A DNA stretch of 64,000 nucleotides, taken from positions 1 through 64,000 of the forward strand of contig SUXQ01000012.1 in assembly GCA_015060905.1 (NCBI GenBank). The letters run 5' to 3'. A model generated the notes under the pieces. It ran no database searches. It was not told the origin of the DNA and worked only from the letters and a program-made list of their open reading frames with translations. This document shows, piece by piece, positions 1-64,000 of this stretch. How positions within the stretch are numbered: position 1 is the first letter of the stretch; every line of letters starts with the position of its first letter. This DNA comes from Bacteroidales bacterium. Its GTDB lineage: Bacteria; Bacteroidota; Bacteroidia; Bacteroidales; Bacteroidaceae. The translations under genes and the position numbers were made by a program.

Positions 1-177
1 TTCTTTCGCATATACTTTTTATGGAAAGAGAGGTGTCACGATAAAGAGACAATGCGTCTCTGTATTTCAACTCGGCACGGACTAATTGATTCTGCATAAT
101 TCACTCTTAAAAGGAACCAACCTTAATGCTTGTTAATTAACACTATACTAGGCAATTAACAAGTTGTAAATGAAAAC

Positions 178-402
178 TTCTCTTTATAAGAGAGAATTAT
201 GCCTTAATACTTTTTTGATAACTAAACTGTTGCTCTGTGAGAATAATCTTTTATGCTAAACAATATATTTTTTTTCTAAACAAAATGTGATTTTTTTTTT
301 AAACTTTTTCACTATATATCTGTGATAATTATAAAAAATATGTAACTTTGCAACGGTTAGAACCTCTCTTATAAAGAGAATGCAACCTCTCTTATAAAGA
401 GA
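178..402. repeat. Three copies of a near-palindromic 16-17 bp motif, one inverted relative to the other two, flanking a TAnnTTTG promoter box
   Basis: TTCTCTTTATAAGAGAG at 178-194; its exact reverse complement CTCTCTTATAAAGAGAA at 364-380; CTCTCTTATAAAGAGA again at 387-402. Confidence 0.8.
343..350 (+). promoter_or_regulatory. Putative Bacteroidota -7 box TAACTTTG
   Basis: Matches TAnnTTTG; lies inside the inverted-repeat segment and upstream of the 589-897 ORF. Confidence 0.5.
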
Positions 403-588
403 CTTTTTATTTCTTATAAAGCAATTGGCAGATAACTTGTTACACGAATTATAGCAGAAAAGTGAATAAAGTACTATTGGGATAGGAAGTTGAGGGGGGT
501 ACTATAAACTCAAGACAATTATAAACGGTAGAAATTCTCTTGTTTGGTTTATTTCGAGTACCTTTACGAAAACTGAATATAATAACCT

Positions 589-897
589 ATGAAGATTGAC
601 CACATAGCACTATTTTGCAAAGACTTAGAAGGAATGCGCCAATTCTTTATAAATTTCTTTGCTGCCACAAGTAATGAATTGTATCATAATCCTAAAACAG
701 GATTGCGAACATATATTCTCTCGTTTCCCTATGGTTCAGCAAGGTTGGAGTTGATGCAAAAACCCAGTGTCATTTCAATAGACCCATCTAAAGCCAATAT
801 CGGTTTTATTCATTTATCCATTTCCGTTGGAGGCAAAGATATTGTTGACTCCAAAACCGAAGAGTTAAGGAATGCCGGTTATTCCGATTCCGGTTGA
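589..897 (+). pseudogene. VOC/glyoxalase-fold protein, apparently C-terminally truncated
   Basis: N-terminal MKIDHIALFCKDLEGMRQFF is VOC-like; the ORF ends abruptly at ...NAGYSDSG without the usual last beta-strand region ending in GxxIEI. Confidence 0.6.
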
Positions 898-1198
898 TTA
901 CGTTAGCGCTTTTTTCATTAACTTTTTCAACCATTGATTAGAGCATTGCTTGGTGAGCATTAAACTTTTAAGCAAACGGCATCAATCGCTTTTGGAAAAG
1001 CGTGAAAATTCGTGCAAGCGAGTAAGTAGAAGTTTACTTACATTTGCAAAGAGTGTAGCCGAAGTTCGTCAAAAGCAATACATTTTGTCTGCGCATGGCC
1101 TTTTCTCTACTTGTGCGACGAAAAGTAAGGATAGAAACTACTACCGATAAATTTACAATAAAAGGTTAAGAATAAAGACTACCGTAGAACACAAAAAA

Positions 1199-1225
1199 GG
1201 ATTGAGGACAAATAACCCTCAATCC
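1199..1225. terminator. Inverted repeat GGATTGAGG/CCTCAATCC, likely terminator of the DUF1460 gene
   Basis: 9-bp perfect arms with a short loop just past the minus-strand stop. Confidence 0.6.
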
Positions 1226-1270
1226 CCATAATATGTGAAATATAATATATCGAATAGACGATAAAACAGT

Positions 1271-2119
1271 CTATTTTACTCTCGCTACTCTCACACCCGG
1301 GCATGATTTTCGCGGGGCAAGATAGTCGTACAGTGATACTTTGTCGAGTATCACTTTTTTCTCTTTTGAGGATGCGTGCAGCATGTGCAACTTGCCTTTT
1401 ACCCATACGGCGATTCCCATGTGCGTGACGTCCAATCCTTTAATGGTTGTAACAAGCGCAAGAATGTCTCCGTTGCGGATGGGTAGGCTCTTTTTGCTGT
1501 TGTTCAGTATGTTTTTTGGCAGATAGGCAACCTCTTTTTCGCGGAAGGGTTTTTCGTGACGGGCAATGGATGCTGTTAGCATGCTGTCGCCGCTTAGTTG
1601 CATATATTTGTCGGGGTTGTTGCTCATGAAACTAAGGTCGAACCGCTGTTTGCCGCTGAATGCTTTTCCATAAAGCTCGTGCATGATGTCCTTTTTTTTG
1701 CCATCGGCTACCCACCATGAATAGTAGTGCAGACGGCTGTCGTATCCTTTGCACTCTCCGCCTCGGTAGCGTATCTTTTGCAGATTGTTGCAGAAACTGC
1801 GAAAATCTTTTTTCTTTTCGCTTGCTGTCATTGCCATTGCCAATGATGTTTCTACAAGGGTGGTGCAGTCAAGCTCTCTTGCGTTTATGGTTAGTTTCTC
1901 CTCTTTTTGTTTGTCCAGAGTACCGCCAACGTAGGGTGTTCCCAGAAATAGTTTGGCCGCTTCGAGTAGCAGAGTGGATGTTTCTTTATTTTGTTTCTTG
2001 CTCAAGAGAGAGAGTTTTTCGCTTATTATGATACTGTCGTTTTTTGTGTAGCGTATGTTGTTGCTCCACATTTGCGTGCAGCATGTTAGCAATAGTGCGA
2101 ATATCAATGGTTTTTTCAT
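1271..2119 (-). CDS. DUF1460 domain protein (N-acetylmuramoyl-L-alanine amidase-like)
   Basis: Signal peptide, then LFLGTPYVGGTLD...ELDCTTLVETSLAM, typical of DUF1460. Confidence 0.8.
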   Translation of the reverse strand: MKKPLIFALLLTCCTQMWSNNIRYTKNDSIIISEKLSLLSKKQNKETSTLLLEAAKLFLGTPYVGGTLDKQKEEKLTINARELDCTTLVETSLAMAMTASEKKKDFRSFCNNLQKIRYRGGECKGYDSRLHYYSWWVADGKKKDIMHELYGKAFSGKQRFDLSFMSNNPDKYMQLSGDSMLTASIARHEKPFREKEVAYLPKNILNNSKKSLPIRNGDILALVTTIKGLDVTHMGIAVWVKGKLHMLHASSKEKKVILDKVSLYDYLAPRKSCPGVRVARVK

Positions 2120-2180
2120 TGGCGAATATATTTATTAGCGTGGTGCGATGCGTTTCTTCGTTGTTGATTGTGAGGGTGTA

Positions 2181-2221
2181 AACAATAAATGTGCCCGCAA
2201 AATGTGGGCACATTTATTGTT
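2181..2221. terminator. Inverted repeat AACAATAAATGTGCCC/GGGCACATTTATTGTT
   Basis: 16-bp perfect arms downstream of the minus-strand carboxyltransferase gene. Confidence 0.7.
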
Positions 2222-2230
2222 GTTGCGATT

Positions 2231-4009
2231 TTAGTCGAAAAGTCCGTCGCGCTGAATGTAGGCGATAATGTCGCCACGACGCACCTGTTGCCCTTGTTGT
2301 GCGCATATTTCGACTACTCGTCCGCCCATGCCTGTGGATATTGACTGCAGTTCGCCCCACGGGGTGATGATGGTGCAGAATTCTTCGTCGGCGTTGTAGT
2401 GTTTGCCTATTGCCGGGGGCATCGATTCACCGTCGTACGATACTTCCCAGATGAGCTGTCCTTTTTCGGGTGCGGCAATAGCTTCGGCTTTTGCATGCTT
2501 TATGGCCTTAATCTCTTCGATGCTTATGCCTTGTTTGGCAAGTTCGCCCTCTTTGGCTTTTTCTAAGTCTGCGAGGAAGCGTTCTTTTGCAACGCCGCTC
2601 TTATAGTCGCGGTATTGACGCTCGTGCATTGCAAATTCAAAGAGTTCTTCGTCATCTTCGCCACGTTCCCATCCAAGCTCTTTCATTTCTTTTATATATT
2701 TGTCGAGCGCGTCGGGGTAGAAACTCTGCGGGTCGGTTGTTGTAAATTCGTATCCTTTCTCTTTTGCAAGCTCTATTATTTCGGGGGCAACTTCGCCGGG
2801 GAGCTTTCCGCTCTTGCCGAGTATCATTCCCCACATACTTTCGTCCATGCGGCTGAAGCGAGGCTCGTCCTGTGCGCGGCTCAGAAGGTTCATCAGTGCA
2901 ATGTTTTTTACATATTGGCTGAAGGGGGTCACAAGTGGTGGATAGCCTACGCGCGGCCACACGTATGCAACCTCATTGAAAAGTTCCACCATCAGTTCGT
3001 CGAGGGTGTTGTATGTGGGCTTGCCTTTGCTCTGCAAAATGCCGTTGATACCTTTGTAGACGCCTGCAAGGTCGGACATCATGGAGCCCATCATTCCTCC
3101 GGGTAGTCCGCTTGTCAGAAGCAAAGAACTCATCAGCTTGTTGTTGCTGTCCATAAAGAAGCCCAGCCATTCGTCTATAAACTCTTGTGTCATGCTGCGG
3201 GCTTTCATATAAGCGTTCATGTCAATGTCGGCAACTTTGAAGCCTGCGTCTTTCAGCATCGCCTGCACGCTGATGATGTCCGGATGGACTTTTCCCCACG
3301 ATAGTGGCTCAATGGCTGTGTCTATAATATCGCAACCATTTTCGCAGACGGCGAGAATGGATGCCATCGACAGTCCCGGACCACTGTGTCCGTGATATTG
3401 TATGATAGTATCGGGGTGTTTCTCCTTGATGCTCTTGACTAATTTACCCAAAAAAGCGGGGCGGCCTATTCCTGCCATGTCCTTCAGGCAAATTTCAGTT
3501 GCTCCCTCGTTTATAAGGGTGTCGGCCATTTCGCTGTAATATTCTATCGTGTGTATGGGCGAAGATGTTATACACAGTGTTGCTTGGGGTATCATCCCTG
3601 CTTCCAATGCGTATTTTATCGAGGGGATAATGTTGCGTACGTCGTTCAGTCCGCAGAAAATTCGTGTGATATCTGTACCTTGTGCTTTTTTTACTTTGTA
3701 CATCAGTCGTCGCACGTCGGCTGGGACGGGGAACATGCGCAGTGCGTTGAGTGCTCTGTCGAGCATATGTGTCTGTATGCCTGCTTCCTTGAAATATTTC
3801 GTAAATGCGCGAACTGCTTTGTTGGGGTTTTCACCTGCCATTAGGTTTACTTGTTCAAATGCGCCTCCGTTGGTCTCTACACGTGCAAAGCAGCCCATTT
3901 CCACAATGACGGGTGCTATCTTCTCCAACTGGCTTGCCAATGGCTGGAATTTACCGGATGATTGGAACATGTCTCGGTAGACTAAACTGAACTTAATCTC
4001 TTTTTTCAT
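2231..4009 (-). CDS. Carboxyltransferase subunit (pyruvate carboxylase subunit B / oxaloacetate decarboxylase alpha type)
   Basis: KFSLVYRDMFQSSGKFQP...MGCFARVETNGGAFEQVN...CLKDMAGIGRPA...QYHGHSGPG; start taken at the internal Met MKKEIKF (4009) rather than the 4159 ORF start. Confidence 0.85.
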   Translation of the reverse strand: MKKEIKFSLVYRDMFQSSGKFQPLASQLEKIAPVIVEMGCFARVETNGGAFEQVNLMAGENPNKAVRAFTKYFKEAGIQTHMLDRALNALRMFPVPADVRRLMYKVKKAQGTDITRIFCGLNDVRNIIPSIKYALEAGMIPQATLCITSSPIHTIEYYSEMADTLINEGATEICLKDMAGIGRPAFLGKLVKSIKEKHPDTIIQYHGHSGPGLSMASILAVCENGCDIIDTAIEPLSWGKVHPDIISVQAMLKDAGFKVADIDMNAYMKARSMTQEFIDEWLGFFMDSNNKLMSSLLLTSGLPGGMMGSMMSDLAGVYKGINGILQSKGKPTYNTLDELMVELFNEVAYVWPRVGYPPLVTPFSQYVKNIALMNLLSRAQDEPRFSRMDESMWGMILGKSGKLPGEVAPEIIELAKEKGYEFTTTDPQSFYPDALDKYIKEMKELGWERGEDDEELFEFAMHERQYRDYKSGVAKERFLADLEKAKEGELAKQGISIEEIKAIKHAKAEAIAAPEKGQLIWEVSYDGESMPPAIGKHYNADEEFCTIITPWGELQSISTGMGGRVVEICAQQGQQVRRGDIIAYIQRDGLFD

Positions 4010-4363
4010 AATATAGAGTTTTGAGTATTGCGTGATTTGTTTTTGGCTTTGTTTTTTGTAAAGGTAATACTTTTTTTGAATATTTCGTTTTTTGTGTGAT
4101 AATCTTTTTTTGTGGCATGAGAAATTTTCTTTTGTCAGGGGTGTTTTTTTCTCATTCAATTTGTTTCTTTTTCCTCTTTTCCCAACGAAAAACCGCTTGT
4201 AAAGAGAATTATTCCTGTATAATTTCGCCCCTGAATACCTGATTTCGCCCCTAAATAACGAAAAACACCCCTACGCATTGCTATGTATCGCTGAAATGTG
4301 GTATTCTTGATTCAAATTGTGAAATTTGCTGCCACAATGCAATTTTAACCCTATTTTATTAGT

Positions 4364-6037
4364 ATGAAACATTACTTGAATTTTATTGACGAGGCAATAA
4401 AAAAATATTGGAATGAGCCTGCTTTTACCAATTACGGTGGTAACACTTTTACATATGGTGACGTTGCCGCAGGTATAGAGAAGTATCATATTCTTTTTGA
4501 AAAATGCAACATTAACAAAGGTGATAAAATAGCTTTGTGTTGTAAGAATTCGGCAGAGTGGTGTATTGCTTATCTTGCTGTATTGACATACGACGTGGTT
4601 GCAGTGCCTCTGCTTCCCGATTTTCTTCCAAAGAATGTTGTGGACTTGACAAGAATTTCGGATAGTCGCATGATTCTTGTCGATGATGCTATAATGGCAG
4701 GATTGGTAAAGAGTGACGTTGCCGAGAATTTTGCTTCTATAGAGGGTTTCTGTTGTATAGTGAATATTAACGGCATGAAACTTATGCCTCAGAGTAATAA
4801 TGTGGCAATCGGATTGATGGAAGATGTTGAAAAGGCTTTTGAAGTACGTTTTTCTAAAGGAGTTACTCCCAAGCGTGTGAATTATACTAAAAATAATCTT
4901 GACGCGTTGGCTGTGATAAGTTTTACTTCGGGTACCAGCAGCTCTCCTAAGGGTGTGATGATTCCTGCGCGTGCAATTTCGGCTAATTTGGAGTTTGCCC
5001 GCAAAGAGATGGAGGCCGAGGTTGGTTGGACGATTCTTTCGATTCTTCCTCTTGCTCACATGTTCGGTCAGGCGTTTGATTTTATTTTCCCCTTCTCCAA
5101 AGGTTGCCATATATATATATTTAATGTAAAGCCTACACCTGCGCGTCTAATCGCTGCTCTTGCCGAGGTTAAGCCTTTCATGTTCCTGACTGTGCCTTTG
5201 GTCGTGGAGAAGATTTTCCGCTCAAAGGTGATGCCTACACTCGAAAAGCCGTTGATGAAATTCTTGATGGCGATTCCCGGAGTACGTGGACTGTTGTTAA
5301 GCAAAATATGCAAGAAGCTTGTGGCTACTTTTGGTGGAAATGTGGGAATCGGCGGATTGATTCTTGGTGGTGCTGCCATTAATAAAGAGGTAGAGCAGTT
5401 GATGCACGAAATGAAATTTCCCTATCTTGTGGGTTACGGAATGACCGAGTGTGCTCCGCTTATCGGTTACAAAGGCTGGCGCAACTTTGTGATGCGTTCG
5501 TGCGGTGCTGTTGCTCGTCCTTCGGTTGAGGTGCGCATCGATTCGGAAAATCCTGCGGAAGTTCCCGGTGAAATTCAGGTTAAGGGCGATGCGGTGATGG
5601 TTGGTTATTATAAAAACGATAAGGCTACCAATGATGTATTTACCGATGATGGCTGGTTAAAGACAGGGGACATGGGTACAATGGATGCCGGTGAAAATAT
5701 GTATATACGCGGACGTTGCAAGAATATGATTCTTACTGCTAACGGACAAAATATCTACCCCGAGGAGATTGAGGATATGATTAATCAGTTGCCTATGGTA
5801 ACCGAGTCGCTGATAGTGGGACGTAAGAATGCTCTTGTTGCTCTTGTTGTTGTTAATGCCGATGCAGCAACGGCAGCAGGCGTAAGCGACGAGGCTCTTG
5901 CACAGGCTGTCGAGGCGGATGTTCTTGCGCTTAACAAAGAACTGCCTGCTTATAGTAAAATTACTGCTTGTGAAATAAGAAAAGAGCCTTTTGAAAAGAC
6001 TCCTAAATTGAGCATTAAAAGATTTATGTATAATTGA
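4364..6037 (+). CDS. AMP-binding protein, long-chain acyl-CoA synthetase-like (paralog 1)
   Basis: Motifs ISFTSGTSSSPKGVM, GYGMTECAPLIGY, GWLKTGDMG, GRCKNMILTANGQNIYPEEIE. Confidence 0.9.
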   Translation: MKHYLNFIDEAIKKYWNEPAFTNYGGNTFTYGDVAAGIEKYHILFEKCNINKGDKIALCCKNSAEWCIAYLAVLTYDVVAVPLLPDFLPKNVVDLTRISDSRMILVDDAIMAGLVKSDVAENFASIEGFCCIVNINGMKLMPQSNNVAIGLMEDVEKAFEVRFSKGVTPKRVNYTKNNLDALAVISFTSGTSSSPKGVMIPARAISANLEFARKEMEAEVGWTILSILPLAHMFGQAFDFIFPFSKGCHIYIFNVKPTPARLIAALAEVKPFMFLTVPLVVEKIFRSKVMPTLEKPLMKFLMAIPGVRGLLLSKICKKLVATFGGNVGIGGLILGGAAINKEVEQLMHEMKFPYLVGYGMTECAPLIGYKGWRNFVMRSCGAVARPSVEVRIDSENPAEVPGEIQVKGDAVMVGYYKNDKATNDVFTDDGWLKTGDMGTMDAGENMYIRGRCKNMILTANGQNIYPEEIEDMINQLPMVTESLIVGRKNALVALVVVNADAATAAGVSDEALAQAVEADVLALNKELPAYSKITACEIRKEPFEKTPKLSIKRFMYN

Positions 6038-6188
6038 TACATTCTTTTGTTAAATAGTGTATAATCGCTCTTTGAAAATAACTGCTATTTAGTGTTAATA
6101 CACTTAAATAGAGTTAAAGTATGCACAAAATGCATGAAATGTGAATCTTAGTGTTGATATTTGCACAAAAATAAAAAAATGTGTAATC

Positions 6189-7862
6189 ATGGAACACTAT
6201 TTGAATCATATTAATGCTGCTATAAAAAAGTATTGGGATTCACCTGCTCTTTGCAACTTCGGCGCAGAGACATTTACTTATGGTGACATCGCTAAGGGTA
6301 TAGAAAAATACCATATTTTATTTAAAGAGTGTGGTATTAAAAAAGATGATAAGATTGCTATCTGCGGAAGAAACTCGGCACAATGGGGTGTTGCATTTCT
6401 GGCCGCCGCTGCTTACGATGCTGTTCTTGTACCCTTGTTGCCCGATTTCTTGCCAAAATCAATCGTGGAGCTTACCTGCTTTGCAGATTGTAAGATGTTG
6501 ATTGTTGATAATGATATTTACAGAGGTCTCGAAAGGGATGATGTATTAAAAGCATATGAGCAACAGCCCGGCTTTTTGGGGGTGTATAATTTGATGAACA
6601 TGACCCCAATAGTATCGTTCAGTGACATTTTTACACAAGCTGCTGCCAACCTCGACGAGAAATTCAAAGTAAAATTTCCCAATGGGGTAACGGTAAATGA
6701 TGTTGATTACTCGAAGAGTAACGACGAAATGGAGCGTTTGGCCCTTATCAGCTTTACATCGGGTACAAGCAGTTCGCCCAAAGGTGTGATGTTGCCTGTA
6801 AGAAGCTTGTCGTCGAACCTTCGATTCGGTCACGAGGCAATTCCTGCAAATGTTGGCGGTCATGTGCTGTCTATACTTCCGCTTGCTCATATGTTTGGAA
6901 TGACATTCGACTTTATTTATCCTCTGAGTGTGGGTAGCGTTATTTATGTTCTTCCCAAAAAGCCTACTCCCGCACGTTTGCTTGCGGCACTTGCCGAGGT
7001 TAAGCCTTATATGTTCCTTACTGTACCTATGGTTATAGAAAAGGTATTTAAGTCTAAGGTTATTCCCATGCTCAGCAAGCCTGCGATGAAGGTGGCTCTT
7101 TCAATCCCTGTATTGAACAAAATAATACTAAAAGGTGTGCGCAACAAACTTGTAAATGTGTTTGGTGGCAACTTGAAGCATGGTGTTATTATTGGTGGAG
7201 CCGCTCTTAACAGAGATGTTGAGAATTGGATGAAGAAAATGAAATTTCCCTATCTTGTAGGTTACGGAATGACTGAGTGCGGTCCTATTATTTCTTATTG
7301 CGATTGGAGATATTTCGAGCCATATTCTTGCGGCCGCCTTGTACGTCCCTTGGAACTTAGAATCGATTCTACCAATGCCGAAAAGGTGCTTGGAGAGATA
7401 CAGGTGAAAGGTGACAATGTGATGTTGGGATACTATAAGAACGAAGAGGCTACAAAGGCTGCTTTCACGAAAGATGGCTGGTTGCGCACCGGAGATATGG
7501 GAACTTTCGACAAAAAAGAAAATGTTTACATAAAAGGTCGTTGCAAAAATATGATTCTTTCACCCAGCGGACAGAATGTTTACCCCGAGGAGATTGAGAG
7601 TAAGTTAAGCGACCTTCCTTATGTGGTTGAGGCGTTGGCTGTTGGTCGCAAGAATGCAATCATAGGATTGATTGTTCCTAATTGGGACGCTATTAAAGCT
7701 GACGGCCTTTCGGCAGAAACATACGAAAAGCTTGTTCGTGACGAGATTAAAAAGATAAATGAAGAATTGCCCGCTTACAGTCGTGTAAATGACATTGAAT
7801 TGCGTAAAGACCCGTTTGAAAAAACTCCCAAACAGAGTATCAAACGCTTTATGTATCAATAA
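6189..7862 (+). CDS. AMP-binding protein, long-chain acyl-CoA synthetase-like (paralog 2)
   Basis: Same motifs; start placed at MEHYLNHINAA to match the other paralogs. Confidence 0.9.
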   Translation: MEHYLNHINAAIKKYWDSPALCNFGAETFTYGDIAKGIEKYHILFKECGIKKDDKIAICGRNSAQWGVAFLAAAAYDAVLVPLLPDFLPKSIVELTCFADCKMLIVDNDIYRGLERDDVLKAYEQQPGFLGVYNLMNMTPIVSFSDIFTQAAANLDEKFKVKFPNGVTVNDVDYSKSNDEMERLALISFTSGTSSSPKGVMLPVRSLSSNLRFGHEAIPANVGGHVLSILPLAHMFGMTFDFIYPLSVGSVIYVLPKKPTPARLLAALAEVKPYMFLTVPMVIEKVFKSKVIPMLSKPAMKVALSIPVLNKIILKGVRNKLVNVFGGNLKHGVIIGGAALNRDVENWMKKMKFPYLVGYGMTECGPIISYCDWRYFEPYSCGRLVRPLELRIDSTNAEKVLGEIQVKGDNVMLGYYKNEEATKAAFTKDGWLRTGDMGTFDKKENVYIKGRCKNMILSPSGQNVYPEEIESKLSDLPYVVEALAVGRKNAIIGLIVPNWDAIKADGLSAETYEKLVRDEIKKINEELPAYSRVNDIELRKDPFEKTPKQSIKRFMYQ

Positions 7863-7908
7863 ATACCGGCTTTAACCGATACGAATTATTGTGATACAAT
7901 AAATATTT

Positions 7909-7945
7909 ATAGCCGTATACTTTTCCATATACGGCTATTTTTTTA
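7909..7945 (+). terminator. Intrinsic terminator ATAGCCGTATA-loop-TATACGGCTAT followed by T-run
   Basis: 11-bp arms and a run of T between paralogs 2 and 3. Confidence 0.8.
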
Positions 7946-7974
7946 GTACTTACGAAAAAGAAATTTTTAAAACT

Positions 7975-9651
7975 ATGACACACTATTTGAACCATTTTGC
8001 AAGTTCAGTAAAAAAATATTGGGACTCTCCCATGTTTACCAATTTTGGCGCAAACACACTGACATATGGCGACGTTGCTTGCGGTATAGAGAAATATCAT
8101 ATACTGTTTAGTGAGTGTGGTATTAAAAAAGGAGATAAAATTGCCCTCTGTGCAAGAAACTCTGCAGAGTGGGGTATGGCTTTCATGGCTATCGTGACAT
8201 ACGATGCTGTGATTGTGCCTCTGCTGCCCGATTTTCTTCCAAAATCGGTGGTGGAGCTTTCGTGCTTTGCCGACTCGAAGATGCTTATTGCTGATGCTAC
8301 TTGCTACAATGGCTTTAAAGATGATAAGGAGGCAGTTGCCATTATGCGCGACAAGGGTGATTTTCTTGGCGTTCTTGATGTTAAAGATATGAAGCTATTT
8401 GTTTCTTTCTCGGACACATTTAAGGGTGCTGTTGAGGGCTGGGATGCGATGTTTGCCCAAAAATATCCCGGTGGCGTAAAGCCCGAAATGATAGATTATC
8501 GTAAGAGTGATGATATTTTGGATAATCTGGCGTTGATAAGCTTTACTTCGGGAACAACAAGCTCGCCCAAAGGAGTGATGCTTCCCGCACGAAGCATCTC
8601 TGTAAACCTTGAGTTTGCACTCAGAGAAATTCCTCTTAAGCCCGGCGGACACATTCTCTCGGTGCTTCCTTTGGCTCACATGTTCGGTCTTACATTCGAC
8701 TTTTTATTCCCCATGGCCGGTGGTTGCCATATAACAATTCTCGGCGCAAAGCCTACTCCAGCGAAAATGCTTGCGGCGTTTGCGGTTGTTAAGCCTTTTA
8801 TGTTCCTTACAGTGCCTTTGGTGCTCGAGAAGATTTTCCGCTCGAAGGTTATTCCCACGTTGCGCAAGCCTGCAATGCGTGTGATGCTTTCTATTCCCGG
8901 AATCAGACAGTTCTTGCTTTCTAAGGTTAGAGCCAAACTTCTTGCAACATTCGGTGGCGAACTTACACAGGGCTTCCTTATTGGTGGTGCTGCCCTCAAT
9001 AAAGAGGTTGAAAATGCCATGAGAATGATAGGAATTCCCTATTCGGTGGGTTACGGAATGACAGAGTGCGGTCCTCTTATCTCTTACTGCGACAAGAGCA
9101 TATTTGCAGCAGGCTCTTGCGGTCGTCCCGCACGCCCCATCGAGGTTAGAATCGATTCTCCCCGTCCTTCGAAGATTCTTGGTGAGATTCAGGTTAAGGG
9201 TCCGTTCGTAATGCAGGGATACTATAAGAACGAGGAGGCTACAAAGGCTGTGTTTACTTCTGATGGTTGGTTAAAGACCGGTGACATGGGTATAATGGAC
9301 GTTAAAGAGAATATCTTTATAAAGGGGCGTTGCAAGAATATGATTCTTACTGCGAGCGGACAGAATGTTTACCCCGAGGAGATTGAGGATAAACTGAATT
9401 CTATTCCTTATGTTATTGAGTCGCTTGCTGTTGGTCGTAAAAATTCTATTATAGCTCTTCTTGTTGTCGATTGGGCGGCTGCGAAGAGTGCCGGTATTTC
9501 CGAAGATGCTTTGAAGGCTCAGTTGCGCGAGGAGGTGATGAAGATGAACGAGCAGCTTCCTGCTTATAGTCGCATAAATGATTGTGATTTCCGCATCGAA
9601 CCGTTTGAAAAGACTCCCAAGCAGAGTATCAAACGTTTCATGTATCAATAA
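7975..9651 (+). CDS. AMP-binding protein, long-chain acyl-CoA synthetase-like (paralog 3)
   Basis: Motifs ISFTSGTTSSPKGVM, GYGMTECGPLISY, GRCKNMILTASGQNVYPEEIE. Confidence 0.9.
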   Translation: MTHYLNHFASSVKKYWDSPMFTNFGANTLTYGDVACGIEKYHILFSECGIKKGDKIALCARNSAEWGMAFMAIVTYDAVIVPLLPDFLPKSVVELSCFADSKMLIADATCYNGFKDDKEAVAIMRDKGDFLGVLDVKDMKLFVSFSDTFKGAVEGWDAMFAQKYPGGVKPEMIDYRKSDDILDNLALISFTSGTTSSPKGVMLPARSISVNLEFALREIPLKPGGHILSVLPLAHMFGLTFDFLFPMAGGCHITILGAKPTPAKMLAAFAVVKPFMFLTVPLVLEKIFRSKVIPTLRKPAMRVMLSIPGIRQFLLSKVRAKLLATFGGELTQGFLIGGAALNKEVENAMRMIGIPYSVGYGMTECGPLISYCDKSIFAAGSCGRPARPIEVRIDSPRPSKILGEIQVKGPFVMQGYYKNEEATKAVFTSDGWLKTGDMGIMDVKENIFIKGRCKNMILTASGQNVYPEEIEDKLNSIPYVIESLAVGRKNSIIALLVVDWAAAKSAGISEDALKAQLREEVMKMNEQLPAYSRINDCDFRIEPFEKTPKQSIKRFMYQ

Positions 9652-9666
9652 TCTTGTCGAACAGCA

Positions 9667-9717
9667 TATAAATGATTCAAGGTCACAGTAAAAAACTGTG
9701 ACCTTGAATCATTTATA
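9667..9717. terminator. Long perfect inverted repeat, probable terminator
   Basis: TATAAATGATTCAAGGTCACAG / CTGTGACCTTGAATCATTTATA, 22-bp arms with a 7-nt loop. Confidence 0.75.
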
Positions 9718-9773
9718 GATTCTATTGTTGATAAATTTTTGTTCAAAGTCTCTTTTTTTTGGCGAAATATGCT

Positions 9774-9781
9774 TACCTTTG
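9774..9781 (+). promoter_or_regulatory. Putative -7 box TACCTTTG of glyA
   Basis: TAnnTTTG match about 45 bp upstream of the glyA start. Confidence 0.55.
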
Positions 9782-9825
9782 CAGCCGATTTTCAGAAAGA
9801 GTAATAATTAAGCAATAAAATAAAA

Positions 9826-11106
9826 ATGGAGAGAGACAATAAAGTTTTTGAATTAATTGAGATGGAGCACAGACGCCAATTAAAGGGTATTGAACTTATT
9901 GCGTCGGAAAACTTTGTTAGCAACGAGGTTATGCAGGCTATGGGCTCGTTTCTTACAAATAAATATGCCGAGGGTTATCCCGGCAAACGTTATTATGGTG
10001 GTTGCGAGGTTGTTGATGTTGTTGAGGACTTGGCTCGCGAGCGTCTGAAAAAACTTTTCAATGCCGAGTGGGTGAATGTGCAGCCTCACTCCGGTGCTCA
10101 GGCAAATGCAGCTGTATTCCTTGCTGTGTTGAATCCCGGCGACAAGTTCATGGGCTTGAATCTTGCTCACGGTGGTCACTTGTCACACGGCTCTGCTGTA
10201 AATACTTCGGGTATTATATATACTCCTTGCGAGTATAACCTTAACAAAGAAACCGGTCGTGTGGACTATGAGCAGATGGCAGAGGTTGCCGAGCGTGAGC
10301 GTCCCAAACTTATCGTTGGTGGTGGCTCGGCCTATTCGCGCGATTGGGATTACAAACGCATGAGAGAGATTGCCGACAGCGTGGGTGCTTTGTTGATGAT
10401 AGACATGGCTCACCCCGCGGGTCTTATTGCCGCAGGCTTGTTGAACAATCCTTTGGAGTATGCACACATTGTAACATCTACCACTCACAAAACTTTGCGT
10501 GGTCCTCGTGGCGGTATTATCCTTATGGGCAAGGACTTCCCCAATCCTTGGGGCAAGACTACTCCTAAGGGCGAGATTAAGATGATGTCTCAGTTGCTCG
10601 ACTCGGCTGTGTTCCCCGGTATTCAGGGTGGTCCGCTCGAGCATGTTATTGCTGCTAAGGCTGTAGCATTCGGCGAGGCGTTGCAGCCCTCGTTCAAGGA
10701 GTATCAGATGCAGGTGCAGAAGAATGCTTCGGCGTTGGCAAATGCTCTTATCGAGCGTGGATTCGGTATTGTTTCGGGCGGAACCGATAACCACTCTATG
10801 CTTGTGGACTTGCGCAACAAATATCCCGAACTTACAGGTAAGGTTGCCGAGAAGGCTCTTGTGGCTGCCGATATTACTGCAAACAAAAATATGGTGCCTT
10901 TCGATTCGCGCAGCGCGTTCCAGACTTCGGGTATTCGTCTGGGTACTCCTGCAATTACCACACGCGGCGTTAAAGAGGATTTTATGCCTGTGATTGCTGA
11001 AATGATAGAGACTGTACTTAATGCTCCCGAGGACGAAAAGGTTATTGCAACTGTTCGTCGCAGAGTAAATGAGTATATGAGCGAGTATCCTCTTTTTGCA
11101 TACTAA
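9826..11106 (+). CDS. glyA: Serine hydroxymethyltransferase
   Basis: [45 protein letters not shown]. Confidence 0.97.
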
Positions 11107-11123
11107 TAGTTTCTTAAGAAAAT

Positions 11124-11169
11124 ATAACCAATAAAAAATCCGCTGTTAAGCGGATTTTTTATTGGTTAT
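11124..11169. terminator. Terminator hairpin after glyA
   Basis: ATAACCAATAAAAAATCCGCT-GTTA-AGCGGATTTTTTATTGGTTAT. Confidence 0.85.
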
Positions 11170-11177
11170 TATCGTAA

Positions 11178-11855
11178 TTAAAGTGTTACTCCCAGCGAGA
11201 ATCCTAATACATCTACGTTGCGATTGAATTGAAACTTTTCGTGTGTATCGGGTATATATATGTATTCAGATGTGTTGTTGAGCCCTACCTGATATACAAA
11301 ATCGAAGCATATATTGGCTATATTAACCTCTAATCCGACTACCCAACTGAATGTTAATGGGTCGAGCTCTTCTTTTGCCCCGGAAAATGGGAAGTTTATG
11401 AAGTTCTGATCGCTGAGTGAGGTAAATAGGAATTTTGCTTTTGGACCCGTAAATACACTCATTTTGTATGTTTGGGTGTTTACAAATTTGTATCCAAACA
11501 ACAAGGGGACGTGTATGGAGTATGTGGTGAGCTTGTATCGCGGAATGAGATTCTCGTCGTTTGTTATTATATTTTGGGGCTCGAAACTGAAATTGTATTT
11601 GTCGATACTGAAAATGCCTTCAGTCTGTACGTATGGGCGTCCTTTACTCAGCCGCAGAAAACCGCTGAATGTGTAGCCAATGCGGGTGTTAAGGCTCTTT
11701 TCGTTGTAGTTGTAGCCTTCGAGAGTAAATTCTGTGTGCTGATACGTGCTTGCTTGAACTCCGGCTTTAAAACCGGTGTTCAAGCGTAATTTGTCTTGTG
11801 CATTGCTGGCAAAAGATATAAACAGAAAGAGTAGTATGATGCAACTTTTTTTCAT
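11178..11855 (-). CDS. PorT-family outer-membrane beta-barrel protein
   Basis: Signal peptide MKKSCIILLFLFISFASNAQ; LNTGFKAGVQAS; terminal ...LGFSLGVTL barrel strand. Confidence 0.7.
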   Translation of the reverse strand: MKKSCIILLFLFISFASNAQDKLRLNTGFKAGVQASTYQHTEFTLEGYNYNEKSLNTRIGYTFSGFLRLSKGRPYVQTEGIFSIDKYNFSFEPQNIITNDENLIPRYKLTTYSIHVPLLFGYKFVNTQTYKMSVFTGPKAKFLFTSLSDQNFINFPFSGAKEELDPLTFSWVVGLEVNIANICFDFVYQVGLNNTSEYIYIPDTHEKFQFNRNVDVLGFSLGVTL

Positions 11856-11860
11856 TCTCT

Positions 11861-12424
11861 CTATTTCTTTTTTACGCTCCACCCGAATTTTCCTATAAGG
11901 TCGCCTGTGTGGAAATATTTACCATGTACGTACACAAGAGGGTCGGCTGCTGCAAGGTTCCATTCGCCTGTCTCTTTGTTTAGGAAACGGTCGTCGGCCT
12001 GTACGTTTACAACCTCGGCAAGGAACATGTCGTGCGAGCCTAATGGAATTATCTGCTTTACTCGGCACTCTATGCTTAGTGGCGATTCGGCTATGATGGG
12101 GGCTTTAATTTCTACCGATGGGGCGTATGTGAGTCCTGTTTTTTTGGCTTTGTCATAATCCTTGCCCGAACGCACACCGCACCAGTCTGTGGCGCGTGCC
12201 ATTTCTGCGGTTGTTAGGTTGATGACAAATTCCTTCGTGCGGCAGATAATGGGGTAGGAGTGTCGCTCGGGACGTACCGAAATGTAGCACATTGCGGGGT
12301 TGGTGCATGTGGTGCCTACCCACGAGACTGTAAGCATGTTATAGTTCTCGGGCGAATCGCCGCAACTGACAATAACTGCCGGCAACGGATATATCATTGT
12401 GCCGGGTTTCCAACTTATTTTCAT
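11861..12424 (-). CDS. Flavin reductase family protein
   Basis: PVVIVSCG-like N-terminus, NMLTVSWVGTTCTNPAMCYISVRPERHSY, FVINL. Confidence 0.85.
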   Translation of the reverse strand: MKISWKPGTMIYPLPAVIVSCGDSPENYNMLTVSWVGTTCTNPAMCYISVRPERHSYPIICRTKEFVINLTTAEMARATDWCGVRSGKDYDKAKKTGLTYAPSVEIKAPIIAESPLSIECRVKQIIPLGSHDMFLAEVVNVQADDRFLNKETGEWNLAAADPLVYVHGKYFHTGDLIGKFGWSVKKK

Positions 12425-12436
12425 TTGCCGGCTTTA

Positions 12437-12898
12437 TTATAATAATGTTATTTTTTCGATGTTTGTCTCCTTTTCGCAGTAGTGGCATTTTATGGTGCCG
12501 TTGTCTTTGTCTACAATGTGGAAAAGGGTTGTCATTGGCTCGTTGTTTGTTATGCACTTGGGGTTGGGGCATTTTACAAGGCCTGAAATTTTGTCGAGCA
12601 TTTTAACTTCGCGCTTCTCTACTACTTGATAGTCGCGTATGGTGTTTAGTACAACATTGGGGGCTACAAGGGATATGCGGTTCACCTCTTCGTCGGTAAA
12701 GAATTTGTCGGCAACTTTTATTAATCCTTTTGTGCCTAATTTGCGGCTTTTAAGGTTGTATCCTATGGTTACGTTTGTGGTCATCGAGGGGATGTCTAAC
12801 AGATTGACTACTGCAAAGAGTTTGTCTGCCGGAATATGGTCGATGACTGTGCCGTTACACAGTGCCGTTACTTGTAATGCTTCTTTATTGGTGTTCAT
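12437..12898 (-). CDS. pyrI: Aspartate carbamoyltransferase regulatory chain
   Basis: [17 protein letters not shown]; zinc-site cysteines CPNPKC...CHYC. Confidence 0.95.
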
Positions 12899-12912
12899 AG
12901 CTCTGTTTTTTA

Positions 12913-13830
12913 TTATTCTACATCAATGCCTAGTACATCGCAAATGAGTGCCTCGCGAACGTAAAGTCCATTTTGTGCCTGCTGGAAGTAGTATGCTTTG
13001 GGGTTTTCGTCTACGTCGTGTGCAATTTCGTTTATGCGTGGCAGGGGGTGCAGTATGCGCAAGTTGGGCTTGCTGTTTGCGAGCATTGCGTTTGTCAGAC
13101 GGTAGCAGTTTTTAACTTTTTCGTATTCCATGAGGTCGCTGAAACGTTCGCGCTGCACACGTGTCATGTAAAGAATGTCTGCTTCGGCTATAATTTCTTC
13201 GTTGAATTCTGTTGTTTCGGTGAAGGGGATATTATTCTCGCGGCAGAAGATTCTATACTCTTCGGGCATGTGTAGCTCTTCGGGGGCTATAAAGTGGAAC
13301 GTTGGGTTGAAGTGACGCATGGCGAAAAGCAGAGAGTGTACTGTGCGACCATATTTAAGGTCGCCTACAAGATGTATGTGCAGATTCTCGAGTGTGCCTT
13401 GTGTCTTTAGTATAGAATATAGGTCGAGCATTGTTTGCGAGGGATGCTGGTTGGCTCCGTCTCCGGCGTTTATTACGGGGCAGGGCGATATTTCGCCGGC
13501 GTAACGTGCCGCGCCTTCAAGATGGTGGCGCATGACTATAAGGTCGGCGTAATTTGATACCATCATGATGGTATCTTTCAATGTTTCTCCCTTGCTTGCC
13601 GAGCTTGTTGCTGCGTCGCTGAAGCCTATGACTCGCGCACCCAGACGGTTGGCCGCTGTCTCGAAACTGAGGCGTGTGCGTGTGGAGGGCTCGAAGAATA
13701 GTGAGCCTATGACTTTTCCCGCAAGAAGCCTTCTGTTCGGATTCTCCTCGAATTTGCCTGCCGTTTCCAGAAGTGAAAGGATTTTTTCACGTGACAGGTC
13801 GTTGATTGATACTAAACTTCTATTTTTCAT
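12913..13830 (-). CDS. pyrB: Aspartate carbamoyltransferase catalytic subunit
   Basis: [53 protein letters not shown]. Confidence 0.97.
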
Positions 13831-13919
13831 GAGATTGGTTTTTTATCTCTTTTGTTTGAATTCTATACTTTAAAAAGTGTGCCGCAGGGCTTGATTGCTG
13901 CCTATAATCTGCAACAGTT

Positions 13920-14100
13920 GCAAATATAGCAACAAACGAGCGAGAAATATCAAGTTGGCTTGAATATTTTTTGCAGCGAGTGCAGTATATGTTCGCCGTT
14001 TACGGCAAATATAGCAACAAACGAGCGAGAAATATCAAGTTGGCTTGAATATTTTTTGCAGCGAGTGCAGTATATGTTCGCCGTTTACGGCAAATATAAT
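13920..14100 (-). repeat. Structured intergenic element, locus A: two tandem 85-bp units plus the start of a third
   Basis: CAAATATAGCAACAAACGAGCGAGAAATATCAAGTTGG... begins at 13921 and 14006; CAAATATA recurs at 14091. Confidence 0.9.
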
Positions 14101-14176
14101 GAATCTTTTCATTTATTCTTATTCTTGCAATGCTAATTTCCGGCTGTTTTTAGTTTTTTTGGCACTCGGCATTTAT

Positions 14177-14224
14177 ATTCAACGAGCGGGAAACTTCAAA
14201 GTTAAAGTTTCCCGCTCGTTGAAT
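14177..14224. terminator. Perfect inverted repeat ATTCAACGAGCGGGAAACTT/AAGTTTCCCGCTCGTTGAAT
   Basis: 20-bp arms just past the minus-strand stop of the Na/Pi gene. Confidence 0.8.
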
Positions 14225-14246
14225 TGTTTGTAACTTGAATAGTCAA

Positions 14247-15983
14247 TTATCTGCGAATGAATGCTCTTTCAAGGTCCTGCGAAACATTTATCATAAAGTC
14301 ACCCATACGCTCATAGGCGTTTATTATGTCCATGCAATATACGCTCGCCTGATAGTTCTTTCCGCTGTTGTCGATATTCTCAATCATAGTATCTCTAAAG
14401 TTGTTTCTAAGGGTGTTCAGACGCTCTTCGGCATTGTAAGCATTGGAAATTTCTTGCAATTCTCCCTTGTGGGCAGCGGTGAGGTTGGCAATCATTGCAT
14501 CGTATGCAGTGATTACAGCCTCGGCCATTGCGTTAAGGCTTTTTATGGCGTTTGCATCAAACTCTTTCTTGTGAATGTTCTTTCTTGACAAAATGCGACT
14601 GATAGTTTCTCCCGAGTCGCCCAAAGACTCTAATTCGCCGATAATCTTATACATTGCCTTTATCTTGACAGATGTACTTTCGCTTATTTCTCCCGTAGAA
14701 ACATCATTCAGGAATGTGGCAATTTCATATTCTATGCGGTCCGAAATTTCCTCGTATTTCACCAATTCCTCTCTCAGACTCTCGAATTTGTCCGAATCGG
14801 CCTCGTTAATTGCTGCTTGTGTATATTCTGCTCCGTTCTTTGAAATTTGAGCAAAATGTATAATCTCCTCAAAAGCCTGCTCCACAGAAAGTTCGGGAGT
14901 CGCAAGAGGGCCGGCAGAAATATATTTCAGTTTGAAGACCTCCTTTTCCTGATTCTTGGGAGCGCGTACAATCCAGCTTACAGCCTGCGCAATACGTTTT
15001 GTAAACCATACTAATAATAATGTATTTATAAGGTTAAAAAGTGTATGCAGCATTGAAAGCCCGTAAAGTGCCGCCGTACCTTCTACCGATTCAGCCTCTG
15101 TAACAGAGAATCCTTCGGCTGCAGGGTTGGGAAGCCCGAACAATGTTTCTGTGATACTGCCCACAAATTGCAAGAAGGGATTGTATAGTATCAATGCCCA
15201 TATAACGCCAAATACATTGAAAATAGTGTGTGACAATGCTGCGCGTTTCGCCTGGGTGTTTCCCACCGATGCTGCGATGTTTGCAGTAATTGTTGTACCT
15301 ATATTTTCTCCAAGCACCATTGCGCACGCCATATTGAAAGGTACCCACCCCATGCTCAGCATGATGAGTGTAATTGCCATTGTTGCCGATGATGATTGCA
15401 GTACAAGGGTCAATACTGTGCCGAAGGCGAGGAACAAAAGTACTGAACCGAATCCGTGAGAAGCCCATGTTTTTACAAATTCAAGCACTTGAGGAGTTTC
15501 CCTAAGGTCGGGGACAGACTCTTTCATAAACGAAAGGCCCAGGAATAAAAGGCTGAATCCTATAATAAGCTCACCGATGTTCTTACGTTGGTCTTTTTTA
15601 GAATTCGAGAAAAGGAATCCGAAAAGCATCAAAGGTATTGCAAGAGTAGAAATATCTGCCTTAAATCCCAACCATGCTACCATCCATGCTGTGACAGTTG
15701 TTCCGATGTTGGCACCCATTATCACTCCGATAGCTTGTGCAAGTGTCAGAAGTCCGGCATTAACGAAACTTACAACCATCACAGTTGTTGCCGATGATGA
15801 TTGTATGATGGATGTTATTCCCAATCCCGTCAATACTCCTTTAAAGGGATTAGATGTCATTGCCGACAAAAGACCTCTTAATCTCTCTCCGGCAACTTTT
15901 TGAAGCCCCGAACTCATCAGGTTCATTCCGTAAAGGAACATACCTAATGCTCCCAATAATGTAAAGAATTCTAATATTCCCAT
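14247..15983 (-). CDS. Na/Pi cotransporter family protein with C-terminal PhoU-like domain
   Basis: GMFLYGMNLMSSGLQKVAG, QSSSATTVMVVSFVNAGLL, GANIGTTVTAW; helical PhoU-like C-terminus. Confidence 0.9.
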   Translation of the reverse strand: MGILEFFTLLGALGMFLYGMNLMSSGLQKVAGERLRGLLSAMTSNPFKGVLTGLGITSIIQSSSATTVMVVSFVNAGLLTLAQAIGVIMGANIGTTVTAWMVAWLGFKADISTLAIPLMLFGFLFSNSKKDQRKNIGELIIGFSLLFLGLSFMKESVPDLRETPQVLEFVKTWASHGFGSVLLFLAFGTVLTLVLQSSSATMAITLIMLSMGWVPFNMACAMVLGENIGTTITANIAASVGNTQAKRAALSHTIFNVFGVIWALILYNPFLQFVGSITETLFGLPNPAAEGFSVTEAESVEGTAALYGLSMLHTLFNLINTLLLVWFTKRIAQAVSWIVRAPKNQEKEVFKLKYISAGPLATPELSVEQAFEEIIHFAQISKNGAEYTQAAINEADSDKFESLREELVKYEEISDRIEYEIATFLNDVSTGEISESTSVKIKAMYKIIGELESLGDSGETISRILSRKNIHKKEFDANAIKSLNAMAEAVITAYDAMIANLTAAHKGELQEISNAYNAEERLNTLRNNFRDTMIENIDNSGKNYQASVYCMDIINAYERMGDFMINVSQDLERAFIRR

Positions 15984-16075
15984 ATAACTTATATAACTTT
16001 TCGCTTGCAAAGTAACGGCGAATATGTTTCAAAAATGTTTCAAATAAGTTATGCTTATGTTAAAAGATTGAGCAA

Positions 16076-16843
16076 TTATCCCATCTTGCCAGTCAAATAT
16101 GCCTTGGTTCGTTCGTCTGATGGTTTAGAGAACATCGTTTCGGTGTCACCGTACTCAACCAACTCACCCAAGTACATAAACATCGACTTTGACGATATAC
16201 GTTTTGCTTGTCCCATATTGTGAGTAACGATAAGGATTGTTACCTCTTTTTGCAACTGCAACAATAGTTCTTCGATATGTTTGGTTGCAATAGGGTCGAG
16301 TGCAGAGGTAGGCTCGTCCATCAGAAGCACATCAGGTTTCATCGCCAATGCGCGTGCTATGCACAATCGCTGCTGTTGACCGCCTGAAAGAAATGTACCT
16401 TTTTTGTTAAGCACATCCTTGACCTCGTCCCAAAGGGCCACGCTACGCAAGCAACGCTCTACGGTGGCATCCTTCTCGGCTTTCGAAAGTTTTATTCCGT
16501 TAAGAGCGAAGCCCGAAAGTACATTATCGTAGATGCTCATTGTGGGGAACGGTGCAGGACGTTGGAAAACCATACCCACACGACGGCGCACATCAATAGG
16601 CTCCATTGATAGGATATTTTCGCCATTGAGCAGTATCTCACCATCAACACGGATGTTTTGATAGAGATTGTGCATTAGGTTTACAGCACGCAAGAGTGTC
16701 GATTTGCCACAGCCCGAAGGTCCCATAATTGCTGTGATGGTATTCTTCTCAATGGCTGCTGATACATATTTTACAGCCATTGTCTGCTTAGTATATGATA
16801 CGCAAGTCTTCTTAAATTCAAGTATACGTGTTATTGATTCCAT
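16076..16843 (-). CDS. pstB: Phosphate ABC transporter ATP-binding protein
   Basis: Walker A GPSGCGKST, LSGGQQQRLCIARALA, LLMDEPTSALDPIAT. Confidence 0.96.
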   Translation of the reverse strand: MESITRILEFKKTCVSYTKQTMAVKYVSAAIEKNTITAIMGPSGCGKSTLLRAVNLMHNLYQNIRVDGEILLNGENILSMEPIDVRRRVGMVFQRPAPFPTMSIYDNVLSGFALNGIKLSKAEKDATVERCLRSVALWDEVKDVLNKKGTFLSGGQQQRLCIARALAMKPDVLLMDEPTSALDPIATKHIEELLLQLQKEVTILIVTHNMGQAKRISSKSMFMYLGELVEYGDTETMFSKPSDERTKAYLTGKMG

Positions 16844-17703
16844 TTTTTTGCAATATATTTAGCGGTAATATTTAATGTAAGAACAAATAATAATAGGAAA
16901 AGTGATGCTCCCCAGATGAGTTCCTGCAGATTGGGATCGTTGAAGAACTCCCAAATCAACAATGGAACTGCCGAAATAGGCTTGTCAATGGAGAAACGTA
17001 TGAGCGAACATCCGAGGGCTGTAAACATTAGCGGAGCCATTTCGCCAATCACGCGCGATATGGCAAGCAACACACCCGTAAAGATACCACCAAATGCAGC
17101 CGGAAGCTGAATCTTCATCATTACTCTTGCTTTGTTGCCACCCAATGCCAATCCGGCCTCCTTGAGCGATGCTGGGAGGATTTTAAGAGTTTCCTCGGTT
17201 GAACGGATAATAAGCGGAAGCATCATAATACAGAGGGCAACGCTACCGGCTATTGCCGAATAGCCCTTCATCGGAACAACCACCCATATATAAGTGATGA
17301 TACCAATAATTACAGATGGGGTACCTTGCAAAAGGTCGGTCAGATAACTGACAAATTGAGCAAAACGATTTTTGCTATTCTCTGCCAAGAATGCTCCGCA
17401 AAGAATACCCAACGGAACTGCAACAACTACAGCCATACCAAGCATAATCATTGTACCCACTATACCATTTGCTATACCTCCGGGTATAGGCTCATCCGCT
17501 TCGATGGCCTTCATTGCCTTATATGCAGTTGGTGTAGGCTCGGTAAAGAATGACCAAGAGAGCTGATCATAACCACGCAATAATACTTCTCCCAAAATGG
17601 CAAGCAACGGGACTGCTGTTAATGCAGCTAACAAGCAAATGCCCCAAAGCATCAAACGGTCTTGCGCCAAACGATGTTTAATTTTCAATTTATTCATAAT
17701 CAA
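16831..17703 (-). CDS. pstA: Phosphate ABC transporter permease
   Basis: GGIANGIVGTMIM, GTPSVIIGI, ISRVIGEMAPLMFTAL. Confidence 0.94.
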   Translation of the reverse strand: MIMNKLKIKHRLAQDRLMLWGICLLAALTAVPLLAILGEVLLRGYDQLSWSFFTEPTPTAYKAMKAIEADEPIPGGIANGIVGTMIMLGMAVVVAVPLGILCGAFLAENSKNRFAQFVSYLTDLLQGTPSVIIGIITYIWVVVPMKGYSAIAGSVALCIMMLPLIIRSTEETLKILPASLKEAGLALGGNKARVMMKIQLPAAFGGIFTGVLLAISRVIGEMAPLMFTALGCSLIRFSIDKPISAVPLLIWEFFNDPNLQELIWGASLFLLLFVLTLNITAKYIAKKWNQ

Positions 17704-18557
17704 GCTATTCTTGCACGTTTAATCATAATCTTACCTATCATATTGATAAGGGCAGTTATCAGGAATAGGATAAGACCTATCGCAATCAAAGAAGAGAGTC
17801 TCAAGCCATCCGCTTCGCCAAACTGGTTGGCAATAATGGATGCCATTGAGTTTCCTGTAGATGTGATTGAATTAGGGATATTATTGGTATTTCCAATCAA
17901 CATTGTTACGGTCATCGTTTCACCTAAAGCACGACCAATCGCCAGAATATATGATGAGAAGATTCCCGAACCTGCAACAGGGAATACAACCTTACGTATC
18001 ACCTCGGCACGGGTTGCTCCAAGGCTATATGCTCCTTCTTTCAGGTCGTTTGGCACCATCTTGATAAACTCGGCACTTAGTGAAGCTGCGTAAGGGATAA
18101 TCATTATCGACAAGACAAGTGATGCGGTTAGTACGCCTGATCCCTGTGGAGATATATTAAGTACCATAATGATTGGTCGCAAAGTATAGAAACCCCACAG
18201 ACCATAAATAATTGATGGAATACCGGCTAACAAGTCGGTTACAGTACTTAATACAGATGCAACTTTTGTTCCCTTGAAATATTCACCCACGAAAAGCGCA
18301 ACGGGCAGTGAAAAGGGAATACAGAAGATGAGAGCCAGTAAGGTGGTCATCAGTGTACCTGTAATGAATGGCAATGCTCCATACTGCTCATTACCCTCGG
18401 TATAACTCCACTCTGACGAGGAGAGAAATTTCAAGAATCCGAAATGTTCAAAAGCATCGTATGCGTCAGTGACGAGGGCGTAAACAACGCCCCCGCACAC
18501 TATCGGCATAATCAATGCTGCTACAAACAATATTATTTTGTACAGTTTATCGTTCAT
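17700..18557 (-). CDS. pstC: Phosphate ABC transporter permease
   Basis: YGALPFITGTLMTTLLAL, GIPSIIYGLWGF, GRALGETMTVTMLIGN. Confidence 0.94.
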   Translation of the reverse strand: MNDKLYKIILFVAALIMPIVCGGVVYALVTDAYDAFEHFGFLKFLSSSEWSYTEGNEQYGALPFITGTLMTTLLALIFCIPFSLPVALFVGEYFKGTKVASVLSTVTDLLAGIPSIIYGLWGFYTLRPIIMVLNISPQGSGVLTASLVLSIMIIPYAASLSAEFIKMVPNDLKEGAYSLGATRAEVIRKVVFPVAGSGIFSSYILAIGRALGETMTVTMLIGNTNNIPNSITSTGNSMASIIANQFGEADGLRLSSLIAIGLILFLITALINMIGKIMIKRARIA

Positions 18558-18569
18558 AGATTGTTGTTT

Positions 18570-19631
18570 TTACTGGAGTATTGAAACTCCGTCATATGTC
18601 ACAGTTTTAAGGTTTGTCAAACTTAGCTCCTTAGCCTTTGCAGGAAGTGGAGCGTAATGTACCTCAGAGGTGATATTCTGTGCATCGTCAGAGAGGATAT
18701 ACTTCAACAAATCGAGTGTTGCCATAGCCTGTTCCTTGCTTCGGCCGGAATAGTTCTGCTCCTTGTAGATAATCATCCAGGTGAATGTTGAGATGGGATA
18801 AGCACCGGCTGCATCTGCATTTGTGATTGATGTGCGAGTGTCGGCTGGAATTGTTCCCGATGCCGCTGCTGAAATTGTTGCTGATGAAGGTAATACAAAT
18901 TCACCTCTTGCGTTTTGAATGCGTGCATAAGGAATTTTCTGTGCGAATGCGTATTCAGAACCTACATAACCGATAGAGTTCTTAGTCTGTGAGATTACGC
19001 CCGCAACACCGGGGTTACCCTTTGCTGCCTGTCCCGAAGGGAAATTGACGGATTTGCCGGCACCAAACTTCTCTTTCCACATAGGGCTGACCTTTGTAAG
19101 ATAGTCTGTAAAGACGAATGTTGTACCTGAACCATCCGAGCGAAATACGGGGATGATTGCCTCGGCAGGGAGTGTTACATCAGGATTGAGAGCGACCAGA
19201 CGCTCATCATTCCACATCTTAATTTCGCCGGCGAAGATGTCTGCAACAATCTCACCTGTAAGTTTCAATTCCTTTACGCCATCCAAATTGTAGGCCACAA
19301 CTACAGCACCCATACAAGTAGGAACGTGAACTACGGGAGCCATATCTGCCATCTCATTATCGGTGAGGAAAGCATCGCTACCAGCAAAATCAACAATCTT
19401 ATCGCGCAAGTTGCGAACGCCACCGCCCGAACCAATACCACCGTATGCTACTACATCACCATTTACATGAGAGAAATTCTCAAAAACCACATTGTAGAAA
19501 GGAAGAGGGAATGTAGCACCTGCTCCCGAGAGTTCCTGAGCTTTACGAACACCATTTGTTGCGTTACCGCCACACGATACCATTGCAATGGCAATTGTCA
19601 ATGTAATAATTGACGAAAAAATCTTTTTCAT
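18570..19631 (-). CDS. pstS: Phosphate ABC transporter substrate-binding protein
   Basis: LSGAGATFPLPFYN, GSGGGVRNL, FRSDGSGTTFVFTDYL. Confidence 0.95.
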   Translation of the reverse strand: MKKIFSSIITLTIAIAMVSCGGNATNGVRKAQELSGAGATFPLPFYNVVFENFSHVNGDVVAYGGIGSGGGVRNLRDKIVDFAGSDAFLTDNEMADMAPVVHVPTCMGAVVVAYNLDGVKELKLTGEIVADIFAGEIKMWNDERLVALNPDVTLPAEAIIPVFRSDGSGTTFVFTDYLTKVSPMWKEKFGAGKSVNFPSGQAAKGNPGVAGVISQTKNSIGYVGSEYAFAQKIPYARIQNARGEFVLPSSATISAAASGTIPADTRTSITNADAAGAYPISTFTWMIIYKEQNYSGRSKEQAMATLDLLKYILSDDAQNITSEVHYAPLPAKAKELSLTNLKTVTYDGVSILQ

Positions 19632-19656
19632 ATTCTTGTAGTTAAAGTTTATTCAG

Positions 19657-20637
19657 TTAAATACCAAAGTAACAGTTTACAAATGCCGAGTAACCATCTT
19701 TTGCGCCATCGGCCTTAGGCATATTCATTCTGATGTTGGGAGCAACCTTTACATACTTGCCGAGTTTGAATTGTGCACCAAGTATTGTAGCTGATTCATC
19801 TTTTGCTATATTCCAATCATTCTTTGAGTATAAATCATCGAATCGTGCGTACAAGGCTGCTTCTTTTGATAAGTTTATTGTTGCATATACTGAATAACCG
19901 CTTTGGTCGGTATCCTCCTTATATGATGCGTTTATCATATAGTTGTACTCTGCACCGATGGTGAACTTTTCGTGCTTATAACCCATAAATGCTGCTATGT
20001 TCGTAATATCTTTCTTGCCTTTTTCGCCGCTTTCATTAAGACCACCATATAAACGTATATGGAGGCCCTTTACCGGAGCAAGTGTTACACCCAAACCATA
20101 GTTTAGACCATCATTCTTCTGAATCTTCTTGTAGCCTTCGCCATTTACAATAATCGCGTCTGCCGAAATCCAGTCTGCAAACTTGTAAGCGGCAGAGATA
20201 CCCAAGTCTGCACTGCTACCAAACTTATATTTGTCTTGGAACGACTTCATAATGTAACGGTAACCCCAGAATTTCTCTTGAAAATTGAACTGTGTAGTAG
20301 AAATAAGACCTCCGTTCAATGTTAGATTTCCTGTTTTCCACGAAACCATTGCATTCTTAATATAAGCAATGCGTTGATAGTCGCTTACATCCGATGACTT
20401 GCCGATGTCCATTACACCTTTAACAGACAATCTTTTTTCGAGTTTATACTCATAACCTAAATAGCTTCTTTCTAATTCGAATCCTCGGTCGTTGTTTTTC
20501 TCTCCAAAGCCGGTATGAAAGTTTCCGAACATTTGTACGATTGCTTTACCTTTAGGTTCTTCACTCTTGACATCCTGCGCCTGTGCGGTAATGCCGATGC
20601 AGACTAAAAGACCTGCCACGATACATTTCGTTTTCAT
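19657..20637 (-). CDS. Outer-membrane porin (OprO/OprP-like), likely phosphate-related
   Basis: Signal peptide, repeated barrel strands, adjacency to pstS. Confidence 0.7.
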   Translation of the reverse strand: MKTKCIVAGLLVCIGITAQAQDVKSEEPKGKAIVQMFGNFHTGFGEKNNDRGFELERSYLGYEYKLEKRLSVKGVMDIGKSSDVSDYQRIAYIKNAMVSWKTGNLTLNGGLISTTQFNFQEKFWGYRYIMKSFQDKYKFGSSADLGISAAYKFADWISADAIIVNGEGYKKIQKNDGLNYGLGVTLAPVKGLHIRLYGGLNESGEKGKKDITNIAAFMGYKHEKFTIGAEYNYMINASYKEDTDQSGYSVYATINLSKEAALYARFDDLYSKNDWNIAKDESATILGAQFKLGKYVKVAPNIRMNMPKADGAKDGYSAFVNCYFGI

Positions 20638-20705
20638 TGTAATTTGTGTTTAAATTTGACACTGCAAAAGTACCGGAGCTATGTTTCATAAATATTGCAA
20701 CCTCG

Positions 20706-20916
20706 TTAAGTGAGTGTGAAATTGAGTGTAACTATTGATGGAAAATTTGTCAAGTCCTCAACATCTAAAGATAGCAAATGGAATATGGATAAGACCGGTG
20801 CTTCCCTCTTCTGCGACAATAATAGAGAGGTTGGTGACATTGATATTTCAGGCTTGTACTTTTGGAACAAGGCTCTTACTGATGAGCAGATTGCTGTAAT
20901 GGGTGCAATTGAATAG
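20706..20916 (+). pseudogene. Remnant of the C-terminus of a LamG/concanavalin-like domain protein
   Basis: ...ASLFCDNNREVGDIDISGLYFWNKALTDEQIAVMG is the typical end of LamG-3 domains; the rest of the gene is absent. Confidence 0.55.
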
Positions 20917-20946
20917 TCGGTATCAGGTTGATTGAGCCAACCATAT

Positions 20947-20999
20947 ATAATAATCCCCCACTGAAAGTTCACTATCAACTTTCAGTGGGGGATTATTAT
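20947..20999. terminator. Perfect 23-bp inverted repeat
   Basis: ATAATAATCCCCCACTGAAAGTT-cactatc-AACTTTCAGTGGGGGATTATTAT. Confidence 0.8.
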
Positions 21000-21138
21000 G
21001 TGAACACATTTTATATACATTGCACCGGTAAAATATCTTCTCTGTAAAATGTTACATTTTTATTAAATATCATTTTCTGTGGTTGTTTGCTCGATAATTC
21101 TCTATAATTTTGCATGAGAAATAATATATTCAAAGTAT

Positions 21139-21834
21139 ATGGCTGAACGTATATTGATAGTAGACGACGAGGAAACACTGTGCGAGGTGTTGAAACTGAA
21201 CCTGGAAAATGAGGGCTATGATGTTGATATTGCCTTCAGTGCCGAACAGGCTCTCACACTTGACCTAAAAATATATTCACTTATTCTTTTGGATATTATG
21301 ATGGGAGAAATAAGCGGAATAAAAATGGCGAAGATGATGAAGAGTGATGTTAAGACTGCTGATATTCCTATTATCTTCTGTACGGCTCGCGACACAGAGG
21401 ATGATATGATTATGGGACTGAATATTGGTGCAGATGATTATATAATGAAGCCTTATACTGTGCGCAATGTGATTGCGCGCGTAAAGAGTGTGCTCAGGCG
21501 CACAACAGGGTACAAAGGTGGTGCCGTTTCTGTCGAAAAACCAAACATTTTGCAGGTAGAGGGACTGAAACTTGACCTTGAATTTAAACGCTGCATTGTC
21601 GATGGAGAAGAGGTTAAACTTGCACGCAAAGAGTTTGAACTTTTGGCGTACCTTATATCTCATCGTGGAAAAATATGTTCGCGTGAGCAGATTCTGAGCC
21701 GTGTCTGGAGTGACGAGGTTGTGGTTCTCGATCGTACGATAGATGTGAATATTACCCGCTTGCGTTCAAAAATCGGTGCGTATGGTTCTTATATAGTAAC
21801 CCGTTCAGGCTTTGGTTATGGCTTCCGTGATTAA
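21139..21834 (+). CDS. OmpR/PhoB-family response regulator
   Basis: ILIVDDEETLCEVLKLNLENEGYDV, LLDIMMG, DDYIMKPY, C-terminal winged helix. Confidence 0.93.
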   Translation: MAERILIVDDEETLCEVLKLNLENEGYDVDIAFSAEQALTLDLKIYSLILLDIMMGEISGIKMAKMMKSDVKTADIPIIFCTARDTEDDMIMGLNIGADDYIMKPYTVRNVIARVKSVLRRTTGYKGGAVSVEKPNILQVEGLKLDLEFKRCIVDGEEVKLARKEFELLAYLISHRGKICSREQILSRVWSDEVVVLDRTIDVNITRLRSKIGAYGSYIVTRSGFGYGFRD

Positions 21835-23254
21835 ACTTTCCTATCATAGGCGACTGTTTTTGATGTTGTTTGCCTTTTCGTGGACTATTATATTGTGTTT
21901 CATCGGCTTTCAGTATATGCGTGAAAAACAATATAAGTCCGAGTTTTTGAATGCTCAATTACAATTATATAATAGTCATCTTTTACGGACAATAGATAAT
22001 GGAGTCTCTTACGAGGAGTATATTGCAACGCAAGAGCAGCCTTTTGATGAACTGCGAATATCTATAATTGCTCATTCGGGTGATGTTGTGTATGATAATA
22101 TGCTCTCTGTTGATTTCCTTGATAATCATCGTTTACGTCCCGAGGTTGCAGGTGCATTGAAAAATGGCTCGGCTTATCATATTGGACGACTTTCGGCTAG
22201 TGACGGGCGCGAGTATTTTTACTCGGCCACGCGAGGCGATAGAGTAGTTGTGCGTACAGCTATTCCTTATTCAGCATCGTTGCGCGAGCTTTTACGTGCC
22301 GACTGGACTTTTTTAGGTGCGATGATTGCTATCAGTTTGGCGATGAGTGTGCTGGCTTTTTTTGCTACCCGACGATTGGGTAATAATATTGAACGATTGA
22401 ATCGCTTCGCCGAAAAGGCCGAAAAGGGAGAGCCTTTTGACGATGATAAAATGTTTCCGAACGATGAATTGGGTTCAATTTCCAACCATATAGTTCAGTT
22501 GTACAAGCAGTGGCAGCAGACTATCAAAGATCGGGATATTGCTCACAATGCGGCTTTGCGTGAAGAGCAGGAGAAGATAAGAATCAAGCGACAGCTTACA
22601 AATAATATCAATCACGAGCTTAAGACTCCTGTTGCATCTATGCAGGTGTGTCTCGAGACGTTGCTCTCGGGTATAAGTTTAAGTGAAGAAAAACGTCAGG
22701 AACTTATTGGTCGATGCTACACGAATAATGAGCGTCTAAGAAGATTGTTGGGCGATGTTTCGCTCATTACCAGAATGGAGGATGGTAGTGCGCTCATTGC
22801 AAAAGAGAAAATAGTAATAAATGATATACTTACAGAGATTGCCGAAGAATTGGAGATAATGCCCGATGGAGAACGTTTGAATCTGCATACTTATTTTGAA
22901 GAAAGGGTGGAGGTGACAGGTAATCTTTCGCTTATGGCTTCTATTTTTCGCAATCTTACTGAAAATGCAATAGCTTATTCCGAGGGTAAAAATATTTTTA
23001 TTTCTCTTCTCGAAAATAACGATTCGGAGTGCCGTATACGTTTCGAGGATGATGGTATTGGTGTCGAGGATAAGCAGTTGTCGCGTTTGTTTGAACGTTT
23101 CTATCGTGTGGATAAAGGTCGGTCGCGCCAGAAGGGTGGTACAGGGCTTGGTCTTGCAATTGTTAAGCATGCTGTTCAGTTTCATGGTGGAACAATAGTT
23201 GCTGCCAATCGTCCGGAGGGAGGGCTTAGATTTGATTTTTCGTTCAGAAAATAG
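21812..23254 (+). CDS. Sensor histidine kinase (PhoR/RprX-like)
   Basis: H-box NHELKTPVASMQ, N-box NLTENAIAYS, G-box GGTGLGLAIVKH; start overlaps the regulator's stop. Confidence 0.93.
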   Translation: MVMASVIKLSYHRRLFLMLFAFSWTIILCFIGFQYMREKQYKSEFLNAQLQLYNSHLLRTIDNGVSYEEYIATQEQPFDELRISIIAHSGDVVYDNMLSVDFLDNHRLRPEVAGALKNGSAYHIGRLSASDGREYFYSATRGDRVVVRTAIPYSASLRELLRADWTFLGAMIAISLAMSVLAFFATRRLGNNIERLNRFAEKAEKGEPFDDDKMFPNDELGSISNHIVQLYKQWQQTIKDRDIAHNAALREEQEKIRIKRQLTNNINHELKTPVASMQVCLETLLSGISLSEEKRQELIGRCYTNNERLRRLLGDVSLITRMEDGSALIAKEKIVINDILTEIAEELEIMPDGERLNLHTYFEERVEVTGNLSLMASIFRNLTENAIAYSEGKNIFISLLENNDSECRIRFEDDGIGVEDKQLSRLFERFYRVDKGRSRQKGGTGLGLAIVKHAVQFHGGTIVAANRPEGGLRFDFSFRK

Positions 23255-23318
23255 TGGGGTTGTGACGGGGATTGCGCAATCTTTACTAAAATTCACACTT
23301 TCTTTCGTTTCTTTGTTG

Positions 23319-23462
23319 TATCTTTGCAACATAAATGTTGCGAAGATAGGCTGCACTCACTCTGTAACTTGCAAACAAGTTTGCGTTACGTTCGTTTGCG
23401 CTATTTTTGCAAACTGAATATTGCGAACATAGGCTGCGCTTACTTTGCAACATAAAGTCTGC
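23319..23462 (+). repeat. Structured intergenic element, locus B: one complete unit plus a partial second unit
   Basis: TATCTTTGCAACATAAATGTTGCGAAGATAGGCTGCACTCACTCTGTAAC...GTTACGTTCGTTTGCGCTATTTTTGC, then ...GCGAACATAGGCTGCGCTTACTTTGCAAC. Confidence 0.85.
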
Positions 23463-23508
23463 GAAAGGTTGGTCGCAATTACGTGATTTACGACAAAGAA
23501 AAAGGAAT

Positions 23509-25833
23509 ATGTTAAAGAAATTTTTTATAACTCTTTGGACACTGTTGCTTGTCGGTGTTTTTTCTGTGGCACTGCTGTTCTTTGCAATATCCAAAGGGTG
23601 GATAGGGTATCTTCCGGATATGGAGGAACTTGAGAATCCCAACTATAAATTTGCTTCGCAGATAATATCTTCGGACGGAAAAACGTTGGGAACGTGGTCT
23701 TATAGCAAAGAGAATAGAATAAACGTAGAGTATCAGGATATTTCTCCCAATCTGGTAAAGGCTCTTATCGCTACCGAGGATATACGTTTTTCGCGTCACT
23801 CGGGAATTGACATGCGTGCGTTGTTGCGCGCTATTGTCAAACGTGGTATTTTGATGCAGAAAAATGCGGGCGGTGGCAGTACCATCACTCAGCAGTTGGC
23901 AAAATTGCTATATTCCGAAGTTTCGGGCAGCGAGCTTGAGCGTCTTTATCAGAAGCCTATCGAGTGGGTTATTGCCGTTCAGCTTGAACGCTACTATACA
24001 AAGGAAGAGATTCTTACAATGTATCTTAATAAATATGACTTTGGCTATAATGCGGTGGGAATAAAAAGTGCGGCAAATGTTTATTTTGGAAAATTGCCGA
24101 AAGACCTGACAATAGAAGAGTCTGCGATGCTTGTGGGAATGTGTAAAAACTCTTCTCTCTACAATCCTCGTCGTCGTCCCGAACTTACTAAGCAGCGTCG
24201 CAATGTGGTTCTCGGGCAGATGGTTAAGGCCGGATATTTGACAAAGGAAGAGGGCGAGGAACTTAAAAAGAGCGAAATGGTGCTCGACTTTCATTCTGCC
24301 GACCATAAGGCCGGTCTTGCGACATACTTCCGCGAGTATCTTCGCAGTGTGATGACTGCCAAAAAGCCCGAGAAAAAGAATTATCGCGGGTGGCAGATGC
24401 AGAAATTCTATGAAGATTCAATCGATTGGGAAAAAGACCCTCTCTTCGGCTGGTGCAACAAGAACCAAAAGCCTGACGGTAGCAACTATAATGTTTACAC
24501 CGATGGCCTGAAAATATATACAACCATCGATTCGCGCATGCAGACGTATCTTGAGGAGGCTGTCAAAGAGCATGTTGCCGATTATCTTCAGCCTCGTTTT
24601 TTCAAGGCAAAAAAGGGTAAAAAAACAGCTCCTTTTACCAACCAATTATCGGTTGAAGAGGTTGAGGCTATCATGAATCGCGCCATGAAACAGAGTGACA
24701 GGTATCGCATAATGAAAAAGGCCGGTGCAAGCGAAAAGGAAATAGAGAAAGCGTTTAACACTCCTTGTGATATGCAGGTGTTTGGATACAATGGGATGAT
24801 TGATACTATTATGACGCCCATGGACTCTTTGAAATATTACAAGTATTTTCTTCGCACGGGCGTAATGTCTATGGATCCGCATACGGGCGAGGTTAAGGCT
24901 TATGTGGGTGGTCCCAACTTCTATCACTTTAAATATGACATGGCGATGGTGGGACGTCGTCAGGTGGGTTCTACGATAAAGCCTTATCTTTACTCTTTGG
25001 CTATGGAGAATGGCTTTACACCTTGCGACGAGACGCGTAATGTTCCGCAAACACTTGTTACAGAGGATGGAAAGGTGTGGAGCCCCAAAAATACTTCAAA
25101 GGCTCGATACGGTGAAATTGTAGACCTTAAATGGGGATTGGCAAATTCAAATAACTGGATTTCTGCTTATCTTATGAGTAAACTTAATCCCTATACATTT
25201 GTGAAATTGTTGCACGAGTATGGCTTGCGTAATCAGGATATACAACCTGTTCCTTCTATTTGCTTGGGGCCCAGCGAGGCGTCTGTGGGCGAAATGGTCA
25301 GTGCATATACTGCTTTTGTTGGCAAGGGTATACGTACGGCTCCGCTCTTTGTGACACGCATCGAGGATAATGAGGGTAATACAGTTTCTACATTCTCGGC
25401 GCAGAAAAATGAGGTTATCAGCGAAGAGAGTTCGTATAAGATGATTACTATGCTCCGTGCAGTTGTAAACGAGGGTACAGGCGGTCGCGTGCGTCGTGTG
25501 TATAAGATAAATGCGGACATGGGTGCAAAGACCGGTACTACACAAAATAACTCCGATGGTTGGTTTATGGGATTTACTCCTTCGCTGGTTACTGGCTGTT
25601 GGGTCGGTGGTGAGGACCGTGATATTCACTTTGATAATATGAGTGAAGGTCAGGGTGCATCTATGGCGTTGCCTATTTGGGGTATATATATGAGTAAGGT
25701 TTATGCCGATAAGACATTGCCTTATTCTCAGACTGAGGTTTTTGAACTTCCCGAGGGTTATAATCCTTGCGGTAGCAAGGCTGTTAAGGTCGAGGAGGTT
25801 ACAACCGGTGGATTTGATGAGTTGTTTCAGTAA
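23509..25833 (+). CDS. Class A penicillin-binding protein (PBP1A-like transglycosylase/transpeptidase)
   Basis: ATEDIRFSRHSGID, GGGSTITQQLAKLLY, GSTIKPYLYSLAMENG, GAKTGTTQNNSDGWFMGFTP; in-frame Met at 23509. Confidence 0.93.
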   Translation: MLKKFFITLWTLLLVGVFSVALLFFAISKGWIGYLPDMEELENPNYKFASQIISSDGKTLGTWSYSKENRINVEYQDISPNLVKALIATEDIRFSRHSGIDMRALLRAIVKRGILMQKNAGGGSTITQQLAKLLYSEVSGSELERLYQKPIEWVIAVQLERYYTKEEILTMYLNKYDFGYNAVGIKSAANVYFGKLPKDLTIEESAMLVGMCKNSSLYNPRRRPELTKQRRNVVLGQMVKAGYLTKEEGEELKKSEMVLDFHSADHKAGLATYFREYLRSVMTAKKPEKKNYRGWQMQKFYEDSIDWEKDPLFGWCNKNQKPDGSNYNVYTDGLKIYTTIDSRMQTYLEEAVKEHVADYLQPRFFKAKKGKKTAPFTNQLSVEEVEAIMNRAMKQSDRYRIMKKAGASEKEIEKAFNTPCDMQVFGYNGMIDTIMTPMDSLKYYKYFLRTGVMSMDPHTGEVKAYVGGPNFYHFKYDMAMVGRRQVGSTIKPYLYSLAMENGFTPCDETRNVPQTLVTEDGKVWSPKNTSKARYGEIVDLKWGLANSNNWISAYLMSKLNPYTFVKLLHEYGLRNQDIQPVPSICLGPSEASVGEMVSAYTAFVGKGIRTAPLFVTRIEDNEGNTVSTFSAQKNEVISEESSYKMITMLRAVVNEGTGGRVRRVYKINADMGAKTGTTQNNSDGWFMGFTPSLVTGCWVGGEDRDIHFDNMSEGQGASMALPIWGIYMSKVYADKTLPYSQTEVFELPEGYNPCGSKAVKVEEVTTGGFDELFQ

Positions 25834-25845
25834 AATTAAAAGGCT

Positions 25846-26610
25846 ATGAAATTTGTTGGAATTATTCCCGCACGATATGCGTCTACGCGCTTTCCGGCCA
25901 AAGTGCTTGCCTTGCTTAACGGTAAGACTGTTATACAGCGTGTTTATGAGCAGGTGAAAGATTGCTTCGACGATTTATATGTTGCTACGGACGATAGTCG
26001 CATCGCTGATGTTGTAACTTCGTTTGGTGGCAAGGTTGTGATGACTTCAGAGGATTGCAAGAATGGTACCGAGCGTTGTTTCGATGCGTGTTGCAACCTT
26101 AATATTGATTGTGACGTGGTTGTGAACGTACAGGGTGACGAGCCTTTTATACAGCGTAAGCAGATAGAGACGTTAATGTCGTGTTTCGCCGATGAACGTA
26201 CGGATATTGCCACGCTTGTGAAGCCTTTTGAGCAGACTGACGGTTGGGAACGTTTGAGTAATCCCAATTCTCCAAAAGTGGTGCTTGATGATGATAATTT
26301 TGCGATGTATTTCAGCCGTTCGGTTGTTCCTTATTTGCGTGGAGTAGAGCAGGATGAGTGGCTCGACAAGCATGTTTTTTACAAACATCTGGGAGTTTAT
26401 GCCTATCGTCTTGATGTGTTGAAAAAGATTACATCTTTGCAGCAGACTCCTCTCGAAAAGGTCGAGAGCTTGGAGCAGCTTCGTTGGCTCGAGCATGGAT
26501 ATAAAATAAAGGTGGGTGTTACAAATATCGAGACTATTGGCATTGATACGCCCGAGGATTTGGAGCGTGCAAAGGAGTTTGCCTCTTCTATTGGTCTTTG
26601 TTGGGAGTAA
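25846..26610 (+). CDS. kdsB: 3-deoxy-manno-octulosonate cytidylyltransferase
   Basis: IIPARYASTRFPAKVLALLNGKTVIQRVYE; VVNVQGDEPFI; HLGVYAYR; TPEDLERAK. Confidence 0.96.
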   Translation: MKFVGIIPARYASTRFPAKVLALLNGKTVIQRVYEQVKDCFDDLYVATDDSRIADVVTSFGGKVVMTSEDCKNGTERCFDACCNLNIDCDVVVNVQGDEPFIQRKQIETLMSCFADERTDIATLVKPFEQTDGWERLSNPNSPKVVLDDDNFAMYFSRSVVPYLRGVEQDEWLDKHVFYKHLGVYAYRLDVLKKITSLQQTPLEKVESLEQLRWLEHGYKIKVGVTNIETIGIDTPEDLERAKEFASSIGLCWE

Positions 26611-26633
26611 TTTCTGTGTAAAAGAAAAATTGT

Positions 26634-27905
26634 ATGCCTCACGCTGTTCCCGAAATAAAGGCAATGGAGATGCAGAATATAAAGCTGCCTCAAAAGGTGC
26701 AGTTTTCTAACGGTGTGCCTTTATTTCTTATAAATGGGGGTGTGCACGAGGTTGTAAGGCTCGATCTTCTTTTTCGTGGCGGTTATGCTGTTCAGAGTCG
26801 ACCTTTGCAGGCACTTTTTACCAACAGAATGTTGCGTGAGGGCAACAGTGTGCTGAATGCGGCTGCTGTTTCGCGTAAATTGGACTCGTGCGGTGCGTGG
26901 ATGGAAACATATTCTTCGCAGAATTGTAACCATATAACGCTCTATACTTTGCGCAGGCATCTGCCGGAATTGTTGAAAGTGCTTGCCGAAATTGTGAAAA
27001 ATCCCGCTTTTCCGCAGAAAAATCTTGATGTTGTCCGCAGGGCCAATAAATCTCATTTTCTTATAAACAGTCGCAAGGTGGACGTTGTTGCGCAACGTCA
27101 TTTTGAAAAGGCTATATGGGGCAGCGAACATAAATTCGGCCGTTTGGTCTGTGCCGAGGATTATGATGCTGTTACTGTCGAACTTTTGCGAGAGTATTAC
27201 GGGAATGTCTATGGCTCACAAAATTGTACGATTTTTTTATCGGGGAAATTCGATGATTGTGAGGTGGGAAAACTCGGCGATTATTTTGGAAAAGAGCAGT
27301 GGGGCGCTTCGTCGCGTGTGTCAATAGATGATCTTCCGCCTCTTGCTTCGATGCGCGGACGTGTAAATGTAAAAGTGGACGATACTATGCAGAGTGGCAT
27401 AAAAATAGGAATGATGGCGGTGGATTCCTCGCACCCCGATTTTTATACTCTGAAATATCTTTCTGTGCTTCTCGGTGGCTTTTTCGGCAGTCGCCTGATG
27501 ACTAACGTCAGGGAACGTAACGGCTATACTTATCATATTGAGGCTGACCTTTCTGCGTTTGGTCACCGTAATGCTTTTTCGGTAACTTCCGAGGCGGCAA
27601 ATGAGTATGTGCAACCGCTTATCGACGAGGTTTATAACGAGTTTCATCGCTTGCAGACAGAGCCTGTATTTGTAGAGGAAATGGAAAAGCTGCGCAACTG
27701 CACCTTGGGCGAACTTTGTCGCGAATATGAGGGTGTTCTTGCTAAGGCTGACGTGTTTATAAATACATGGCTTTCGGGCGAGGCTTTTGATGGGGTGAAT
27801 AGTTATCTTGATGTTGTGCGCAATGCGTCGCCGGACGATTTTATGCGTCTCGCTTGTAAATATTTAATACCGGAAAATATGGTCGAGGTTGTTGCCGGTG
27901 TTTAA
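26634..27905 (+). CDS. M16-family (insulinase-like) protein lacking the HxxEH zinc motif
   Basis: Overall M16 pattern with C-terminal GSRLMTNVRERNGYTYHI, but the expected HxxEH region reads LQALFTNRMLREGN. Confidence 0.8.
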   Translation: MPHAVPEIKAMEMQNIKLPQKVQFSNGVPLFLINGGVHEVVRLDLLFRGGYAVQSRPLQALFTNRMLREGNSVLNAAAVSRKLDSCGAWMETYSSQNCNHITLYTLRRHLPELLKVLAEIVKNPAFPQKNLDVVRRANKSHFLINSRKVDVVAQRHFEKAIWGSEHKFGRLVCAEDYDAVTVELLREYYGNVYGSQNCTIFLSGKFDDCEVGKLGDYFGKEQWGASSRVSIDDLPPLASMRGRVNVKVDDTMQSGIKIGMMAVDSSHPDFYTLKYLSVLLGGFFGSRLMTNVRERNGYTYHIEADLSAFGHRNAFSVTSEAANEYVQPLIDEVYNEFHRLQTEPVFVEEMEKLRNCTLGELCREYEGVLAKADVFINTWLSGEAFDGVNSYLDVVRNASPDDFMRLACKYLIPENMVEVVAGV

Positions 27906-27989
27906 ATGCATATTCTTTGTGTGTTAATAAAGTAAGTATCTTATAACTCTACTTAACTTAATTCTTTTGCGATTCTCGAACTTTATCAC

Positions 27990-28100
27990 TATCTTTGTAA
28001 AAGATATACTGCACTCGCTGTAAAAAATATAAATGCAAGCTTTATGTTTTTTGCTCGTTTGTAACAATCTTTGTGGTAAACGCAAACGTGTGTTGCGTTT
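27990..28100 (+). repeat. Structured intergenic element, locus D (diverged unit)
   Basis: TATCTTTGTAAAAGATATACTGCACTCGCTGTAAAAAATATAAATGCAAGCTTTATG...GCTCGTTTGTAACAATCTTTG; followed by hairpin AAACGCAA-acgtgtg-TTGCGTTT. Confidence 0.75.
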
Positions 28101-28207
28101 GATGTAAAATATAAAGTTATATCTTACGCTCTTTTGCCACGATGTTTGTGTTTTTGGACGGGCAAATATTTTTTAGTTTGCAGGGTGTAAAGCTATTAAT
28201 TGACAAA

Positions 28208-29500
28208 ATGAAACGCACAATATATATATTTATTTCATTGATGCTCTCGTTTGCCACAATGGCTGCGGGACAAAATAATTTCACAAATGCCGTAAGGGAT
28301 GGGGTAGATGCTGTCAAAGAGGGATTCTCTCCTTTGACAAAGCTTCTTTCCGGGAAAGATTCGGCAACGGTAAATTCCAAAGAGAAAAAATCAAAATCCG
28401 TAATAAAATCTTTTACATTAAAGGATGGGTCGAAATATACAGGCGAGGCGCGTGGTAAAAAGCCTCATGGTACAGGGCGTATAGTCTATCCTAACGGTGA
28501 TTTTTACGAAGGGACTTTTGTTAAGGGCAAACGCAACGGAAAAGGAGTGTATGTCTTTAAGGATGGTGAACGTTACGAGGGGGATTTTGTGAACGACCGC
28601 CATCATGGTACCGGAGTATATAAATTCTCCGATGGTCGTCGTTACGAAGGCGAGTGGGAAAATGATTTTCAGCAAGGAAACGGAACAATGTACTACCCTA
28701 ATGGCGATAAATATGTAGGTGCCTGGTTCGAGGATAAACGCAGTGGCCTCGGCACATATTTATGGGAAAATGGTGCAATGTATATTGGCGAATGGGAAAA
28801 TGACAAGCACGAGGGACAAGGTACTCTTCAATGGAGCGACAATAGCAAATATGAAGGCTCTTGGCACAATGACCTTATTCATGGCAAGGGTGTATACACA
28901 TACACCAACGGTGACGTATACGACGGCGATTGGGTAGCCGGGGTGCGCACCGGCAAGGGTGTCTATAAATTTGCCACAGGCGACGTTTATAGTGGAGATT
29001 ATAGAAACGGCGAGTGGAACGGCACAGGTACATACACCGGTGTTAATGGTGCAAAGTATCATGGAGGGTTCCGCAACGGTGTAAGACACGGATACGGAAA
29101 AGCAACGCTGGCCAATGGTGCCGTATACGAGGGAAATTGGAAAAACGGCCTTCGTGACGGAGAGGGAAAATATTTCTGGGCAAACGGCGATGTTTACGAA
29201 GGAAATTGGGCAAACGATAAAATGAACGGCTTCGGAATGTTGCGCCTTGCAAACGGAAATAAATATCGTGGCAATTTCGTGGATGGTCTCGAGCATGGCG
29301 AAGGTCTTGCCGAGGATAAGGATGGTTACAGATACGAAGGGAATTTCTCCTCGGGTAAACGTCACGGTACGTTTGTGGTTAAGGATAGTACAGGCAATGT
29401 AGTGCGCACATGCGAATATATAATGGGGCAGATAAAGCCTGCCGAGCCCGAGGTTAAAGAACAACCAAAGACAACAACCAAAAGAAAAAGGAGAAGATAA
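28208..29500 (+). CDS. Secreted MORN-repeat protein
   Basis: Signal peptide MKRTIYIFISLMLSFATMAAGQ, then 14 consecutive approximately 23-aa YEGxWxNGxxHGxGxxxxxNGxx units. Confidence 0.9.
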   Translation: MKRTIYIFISLMLSFATMAAGQNNFTNAVRDGVDAVKEGFSPLTKLLSGKDSATVNSKEKKSKSVIKSFTLKDGSKYTGEARGKKPHGTGRIVYPNGDFYEGTFVKGKRNGKGVYVFKDGERYEGDFVNDRHHGTGVYKFSDGRRYEGEWENDFQQGNGTMYYPNGDKYVGAWFEDKRSGLGTYLWENGAMYIGEWENDKHEGQGTLQWSDNSKYEGSWHNDLIHGKGVYTYTNGDVYDGDWVAGVRTGKGVYKFATGDVYSGDYRNGEWNGTGTYTGVNGAKYHGGFRNGVRHGYGKATLANGAVYEGNWKNGLRDGEGKYFWANGDVYEGNWANDKMNGFGMLRLANGNKYRGNFVDGLEHGEGLAEDKDGYRYEGNFSSGKRHGTFVVKDSTGNVVRTCEYIMGQIKPAEPEVKEQPKTTTKRKRRR

Positions 29501-29523
29501 ACATTGTATAAAAAACATAAAAT

Positions 29524-29973
29524 ATGATACTCGATACATTGAACAATTTGCATAAGTATGCATCGTTGAATCCGCTTTTTCCAAAAGCAATAGAGTTTTT
29601 GACAACGACAGACTTGTCGAGCCTGCCTCTTGGTCGCAACGAAATAATGGGTGATGAAATTTTTGCAAATGTGATGGAAGTTCCACCCCACACAAAAGAG
29701 GAAATACCTCTTGAAGTTCACAGAAAATATATAGATATACAGGTGCCTATAAGCGGTGACGAAGTAATGGGCTACATTCCTTTCGAAGAACTTCCCGATG
29801 GCGAGTATAACGCCGAGAAAGATGTTACACTCTATCCGGTGGGAATGTTGGCACATGACTATGTGAATGTTAAACGCTCAATGTTTACAATGTTCTTCCC
29901 TCAGGATGGTCATGCACCCGCAGTAACATCAGTTAAATTAAAAAAGATAATAGTAAAAATCGCTGTGAAATAA
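29524..29973 (+). CDS. YhcH/YjgK/YiaL family protein
   Basis: EVPPHTKEEIPLEVHRKYIDIQVPISGDEVMGY and C-terminal MFFPQDGHAPAV. Confidence 0.85.
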   Translation: MILDTLNNLHKYASLNPLFPKAIEFLTTTDLSSLPLGRNEIMGDEIFANVMEVPPHTKEEIPLEVHRKYIDIQVPISGDEVMGYIPFEELPDGEYNAEKDVTLYPVGMLAHDYVNVKRSMFTMFFPQDGHAPAVTSVKLKKIIVKIAVK

Positions 29974-30006
29974 AATCAAAATATTAACATATAAACATTT
30001 CCAATC

Positions 30007-32016
30007 ATGTTAAAACTGATAGAGAGAGACGGCTACCTATCGCCGTACACAATGGAGATAGACGGAAGATACCGCTATTTCTTGCAAAAAGAACGTGAAT
30101 TAACAAAAGATGGAAAGCAGACACTCTCGGACTTTGCATCGGGTTATCTCTACTTCGGGTTGCATGCGACAAAAGATGGTTGGTGCTTCAGAGAATGGGC
30201 ACCTAATGCAACAAAAATATTCCTTATAGGAGATTTTACTGATTGGAAGGAGTTGCCCGAGTATGAACTTAAAAGAATTCAAGGTGGCTGCTGGGAGATT
30301 GAACTTCCCAAAAAGGCAATTTCTCATGGGCAATTCTATAAACTTAAAGTTTATTGGGAAGGCGGACAAGGCGAAAGAATTCCCGCGTGGGTGCGTCGCG
30401 TGGTGCAAGATGATGCTACGCAGATATTCAGTGCTCAGGTGTGGAACCCCAAAAAACAGTATAAGTTCAAACATAAAAAGTTCAAGCCTAAATGTTCTCC
30501 GCTGCTTATATATGAGTGCCACATAGGAATGGCGCAGGAAGAGGAGCGTGTGGGTACTTATAAAGAATTCCGCGAGAAGGTGCTTCCCCGTATTGCTGCC
30601 GATGGATATAATTGTATTCAGATAATGGCGATACAGGAGCATCCTTATTATGGTAGTTTCGGTTATCATGTATCGAGCTTCTTTGCGGCATCTTCGCGTT
30701 TCGGTACACCCGAGGAACTTAAGGAACTTATAGACGCTGCTCACGGAATGGGAATTGCTGTGATTATGGACCTTGTTCATTCGCATGCTGTGAAGAATGA
30801 AATTGAGGGCTTGGGATTGCTCGATGGTGATCCTTGTCAATATTTCAACGGTGGCGACCGTCGTGTGCACAATGCTTGGGACTCTCTCTGTTTCAATTAT
30901 GGCAAAAATGAGGTGTTGCACTTCCTGCTTTCAAATTGTAAATATTGGCTCGAAGAGTTTAAATTCGATGGGTTCCGTTTCGACGGTGTTACATCAATGA
31001 TATATTACAGTCACGGCCTTGGCGAGTCTTTCTGTGATTATTCCGATTATTTCAACGGGCATCAGGATGGCGATGCTATATGTTACCTTACATTGGCCAA
31101 CAGACTTATTCACGAGGTTAATCCTACTGCAATAACTATTGCCGAGGAGGTGTCGGGAATGCCCGGACTTGCAGCACCTATCGAGGATGGTGGTTACGGC
31201 TTTGACTATCGTATGGCGATGAACATTCCCGACTATTGGATAAAGCTCATTAAGGAGCAGAAGGATGAAGATTGGAAGCCTTCGTCTATATTCTGGGAGG
31301 TTACCAACCGTCGTCAGGATGAAAAGACAATTTCTTATGCCGAGAGTCACGACCAGGCTCTTGTGGGTGACAAGACTATTATTTTCCGCCTTATAGATGC
31401 TGACATGTATTGGCATTTTGCAAAGGGACACGAGACGGGTATGGTGCATCGTGGCATTGCTCTTCATAAGATGATACGCCTTGTAACTGCTTCTACTATA
31501 AACGGTGGCTATCTTAACTTTATGGGTAACGAATTTGGACACCCCGAATGGATTGATTTTCCGCGTTACGGCAATGGCTGGAGCCACAAATATGCTCGCC
31601 GTCAGTGGAGTCTTGTCGATAATCCCGATTATTGTTACGCTTCGTTGGGTGCGTTTGACAAGGAGATGATGGAGATTATCGGCAGCGTGAAGAATTTCCA
31701 AAATAGGCCTGTTCAGGAAGTTTGGCACAATGATGGCGACCAGGTGTTTGCTTACTCGCGCCGCGACCTTATCTTTGTATTCAACTTTAATCCTACACGT
31801 TCGTTTACAGATTATGGATTCCTTGTTCCCGAGGGCGATTATTCAATTATTCTCGACTCGGATGCTGTACGCTTCGGTGGTAACGGATTGGTGGATGATA
31901 CACAGGTGCACTTTACAAACAGCGATCCTTTGTATGCGAAAAAACGTAAAGGTTGGCTTAAATTGTATCTCCCTGCACGTACGGCACTTGTATTGAAAAA
32001 GAATAAAAAAGCATAA
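30007..32016 (+). CDS. glgB: 1,4-alpha-glucan branching enzyme (GH13, CBM48)
   Basis: GWCFREWAPNATKIFLIGDFTDW; YECHIGMAQEEERVGTYKEF; FDGFRFDGVTSMIYYSHG; FMGNEFGHPEWIDFPR. Confidence 0.92.
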   Translation: MLKLIERDGYLSPYTMEIDGRYRYFLQKERELTKDGKQTLSDFASGYLYFGLHATKDGWCFREWAPNATKIFLIGDFTDWKELPEYELKRIQGGCWEIELPKKAISHGQFYKLKVYWEGGQGERIPAWVRRVVQDDATQIFSAQVWNPKKQYKFKHKKFKPKCSPLLIYECHIGMAQEEERVGTYKEFREKVLPRIAADGYNCIQIMAIQEHPYYGSFGYHVSSFFAASSRFGTPEELKELIDAAHGMGIAVIMDLVHSHAVKNEIEGLGLLDGDPCQYFNGGDRRVHNAWDSLCFNYGKNEVLHFLLSNCKYWLEEFKFDGFRFDGVTSMIYYSHGLGESFCDYSDYFNGHQDGDAICYLTLANRLIHEVNPTAITIAEEVSGMPGLAAPIEDGGYGFDYRMAMNIPDYWIKLIKEQKDEDWKPSSIFWEVTNRRQDEKTISYAESHDQALVGDKTIIFRLIDADMYWHFAKGHETGMVHRGIALHKMIRLVTASTINGGYLNFMGNEFGHPEWIDFPRYGNGWSHKYARRQWSLVDNPDYCYASLGAFDKEMMEIIGSVKNFQNRPVQEVWHNDGDQVFAYSRRDLIFVFNFNPTRSFTDYGFLVPEGDYSIILDSDAVRFGGNGLVDDTQVHFTNSDPLYAKKRKGWLKLYLPARTALVLKKNKKA

Positions 32017-32018
32017 GG

Positions 32019-33167
32019 ATGAAGTCTGCAAGGGAAATACGCCTTTTTCGCATGGTGCGGATAGTGTGTGCATTGGTTTTTGTTATATTCAGTTTTACTT
32101 TTCTGTCTATTCATCAAGCTCCGCTTTTAGAGGTTGTCTATGATATTACGGCTACGGGAAAGTTGCAATATGATGAGAATATTACTGCAGCTATAATAAC
32201 TTTTGCACTGCTCCTTGTTACATTGTGGCTAAATAAATATGCCAAATTTTCGCGTGAATGGGAGGCAATGGCTTATTTGCCGGCGTGTGTGATTCTTGCT
32301 TTTATCACTAATATTGACCGTACTATATACACGGGTATCGAGTTTTCTTGGTCGTGGGTGTGGATTGCGGGAATTGCTTTCTTTATATATGTTTTTGCAT
32401 CGTGGGTGCTGAAGCGTGTGCTTTTTATGCGTATAAAGGATATTACGCGTGCCGCCAACAGAATAATGTGGCGTAATTTGTTGTTGCTGTCCATTTTATT
32501 CTGCTTTACAGGTGTTATTTGCAACGACGATGAAAATTTCAAACACGAGGCAATGGTCTATCATTATGTAAAGAAGGGCGATTTTGACACTGCTTGTCGT
32601 GTGGCTGCACGTTCGTTTGCAGCTTCGCAAGAACTGACCGCCGGAAGGGCTTATCTGCTTGCTCACGAAGGGGTGCTTGGTGAAAAGTTGTTTACTTATC
32701 CCCAGTATTATGGTGTTGAGGGATTGTTGCCGCGCGAGGAAAATAGTTCTCCTTTGTCGGCGTCTATGGTATATGACTTTTTGAAAGTTAGTCCCGAAAA
32801 GGGTGAGGGGACAATAAAATTCCTTTCTCGGGCATTGAGCGTGGATACAGCAGCGGTTGCTGTTAAGGATTATTATCTCTCGGCTCTTTTGCTCGATAAA
32901 CGTCTTGAGGAGTTTGTCGATTCTTTGCCACGTCTGTATAATGTTGCCGATACTGCCAATCTGCCCTTGCATTATAAAGAGGCTTTACTCTTGTGCTCGA
33001 AGGTTTTTCCTGATAAGGAGTCTTGCTTTACAGATGCTGCTCTCGAGGAAAAGTATTCCGAAATGTTGAAACTTGAGCAGGAACATCAGGATATTTTAGT
33101 ACGTAGCAATTATGTAAGAAAGTTTTTTGGAAAGACATATTGGTGGTACTATCTTTATGCTGATTGA
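32019..33167 (+). CDS. Multi-pass membrane protein with C-terminal soluble region (possibly DUF6057-like)
   Basis: Several hydrophobic helices, then a helical region; starts 3 bp after the glgB stop. Confidence 0.55.
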   Translation: MKSAREIRLFRMVRIVCALVFVIFSFTFLSIHQAPLLEVVYDITATGKLQYDENITAAIITFALLLVTLWLNKYAKFSREWEAMAYLPACVILAFITNIDRTIYTGIEFSWSWVWIAGIAFFIYVFASWVLKRVLFMRIKDITRAANRIMWRNLLLLSILFCFTGVICNDDENFKHEAMVYHYVKKGDFDTACRVAARSFAASQELTAGRAYLLAHEGVLGEKLFTYPQYYGVEGLLPREENSSPLSASMVYDFLKVSPEKGEGTIKFLSRALSVDTAAVAVKDYYLSALLLDKRLEEFVDSLPRLYNVADTANLPLHYKEALLLCSKVFPDKESCFTDAALEEKYSEMLKLEQEHQDILVRSNYVRKFFGKTYWWYYLYAD

Positions 33168-33192
33168 TGTTTTTGCAATGGAATTTTAAGAA

Positions 33193-33226
33193 TACAGCCT
33201 CGTGAAAAATAATTCACGAGGCTGTA
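33193..33226. terminator. Bidirectional terminator hairpin between convergent genes
   Basis: TACAGCCTCGTGAA-aaataa-TTCACGAGGCTGTA. Confidence 0.8.
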
Positions 33227-33228
33227 AG

Positions 33229-33825
33229 TTATTGTATACTCGAAATATCTATAAGTTTGTTCATTATGGCATACACTGTAAGGCCCGAAATACTGCTTAT
33301 GCCTAACTTGCGCGAAATGTTGCGGCGGTGCGAAATTACAGTGTATATTGATATATTGAATTCGTCGGCAATCTCTTTGTTTGTTTTTCCCTTTGCTACG
33401 GCTACAAGAATGTCGCGTTCCCTTGTGGATAATTCGTATAGCTCGCTTTTGTTCTCTTTGCTCTCTTTTATTGCATTATGTAGTTTTTGAAATATTCTGT
33501 CGGCTGAATCGTATATTCCTATGCAGCCGTCGTACTGACGTAGCACATTTTCATCGTGGCTGGTGTATGTTAATGCTACGATGGTGGTCTTGTTGTCTTC
33601 GGAATAGAATATGGAACGAATGTCGTAGCGTTCGTTGTAGTCTATTACTGCCGGGTTTATTATTACAATGTCAAAGCTGTTGTTGCTGTTTGTGTGGTAG
33701 CCAAGATTGGGCAAAATTGTTGTGAGTTTGAACTCGCTGCTCCGGTTTATTATTGCGCTCATCCCCGATGCAACAATTTCAGAAGGCTCTATAAGCAGAA
33801 TTTTATATATTTTATTTTCGGCCAT
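33229..33825 (-). CDS. LuxR/NarL-type regulator with atypical receiver domain
   Basis: C-terminal LSTRERDILVAVAKGKTNKEIADEFNISIYTVISHRRNISRKLGI; receiver phospho-acceptor region reads FDIVIINPAV. Confidence 0.85.
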   Translation of the reverse strand: MAENKIYKILLIEPSEIVASGMSAIINRSSEFKLTTILPNLGYHTNSNNSFDIVIINPAVIDYNERYDIRSIFYSEDNKTTIVALTYTSHDENVLRQYDGCIGIYDSADRIFQKLHNAIKESKENKSELYELSTRERDILVAVAKGKTNKEIADEFNISIYTVISHRRNISRKLGISSISGLTVYAIMNKLIDISSIQ

Positions 33826-34513
33826 GGCTGTTTTCTAAGTTTGTTACTAAGGGAATAAGTATTTTATTTTCGACCATAGTGTGTTTCTTTAGGTCGCTCT
33901 CTATTTTGAATATTTCGTTTAATACTTTTATTCTGATACTCGAGGTGTATGTTCCCGGAAGATATTTGATGATGATGTTTTTAAGGTCGTTGAGCTTTTC
34001 CTCGACGTTAGTGTGGTTGTCCTCGAATTTTTTTATTGTATATATTTTTTCGTTCTTCCCGTCGAGCAGGCTTTCAATGTATGGAAATACCGATAGTTCC
34101 TCATATTCGAAGTGTTTTTTTATCTCCGAATCGTAGTCGTCGTAGAATTTATTGAGTATGTATCGATTAGTGTCCTCGTACTCTTCCATCATAATGTGTA
34201 TGTGGTCGTGCAGACGTGGGAAACTGTTTGCCATATAGTGTTTGTGTGCTGCTCGCAGATAGGATAAAATGTGTGGAAGGTCCTCTTTCTTCAGCATATT
34301 CGCCTCTGGTTGATAATTTTCGAACGAATAGATATTGCATATCATTAGAAAAAGTTCGGGCGACAGATTGTAGCGTGTGCATATTTCGGCAACTGTTGCT
34401 TCTCCGAATCCTAATTTTATGTTTAGTCGTTCGAAAATTGATAATAGATTCCAATCGGCCGAAATAAGTTCGGCTGCTTTCATCTTTTCCGAATATAGTG
34501 TGTTGCTTTTCAT
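33812..34513 (-). CDS. Hemerythrin HHE domain protein (ScdA/RIC-like)
   Basis: LHDHIHIMMEEYE, IKKHFEYEELSVFPYIE, DNHTNVEEKLNDL, LKKHTMVENKILIP. Confidence 0.8.
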   Translation of the reverse strand: MKSNTLYSEKMKAAELISADWNLLSIFERLNIKLGFGEATVAEICTRYNLSPELFLMICNIYSFENYQPEANMLKKEDLPHILSYLRAAHKHYMANSFPRLHDHIHIMMEEYEDTNRYILNKFYDDYDSEIKKHFEYEELSVFPYIESLLDGKNEKIYTIKKFEDNHTNVEEKLNDLKNIIIKYLPGTYTSSIRIKVLNEIFKIESDLKKHTMVENKILIPLVTNLENSHGRK

Positions 34514-34525
34514 GTTGTTTTTAAT

Positions 34526-36883
34526 TTATAGGAGTGAGCCTGATTGATTAATTAAAAAGGCTATGAGCCATGCGACGCTTGTGTTGTAGATTATTGCAAA
34601 GAGTGCAAATTTTTTCTTTCCTGTCTCTTCGGCTATTGTGGCTACGGTGGCGATGCATGGGAAGAACAGCAGTATGAATACTAGGAATGCTGCTGCCGAG
34701 CTTTTTGTGAAGTCTCCCGATGCTATGAGCGATTGGGACAGATTCTTTTCGTTGCTGTTGTATAATACTCCTAAGGTGCTTACTACAAGCTCTTTAGCAG
34801 GAATGCTGGCTATTAATGCTATGCTCGAACGCCAATTTAGTCCTAATGGCTCTACAATAGGTTCAATGGCTTTTCCCATCATTCCTATGTACGATTCTGC
34901 ATAGGCGTTGTTGTCGGCAGGGGTATTTTCTGCCGGGCGGGGAAAATAGCTTAAGAACCATATTATAACAGTTGCCGCAAGTACTACTGTGCCTATCTTT
35001 TTTATGTATTGTTCGCATTTCTCCCACATATGGCGCAGCGTCGAACGTAACGTTGGCCAACGGTAGGGTGGAAGCTCCATTACAAAAGGTGTCTCATCTT
35101 TTCTGTATTTGACGATGCGTAACAGTCGTGCAGTAAGGGCGGCTATCAGTATTCCGAAAAGGTATAGGCCTATCATTACAAGTGGTGCATGCTCGGGAAA
35201 GAATGTCCCGGCGAGTAGTATAAACACCGGCAGTCGTGCGCTGCACGACATGAAAGGTGTTATTAGTATTGTTATTATGCGACTGCTGTGACTCTCTATG
35301 GTGCGTGTGGCCATGATGGCGGGGACGTTGCATCCGAATCCCATCAGCATGGGGATAAAGGATTTTCCATGCAACCCCATTCGGTGCATTAGTCTGTCCA
35401 TGATGAATGCTGCGCGAGCCATATAGCCCGAATCTTCCATCAGTGAAATAAACAGATAGAGTATAAGTATGTTAGGCAGGAATATTGCTACGCTTCCCAC
35501 GCCTCCTATTATTCCGTTTACAATAAGGTCCTGTATGGCTCCTTCGGGTATTATGTTTGAAAAGAATTGTCCCATAAGGGCAAAAGCTTCTTCTATCCAT
35601 GCTTGCGGGTAGGCTCCCAGCTTGTAGACGGTCGTGAACATCAGCCACATGAGGGCGAAAAACAGTGGGAATCCTAACCATTTGTTTGCTACAAGGCGGT
35701 CTATGCGTCTGGTTTTTTTGTTTGCATTTTCGTTGCCGACAGTGTATGTCTCTTGCAGGGCTCCGTTTATAAAGCCGTATTTTGCATCGCTTATGGCTGT
35801 TTCAACGTCTACTCCTGTTTCGTGTTGTACCTTCTTGCTCAGTTTGTCGGCTTTTTTCATCCATGTGCCGATTTCTTTGCATGCGTGCAGTTGTTTTAAT
35901 GCCTCGCTGTCTTTCTCGAGCAGTTTGGTTGCCCAATATCTTACGGGAAACTGGTGGGGAAGGTCGGTTGCCTTATGCAAAAGTGTTGCAAGCGGGGTTA
36001 TTGACTCTTCCATCGAAATTCCGTAGTTTATGTGTATGTGACGCGCGGTGCGGTTTGTGCCTTCAAACATTTCTATGACTGTGTCTAACAGTTTGTCGAG
36101 GCCTTTGCCGCTGCGCGCGACAGTGGGTATCATGGGTACGCCCATCATGGCTCCCAGATGTTCATAGTCTATCTTTGCACCGCTTGATGTTAGTTCGTCG
36201 TACATGTTAAGGGCGACAACCGTACGCAGGTTAAGGTCGATAAGTTCGGTTGTGAGGTATAGGTTGCGCTCTATATTTGACGCAACAACCGCATTTATTA
36301 TTACGTCGGGCTCTTCGTTGAAGAGGTGACGGCGTACGTATATCTCTTCGGGGGTGTATGCTGATATTGAGTATGTTCCCGGAAGGTCGGTTATTCTGAT
36401 GCGATAGCCTTTGTAGTTGAAACTTCCGCTTTTTGCATCGACTGTTACGCCGCTGTAATTTCCAACGTGCTCGCTGCTGCCTGTTAATATGTTGAAGAGT
36501 GAGGTTTTGCCACTGTTGGGGTTTCCTACAAGGGCTACGTTTATTATATTTTTGCGTATGGCGTCGTTTTTTCGTTTGTTGCAACTGCATGTTGAACAGT
36601 GTCCGCACTCGACTATGCATCCGAAAGAAGGAGCGGGGGTAAGTATGGTCTTTGCCTCTTCTTCGGGGAGTACCTCTATCATGGATGCTTCGTTGCGTCT
36701 TAATGATACGTCGTACCCCATGACGTGATATTTTACAGGGTCGTTCAGCGGGGAATTTTGCACGGATGTTACCTTTTCGCCACGCACAAATCCCATTTCC
36801 ATAATGCGTTTGCGAAAGCCACCGTGTCCGGACAGACGTATGATGACTGCTGTTTCTCCGTTTTTAAGTTCCGATAATTTCAT
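34526..36883 (-). CDS. feoB: Ferrous iron transport protein, FeoA-FeoB fusion
   Basis: N-terminal FeoA-like domain, Cys-rich linker, G1 GNPNSGKTSLFN, DLPGTYS, membrane domain FIPMLMGFGCNVPAIMATR. Confidence 0.95.
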   Translation of the reverse strand: MKLSELKNGETAVIIRLSGHGGFRKRIMEMGFVRGEKVTSVQNSPLNDPVKYHVMGYDVSLRRNEASMIEVLPEEEAKTILTPAPSFGCIVECGHCSTCSCNKRKNDAIRKNIINVALVGNPNSGKTSLFNILTGSSEHVGNYSGVTVDAKSGSFNYKGYRIRITDLPGTYSISAYTPEEIYVRRHLFNEEPDVIINAVVASNIERNLYLTTELIDLNLRTVVALNMYDELTSSGAKIDYEHLGAMMGVPMIPTVARSGKGLDKLLDTVIEMFEGTNRTARHIHINYGISMEESITPLATLLHKATDLPHQFPVRYWATKLLEKDSEALKQLHACKEIGTWMKKADKLSKKVQHETGVDVETAISDAKYGFINGALQETYTVGNENANKKTRRIDRLVANKWLGFPLFFALMWLMFTTVYKLGAYPQAWIEEAFALMGQFFSNIIPEGAIQDLIVNGIIGGVGSVAIFLPNILILYLFISLMEDSGYMARAAFIMDRLMHRMGLHGKSFIPMLMGFGCNVPAIMATRTIESHSSRIITILITPFMSCSARLPVFILLAGTFFPEHAPLVMIGLYLFGILIAALTARLLRIVKYRKDETPFVMELPPYRWPTLRSTLRHMWEKCEQYIKKIGTVVLAATVIIWFLSYFPRPAENTPADNNAYAESYIGMMGKAIEPIVEPLGLNWRSSIALIASIPAKELVVSTLGVLYNSNEKNLSQSLIASGDFTKSSAAAFLVFILLFFPCIATVATIAEETGKKKFALFAIIYNTSVAWLIAFLINQSGSLL

Positions 36884-37017
36884 TTCCCTGTGTTTATCTG
36901 TTCAAAAATTGTGCAAGCATGCGTTGTTTATTTTTGTAATCTTTACCGTGCAAATTTACTTTTCTTTACTATTGCCGGCAATAATACTTTTTTTGAAATA
37001 TATGTGTGCAGTAGTTA

Positions 37018-37716
37018 TTAATGACTACTGATAAGTTCTTCGGCTTTTTGTATGTCGCTTGCATGGTCAATGTCTATTATTTTTTCAAATGAATAGGCTT
37101 TTAGTTTCAATGTGTCGGCTATCAGTTGGCGTTGAAAATTGCGCATGCGCGATTGTCCTTGTTCTATGCAGCGGGCAAGGGTGTCGAGTGCCTCATCGTT
37201 CAGTCCGTATATTCCTCCCGAAATGTGGCGGCTGTCGCTGTGTGGGGTGTCGTAAAAGCCTGTGATATTCATTTCTTTGTCTGTGCCGACGTATAGTGGC
37301 TTTTCGTCGTCGATGTATTGTGTGACTGCCATAAGTCCGCTATCTTCGCCCGACTCGAATGTGTTTATATAATCGGTAAATTCCTCTTCTCTGAAGATGG
37401 TGTCTACTGTGGTAAGGCAAAATTTTCCGCCTTTTAGATATTCTCTTAGCTCGTACAGGCTGTGCATGGAGCTTGGAGTGTCCTTTACGACTATGTTCAG
37501 GGGGTACTCTTTGCTCAATTTTTCGAGCAGTGAGAGTGTCCGGGGCTGTTGGCTGTTTATGATGATGCTTATCGACTCGGCATTGTGACGATTGAATATT
37601 TTTATCAGTCGTTCGATGATTGGAACTCCATGTAAAAGCACAAGAGGCTTGGGTTGTTTGACCCCCTCTTGTGCCAATCGTGAGCCTTCGCCTGCTGCTA
37701 TAATGGCGAATTTCAT
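37018..37716 (-). CDS. Nucleotidyltransferase family protein (sugar-phosphate NTP transferase-like)
   Basis: MKFAIIAAGEGSRLAQEGVKQPKPLVLLHGVPIIERLI. Confidence 0.85.
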   Translation of the reverse strand: MKFAIIAAGEGSRLAQEGVKQPKPLVLLHGVPIIERLIKIFNRHNAESISIIINSQQPRTLSLLEKLSKEYPLNIVVKDTPSSMHSLYELREYLKGGKFCLTTVDTIFREEEFTDYINTFESGEDSGLMAVTQYIDDEKPLYVGTDKEMNITGFYDTPHSDSRHISGGIYGLNDEALDTLARCIEQGQSRMRNFQRQLIADTLKLKAYSFEKIIDIDHASDIQKAEELISSH

Positions 37717-37720
37717 CTGT

Positions 37721-38818
37721 CTATTCGTTATCCGGTTGTTGCAGATTGAGTCTGTTGCTATCGTCGCGCTTTTCAAAATATAGCTTGCGCAGTGGGTTGC
37801 GGTGGGCATATTCGTTGTTCTTGCGGTTGCGATAGATGTCTATGGCTGCGTATATTGCTTGACGGAAAGAATTTTCGTCGGCGCAACCTTTGCCTGCAAT
37901 GTCGTATGCAACGCCATGTGCAGGAGATGTGCGTACAACTGATAATCCGGCTGTAAAGTTTACGCCATCTTCCATTCCTAATGCTTTTAGCGGTGCAAGA
38001 CCCTGGTCGTGGTACATTGCGAGTATTCCGTCGAAACGGGTGTAGTTTGCGCTGCCCATGAATCCGTCGGCGGGGAAGGGACCGTAGCACAAAATTCCCT
38101 CTTTGCTCATTTTTTCAATGGTTGGCTTTATAATCTCTTGCTCCTCGGTGCCTATTATGCCATTGTCGCCTGCGTGGGGGTTAAGGGCTAATACTGCAAT
38201 CTTGGGTGCGTCGATGTTAAAGTCTTCTTTAAGGCTTTTGTTGAAAAGGGTCAGTTTCTCTTCCAAAAGTTCGGGGGTTATTGCCGCTGCAACGTCGCGC
38301 AGGGGAATGTGTGACGTTGCCAATGCGAAGCGCAGGTCGCCGCTGCATAGAATCATCAGGGATCTTTCCTCGCCTCCCATGCGCTCTTGAAGATATTCTG
38401 TGTGTCCGGGAAAATTAAAGCCTTCTCCCTGTATGTTATTTTTGTTTATCGGGGCTGTTACAATTACGTCTATTTTGCCCTCTTTGTAGTCGCTTATGGC
38501 TTTTTCTAATGCTTCGTATGCGGCCTTGCCACCCTCTTTTGTTGCGTGGCCGAGGTCGATGTGTACTTCGTCGTCGTTGCAATTAATGATGTTTAGCTTT
38601 TCATTTTCTGCATCGTCGGCATTTTCTATTGCATTGTATTGTGTGGGTAGTTCAAGGGCTTTGCGGTGGTACGCGGCAAGCTTGGGCGAGCCGTATATTA
38701 TGGGTGTGCAAAGTTCCAGAATTTCGGGCTCGGCAAAGGTTTTTAGAATAACTTCGTATCCTATTCCGTTAATGTCGCCTTGAGTAATACCTATGCGTAT
38801 TTTTTGTTCTTCGCTCAT
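37721..38818 (-). CDS. pdxA: 4-hydroxythreonine-4-phosphate dehydrogenase
   Basis: GITQGDINGIGYEVILK; GHTEYL; ALNPHAGDNGIIGTEE; YHDQGLAPLKAL; TSPAHGVAYDIAGKG. Confidence 0.95.
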   Translation of the reverse strand: MSEEQKIRIGITQGDINGIGYEVILKTFAEPEILELCTPIIYGSPKLAAYHRKALELPTQYNAIENADDAENEKLNIINCNDDEVHIDLGHATKEGGKAAYEALEKAISDYKEGKIDVIVTAPINKNNIQGEGFNFPGHTEYLQERMGGEERSLMILCSGDLRFALATSHIPLRDVAAAITPELLEEKLTLFNKSLKEDFNIDAPKIAVLALNPHAGDNGIIGTEEQEIIKPTIEKMSKEGILCYGPFPADGFMGSANYTRFDGILAMYHDQGLAPLKALGMEDGVNFTAGLSVVRTSPAHGVAYDIAGKGCADENSFRQAIYAAIDIYRNRKNNEYAHRNPLRKLYFEKRDDSNRLNLQQPDNE

Positions 38819-38822
38819 ATTT

Positions 38823-39899
38823 TTATTTGTTTGTATCGGTTTTTATTGTGTCTTCTATAATAATAACAGGAATCTGCATGCTGTTTTCTATCTGTCTGTC
38901 GGCTGGTAATTTTAGCGAGAAGAGTGCTGCTTCGAGCTTGCGCATCATTTTTCTCTTGTCGGTGCCGGGGGCGTAAACAAATGCTTCGGCAACAATCACT
39001 TTGCCGTTTACTTCGTCTACAAATGCGTGTGACACGTAAGGACCGCCCATCATGTCATTTTCCATTGCCCATAGTCCGCGTGACTCTAACATGTATCTGT
39101 CGCGGAAAGAGGTATCTTTTGTATCGCTCAGCAATGTGTCGGTGGTCATATATCTGTCCTCGCGTCCGCCGCGTATGTGTTTTTTCAGAATTTCGCTGCG
39201 TTTTTCTATGAATTTTTCGCGTGTAAACACCTTTGCATCAGTGTAGGGAAAACTGTATACGACAATATTTTCGATAGTCTCTTTTCCTGCGTTGTTCATG
39301 TCCGATGCCCACAAGAAGTCTTTTGCGCTCTTGATGGCTGTAAGGTGTGTGGGGATGTGCATGTCGCAGTCGAAATTTTTGCGTATGGAGTCGAGGAATG
39401 CTCTTTGATAATCTTTTTTAAGTTCGTCAAGCTCGCGGTTCATTTCGGCCGAGGTGAAAAAGTCTATTATTGTCTGACCGTTTGCTGTTACAAACTCTTG
39501 AAAATCTTTTGCATTGGGGCTTTGTATGGTAAGCACCATCTGTGGCTCGGCATATTTGTCTCTTGTGTATTTGAACTTCGACTGTGTGTAGCGTGCGGGG
39601 TCTATCTGCACGTCGATGATGTTGCGGAAAGGCTTGAATGTTTGTGTGAATGCCGAGGGGCTTACCTGTGATACTCTGAACGACGGCTCGGATTGCGGAA
39701 GCCCGGGAATGTCTGATGTAAGCACCTCTTTAAGTGCTTGTCCGGCGGGTGCGTCCCACAGGTCGTGGTTGCATACTACGAGAAGTTCATAAGGGGTACC
39801 TATGGATGTTCTTCCGAACAGTGATGTTTTTTTGCCGTTCCCGCCATTGCAGCCTATTATCAGGATGGCTGTCAATAATATGAATGTAATTTTTTTCAT
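38823..39899 (-). CDS. DUF4837-family lipoprotein
   Basis: Lipobox-like LIIGCNG; SIGTPYELLVVCNHDLWDAPAG; position between pdxA and rlmN. Confidence 0.75.
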   Translation of the reverse strand: MKKITFILLTAILIIGCNGGNGKKTSLFGRTSIGTPYELLVVCNHDLWDAPAGQALKEVLTSDIPGLPQSEPSFRVSQVSPSAFTQTFKPFRNIIDVQIDPARYTQSKFKYTRDKYAEPQMVLTIQSPNAKDFQEFVTANGQTIIDFFTSAEMNRELDELKKDYQRAFLDSIRKNFDCDMHIPTHLTAIKSAKDFLWASDMNNAGKETIENIVVYSFPYTDAKVFTREKFIEKRSEILKKHIRGGREDRYMTTDTLLSDTKDTSFRDRYMLESRGLWAMENDMMGGPYVSHAFVDEVNGKVIVAEAFVYAPGTDKRKMMRKLEAALFSLKLPADRQIENSMQIPVIIIEDTIKTDTNK

Positions 39900-39905
39900 T
39901 GTTCT

Positions 39906-40952
39906 TTATTGTATTTTATTGTTGTTACTCTGTTTCAGCGTAGATAACATTCCGCACGCTGCAAAAATATCTTCGCCTCGCGAGGCGCGGATGGTTGTGA
40001 ATATGCCGTTTTTCGTAAGATAATCTCTCAATTTTGTCATTTCCTCTTCTGATACTCCTTCGAGGGGTACCGAGGGTATTGCGTGGTATCTTATGAGGTT
40101 TATGCGGCAGTCGAGCCCTTCGAGAAGTTTCAATAATTCGCGCCCATGATAGAGGGTGTCGTTTATTCCTTTGAATACAATATACTCGAACGTCAACCTT
40201 CTTTGGTGGCTGAAGTCATACTCGCGCAGAAGCTCTACAACCTCTTTTATGGAATAACCTTTTTCGGCGGGCATAAGTTCGCTGCGCTTTTCGGGCAGCG
40301 GGTGGTGCAGACTGACGGCTATATGGTAGTCGCCTGCTTCGAGCAGTGGCTTAAGGCCTTTGCGCAGTCCCACTGTCGAGACGGTTATGCGGTGGGGGCT
40401 CATGGCTGTGCCGTAGTCCGACGTTAGTATTTTTATTGCTTGCAACAGGTTCGAGAGATTGTCACAAGGCTCGCCCATGCCCATAAATACAAGGTTGGTA
40501 AGTTTCTCAAATTCGGGGAGTGCGTATATCTGGTTAAGAATTTCGTTTGCGGTAAGGTTGGCTGTGTAGCTTTGTTTGCCTGTCATGCAGAAAAGACAGT
40601 TCATCTTGCAGCCTACTTGCGAGGATATGCACAGTGTTGCGCGGTCGCCGTCGGGAATGTATACTGCCTCCACAAAGCGATTGTCGCTTGTTGAGTAAAG
40701 GTATTTTATTGTGCCGTCGATAGAGCGCATGGCCTCTACCGGTGGCTTTATTCCTACTTCGTATTTTGTAGAAAGTTTTTCGCGATTTTTTATTGAGAGA
40801 TTGGACATTTCTTCAATAGAATCGACGCGTTTTTTGTATATCCAATCTGCTATTTGTTTGGCTGTGAAACGGGGCATTCCCTCGCCTGCAACAACATCTT
40901 GCAGTTGTTCCATGGTCATGCCCAACAGTTGTTTTTTTTCTGCTTTTTCCAT
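39906..40952 (-). CDS. rlmN: 23S rRNA (adenine2503-C2)-methyltransferase
   Basis: CISSQVGCKMNCLFCMTGKQ; NLVFMGMGEPCDN; HRITVSTVGL; TIRASRGEDIFAACGML. Confidence 0.96.
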   Translation of the reverse strand: MEKAEKKQLLGMTMEQLQDVVAGEGMPRFTAKQIADWIYKKRVDSIEEMSNLSIKNREKLSTKYEVGIKPPVEAMRSIDGTIKYLYSTSDNRFVEAVYIPDGDRATLCISSQVGCKMNCLFCMTGKQSYTANLTANEILNQIYALPEFEKLTNLVFMGMGEPCDNLSNLLQAIKILTSDYGTAMSPHRITVSTVGLRKGLKPLLEAGDYHIAVSLHHPLPEKRSELMPAEKGYSIKEVVELLREYDFSHQRRLTFEYIVFKGINDTLYHGRELLKLLEGLDCRINLIRYHAIPSVPLEGVSEEEMTKLRDYLTKNGIFTTIRASRGEDIFAACGMLSTLKQSNNNKIQ

Positions 40953-41165
40953 AAAATATGTTTCGCCTTTTTTACAAAAAAGCAAAGATAAGAAATAAAT
41001 TTTTTATTTGAAACAAATGTGTGGTTTTTGCTGTAAATAGATATTCGGTGGGCTGTATTTGATTGTAAATTTGTGTAATATTCGCCTACAATTTTTGAAA
41101 AGTGAGAACTATTTGTAAATTTGCGAATGTTTTTGCCTGAATTTGGCTTTTTATTAGTTGATAAA

Positions 41166-43580
41166 ATGAAAAATTACAAGATAGATTTATTTATGCCTTT
41201 CCCCGCGGATTGTAATTTGCAGGCTGTCGATGCTTTTGTGTCGTCGGGCGTGGTTGGGCAGGTTTACTTTTGGTGCAACGACTCTTCTAATGTGTGCAAT
41301 GTTCCGGAATATGCCCGGGTGTTACGGGTAAATTCCTTGGCCGATACTGCTCTTTTTACAGGAATGGCCGTTGAGGCGCAATCGGATTTTGTATTATATG
41401 TTGCGAAAGATGGTGTTTCTCTTCCTTCATGTGAGGCGTTGCTGCGTATGCTCGATGCTATGCAGAGTGATTCTTCGGTGATGTTGTATGCCGATGGTTA
41501 CAGGGTTGTGGATGGTGTGCGCGAAGAGGCTCCGGTTATTGATTATCAGTGTGGCAGTTTGCGCAATGATTTTGACTTTGGTTCGATGCTTGTTTTTCGT
41601 ACGGAGGCTTTGAAAAAGTATCTTGCGCAGAATCCTGCGGAATATAAATATGCGGGTTTTTATCAGTTGCGCCTTGCGCTTAGTCGTGTGGGGGCTTTTA
41701 CTCACTTTAAGGAATTTGTTTACGAGGAGTGTGAGGATGATAATCGCAAGAGTGGCGAGAAACAGTTTGATTATGTTAATCCTGCTCAGCGTGACGTGCA
41801 GATAGAAATGGAGCAGGTGTGTACGGCTCATTTGAAGGATATTGGCGGGTATTTGCGTCCGTATAAATACGAGGATATTAATCTTGCCGATGGTGATTTT
41901 CCGGTTGAGGCGTCTGTGGTTATTCCTGTGCTCAACCGCAAGACTACCATTGCCGATGCTATTAATTCTGTTCTTAAGCAGAAGTGTGCCTTTGATTTTA
42001 ATATTTTGGTGGTTGATAATCATTCGACCGATGGTACGGGTGAGATTATTGACTCTTTCGACGATGAACGTGTGGCGCATCTTGTGCCCGAACGTCGCGA
42101 CCTTGGCATTGGTGGTTGTTGGAATTATGCGGTCAATAGTCATTTGTGTGGACGTTTCGCCGTTCAGCTTGACAGTGACGATATTTACAGTGGCGAGGAT
42201 ACTTTGCAACGTATTGTGGATGAATTTTATAAAGAGCAGTGTGCCATGCTTATTGGTACGTATAGAATATGCGACTTTAATTTGGAAACTTTGCCTCCCG
42301 GGGTTATTGACCATAGGGAGTGGAGCGAAGAGAATGGTCGCAATAATGCGTTACGCATAAACGGTCTTGGTGCTCCTCGTGCTTTTTTCACTCCTGTCAT
42401 ACGCGAGGTTGGCTTTCCCAATGTAAGTTACGGCGAGGATTATGCTGTTGGTCTGCAAATTTCGCGACGTTACAGAATAGGACGCATATATGATGTTCTT
42501 TATCTGTGCAGACGATGGGGAGGAAACTCCGACGCTGCTCTTTCGCGCGAAAAGGTGAACAAGAATAATTTCTACAAGGATTCTGTGCGCAGCGAGGAAC
42601 TTAAGGCTCGCATACGCCTTGCGAAGCAGTGGGCGGGTCCTTGTCGCACGGGATTGTCATCTTTTTTTAAAAAGCAACTTGACTGTTGGCCCGATACGGC
42701 GATGCGCTACAATGCTTTTGTCGCTGTTGAAACTACTGTTTTTGACAATGGGCTTCAGATGCAATATAATCCTGCACGCATACGTTCGACTGCTGCTGCC
42801 GTTGATGCAAAAAGCATTGCCGAGCGTCCCTGTTTCCTTTGCGCAAAGAGCCGTTGCAATGAGCAGTTGCATAGGGATATTTGTTCGTCGATGGAGGTGT
42901 TGGTGAATCCCTATCCTGTGCTTCCCGAACATTATACAATAGTTACAAAAAAACATACTCCCCAGCTTATAGAGCCGATGTTTGCAGATATGCTTTTTCT
43001 TGCGAAACGTTGGCGGGGAATGACCGTTTTTTATAATGGCGCGAGCTGTGGGGCTTCTGCTCCCGACCATGCTCATCTTCAGGCTGTTCGTGCGGCAGAT
43101 GTTCCTATCTTGGGGCGCGCGTGGAAAAGAAAAACAGATGCTGCGGCTCGTTTGCTGTGTGGCGACGCATCGGGGGGAATTTATTACTCCGATGCTTATG
43201 TGGCTCCGCTTTTTATTGTCAAAGCTAAAGAGCCCGAGAGTGCGGAACGTTATTTTAAAAAATTAATGTCGCATCTTCCCGCTCCCGATTCCGGTGGCGA
43301 GCCTATGGTGAATTTGTTTACACTATATAGTGCAGGCGAGGGGTGGACGACTATCGTATTTCCGCGTCACAAACATCGCCCCGACTGCTATTTTGCCGAG
43401 GGCGGTGATTCGCGTCTTGTGAGTCCCGGTGCGTTGGACATGGCCGGAGTGCTTATTCTTGCACGCAAAGAGGATTATGATTCAATCACAGGCGACGAGG
43501 CTTATGATATAATAAAGGAGGTGGCACTGTCGGTTGATGCTGCTGTTGCCGTTGCCGAAAAAATATCTTCGTGCCAATGA
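41166..43580 (+). CDS. GT2 glycosyltransferase fused to DUF4922 (HIT/GalT-like) domain
   Basis: Central GT2 VVIPVLNRKTTIADAINSVLKQ...VQLDSDD; C-terminal RPCFLC...LPEHYTIVTKKHTPQ...SAPDHAHLQA. Confidence 0.8.
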   Translation: MKNYKIDLFMPFPADCNLQAVDAFVSSGVVGQVYFWCNDSSNVCNVPEYARVLRVNSLADTALFTGMAVEAQSDFVLYVAKDGVSLPSCEALLRMLDAMQSDSSVMLYADGYRVVDGVREEAPVIDYQCGSLRNDFDFGSMLVFRTEALKKYLAQNPAEYKYAGFYQLRLALSRVGAFTHFKEFVYEECEDDNRKSGEKQFDYVNPAQRDVQIEMEQVCTAHLKDIGGYLRPYKYEDINLADGDFPVEASVVIPVLNRKTTIADAINSVLKQKCAFDFNILVVDNHSTDGTGEIIDSFDDERVAHLVPERRDLGIGGCWNYAVNSHLCGRFAVQLDSDDIYSGEDTLQRIVDEFYKEQCAMLIGTYRICDFNLETLPPGVIDHREWSEENGRNNALRINGLGAPRAFFTPVIREVGFPNVSYGEDYAVGLQISRRYRIGRIYDVLYLCRRWGGNSDAALSREKVNKNNFYKDSVRSEELKARIRLAKQWAGPCRTGLSSFFKKQLDCWPDTAMRYNAFVAVETTVFDNGLQMQYNPARIRSTAAAVDAKSIAERPCFLCAKSRCNEQLHRDICSSMEVLVNPYPVLPEHYTIVTKKHTPQLIEPMFADMLFLAKRWRGMTVFYNGASCGASAPDHAHLQAVRAADVPILGRAWKRKTDAAARLLCGDASGGIYYSDAYVAPLFIVKAKEPESAERYFKKLMSHLPAPDSGGEPMVNLFTLYSAGEGWTTIVFPRHKHRPDCYFAEGGDSRLVSPGALDMAGVLILARKEDYDSITGDEAYDIIKEVALSVDAAVAVAEKISSCQ

Positions 43581-44881
43581 AAAAGATAGATGTAGGGCTT
43601 CTTCTTTCGGACGGCGTGGATTTTTCTCTGAACGGCACTTTTCTGGGTGGCGGCTCGGACGGTGTTACAGGTGAGCATAAAGTTTCGGCCTGTGGCGACA
43701 CTGTCGAGTGGAAGGGAAAGTCTTATGAGAGGTTGATTTTCTCTCCGATGGCCGAAAATTGCACTTTTACAGTGTATAATATCATTATAGGAATAGATTT
43801 TCATTGGGAAAGGCACGAGAATCAGACTTTTAAGGGTGAACTTCTCTTTTTTGCCGAGAATGGCAAGGTGAGGGTAGTGAATCGTATAGGTGTCGAGGAT
43901 TATTTGCAGAGTGTAATTTCGTCTGAAATGTCATCGACCTCTTCGTTGCAGTTGTTGAAGGCTCATGCTATTATTTCCCGCAGCTGGCTTTATGCTCAGT
44001 TGCAGAGGGCCGAAAATTGTCGTGTGGAAACTTCGCTGTGCGAAAAGTGCAACGATGATGAGATTATTCGTTGGTACGCTCGCGAGGATCATGAACTTTT
44101 TGATTTTTGTGCAGATGATCACTGCCAACGTTATCAGGGAATTACACGCGCGATGAATCCTAATGTTGTTCGCGCCGTTGAGGATACAGCGGATATTGTG
44201 CTTTCTTACAATGGTGCTGTCTGCGATGCTCGTTTCAGCAAATGTTGCGGCGGAATTACAGAAAAATTCTCTTCTTGTTGGGAGAATGTGGATGTTCCCT
44301 ATCTTGCCTCTTTTAGGGACGCAGATGCTGTCGCCGAGCCATTTGATGCCGGTGACGAGGATTGTGCCCGACGTTGGATAGAGGGGCACAATGATTCTTT
44401 TTGCTCGTCGGCGGATGCTCGCGTACTTTCTCAGGTGCTGAACGGCTACGACCGGGAAACTGCCGATTTTTATCGTTGGACGGTTGAGTATACAGCCAAG
44501 GAATTATCGCAGCTGATAATGGAAAAGAGCGGAATTGATTTTGGACGTGTCGACGAGCTTGTGCCTTTGCAACGTGGGGCCTCGGGACGCATAATAAAAT
44601 TGAAGATTGTGGGAAGCAAAAGAACAATGATTATTGGCAAGGAACTTGAAATAAGACGCTGGTTGTCGCCGTCGCATCTTTATAGCTCTGCTTTTATCGT
44701 GGATAAAAAAACAGATGCAGCCGGTACTGTGACGTTTGTTCTGCGCGGTGCCGGATGGGGACACGGTGTCGGACTTTGTCAGATAGGTGCTGCTGCCATG
44801 AGCGAGAAAGGGTACGATTTTTGCGAAATATTGTCGCACTATTACCCGGGTACGGAATTGAGAAATATAAATACTCTATAA
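43571..44881 (+). CDS. SpoIID/LytB domain protein
   Basis: YRGxL-like ENGKVRVVNRIGVEDYLQSVISSEM; LKAHAIISRSWLYAQ; GAGWGHGVGLCQIGAAAMSEKGYDFCEILSHYYPGTEL. Confidence 0.9.
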   Translation: MPMKKIDVGLLLSDGVDFSLNGTFLGGGSDGVTGEHKVSACGDTVEWKGKSYERLIFSPMAENCTFTVYNIIIGIDFHWERHENQTFKGELLFFAENGKVRVVNRIGVEDYLQSVISSEMSSTSSLQLLKAHAIISRSWLYAQLQRAENCRVETSLCEKCNDDEIIRWYAREDHELFDFCADDHCQRYQGITRAMNPNVVRAVEDTADIVLSYNGAVCDARFSKCCGGITEKFSSCWENVDVPYLASFRDADAVAEPFDAGDEDCARRWIEGHNDSFCSSADARVLSQVLNGYDRETADFYRWTVEYTAKELSQLIMEKSGIDFGRVDELVPLQRGASGRIIKLKIVGSKRTMIIGKELEIRRWLSPSHLYSSAFIVDKKTDAAGTVTFVLRGAGWGHGVGLCQIGAAAMSEKGYDFCEILSHYYPGTELRNINTL

Positions 44882-44883
44882 AT

Positions 44884-46374
44884 ATGAAAAACATTAAAAA
44901 AGAACCATCTTTTTGGGTGGCAATAGTGCCTATTGTGTTGTTGGCAATATTGTTGGCTATTGTAATTATTTTTAAAGGTGCCGATGCGCTCGATGGTGGC
45001 ACTCAGTTTGCGCTTATTTTGACTACGGCTGTGGCTGTAGCTTTGTCCATGGGGCTGTATGGCGTCAGCTGGGAGGAACTTGAGAAGTCTATTGCAAAAA
45101 ATATATATTCTTCGAGTGCTTCTATTCTTATATTTTTGTTTATCGGTGCTATTGCCGGCACGTGGATGATAAGCGGTGTTGTGCCTACGCTTATCTGTTA
45201 CGGGTTGCAGATATTGCATCCTTCGGTGTTTCTTGTTTCGGCCTGTGTGATATGTGCCATTGTGAGTATTGTTACGGGTAGTTCTTGGACTACATGTGCC
45301 ACTATTGGTGTTGCGCTTATGGGTATAGGTTACTCGAATGGCTTTCCCGAGTGGTGGACTGCGGGTGCTGTTATTTCGGGTGCATATTTCGGAGATAAAA
45401 TGTCTGCTCTTTCGGATACTACCGTGCTTGCTGCATCGACGGCTAAAGTTCGGCTTTTCGACCATATAAGGTATATGATGTATACGACTGTGCCCTGTTT
45501 CTCTATTGCGCTTATTATTTATACTGTGGCCGGGCTTTATTTGTATGACAGTAATAGTGCAATTTCAACAGAACTTGTAGATGCCTTGCATCAGAGTTTT
45601 AATATCTCTCCGTGGTTGCTTATTGTTCCTTTGCTTACTTTTACTTTGATTGCTTTTAAAGTGCCTGCGTTGATTACGCTCTTTGTTTCTATGTTGTCGG
45701 CATGCGTGGCTATGCTTATTTTCCAGCCTTCTTTGGTTGCTCAGATTGGTGGTGGTGAGGTTCTTGGTTTTAAGACTGCTGTGTTGGGCGTGCTTATAAG
45801 CTGTTGTAATTCAACGTCGATTGATACGGGGAATGAGGTTCTTAACAGTCTTGTTGCCACGCGAGGAATGGGTGGCGCAATGAATGTTATCTGGCTTGTG
45901 CTGACTGCTATGTGTTTCGGTGGTGTGATGGTTGGCAGTGGCATGATGGCTGCAATAACAAAGACTCTGTTGAAGGGTGTGAACAGTGTTACGCGTGCTG
46001 TTTCGGCTACTGTTTTTTCGGGAATCTTTTTCAACTGTTGTACGGGAGACCAATTTATGTCTATTATCTTGGCTTGTGACCTTAATAAGGGTAGTTTCGA
46101 TAAGTTGGGGGTGGACAGACGTGTGCTCAGTCGTGCTACAGAGGACTCGGCAACGGTAACTTCGGTGCTTATCCCCTGGAATACTTGTGGAGTGGTGCAG
46201 AGTATGGTGCTTGGCGTGCCTACACTGGTGTTTATGCCTTTCTGTTTCTTTAATCTTCTTAGTCCGTTGATGTCTATTTTTGTGGCTAAGCTGAATTATA
46301 AAATATTATATGTTAAAGATAAAAATGACGTGTCAGAGAAAAACATTGTAGCCGAAGAGGTTGTTGAAGGTTAA
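44884..46374 (+). CDS. nhaC: Na+/H+ antiporter NhaC family
   Basis: GSSWTTCATIGVALMGIGYSNGFPEWWTAGAVISGAYFGDKMSALSDTTVLAAS. Confidence 0.92.
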   Translation: MKNIKKEPSFWVAIVPIVLLAILLAIVIIFKGADALDGGTQFALILTTAVAVALSMGLYGVSWEELEKSIAKNIYSSSASILIFLFIGAIAGTWMISGVVPTLICYGLQILHPSVFLVSACVICAIVSIVTGSSWTTCATIGVALMGIGYSNGFPEWWTAGAVISGAYFGDKMSALSDTTVLAASTAKVRLFDHIRYMMYTTVPCFSIALIIYTVAGLYLYDSNSAISTELVDALHQSFNISPWLLIVPLLTFTLIAFKVPALITLFVSMLSACVAMLIFQPSLVAQIGGGEVLGFKTAVLGVLISCCNSTSIDTGNEVLNSLVATRGMGGAMNVIWLVLTAMCFGGVMVGSGMMAAITKTLLKGVNSVTRAVSATVFSGIFFNCCTGDQFMSIILACDLNKGSFDKLGVDRRVLSRATEDSATVTSVLIPWNTCGVVQSMVLGVPTLVFMPFCFFNLLSPLMSIFVAKLNYKILYVKDKNDVSEKNIVAEEVVEG

Positions 46375-46386
46375 TATACTTCAATA

Positions 46387-46785
46387 ATGTGTAATATAAA
46401 ATTCGGATATTTGTTTTTTGCTTGTGTGTTGTTTATCGTTGCGTGTCAGAAGGCTGATGATAATGGACCTTTGGGTGCTTTTTGGAAACTTTTGGAGGTG
46501 GAGTATCTTGCAGATGGTTCTAAAAATGATCTTAGGGCACAAAATCTGTTCATGGCTGTGCAACTGAATCTTATGCAGTTTAGTGGCAATAGACTACACT
46601 ATGCACGTTTTCAGCATCAGGGCGATTCTTTGTTTATTCAAATGATTGGTGGTGATGCTGATAAAAAGTTTTTGGAAAGTTTCGGGCTTAATGGGCAGGA
46701 ACAGCGTTTTTTTGTGGAAAAATTGAATAGTAAGAGCTTGATTTTAAAATCGGAATATTCAATATTGAGATTTAAAAAGTTCTAA
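46387..46785 (+). CDS. Small lipoprotein, possible lipocalin-like fold
   Basis: Hydrophobic leader ending in FIVACQK; short beta-rich sequence. Confidence 0.5.
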   Translation: MCNIKFGYLFFACVLFIVACQKADDNGPLGAFWKLLEVEYLADGSKNDLRAQNLFMAVQLNLMQFSGNRLHYARFQHQGDSLFIQMIGGDADKKFLESFGLNGQEQRFFVEKLNSKSLILKSEYSILRFKKF

Positions 46786-46896
46786 TTTTTATAGGCTTTG
46801 TGTTAATAGGAATTTTTCTTTTGCCGAGGCTTATGATGGGTAATGTTTTGCGACAGAAATGCTTGAGATTATATGTGAATAGATGTTTTTGGGGGT

Positions 46897-46938
46897 ATAC
46901 AATAATAGGATGGCACAATCGCCATCCTATTATTGTAT
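46897..46938. terminator. Inverted repeat ATACAATAATAGGATGGC/GCCATCCTATTATTGTAT
   Basis: 18-bp perfect arms with a 6-nt loop between convergent genes. Confidence 0.8.
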
Positions 46939-46948
46939 GTGTGATTTT

Positions 46949-47401
46949 TTAATCTTCGTCTATTTTTATTATCGGTGTTTCTTTTATTTTGCGTGGTAGC
47001 ATTTTTCCGCTAATATATAGTTTTATTATTTCCTCTTTTGCGTTTGTGTGTATGGAAATGCTACGGCGCATGTTGCCCGGTGCTTTGTGTGTGCCGTCGT
47101 ATGTTACTTTTATGACTCCGCTCTCGCCGGGTTTTATTGCTTCTATGGGAAAGTCGGGTACTGTGCAACCGCACGATGCGAATGCTTGATGGATATAGAG
47201 GTCGGCGTTTCCGATGTTTTTAAATTTGAATTCGCAGTCAAGTATTGCTGTGTCGGCGGCAAATGTGCCGAAGTTGTGGTTGGTCTTTTCAAATTTTATT
47301 TCGGCGTAGGCTTTTTCTTTCTTATCTTTTTGTACCTCTTTTTGTGCCATTGCCGGAATGAGCAGCATTGTGAGCAGAGTGGTTATTATTATTTTTTTCA
47401 T
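46949..47401 (-). CDS. DUF1573 domain protein (ASH-like)
   Basis: FEKTNHNFGTFAADTAILDCEFKFKNIGNADLYIHQAFASCGCTVPDFP. Confidence 0.88.
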   Translation of the reverse strand: MKKIIITTLLTMLLIPAMAQKEVQKDKKEKAYAEIKFEKTNHNFGTFAADTAILDCEFKFKNIGNADLYIHQAFASCGCTVPDFPIEAIKPGESGVIKVTYDGTHKAPGNMRRSISIHTNAKEEIIKLYISGKMLPRKIKETPIIKIDED

Positions 47402-47477
47402 TGTTTCTTTTTTAAAGGTTATAAGTCTTGCAACGGTTTTTCAATATGCGTTGCTTATGTTTTTACATTTTCCTGTG

Positions 47478-47570
47478 CAAAGATAGTGCAAACGAACGTA
47501 ACGCAAGTTTACTTGCTGGTTACAAAGTGAGTGCAGCCTATTTTCGCAACATTTTATGTTGCAAAGTTAC
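47478..47570 (-). repeat. Structured intergenic element, locus C (one unit)
   Basis: Reverse complement reads TAACTTTGCAACATAAAATGTTGCGAAAATAGGCTGCACTCACTTTGTAAC...GTTACGTTCGTTTGCACTATCTTTGC, closely matching locus B. Confidence 0.88.
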
Positions 47571-47642
47571 TTATTTATATGTTATTATCAATAGTGTGAT
47601 TACTTTTTTGTGTTTATAGTTTGTTAATAAACATTGAAATAT

Positions 47643-49856
47643 CTATACTCGTGATACTTGTTTAATGCCTTTTATAGTTTCTATCTTGCGTATCAGTTTG
47701 CTTAATTTGCTGTATTCATCTATGAGCAGTGTCAGTGTGCCCGAGAATAGTGTGTCGTGCGATTCTATGTTTATGCTGCGCAGAATAACATCTTTTTCTT
47801 GGCCGATGACCGAGGTTACGTTTGTGACTATTCCAATGTCGTCGTGTCCTACGATGCGCAGATTAATGGCGTAGAGTGTCTTTCCATTCTTGTCTTTGTC
47901 GCTCCAACGTGCTTCGATTATACGCCACGGGTAACGTTCGCGAAGTGTGTGGGCGTTGCTGCAATCTTTACGGTGAATGGATATTCCTCCGCTGATTGTT
48001 ACAAATCCGAATATTTCGTCGCCAAAGATGGGTGTGCAACATTTTGCAAATTTATAATCTACATCTTTTAGGTTTCTTTCGATGACGAGTATGTCGCCCG
48101 AACTGTTTTTTTCTATTTCATTTTGCAGCGTATAATCTTGCGCGCTGTGTATAGTATCGTTGGTGGCGTTGTCGGCTGCCAACATCTCTTGATAGCGTTG
48201 CAATACATCTGTTACGTCTATAAAGCCGTCGGCTACTTGTTGGTAGAATTCGCTCAGACGCTTGAAACCCATTTTGCGGATGAGACGATCCATCTGGCGC
48301 TCGTCAAATTCTATTTTGTGATTTTTGAATTTTCTCTCGATAGTCTCTCGGGCGAGTGCTGCTTGTCGTGCGCCAATGTCTTTAAGGGCTTGACGTATTT
48401 TGGCTCGTGCGCGTGAGGTTTTTACTATCTTCAGCCATGCTTGTTTGGGTGTCTGGCTGTTTGATGTTACAATTTCTACTTGATCACCGTTGCTGAGGGT
48501 GTGTTTCAAGGGGACGTTGCGACCGTTTACAAGTGCTCCGGTGCAACGGCTGCCCACTCCTGTGTGTATGCAGAAGGCAAAGTCGAGGATGGTGGCTCCT
48601 TTGGGAAGATGGAACAGGTCGCCTTTGGGGGTAAATACAAAAATGTCATCTTTGTATAGTTCCATCTTGAACTTGTTGTCGGTAACGTCGTCCTCGGAAA
48701 TGTGTTCAAGTGTGTCGCGTATGGAGGCGAGCAGGGTGTCGAGCCCTTTCTCGCTTTTTATTCCTTTGTAACGCCAGTGGGCAGCAAGACCATGCTCGGC
48801 GATGGTGTCCATTCTTTCGGTGCGTATCTGCACTTCGACCCAACGTCCTTCGGGGCCCATGACTGTTGTGTGCAGCGACTCGTAGCCGTTGCTTTTGGGT
48901 ACCGAGAGCCAGTCGCGCAGGCGGTGGGGGTTGGGGGTGTATAGGTCGGTTACAAGGGAGTATACTTGCCAGCATTCGCTCTTTTCGTTTGCAGGCTCAC
49001 TGTCTATTATTATGCGTATGGCAAAGATGTCGTATATTTTCTCGAACGGGCTTTTCTGACGTTTCATCTTTTGCCAGATGGAGTGTATGGATTTTGTTCT
49101 TCCTTTTATGCGGTATTTTATGTGGGGGTTGCCGTGCAGTGATTTTTCTATGGGGGCTATGAAGTTTGCCATATAGTCTTCGCGCGAAGCGGCTGTCTCT
49201 TCGAGCTTGCGGCTGAGTTCGACGTAGACTTCGGGCTCGGTGTATTTTATTACAAGGTCTTCGAGTTCTGATTTTAGTTTGTAAAAACCGAGTTTGTGGG
49301 CAAGGGGGGCGTATAGTTGCGACGCTTCGTTGGCAACTTGCAGGCGAGCCTCTTCGTTGGTGCTGTTGGCTATCTTGCGCATTAGTACCAGACGTTCGGC
49401 TATCATTATGAGTATGATGCGCATGTCGTTGGCAAGCGACAGCAGCAGGTTGCGGAAATTTTCGCTCTCTACTGTGGGGCTTTTGGCGTGAAGCGAGTTT
49501 ATTTGTGCGAGGCTTTTGAGTATGTTTGTTACGTTCTCTCCGAATTTTTCGGTTACCTCTTGCAGGCTTATTGCTCCCGACAATATGCAGCGGTTAAGCA
49601 GTATGCTGAGGGTTATTTCGCGTCGGTAGCCAATCTCTTTGCCTACAAGATAGACTGTGTGCAGGTCGAGCAATATGGGGCTTAATCCGAATTTGTCTCG
49701 CGTGATTTTTCCCTCGGCAATGGCTTTGTCGAGGTGTGGCTTTATGTAGCTATAGTCGCTTGCTGTAACTTTCTCTTCTACATTTGTTTGTAGTTTGCGC
49801 CACAGGCCGAGAAGTTCTTTTTTCTCTTCGTGGGTAAGAATTATTGATTCGGGCAT
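47643..49856 (-). CDS. RelA/SpoT-family (p)ppGpp synthetase/hydrolase
   Basis: RelA synthetase domain YDIFAIRIIIDS...PKSNGYESLHTTVMGP, TGS domain DDIFVFTPKGDLFHLPKGATILDFAFCIHT, C-terminal ACT; the HD region lacks an obvious canonical HDxxED. Confidence 0.9.
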   Translation of the reverse strand: MPESIILTHEEKKELLGLWRKLQTNVEEKVTASDYSYIKPHLDKAIAEGKITRDKFGLSPILLDLHTVYLVGKEIGYRREITLSILLNRCILSGAISLQEVTEKFGENVTNILKSLAQINSLHAKSPTVESENFRNLLLSLANDMRIILIMIAERLVLMRKIANSTNEEARLQVANEASQLYAPLAHKLGFYKLKSELEDLVIKYTEPEVYVELSRKLEETAASREDYMANFIAPIEKSLHGNPHIKYRIKGRTKSIHSIWQKMKRQKSPFEKIYDIFAIRIIIDSEPANEKSECWQVYSLVTDLYTPNPHRLRDWLSVPKSNGYESLHTTVMGPEGRWVEVQIRTERMDTIAEHGLAAHWRYKGIKSEKGLDTLLASIRDTLEHISEDDVTDNKFKMELYKDDIFVFTPKGDLFHLPKGATILDFAFCIHTGVGSRCTGALVNGRNVPLKHTLSNGDQVEIVTSNSQTPKQAWLKIVKTSRARAKIRQALKDIGARQAALARETIERKFKNHKIEFDERQMDRLIRKMGFKRLSEFYQQVADGFIDVTDVLQRYQEMLAADNATNDTIHSAQDYTLQNEIEKNSSGDILVIERNLKDVDYKFAKCCTPIFGDEIFGFVTISGGISIHRKDCSNAHTLRERYPWRIIEARWSDKDKNGKTLYAINLRIVGHDDIGIVTNVTSVIGQEKDVILRSINIESHDTLFSGTLTLLIDEYSKLSKLIRKIETIKGIKQVSRV

Positions 49857-50100
49857 TGCTTTTCTCTGTTATTCGTTCCGTAACTCTTTTTGTCGGCAGA
49901 AAGTTTTTCTCTCTTCTTACAAAGATAGACCATCTTCTTCTAAAAGAGATAAATTTTTATGAAGTTTTTAGAAAATTATCATTATTTTTGTGAATAGAAA
50001 TAATGAGTATGTTCACTGAACAGATGTGCAATATAAGGAAAAATGCTTTTCCCGTTGTTTAATGAATGTACAATGTTGTGAAACTTAAAAGAATACAACT

Positions 50101-51615
50101 ATGATAAGCAAAGCTGACCAGACGTTACTTAAGAAAAAGGGTATTTCGGAGCAGAAAGTTGCCGAGCAGTTGAAGAATTTTGTAACGGGTTTCCCGTTTC
50201 TGAAGATTGAGGCTGCTGCCTCTGTCGAGCATGGTATTCTTGTCCCCGATAAGGATGAGGTTGCTGCTTTTCTCGCTGTTTGGGACGAGTATTGCAAGGC
50301 CGGACACAATATATTGAAGTTTGTTCCCGCTTCGGGTGCTGCCAGCCGTATGTTCAAGGACCTTTTCTCTTTTCTTAGTGGAGAATATGACGAGCCTACG
50401 ACCGATTTTGAGAGGAACTTTTTTAATAATATAGAAAAGTTTGCTTTTTACGAGGAACTTGATGATGTTTGTGTAAAAAACAGTTCGGCGACAATAAAAG
50501 AGCTTGTGGCTGCCGGAAAGTATAAAAGTGTGGTTTTTAATCTTCTTGACTTTACGGGGCTTAACTATGGCTCTTTGCCAAAGGGACTGCTGAAGTTCCA
50601 TGCTTATGATGGTATACAGCGTACTCCGGTCGAGGAGCATTTTGTCGAGGGGGCTCTCTATGCGGCGATGAACGGCAAGGTGCGTCTGCATTTTACAGTG
50701 TCACCCAACCACAGAGCAATGTTCGAGCAGCTTGTTGCTTCGCGCAAGGATCTTTACGAAAAGATGTTCGACGTTGAGTACGAGATTACTTTCTCGGAGC
50801 AGAAACAGAGTACCGACACTATTGCGGTAGATGCTGACAATCAGCCTTTCCGCGAGGGTGGAGCGTTGCTTTTCCGTCCCGGGGGGCACGGTGCGCTCAT
50901 CGAGAATCTTAACGACATTGATGCTGATGTTATTTTTATAAAGAATATCGACAATGTTGTTCCCGACAGACTGAAAGGCGATACTGTTATTTATAAGAAA
51001 CTTATTGCCGGAGTGCTTGTGTCGTTGCAAAAGAAAGCTTTCGAGTATCTGCGTCTGTTGGACTCGGGAAAATATACTCACGAGCAGATTGAGGAGATTA
51101 TTCGTTTCGTGCAGCAGAAATTATATTGTCGCAGTAACGAAATTAAGCATCTTGAGGATTGCAATCTTGTTCTTTATTTGCGCAAGAAGCTTAACCGTCC
51201 GATGCGTGTGTGCGGAATGGTCAAGAATGTGGGCGAGCCGGGCGGCGGTCCTTTCCTTGCTTACAATAGTGACGGGACATATTCGTTGCAGATTCTCGAG
51301 AGTTCGCAAATTGACATGAGCAATGAGAAGGCGCGTACAATGTTCGAGAATGGTACACACTTTAATCCTGTGGACCTTGTTTGTGCTGTTATGAATTATA
51401 AGGGCGAGAAATTCAATCTCCCAGACTATGTGGACCCATCGACAGGCTTTATTTCTCATAAGTCGAAGAATGGTCGCGAGCTTAAGGCTATGGAGCTTCC
51501 GGGCTTGTGGAACGGTGCAATGAGTGATTGGAATACTGTGTTTGTAGAGGTTCCTCTTGTAACATTCAATCCTGTAAAAACTGTAAATGACCTATTGAGG
51601 GACGTGCATCAATAA
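50101..51615 (+). CDS. DUF4301 family protein
   Basis: FVPASGAASRMFKDLFSFL; LPKGLLKFHAYDG; LFRPGGHGALIENLNDIDADVIFIKNIDNVVPD; GEPGGGPF. Confidence 0.85.
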   Translation: MISKADQTLLKKKGISEQKVAEQLKNFVTGFPFLKIEAAASVEHGILVPDKDEVAAFLAVWDEYCKAGHNILKFVPASGAASRMFKDLFSFLSGEYDEPTTDFERNFFNNIEKFAFYEELDDVCVKNSSATIKELVAAGKYKSVVFNLLDFTGLNYGSLPKGLLKFHAYDGIQRTPVEEHFVEGALYAAMNGKVRLHFTVSPNHRAMFEQLVASRKDLYEKMFDVEYEITFSEQKQSTDTIAVDADNQPFREGGALLFRPGGHGALIENLNDIDADVIFIKNIDNVVPDRLKGDTVIYKKLIAGVLVSLQKKAFEYLRLLDSGKYTHEQIEEIIRFVQQKLYCRSNEIKHLEDCNLVLYLRKKLNRPMRVCGMVKNVGEPGGGPFLAYNSDGTYSLQILESSQIDMSNEKARTMFENGTHFNPVDLVCAVMNYKGEKFNLPDYVDPSTGFISHKSKNGRELKAMELPGLWNGAMSDWNTVFVEVPLVTFNPVKTVNDLLRDVHQ

Positions 51616-51618
51616 TGT

Positions 51619-51662
51619 TAAATAGAAAATGGATAAGCAATTGCTTATCCATTTTCTATTTA
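51619..51662. terminator. 44-nt perfect palindrome, probable bidirectional terminator
   Basis: TAAATAGAAAATGGATAAGCAA|TTGCTTATCCATTTTCTATTTA between convergent genes. Confidence 0.75.
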
Positions 51663-51673
51663 TTGTATATTCT

Positions 51674-52357
51674 TTAGAATATTTTTGTCGAGTATCCTAT
51701 GCGTGCATAAATGGTGGTGTTTGCCGAACGTCCAAAGTCGTCGGTCTTTGAATTGTTGAAAATATCACCAAGACCATAATAATATCTGCCTTCAACGAAA
51801 AAATTACCGACTTTTGTCTTAAGCTCGAGTCCTGCGCCTCCCAGAATTCCATAGTCGAATTTGTTGTCTATTTGCTTTCCGTAGATTGCTTGTGTAGCAT
51901 ACGGGCGGCTTTCTATTTCCCACTGCCCTTCGTATGTCTCGCTGTCGTCGAGCAAGAAACTTATCTGTGGGCCGAGGTTTATGAAAAACTGCAATCCGTA
52001 AGGCTCTTTGCCAAAGGATAGGTGGGCAAGAAAGGGTACCTCTATATAGTTTAGGCAGCGGCTGTAACTGTTGCCGGTCTTGTCGTCAAAATCTTCTTTC
52101 CATCCTCGCTGTGCAAAATTGACTTCCAATTGTGCGGCGCATATCATGCTGAAGTATTTTTCGCTTGTGTAACGTATGCTTACACCGCCACCTGCTCCAT
52201 TAAGATAGAATTGTCGTATGGTGGGCTGAAACTCCATTTTGCTGAGATTGAGTCCACCGCCGACGCCTATTTCCAATATGCTGCGAGGCTCCTCAATTTG
52301 TGCTTTTACTCCTAGGGCGAGGATTATTGCTATTATTGCGGTAAGTATTCGTTTCAT
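51674..52357 (-). CDS. PorT-family outer-membrane beta-barrel protein
   Basis: Signal peptide, GVGGGLNLSKMEF, terminal ARIGYSTKIF. Confidence 0.75.
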   Translation of the reverse strand: MKRILTAIIAIILALGVKAQIEEPRSILEIGVGGGLNLSKMEFQPTIRQFYLNGAGGGVSIRYTSEKYFSMICAAQLEVNFAQRGWKEDFDDKTGNSYSRCLNYIEVPFLAHLSFGKEPYGLQFFINLGPQISFLLDDSETYEGQWEIESRPYATQAIYGKQIDNKFDYGILGGAGLELKTKVGNFFVEGRYYYGLGDIFNNSKTDDFGRSANTTIYARIGYSTKIF

Positions 52358-53781
52358 TGGTCTAAGTCTATTTTTATTATTTTGTATTCGGGTGAGTAGT
52401 GCACAAAGTATACTTTGTCGTTTATGTAGCCTCCTCGATTGTTGTTCCTTGTAAAATTAAAGCCTGATTGTGTGGGGATAAACTTTACGTTGTTTATATT
52501 TTCGGCCATCTTTGTGCCGTATGTGCTTACTGCTTTCAGAAAGTAGTAGCCAATGTCGTATCCTAACATGCCGTAGCGTGGGTATCTGTTCTGCATGCTG
52601 CGATTGTACCAGCTTGCGTATCTTGTTTGTATGTCCACTGCTTCGGGCAGTATGTTGTTTGTGAAGAATGAGGTGTAGAAATATGTGTCTACTTCGTACA
52701 TTGCTTCGAGGTTGTTTGCTGCATATATTTGCCATTCGGGGTAGCCGAAAAGGGTAAATTCGGGTATTGTGCTCAGTGTGTCGCGCTTGAGGACGAGGAG
52801 TGTGGGTAGTATGGTGTTGAATGTTTCTACTTTGCTTGATGTGGGGATGAAGATGTTTGTTGTTTCGGGCTTCATGCAGCTTGAGATGTAGTCGGTACCG
52901 TTTCCGGCGGCCATGCTTGTGAGGCTGTCGGTGATAATTTCTGTGTAGCTGATGTTGCTTTTCTTTATGCTCTCTTTCAGTTGTGTCGCAAAATCTTTTT
53001 CTTCAATTTCGTGCTCGTTCTTGACGAATATGATATTTGCGTCGGAGTATATTTCTATGAATTTTTCAACGCTTTTTTCTATTATGTATTTTTGTAGTGC
53101 GTTGGCTATATATGCTTGGGGGGTTGAGTATATTTCTTCCTCTTTTACAGTGAATGGTAGCACTAAAGGTATGTTGTGCTGTTTGGCAAACTGTGCAAGT
53201 TGTTTGTTGTGTGTGGGGTAGAGTGCGCCGAAGATTATGTCGCAGTCGTCGAGGCTGCCTCCGGCGATGAGCTTGTCAAGGCTCTCGGTTGATTCTCCCG
53301 AATCGTACGTGTGTATGTCGAATGAGTGTCCTTCGTTTTTAAGGGCCTCTACGGCGAGCAGAAATCCTTGATAGAATTCTATCATTCGTTCTTGCTCCGA
53401 GGGGGCGTATTTATCGAGCATGAAGGGGAGTATGACTGCGGCTTTTATTATTTTGGTTGTTTCTTTTTTTATTGTCGGTTGTTCTACTTGTTTTACGGTG
53501 TCTTGTTTTATTTCTTGCTCTTTACTTGTGGAAATAGGGATGTATAGTTTCATTCCCTTTTTTAGTTTTTTGTCTTTAAGAGCAGGATTGAGTTCTATAA
53601 TTTCTTTGGGCGTAACATTGTATTTCGACGCTATTTTGTAGAGACTTTCGTCTTTGTTTACAATGTGTATGGACGCGATTTTTGTCTCCATCTGTGTGGG
53701 GATGGTTATCGCTTCTTTAACTTTTGTGGTACAGCCGGCAAGCAGGATTATTGCTGCTATTATTGTAAATAAATGTTTCAT
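52354..53781 (-). CDS. LysM (one copy) plus periplasmic-binding-like domain lipoprotein
   Basis: LLAGCTTK lipobox; one LysM (HIVNKDESLYKIASKYNVTPKEIIELNP); then AAVILPFMLDKYAPSEQERMIEFYQGFLLAVEALK. Confidence 0.85.
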   Translation of the reverse strand: MKHLFTIIAAIILLAGCTTKVKEAITIPTQMETKIASIHIVNKDESLYKIASKYNVTPKEIIELNPALKDKKLKKGMKLYIPISTSKEQEIKQDTVKQVEQPTIKKETTKIIKAAVILPFMLDKYAPSEQERMIEFYQGFLLAVEALKNEGHSFDIHTYDSGESTESLDKLIAGGSLDDCDIIFGALYPTHNKQLAQFAKQHNIPLVLPFTVKEEEIYSTPQAYIANALQKYIIEKSVEKFIEIYSDANIIFVKNEHEIEEKDFATQLKESIKKSNISYTEIITDSLTSMAAGNGTDYISSCMKPETTNIFIPTSSKVETFNTILPTLLVLKRDTLSTIPEFTLFGYPEWQIYAANNLEAMYEVDTYFYTSFFTNNILPEAVDIQTRYASWYNRSMQNRYPRYGMLGYDIGYYFLKAVSTYGTKMAENINNVKFIPTQSGFNFTRNNNRGGYINDKVYFVHYSPEYKIIKIDLDQ

Positions 53782-55613
53782 TTGTCAAAATCTATTTTTT
53801 CTACTTTATATTCGGGTGTGTAGTGTACAAAGTATATTTTCTTATTAACAAATCCGCCCCAATTGTTTACTCGCTCGAACTTGAATCCTGTCTGTATGGG
53901 GGTGAAGGTTACATTATTGATGTTGTCGGCCATATTTTTACCGTATTTGCCGGCTGCTAGCAGGAAACAGTATCCTGTGTCGTATCCTAACATGCTGTAT
54001 CGCGGGTAGATATTTTGATACATGTGACTGTACCATTCTGTGTAGCTTTGTTGGAAACGTGCAGTTTCGGCAAAGGATGCGTGGCTGAAGAATGAGGTGT
54101 AGAAGTATGTGCCTACTTCGTACATCTTACTCTGCATGTTGCTTGCGTATATTTGCCATTCGGGGTAACCGAATAGTGTAAATTCGGGTATTTCGTTTAT
54201 TGTGTCGTTCTTCATCAGCAGCAATGGGGAGAGCAGTGACGAGAGGGTTGTCTCGCTTCCCGAGGTGGGGATGAATATGTTTTTTCGGTCGCTCTTCATG
54301 GCTGTTTTTATTGAGAGGTAGTCGGGTTCTTGCCCGGTAAATAGTTCCATGGAGAGTGTTGTATGGGGTTGTTTGTTCTTGTCTAAACTTTTTTTGAGGG
54401 TGCTGACAAATTCTTTTTTATTGTTGTTGTCGTTTTCTACAAATATGATGTTTGCATCCGAGAATTTGCGGGTAAAATGGTCTATTACTTCGGAGAAGAA
54501 GTAGGATTGCATGGTGTTTACTACGTACACCATTGGGTTGCGGAATATTTCGTCTTCTTTGGATGTGAAGGGTATTACTAATGGTATTTCTTTTTTCTTT
54601 GCAAACTGTGCAAGTTGTTTATTGTGTGATGGGTAGAGTGCGCCGAAGATGATGTTTGCATCGTCGAGCTTGCCACTGTCGAGCAATGGGGCGAGGCTGT
54701 TGCTCTCTTTTCCCGAGTCGTATGTGTTTATTTCGAATGAGTATCCATATTGTTTCAGGCGTTCTACGGCCATAAGGAATCCTTCGTAGTATTCGACCAT
54801 GCGTGTCTGCTCGGTGGGCGAGTATGTGCCTAGCATGAATGGTAGTACTACGGCTACTTTCAGTGCTTGACCTTTTTCTTGATTGTTTTTATTCTCTTCT
54901 TCCTCTATCTTACGAAATATTTCGGCGTTACTTTGTTCCTTCTCTATTTTCTTTTTTTCTTGCTCGGCTTTTTGGGCAAGCTCTTGTTTAGAGTAGGGGA
55001 TTGCTATGATGCTTTTGCGTTTGAGTTTCTTTTTCTTTATTTCGGGATTGGCGGCAAGAAGTTCCTCCTCGGTAATGCCGTAGCGACGGGCAAGACTGTA
55101 TAGTGTTTCGCCTTTTTCTACTTTGTGGGTGGTGCGTATCTCTGTTTCTGTTCTGTTTTTTTCTTCTTCTTGTGGTTGTACGGGGCTGATAGGTTGTTGC
55201 ACTGTTTGTGTGCGTGGTATTAATATAACCTCGCCTGCGCGGAAATTGCCGATGCTGAGCCCGGGATTGGCTGCACATATTTCCTGCGGTGTTATTCCGT
55301 ATTTTTGTCCCAGACGATAAAGTGTTTCGCCCGGTTGTATTGTGTGATAGCGTTTTTCGTTATTTTCGTTGGCAGTTGTCTCCTCCTTCTTCTTTTGTGC
55401 TATTTTAAGTTTGTAGCCTATTGCAAGCTTTTGGGTACATTCGGGGTTTAGGGCTATAATGTCGTTTACGCTCACTTCGTACATGCGCGAGATTGAGTAG
55501 AGTGTTTGTCCCTTACTGACGGTGTGTGTAAAGTAGCTGTCATTCTGCGCTTTTAGGGCGAATGTACCGATTATCAGGCAGATGAAATATATTATTGCTC
55601 TTTTGCGGCTCAT
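53778..55613 (-). CDS. LysM (three copies) plus periplasmic-binding-like domain protein
   Basis: LysM units HTVSKGQTLYSIS, HTIQPGETLYRLG, HKVEKGETLYSLA; then VAVVLPFMLGTYSPTEQTRMVEYYEGFLMAVERLK. Confidence 0.88.
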   Translation of the reverse strand: MSRKRAIIYFICLIIGTFALKAQNDSYFTHTVSKGQTLYSISRMYEVSVNDIIALNPECTQKLAIGYKLKIAQKKKEETTANENNEKRYHTIQPGETLYRLGQKYGITPQEICAANPGLSIGNFRAGEVILIPRTQTVQQPISPVQPQEEEKNRTETEIRTTHKVEKGETLYSLARRYGITEEELLAANPEIKKKKLKRKSIIAIPYSKQELAQKAEQEKKKIEKEQSNAEIFRKIEEEENKNNQEKGQALKVAVVLPFMLGTYSPTEQTRMVEYYEGFLMAVERLKQYGYSFEINTYDSGKESNSLAPLLDSGKLDDANIIFGALYPSHNKQLAQFAKKKEIPLVIPFTSKEDEIFRNPMVYVVNTMQSYFFSEVIDHFTRKFSDANIIFVENDNNNKKEFVSTLKKSLDKNKQPHTTLSMELFTGQEPDYLSIKTAMKSDRKNIFIPTSGSETTLSSLLSPLLLMKNDTINEIPEFTLFGYPEWQIYASNMQSKMYEVGTYFYTSFFSHASFAETARFQQSYTEWYSHMYQNIYPRYSMLGYDTGYCFLLAAGKYGKNMADNINNVTFTPIQTGFKFERVNNWGGFVNKKIYFVHYTPEYKVEKIDFDK

Positions 55614-55791
55614 TTGTATTGGGTGTAATTGATTGTTGCCTATAATGATGGAATTAATTTGCAAATTTATAAAAAATCATTGAATAACCGCATAAAATAT
55701 TTGTGAATAGTGTGTGCCCATATTTTTGCTTCGTTTTTCGCATGAGTCATGCTGCAAGAATAAGGGAATTTGTGCCCCACATCGCACACGT

Positions 55792-55847
55792 AGCAAAAAC
55801 CCCTGTTCCCGAACTTGCACAGGAACAGGGGTTTTTGCTTTTTTTTA
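55792..55847. terminator. Terminator hairpin AGCAAAAACCCCTGTTCC/GGAACAGGGGTTTTTGCT with T-run
   Basis: 18-bp perfect arms. Confidence 0.8.
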
Positions 55848-55913
55848 TGTGTGACTTATAAAGTTGTCAGCATAAATTCTTGTTATTTTTACAGTATCAT
55901 TAAAATAGAACTA

Positions 55914-57413
55914 TTACTTATTCAATGCCTTCTGAATAATCTTCTCCATTACTATATAACCGGCCTTGTTGGGGTGAATGGGGTCTTGCTGATACTCTTT
56001 CTTCATGGCAGAATTCTCATCGGCCATAGGAGTGAAATAATCAACATACTCTACACCCTCGGTCTTTTCGGCATACTCGCGCAACCACTTGTTGATGGTA
56101 GCGATTGAACTGATAGCTCTTTCTCTGTCAATTTCCCATGACCAACTGTATCTGTCGCCGGGGAGGATAGAGCAAAGGTAGGGCTTGATGCCGTTTGCCA
56201 ATGCAAGTTCAGCCATTGATACAATGTTGCCAAAAATGTGCTCGAGAGCCACAAAGCCTTGATTCATGGCAATGTCGTTGGTGCCGGCGAGAATAACAAC
56301 CTTTTCGGGCTTATGGTTGATAACGTCGGGACGGAAACGTGCGAGCATTTGGGCTGTCACCTGTCCGCTGATGCCGCGACAAATGTATCCGGGGTTTTTC
56401 TCGAAGAATTCCGGATAGTGGTGCTTCCAACCTTCTGTGATAGAGTTACCCATGAATACTACTTTAGCATCCTTAACGGTTGTATTATCCTTTGCATAGC
56501 GACGGTAGTTTGCCCAATCTTCGGGTGAGCGCAAGCGAGGAAGTTCCAATGTTGTTGTTACAGGGAAGTGGTCAGATGCCATGTGAATCTGATGAGACTG
56601 TTTCCCTTTGCCTGTCTCGCTCCAGTATGCGTAAGGCAGAATACCGTATTTGTATACGTAGAAGCGTTCCGAAATGAAAATGTGGTCGATGCGGCTGTCC
56701 GAGTATTTGTTTGCGTCGAAGCCGTTGGTAGTACCATTGGTCACAATCTTGCGGTTGGTCTTGTTGATAGCATCGATGAATGCACCGGGCGCTGTAAGAA
56801 TACCATAAATTTCATTGTGTTGGTCTACGTTGAAGTCACCGGTAAGAATGTAAGGCTCCTCGCCACACATTTCCTTGACCTTGGCAATCACAAGTTTTGC
56901 GCTCTCGCGGCGTGCCTGTGTGCCTATGTGGTCCATGTGAAGGTTGAACATCCAAAATTTCCATTTTGTATTCTTGTCCTCGAACTGTGCCCATGTGCAG
57001 ATGCGGGGAGCTGCAGCGTCCCAACCTATGGAACCTACCTTGTCGGGGGTCTCTGAGAGCCAGAAAGTGCCGCTCTTCAAGCAGCGCATTCTGCTCTTCT
57101 TGTAGAGGATTGGGGCATATTCACCCTTCTTCTTGCCATCGTCACGACCTACACCTATAAATTCATACTCATTCAGCCCTGCCTTTAGCTCTTCTAACTG
57201 ATTGTTTAATACCTCTTGCAGGCCTACGAGGTCCCACCATTCGTAATAGATAAGGTTGCGGATGTGCTGTGCGCGCTGTTCCCATCCATTACCTTTCTTT
57301 GCATCGTTAGGCTCGTCGTAACGGATGTTATACTGACCTACGGTGAATGTTCTCTGCGCTCCGGCCACGAGAGTCACGAGGAACAAAGAATATGTGATTA
57401 ATAAACGTTTCAT
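55914..57413 (-). CDS. Endonuclease/exonuclease/phosphatase domain fused to SGNH/GDSL hydrolase
   Basis: N-terminal VGQYNIRYD...GLQEV...GDFNVDQ...SDHFPV; C-terminal VVFMGNSITEGW...LAGTNDIA...DPIHPNKAGY. Confidence 0.9.
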   Translation of the reverse strand: MKRLLITYSLFLVTLVAGAQRTFTVGQYNIRYDEPNDAKKGNGWEQRAQHIRNLIYYEWWDLVGLQEVLNNQLEELKAGLNEYEFIGVGRDDGKKKGEYAPILYKKSRMRCLKSGTFWLSETPDKVGSIGWDAAAPRICTWAQFEDKNTKWKFWMFNLHMDHIGTQARRESAKLVIAKVKEMCGEEPYILTGDFNVDQHNEIYGILTAPGAFIDAINKTNRKIVTNGTTNGFDANKYSDSRIDHIFISERFYVYKYGILPYAYWSETGKGKQSHQIHMASDHFPVTTTLELPRLRSPEDWANYRRYAKDNTTVKDAKVVFMGNSITEGWKHHYPEFFEKNPGYICRGISGQVTAQMLARFRPDVINHKPEKVVILAGTNDIAMNQGFVALEHIFGNIVSMAELALANGIKPYLCSILPGDRYSWSWEIDRERAISSIATINKWLREYAEKTEGVEYVDYFTPMADENSAMKKEYQQDPIHPNKAGYIVMEKIIQKALNK

Positions 57414-57451
57414 AATTTAAATTCCCGAATTCATATGTTTTAAGGAATATA

Positions 57452-58858
57452 TTATTTCACTTTGATGCTATTTAGAAGATCGAGTTTACCGTCGTTAACA
57501 ACCTTCAATATGAGCTCTCCAAAGAGACCATTAACCCAAGCGAACCATGAACGTGTGTAGTTTGCAGGGTCGTTTACGTTGAATGACTCGTGCATGAATC
57601 CTGTACCTGCATCAGTAGTCATGAGAATTTCGATGCAACGTTTGATTTCTGCATCGTCGTTGCTGGTAAGCGCGCGTGTGATAAGGCTCATAGGCCACGC
57701 CATGTCATAACCAATGTGGGGGCCACCGATGCCTTCGCCGGCGGTACCTTTGAAGAAATAGGGGTTGCTGTCGCTCCATACAAAGCGACGAGTATTCTGA
57801 TAGATGGGGTCGTCAGCAGGAACGTCGCCAAGATATGCCATAGCTTGAAGGCTGGGAATGTTGGCATCGTCCATAAGCAGTTGGTTGCCGAAGCCATCAA
57901 CCTCGAATGCGTATATCTTGCCGAATTCGGGGTGATTGTGGATAGCGTATTTCTTCAAAGCTGCCTCAACCTCGTCGGCAAGTTCTGTGCATTGTTTGGC
58001 AAGGTCTTCACGCTTGTTTACTTTTGTAAGAATATCAGCAGCCTTTCTCAGTGAAGTTACTGCAAAGAAGTTTGAAGGCACTAGGAACTGAAGGATGGTA
58101 GCGTCGTCCGAGGGGCGGAAGGTTGATACAATAAGACCTACGGGTTTTACAGGGGCGCCTTTACCATTGTTACCTACTGTGTCAAATGCACGGTCGGTCT
58201 TACGTTTGAATGTATAGGGGCCTACGCCTTCCTTACGCTGCTGCTCGCGGAAGGTCTTAAGTGTGAGCTGTATACTCTGGAGCCACTCTTCGCCGAAGAT
58301 AGACGCATCGCCCGAAATTTTCCAATATTCGTATGCCAGACGGATGGGGTAACAGTGTGAGTCTATTTCCCATTTGCGCTCGTGCACGCCGGGTTTCATA
58401 TCTGTTTGGTCGGATGCCCATTCGCCCACTTTGTCTGCCTCTTTGTAGAATGCATTTGCATAGGGGTCGAGGATGATGCAGCGGAACTGACGCAAGATAA
58501 CGCCGGCAATTAATTTACGCAGAGCCTCGTCGTCATTTATAAAGGGGAGGTAGGTCCATACTTGTGCACCTGAGTCGCGCAACCACATTGCGTGAATGTC
58601 GCCGGTGTACACAAATGCATCGCCCTCGCCATTGGGGTGTATTGTAGTGTCCAAAGTGTTAGGCAAGCAGTTGGCAAACATCCAAGCTAACTTCTTGTTT
58701 TTCAACTTTGCAGTAATTTCTGCAATTTTAGCATCTACGGCTTCAGACACGAAAAGTCTGTTGGCCTTCTCGGGACGGCATGATTTATAGTCCTTTGATG
58801 TACAAGAGATTGATGTTAGCAGAAGAACTGCGAGCATACAAATTTTTGAGATTCTCAT
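57452..58858 (-). CDS. Glycoside hydrolase family 125 (exo-alpha-1,6-mannosidase)
   Basis: NTLDTTIHP...DAFVYTGDIHAMWLRDSGAQVWTYLPF; MKPGVHERKWEIDSHCYPIRLAYEYWK; GIGGPHIGYDMAWPMSLI. Confidence 0.9.
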   Translation of the reverse strand: MRISKICMLAVLLLTSISCTSKDYKSCRPEKANRLFVSEAVDAKIAEITAKLKNKKLAWMFANCLPNTLDTTIHPNGEGDAFVYTGDIHAMWLRDSGAQVWTYLPFINDDEALRKLIAGVILRQFRCIILDPYANAFYKEADKVGEWASDQTDMKPGVHERKWEIDSHCYPIRLAYEYWKISGDASIFGEEWLQSIQLTLKTFREQQRKEGVGPYTFKRKTDRAFDTVGNNGKGAPVKPVGLIVSTFRPSDDATILQFLVPSNFFAVTSLRKAADILTKVNKREDLAKQCTELADEVEAALKKYAIHNHPEFGKIYAFEVDGFGNQLLMDDANIPSLQAMAYLGDVPADDPIYQNTRRFVWSDSNPYFFKGTAGEGIGGPHIGYDMAWPMSLITRALTSNDDAEIKRCIEILMTTDAGTGFMHESFNVNDPANYTRSWFAWVNGLFGELILKVVNDGKLDLLNSIKVK

Positions 58859-59112
58859 AAATAAAACTAATTTAGATTAATATATGTTGCAAATATATAC
58901 TTTTTTATTTAAAAACGTACATAAATATTCTTGCGTTTTACAGGTAATCCCAATTACAACTGGATATTTGTTTATAGCGATGATGATTTTTTGGTGCTAT
59001 TTTAAAAGAGTTTCACAAATTAAGCATTATCTTTGCCTATTAAATAGCAAAGGGGTTTGTTTTTGTCTTTAAAAAATAAGCAAATTTTTATACTTTGCGT
59101 CTTTGTCTTGCT

Positions 59113-60060
59113 ATGGTGAATTTTAATTATAAAATGATACGTGCGCTGTGGAGGTTAGGAGCATTGCTCCCGTTTAAATTTCTTTATCTGTTTAGCGACA
59201 TTGTTTACTTGATTATTTATTATGTTGCGCGTTACCGTCGCAAAATTGTACGCGATAATCTTGTGAATTCTTTTCCCGAAAAGTCTTTGGCTGAAATTAT
59301 TGTGATTGAGAAGAAGTTCTACTCCTCTTTTTGTGACTATATGGTCGAGACTGTAAAGTTGATGCGTATGAGTCCCGAGAGGATAAAAAAGCATATGCGT
59401 TTCGAGGGGGTGGATGAACTTGAGCAGATGCTTTCGGGCGAGGGAAAGTCGAGCATGGTGTATATTGGACATCTTTTTAATTGGGAGTTTATTACCTCTT
59501 TGCCTTTGCATTTTAAGAATCCCGATGTTCGATTCGGGCAAATTTATCATCCTTTGGCAAGCAAGGCTATGGATGATCTGTTTCTTGAACTGCGCGGGCA
59601 GTATGGCTCGGAGAGTATTGCCATGAAAAATACTCTGCGACGCATATTGGAATTGAGTAATCAGAAAAAGCCATTTGTGATTGGTGCCATTGCCGACCAG
59701 GTTCCTACGTGGGAATCTATTAAACATTGGCTGACATTTTTCCACAGAGATACTCCTGTATTTACCGGTTCCGAGAAGATTGCTCGTCGCATAGGCAGCA
59801 GTGCTTATTATCTTGCGTTGCGTCGCGAGAAACGTGGGTATTATGTTGCAACTTTTCATCTTATCTGTGAAGATGCTTCGCTGCTCGAAGAGAATGAGGT
59901 TACAAACAGGTATTTTACTTTGCTGGAAGAGAATATTAAGGAAGAGCCTTATTTGTGGCTGTGGACACACAAACGTTGGAAGCGTACCCGTCAGGGGCAC
60001 ATTGAGCGTGAGGCTCGACGTGCACGCGACCTGCAAAGATTGGCTGAAAAGAATATGTAA
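59113..60060 (+). CDS. Lysophospholipid/lipid A acyltransferase family (LpxL/HtrB-like)
   Basis: YYVARYRRKIVRDNLVNSFPEKSLAEI; VYIGHLFNWEF; IYHPLASKAMDDLFLELRGQYG. Confidence 0.88.
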   Translation: MVNFNYKMIRALWRLGALLPFKFLYLFSDIVYLIIYYVARYRRKIVRDNLVNSFPEKSLAEIIVIEKKFYSSFCDYMVETVKLMRMSPERIKKHMRFEGVDELEQMLSGEGKSSMVYIGHLFNWEFITSLPLHFKNPDVRFGQIYHPLASKAMDDLFLELRGQYGSESIAMKNTLRRILELSNQKKPFVIGAIADQVPTWESIKHWLTFFHRDTPVFTGSEKIARRIGSSAYYLALRREKRGYYVATFHLICEDASLLEENEVTNRYFTLLEENIKEEPYLWLWTHKRWKRTRQGHIEREARRARDLQRLAEKNM

Positions 60061-60061
60061 A

Positions 60062-60108
60062 AAACAAAGGAGTGTCACTTTTAAAATTTGTCACTCCTTT
60101 GTTTTTTT
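60062..60108 (+). terminator. Terminator AAACAAAGGAGTG/CACTCCTTTGTTT with T-run
   Basis: 13-bp arms and T-run after the acyltransferase. Confidence 0.75.
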
Positions 60109-60132
60109 GTACGATTAGTTTAAAGTTCGTAA

Positions 60133-61929
60133 TTATTTTTGCTCTTTGGAAGAATTCCAATTATCATCTTTGATTTTTATTTTTCCATCCATTGCTACAA
60201 GTTCCTCTTTTGTGTAATGATAATCGGTCGAGGCTAATGAGTTGAATTCTTTAAAATGATTGCTCTTGACGTCAAAAATTCCACACATTAATTCGTAGGC
60301 AAGGTCGTTGGTCCAATAACAATTTCTGTTTTTTCGCAAAGCCTCGGCACGCATAGGATGGCGGTTACAATAATCATCATTCAACCACACGCATAAAGGT
60401 ATGCGAGTGTCGCCGAATCCTCCGAAATTGGGCAAACGGTGTCTGTCGGGCACACAACCGTGGTCCGAAAAATAGACCATTGCTTGAAGATTAAGTTTCT
60501 TGCGGCCATAATCATAAAAGCGATTCAATACCGAATCTGTATAGTGAATGGAGTTCTTGTAGTTTACAATATTATCGTCGTCTCCTGCTTTCCCCCATTG
60601 ACGATGAGAGGCAGGGAAACGATTCTCGAAGTTAAAGTGGCTGCCTTTCAGATGCAGTACCACCAGATTATTCTCTTCGGGGTTTACTTCATCCAGAAAA
60701 TCAATAAGATTTTCGTCGTATTGCACTTTATTAAGTTCTTGTTTGGTCCATTTTGCAACATCCGAAGTGTTTGCAACCAATGTTATTGGCGTGTCGGCTG
60801 CTCCCAAATGACCCTGATTGCTGTACCAATGTATTTTATACCCCAACTTGCGGGCAATGTCCACAATGGACATTGAGGTGTAGAATTCTCCGCCTGTATA
60901 TTGATTATATTCTGTCAATGCTTTTTCGAGTACAGGAACTGTCTGCACTCCGCAACTATAAGCGTTCGGAAATACGATAAAATGCTCCTTGTCCTGCATC
61001 ATCTGTGTCATCCAGGGGGTTGTGTTTACATCAACATCGTTGAATGCGCTCATAAAATCGCGTGACGCAGACTCTCCGATAACCATCATTATTGTGGATT
61101 TTTTTTGAGGCTCGTTTAAGGGTGTTACGTTTAATGCATCCACACGTTGTTGAAGTTCCTGAACATAGCGGTTGTTGTTTGCAACATATTCCTTGACAAC
61201 ATTGTACAGTACAGCTACTCCTGTTCTTACAAAAATACCATGATTGGGTTTCCACAAATATATTGTAATGAACAGTACAACAGATATTAAAAGTAATAAT
61301 TGATATATGTTTAATTCTTGTATATGTAAAGGTTGAAACTCATTTACCCAAATGCAGAAGACGAGCATTACTATTATTGAAAATGCTACAAACAGCACTT
61401 TCAACGGATGATAGGAACGTAAAAACTCAATAATCTCATTATAGTGTGTCTCTTGTAACATCTTCATTCCGTCCGCATCTATGCAACCTTTGCAGGCAAA
61501 GTAATATACCCATTGGAATATAGGAAACATCAACAATGCAAAGTCGATAATTCCGATTATGAATCCCATGTTTGGGAAAATTGCGCTCAAGCACGACAAC
61601 CACCCATACAGATAGATTCCCATTGCAATATCAAGGCGATTGTCATAGTCGGGAGACACTTTTCTGTTTGTCAAGTGATATAATAACGGATAAGTAACTA
61701 ACCATGCTGATGATACAAACAGATTCATCAGCATAATAGGTTGAAACAATGTTGTTTGTGCGATTGCCATTGGAAGTGCTGCAATAATTGCTGCGCTTAA
61801 ATAGCGTCTCAACTGTTGTCCTCGTGCGTTTTTTGCAATTCCACGATTGCACTTCATGTAAACACCATAGCCGCAACCCCAAAGGAACAGGGCTGTGCAC
61901 AGAGCCTCAATGTAAAGATTAATATTCAT
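60133..61929 (-). CDS. Phosphoethanolamine transferase-like sulfatase-fold membrane protein (EptA-like)
   Basis: Hydrophobic N-terminal half, MMVIGESASRDFMSAF, HLKGSHFNFENRFP, YFSDHGCVP. Confidence 0.85.
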   Translation of the reverse strand: MNINLYIEALCTALFLWGCGYGVYMKCNRGIAKNARGQQLRRYLSAAIIAALPMAIAQTTLFQPIMLMNLFVSSAWLVTYPLLYHLTNRKVSPDYDNRLDIAMGIYLYGWLSCLSAIFPNMGFIIGIIDFALLMFPIFQWVYYFACKGCIDADGMKMLQETHYNEIIEFLRSYHPLKVLFVAFSIIVMLVFCIWVNEFQPLHIQELNIYQLLLLISVVLFITIYLWKPNHGIFVRTGVAVLYNVVKEYVANNNRYVQELQQRVDALNVTPLNEPQKKSTIMMVIGESASRDFMSAFNDVDVNTTPWMTQMMQDKEHFIVFPNAYSCGVQTVPVLEKALTEYNQYTGGEFYTSMSIVDIARKLGYKIHWYSNQGHLGAADTPITLVANTSDVAKWTKQELNKVQYDENLIDFLDEVNPEENNLVVLHLKGSHFNFENRFPASHRQWGKAGDDDNIVNYKNSIHYTDSVLNRFYDYGRKKLNLQAMVYFSDHGCVPDRHRLPNFGGFGDTRIPLCVWLNDDYCNRHPMRAEALRKNRNCYWTNDLAYELMCGIFDVKSNHFKEFNSLASTDYHYTKEELVAMDGKIKIKDDNWNSSKEQK

Positions 61930-63016
61930 ACACTTTTGTTATTTCTTTTAAAAAACAATTGTAATTCAGTTTCTCTGTATAATCTTTTAATGCTTTTTCG
62001 CCTAATTGTCTGCGCTTATCTGCATTGTTTGCCAATTCCGATATTTTGTTTGCAAGAATTTTTGCATCGCCGGGTGGAACAAGCAGTGCGTTTGTTTCAT
62101 CTTCGAGATATTCAATCTGTCCGCCATTGTTGGTGGTGATTACAGGATGCCCCTGCGACATATATTCCATGCAGGACAATGGACATGCCTCTCGTACAAT
62201 GGATGGCAAAATGCCAAAGTCGCATTCTTGCAGATAGGGGAGTACCGGCGAGCGGTAGCCTATAAATTTTATATTATTCTCAATGCCATAATCTTTTATC
62301 TGTTGCTGTAAAGAGGAAAAATAAGGTGTATCCCCTTTTCCGATGAGTAATAATAATAATTTTTCATTCTTAAGTATGTGCATAGCATCTACAAGTATAT
62401 CCAGCCCTTTTTCTGCTGCTATGCGTCCATGATACATTGCAATAGTGCACTCTTGTGGCAATGAGAATTCTTTGCGTATATCCACTTTTTCTATTTTTTC
62501 GGGAATAACAATGGAATTTCTTACCACAGTAATGCGCTCGGGGGCTATTGTGGGGCTTGTGTCGAGAAACTCTTTTTTTGCAAGCTCCGAAACAAAAACA
62601 ATTTTATCCAGTTGTTTGTAGAGCCATTTGTAGATGCTCGAGTTTTTTCCTTTTCGCACAAGATGACGTGTAAGTATGATGCGCACATTTTTATTGCCGG
62701 ACATTTTTCGGGCAAAGGCTGCTGTAAATGCATCCTTGAAATTATGCACGTGTATCACACATTGTTTGCCTTTCAGAAATGTGGATAGGCGAACGACACT
62801 GAAAAGGTCGAATATTCCTTTCAGAGGCAATTTGTGTACCGAGACATCCAAAAGAGAGAAACGTTCCATTACCTGTTTCACAGGGCGGCAAAATATGGTT
62901 ACAGTATGGCCGTTTGCTGCAAAATGTTGGCAAAGGTTGAATACATATTGTTCACCACCTCCCCATTCTCTGTTCGAAACTAAATGTATGATATGTTTTT
63001 GGGGGTTCATTATCAA
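61919..63016 (-). CDS. Glycosyltransferase family 4 (GT-B)
   Basis: SNREWGGGEQYVFNLCQHFAANGH; YHGRIAAEKGLDILVDAM; PSIVREACPLSCMEYMSQGHPVITTNNGGQIEYLED. Confidence 0.92.
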   Translation of the reverse strand: MIMNPQKHIIHLVSNREWGGGEQYVFNLCQHFAANGHTVTIFCRPVKQVMERFSLLDVSVHKLPLKGIFDLFSVVRLSTFLKGKQCVIHVHNFKDAFTAAFARKMSGNKNVRIILTRHLVRKGKNSSIYKWLYKQLDKIVFVSELAKKEFLDTSPTIAPERITVVRNSIVIPEKIEKVDIRKEFSLPQECTIAMYHGRIAAEKGLDILVDAMHILKNEKLLLLLIGKGDTPYFSSLQQQIKDYGIENNIKFIGYRSPVLPYLQECDFGILPSIVREACPLSCMEYMSQGHPVITTNNGGQIEYLEDETNALLVPPGDAKILANKISELANNADKRRQLGEKALKDYTEKLNYNCFLKEITKVYEY

Positions 63017-63050
63017 TATAGGTATTACAGTCGCATCGTGCTTAAATTTG

Positions 63051-63800
63051 TTATTCTTCTCTCAGCCTTTTTTCTATTATTTTTGCTACAAGGATAAACT
63101 GATATATGGCAGAGAGCATTGCATTTATTAGTCCGCGTTTCCCCATAAGGAATCCTCCTTTTATTAAATAGGCTCGCAGAAACCTCCATGTGGGACGCCA
63201 CAGTAAAGCTGTAACTCCATAGCCTTTCTCGGCTTTTTTCAATACCTCGTTGTCTGTATATTGATTCATTTTTGTGACCCATTCGCTCATTGTTTCATCT
63301 GCTAAATGTAGCAAAAGATAGGATGTTGGAATGCGCTCAGTTCTTCCTTGTACTATAGGGAATGTGTGTACGTATGGAGGCCACACTGTACCTTCGCGTT
63401 TGAAGAAGCGCAACTGATAATCGTGACTCCAATCTTTATTGTATTTCCCGAAAAAAAGATTTTGTCGTTTAATGTAAAGTCCCGCAGGTGGGGCCGGCTG
63501 TTCAGTAACTTTATAAAGATATTCTTTTAGTTCGGGTGTTACAAGCTCATCTGCGTCTACAACAAGTACCCACTCGTTTTTGGCCGATTGTATGGCAAAT
63601 GTACGTGCGGGTTCCGCGCTTTTGTGATTTTCCTTTGGGAAGGTTACAATTCTGCATCTATATTTTTCGGCAATTTGCAAAGTGTTGTCGGTGCTCTCCA
63701 TGTCACAGATGAGCACTTCGTCAAAATCTTTGACTGTTTCCAATACTTCGGCCAAATGTTTGGAGGCATTGTAGGTGTTTATAACTACAGAGATAGGCAT
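63051..63800 (-). CDS. Glycosyltransferase family 2 (WaaE/KdtX-like)
   Basis: ISVVINTYNASKHLAEVLETVKDFDEVLICDMESTDNT; LVVDADELVTPELKEYL. Confidence 0.92.
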   Translation of the reverse strand: MPISVVINTYNASKHLAEVLETVKDFDEVLICDMESTDNTLQIAEKYRCRIVTFPKENHKSAEPARTFAIQSAKNEWVLVVDADELVTPELKEYLYKVTEQPAPPAGLYIKRQNLFFGKYNKDWSHDYQLRFFKREGTVWPPYVHTFPIVQGRTERIPTSYLLLHLADETMSEWVTKMNQYTDNEVLKKAEKGYGVTALLWRPTWRFLRAYLIKGGFLMGKRGLINAMLSAIYQFILVAKIIEKRLREE

Positions 63801-63819
63801 AATTATAAAATTGTGTATT

Positions 63820-64000
63820 TTATCCTTTTATCAGTTTATTGTAACATTGCATTGTTTCTCGGGCCATTTGCTCTTTCGAGAAACGGGCTGCCCAGATGAC
63901 TCCTTTTTCTATCATCTGCTTGCGTTGTGTGGGGTCGATGGCCTTTTCTATTGCTGCGGCCATTTCCTTTTCATCGTCGGGATTCACATAAAGAGAATCG
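63820..64000 (-). CDS. C-terminus of a GT-B glycosyltransferase, continuing past the right edge
   Basis: My translation of the minus strand: DSLYVNPDDEKEMAAAIEKAIDPTQRKQMIEKGVIWAARFSKEQMARETMQCYNKLIKG*; not in the ORF track because it is partial. Confidence 0.85.
   Translation of the reverse strand, partial: DSLYVNPDDEKEMAAAIEKAIDPTQRKQMIEKGVIWAARFSKEQMARETMQCYNKLIKG

Follow-up and report, generated by a model that had tools for sequence, protein, structure and literature searches.

Correia elements of Neisseria and the BOX and RUP elements of pneumococcus are small mobile repeats that can supply promoters or stand in modular arrays, and are unrelated in sequence and phylum to the element considered here. 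Closer in form are the REP sequences of the TnpA-REP/RAYT systems, which are related to IS200/IS605; like our element, REPs are short, non-coding, intergenic imperfect palindromes that carry a mid-stem bulge, are strand-specific and occur in clusters (PMC8266576, PMC6006769), and TnpA-REP substrates are typically bulged, strand-specific hairpins (PMC8266576). TnpA-REP subclass 2.6 (RAYT group 5) is found mostly in Bacteroidetes, where it is flanked by 'atypical secondary structures' that lack the GT[AG]G motif and have copies elsewhere in the genome (PMC6006769). Two further systems resemble the element within the Bacteroidales. BrickBuilt and the PgRS/464 MITEs of Porphyromonas gingivalis are intergenic repeats with internal tandem repeats, in which IS5-like terminal inverted repeats enclose 23- or 41-nt tandem units, and BrickBuilt carries promoters (PMC4596501). 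PINSR, a high-copy non-coding intergenic repeat of 188 bp without terminal inverted repeats, was reported solely in the Prevotella intermedia/nigrescens clade (PMC4755523). In this phylum the -7 box of the primary sigma factor, sigma-ABfr, is TAnnTTTG (PMC7366714).

We analyzed a 64,000-nucleotide stretch of a draft Bacteroidales genome (the window), for which a preliminary description had set out four intergenic loci, A to D, sharing a box-hairpin-core-hairpin-box architecture. The sequence at all four loci reads as stated there, but several details required revision (Table 1). Rather than four single copies, locus A is a tandem pair, and B and D are each followed by a decayed partial unit. 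The claim of TAnnTTTG-like boxes at both ends fails at the right end of D. Hairpin 1 does pair, as claimed, but its extent had been drawn too short, since the left box itself takes part, TAnnTTTG pairing with CGAAnnTA in 32 length-matched distinct sequences. The unit can be written as TAnnTTTG-arm-AA-arm-CGAAnnTA-(2-4 nt)-CTGCACTCRCT-hairpin 2-YTCGTTTG-(2-5 nt)-TAnnTTTG, with a length of ~66-90 bp. Two ends occur: a C-type, with GTTTGCAC ahead of the box and, in this genome, a GTAAC..GTTAC hairpin 2, and a T-type, with GTTTGTNNN ahead of the box and an AAATATT.. hairpin 2. When 45 copies from this genome were made into an nhmmer profile and the window was searched with it, the five well-conserved copies scored E values of 2e-17 to 2e-24, and the reversed window used as a control gave zero matches.

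Table 1. Coordinates of the repeat copies, their parts, decayed units and neighboring genes in the window.
Feature	Position	Strand	Remarks
Locus A	14098-13921	-	two tandem 85-bp units with common boxes
Copy A1	14006..14098	-	pattern and nhmmer; bare box here in relatives G012 and G002
A1 left box, native	14098-14091	-	TATATTTG
A1 hairpin 1	14098-14071	-	
A1 core	14070-14063	-	CTGCACTC; then hairpin 2 and linker GCTCGTTTG
A1 right box	14013-14006	-	TATATTTG; common to A1 and A2
Copy A2	13921..14013	-	tandem to A1
A2 terminal box	13928-13921	-	TATATTTG
Position of the native box, with a weak inverted repeat behind it	13895..13928	-	TATATTTGCAACTGTTGCAGATTATAGG; aligned to TATATTTGCAACACATTGCAAC of G012; possible relic hairpin 1
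pyrB start	ATG 13830	-	3' of copy A2
Copy B	23319..23409	+	pattern and nhmmer
B left box	23319-23326	+	TATCTTTG
B hairpin 1	23319-23348	+	
B core	23351-23358	+	CTGCACTC
B hairpin 2	23364-23389	+	TT bulge 23369-23370; central AA 23377-23378
B right box	23402-23409	+	TATTTTTG, preceded by linker GTTCGTTTGCGC
Decayed partial second unit behind B	23402..23473	+	nhmmer E 0.0011
PBP1A-type gene behind locus B	start 23509	+	Pfam Transgly and Transpeptidase
Copy D	27990..28073	+	pattern and nhmmer
D left box	27990-27997	+	TATCTTTG
D hairpin 1, short	27990-28008	+	
D core	28009-28016	+	CTGCACTC; then hairpin 2
D right box	28066-28073	+	AATCTTTG
Strongly decayed second unit behind D	28066..28148	+	ends GATGTTTG; nhmmer E 0.17 only
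MORN-repeat gene behind locus D	ATG 28208	+	Pfam MORN
Copy C	47478..47569	-	pattern and nhmmer; empty site in G002, native box TAACTTTGCACC
C left box, native	47569-47562	-	TAACTTTG; then hairpin 1
C core	47536-47529	-	CTGCACTC
C hairpin 2	47523-47498	-	CA bulge 47518-47517
C right box	47485-47478	-	TATCTTTG
DUF1573 gene behind copy C	start 47401	-	
Relic copy without intact right box (sixth, decayed)	1001..1092	-	nhmmer E 3.7e-4

Further copies, which the preliminary description had proposed to look for, were found throughout the genome. The pattern CTGCACTCN{20,50}CGTTTG matched 49 times in the 2.54-Mb draft (reversed control, 0), one match (C30:21296) looking like chance, and ~19 additional copies with an altered core or linker were recovered among apparent lone halves of the element. 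The total is thus ~65 copies, standing singly or in head-to-tail arrays of 2-4. The same loose pattern was matched 5 to 37 times in each of the 24 further genomes sampled from the genus, some matches in the lowest-count genomes (such as G006) looking like chance. A stricter pattern matched 15 of 131 genomes in the family, from 5 of 30 genera; in the order it matched 7 of 395 genomes, from 4 of 208 genera. Among the matches listed in named genomes were Prevotella, Segatella, Leyella, Marseilla, Alloprevotella, Bacteroides, Muribaculaceae and other Bacteroidales. The element is spread across many gut and oral Bacteroidales, with a patchy distribution beyond its own genus; proteins of the host species itself match ruminant Bacteroidaceae MAGs at 84-90% (tblastx). 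Carriage by phages or plasmids was considered and rejected: plasmid and phage records gave zero matches to the element, and among 2.9 million viral contigs there were four pattern matches, one of them a real copy. This copy (IMGVR_UViG_648276715_000002) is a tandem pair of a short Prevotella-like type on a putative provirus contig. Five contigs of the draft genome (C16, C22, C26, C27 and C29) end in or near element arrays and N runs in two other sequences (L040 and L047) fall in or near them, so that short-read assemblies probably undercount the repeat. We also observed a sister repeat of equal plan, with the core GGATTCGGCTCGG or GGCTGCGTCTCGG in place of GGCTGCACTCRCT (L023, L028, L026, L153 and L335), which often shares arrays with the main element in this genome and its relatives.

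Comparison with relatives located the insertion point. Empty sites were present at seven loci, namely those of pyrB, DUF1573, tdh, rsfS, an rpoE-like sigma gene, the gene behind L008 and engB, and at each the break lies inside TTTG|CA, with the native box on the left and the element's box on the right. Ahead of pyrB, for example, G012 and G002 read GATTCATTATATTTG|CA where our genome reads GATTCATTATATTTG|CCGTAAACGG, then the two units, then TATATTTG|CAACTG. Ahead of the DUF1573 gene, TAACTTTG|CACC in G002 corresponds to TAACTTTG|CAACAT...TATCTTTG|CACAGG; G021 and G044, close relatives of each other, differ in this array by a single unit whose hairpin 2 is distinct. For tdh, the box is bare in all four relatives; in our genome the left box, TATATTTG, is identical to the one in G012 and G002, and on the right stands the element's TATCTTTG. 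The remaining four loci agreed with this, TTTTCTTTG being the native box at the rpoE-like sigma gene. These seven sites indicated that the left box is native and that the right box arrives with the element. Taken together, dispersal, tandem arrays, empty sites in relatives and insertion on the -7 box support the earlier suggestion of a promoter-carrying, REP/MITE-like repeat. Since the relatives with empty sites are ~72-87% identical in DNA, very recent insertion is not documented; the repeat was probably once mobile or still is, and it may be active today.

We then compared the arms of the hairpins. On a full MAFFT alignment, RNAalifold returned five pairs only, because the hairpins differ in length, a problem solved by a length-matched subset of 32 distinct sequences. 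In this subset 94.8% of cells in both hairpins were paired, and nine pairs showed double changes (76 cells), while sliding the columns by 1-3 lowered pairing to 34-52% with at most 7 double-change cells. None of 500 shuffles reached the observed paired percentage or covariation score, and covariation was significant in both hairpins. The double change between copies B and C (GCAAAC/GTTTGC versus GCAAGT/ACTTGC), noticed earlier, is one instance. Selection on structure, as first proposed, is supported by this strong covariation, but the level at which it operates looks to be that of DNA. Of 108 distinct cores, 71 had C-G and 35 had T-A as the innermost pair of hairpin 2, flanking the central AA; this count was drawn from Watson-Crick palindromes, and fixed columns agreed (CG 20/32, UA 10/32). 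Two nucleotides are too few for the loop of an RNA hairpin, so covariation at the AA center looks to be maintained in DNA. The arms of hairpin 2 were also not equivalent: among 218 distinct sequences, 128 had a mostly pyrimidine bulge of 1-2 nt in the 5' arm and 19 had a bulge in the 3' arm (binomial 2e-21), compared with 15 and 17, respectively, in shuffled sequences. Such a strand-specific bulged, imperfect hairpin is a feature of REPs. The bulge and the pairing up to the AA center point to an element read as DNA, probably in single-stranded form, and not to an RNA leader.

Mutation by palindrome correction may also account for the covariation, and this possibility forms part of an explanation that dispenses with a transposase altogether. 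Units would then multiply at the common box TATCTTTGC, through slippage and recombination there, and template-switch (quasi-palindrome) correction would keep the palindromes perfect and by itself yield double changes. The tandem arrays do have a period equal to the unit, some look like plain tandem duplication, and the boxes are short direct repeats: left and right box agree in 50 of 59 leftmost T-type copies, with 25.5 expected. Duplication of the target box, or a match between element and target, would also fit this agreement. C-type copies had no clear excess (52 of 76, 44 expected). Nearly identical units nevertheless lie dispersed at unrelated loci. In comparisons of array units from five genomes, the better match was a copy elsewhere in the genome in 29 cases and the neighbor in 17, with 28 ties. 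Correction would also erase the one-sided bulge, which is conserved. We consider this explanation distinctly improbable.

The orientation of the element to genes is nearly fixed. The common orientation reported for the four loci held across the genome, with 27 of 28 arrays facing the next gene (binomial p 1e-7), and the last TAnnTTTG box lay a median of 39 nt ahead of the ATG. An ORF of at least 80 aa started at most 250 nt from the last box in 161 of 180 cases, against 55 of 156 leftwards. In a search of this genome that required no box, the right box was intact in 29 of 31 copies by a lenient and 24 of 31 by a strict definition, and the left box in 14 of 26; a larger comparison was biased, as most of its loci came from patterns demanding the right box. 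No TTTG at a fixed -33 position was found, TTG occurring at any one spacing in at most 31 of 128 T-type and 36 of 132 C-type copies. The right-hand box is predicted to act as a promoter.

Could the element instead be a selected regulatory module, a promoter with a structured leader or operator that tunes the downstream genes, its arrays serving as multi-promoters? Consistent sense orientation, promoter-distance spacing, the conserved right box and the strong covariation would all be in keeping with such a module, as would the conserved T.G pair opposite the box (29 of 32 hairpin 1 sequences), which keeps the pairing while removing TTTG from the reverse strand. However, the downstream genes are, as previously stated, unrelated in function by their Pfam domains, the corresponding genes of relatives have only a bare box, covarying pairs at a 2-nt center are useless to RNA, and Rfam gave no matching family. 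We judge this module unlikely. An RNA leader or riboswitch was rejected on the AA centers, the unrelated genes and the lack of an Rfam match, and the structured 5' leader or regulator target of the preliminary description, taken as the primary explanation, was not supported, given the unrelated genes, the freely diverging arms and the bare boxes in relatives.

The reading that we favor, and hold to be reasonably probable, is that of a mobile repeat, non-autonomous and strand-specific, which takes the sigma-ABfr -7 box as its target and restores that box. The element would insert directly behind the TTTG of a TAnnTTTG box; the native box would stay upstream, where it would often decay, and the element's right-hand box would replace it ahead of the native downstream sequence. 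Box replacement at insertion would fix the orientation to the gene and spare the gene. Every copy would end in a new target box, so that further insertion behind it would produce head-to-tail arrays. Insertion on a fixed strand behind TTTG, bulged hairpins, arrays built on the end box and the lack of terminal inverted repeats together resemble the single-strand transposition of IS200/IS605 and REP elements. Presumably an enzyme acting in trans, either a transposase or a recombinase, recognizes the hairpins as folded single-stranded DNA.

We searched for the enzyme. Searches that included lone halves in the host genome turned up neither an autonomous parent nor a cognate enzyme; the halves examined had been candidates for the separated ends of a parent, but were mostly whole divergent copies, with a few relics or chance matches. 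The Y1 transposase domain PF01797 had 0 matches in the host genome (a draft, 87.5% complete), which removed a resident Y1/RAYT as the mover, and none in 28 of 31 genus genomes, while controls, including E. coli, were positive. Two genus-mates do carry Y1 transposases that have the NHLH and YIHNNP motifs seen in TnpA-REP subclass 2.6 (L223:1417-1950 and L224:1321-1944, both plus strand), flanked by multi-hairpin repeats of 116-128 nt with a TGACACTCAT linker. Their hairpin-TGACACTCAT-hairpin plan is loosely like the hairpin-CTGCACTCRCT-hairpin of our element, a common plan that we treat as a lead, not as homology. Together with the phylum and the atypical flanking structures of subclass 2.6, and with the bulged, strand-specific hairpins, this lends some weight to a REP-like element of that subclass whose Y1 HUH transposase would have been lost from most of these genomes or would act sporadically. 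But PF01797 is missing even from copy-rich genomes, and the two RAYTs adjoin a different repeat, with none near the element in 1.54 Mb of DNA; we regard this origin as rather unlikely. Viral contigs had no subclass 2.6 RAYT, and plasmids distant ones only. Beside these, there is an IS200-like transposase gene (L222:1408-2240, class 1.2-like YIAIQEEHH motif); the 78-bp tandem array next to it contains CGCCCCTTCAGGGCTT hairpins and looks like a repeat system in its own right. The CTnDOT target, which we take to be GTANNTTTGC, resembles the element's TAnnTTTGC and is a lead only; this string did not occur in the open literature among the matches listed.

A bolder form of the favored reading, which we hold to be doubtful, is a new class of mobile element in which the core promoter box is the target and the folded single strand is moved by a non-Y1 (non-PF01797) enzyme. 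Complementarity between hairpin 1 and the box may then guide targeting, as hairpin 1 is complementary to the box variant, TATA occurring with CGAATATA and TATC with CGAAGATA. If true, the class rebuilds its landing box and can so accumulate and form arrays before essential genes. If the mobile repeat itself is accepted, promoters of many Bacteroidales genes would have been remodeled by a repeat landing on the phylum's unusual -7 box, which would bear on promoter evolution in major gut and oral bacteria, would explain assembly breaks and the tandem arrays ahead of genes, and would raise the question of what enzyme recognizes a bulged hairpin of DNA and inserts it at TTTG.

A match to an already named family had been sought as a refutation, and none appeared in Rfam or in the open literature on repeats. 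No Rfam family matched the window at gathering score, and a relaxed scan of locus B gave one chance-level match (E 0.29). No description of the element was found in the open literature; subscription papers and supplements fell outside this search, so that an earlier description is possible. The known systems differ from the element in definite ways. In contrast to REPs, it has two hairpins per unit, is tied to a promoter box and lives mostly in hosts without Y1, and its consensus lacks the GT[AG]G foot, the conserved flanks being CTGCACTCRCT and YTCGTTTG. It shares with the subclass 2.6 repeats the phylum, an atypical multi-hairpin form without GT[AG]G and, in the two genus-mates examined, a hairpin-CACTC-hairpin order, but those repeats have another sequence, are larger and are linked to a RAYT as the element is not. 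Its two-hairpin unit has neither the terminal inverted repeats nor the short tandem units of BrickBuilt and PgRS, and by described size and host range (many Bacteroidales genera) it is set apart from PINSR. MITEs have terminal inverted repeats in common with a parent IS; the element has none, its ends being direct box repeats and its palindromes internal. As to a MITE-type target-site duplication, left and right boxes agree beyond expectation in T-type but not clearly in C-type copies, and native TAACTTTG and element box TATCTTTG differ at DUF1573. We know of no -7 box targeting by Correia, BOX or RUP elements, and to our knowledge safe-harbor landing on a promoter box is known for no other bacterial repeat. 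We class the element as a small structured and probably mobile repeat that its promoter-box target sets apart.
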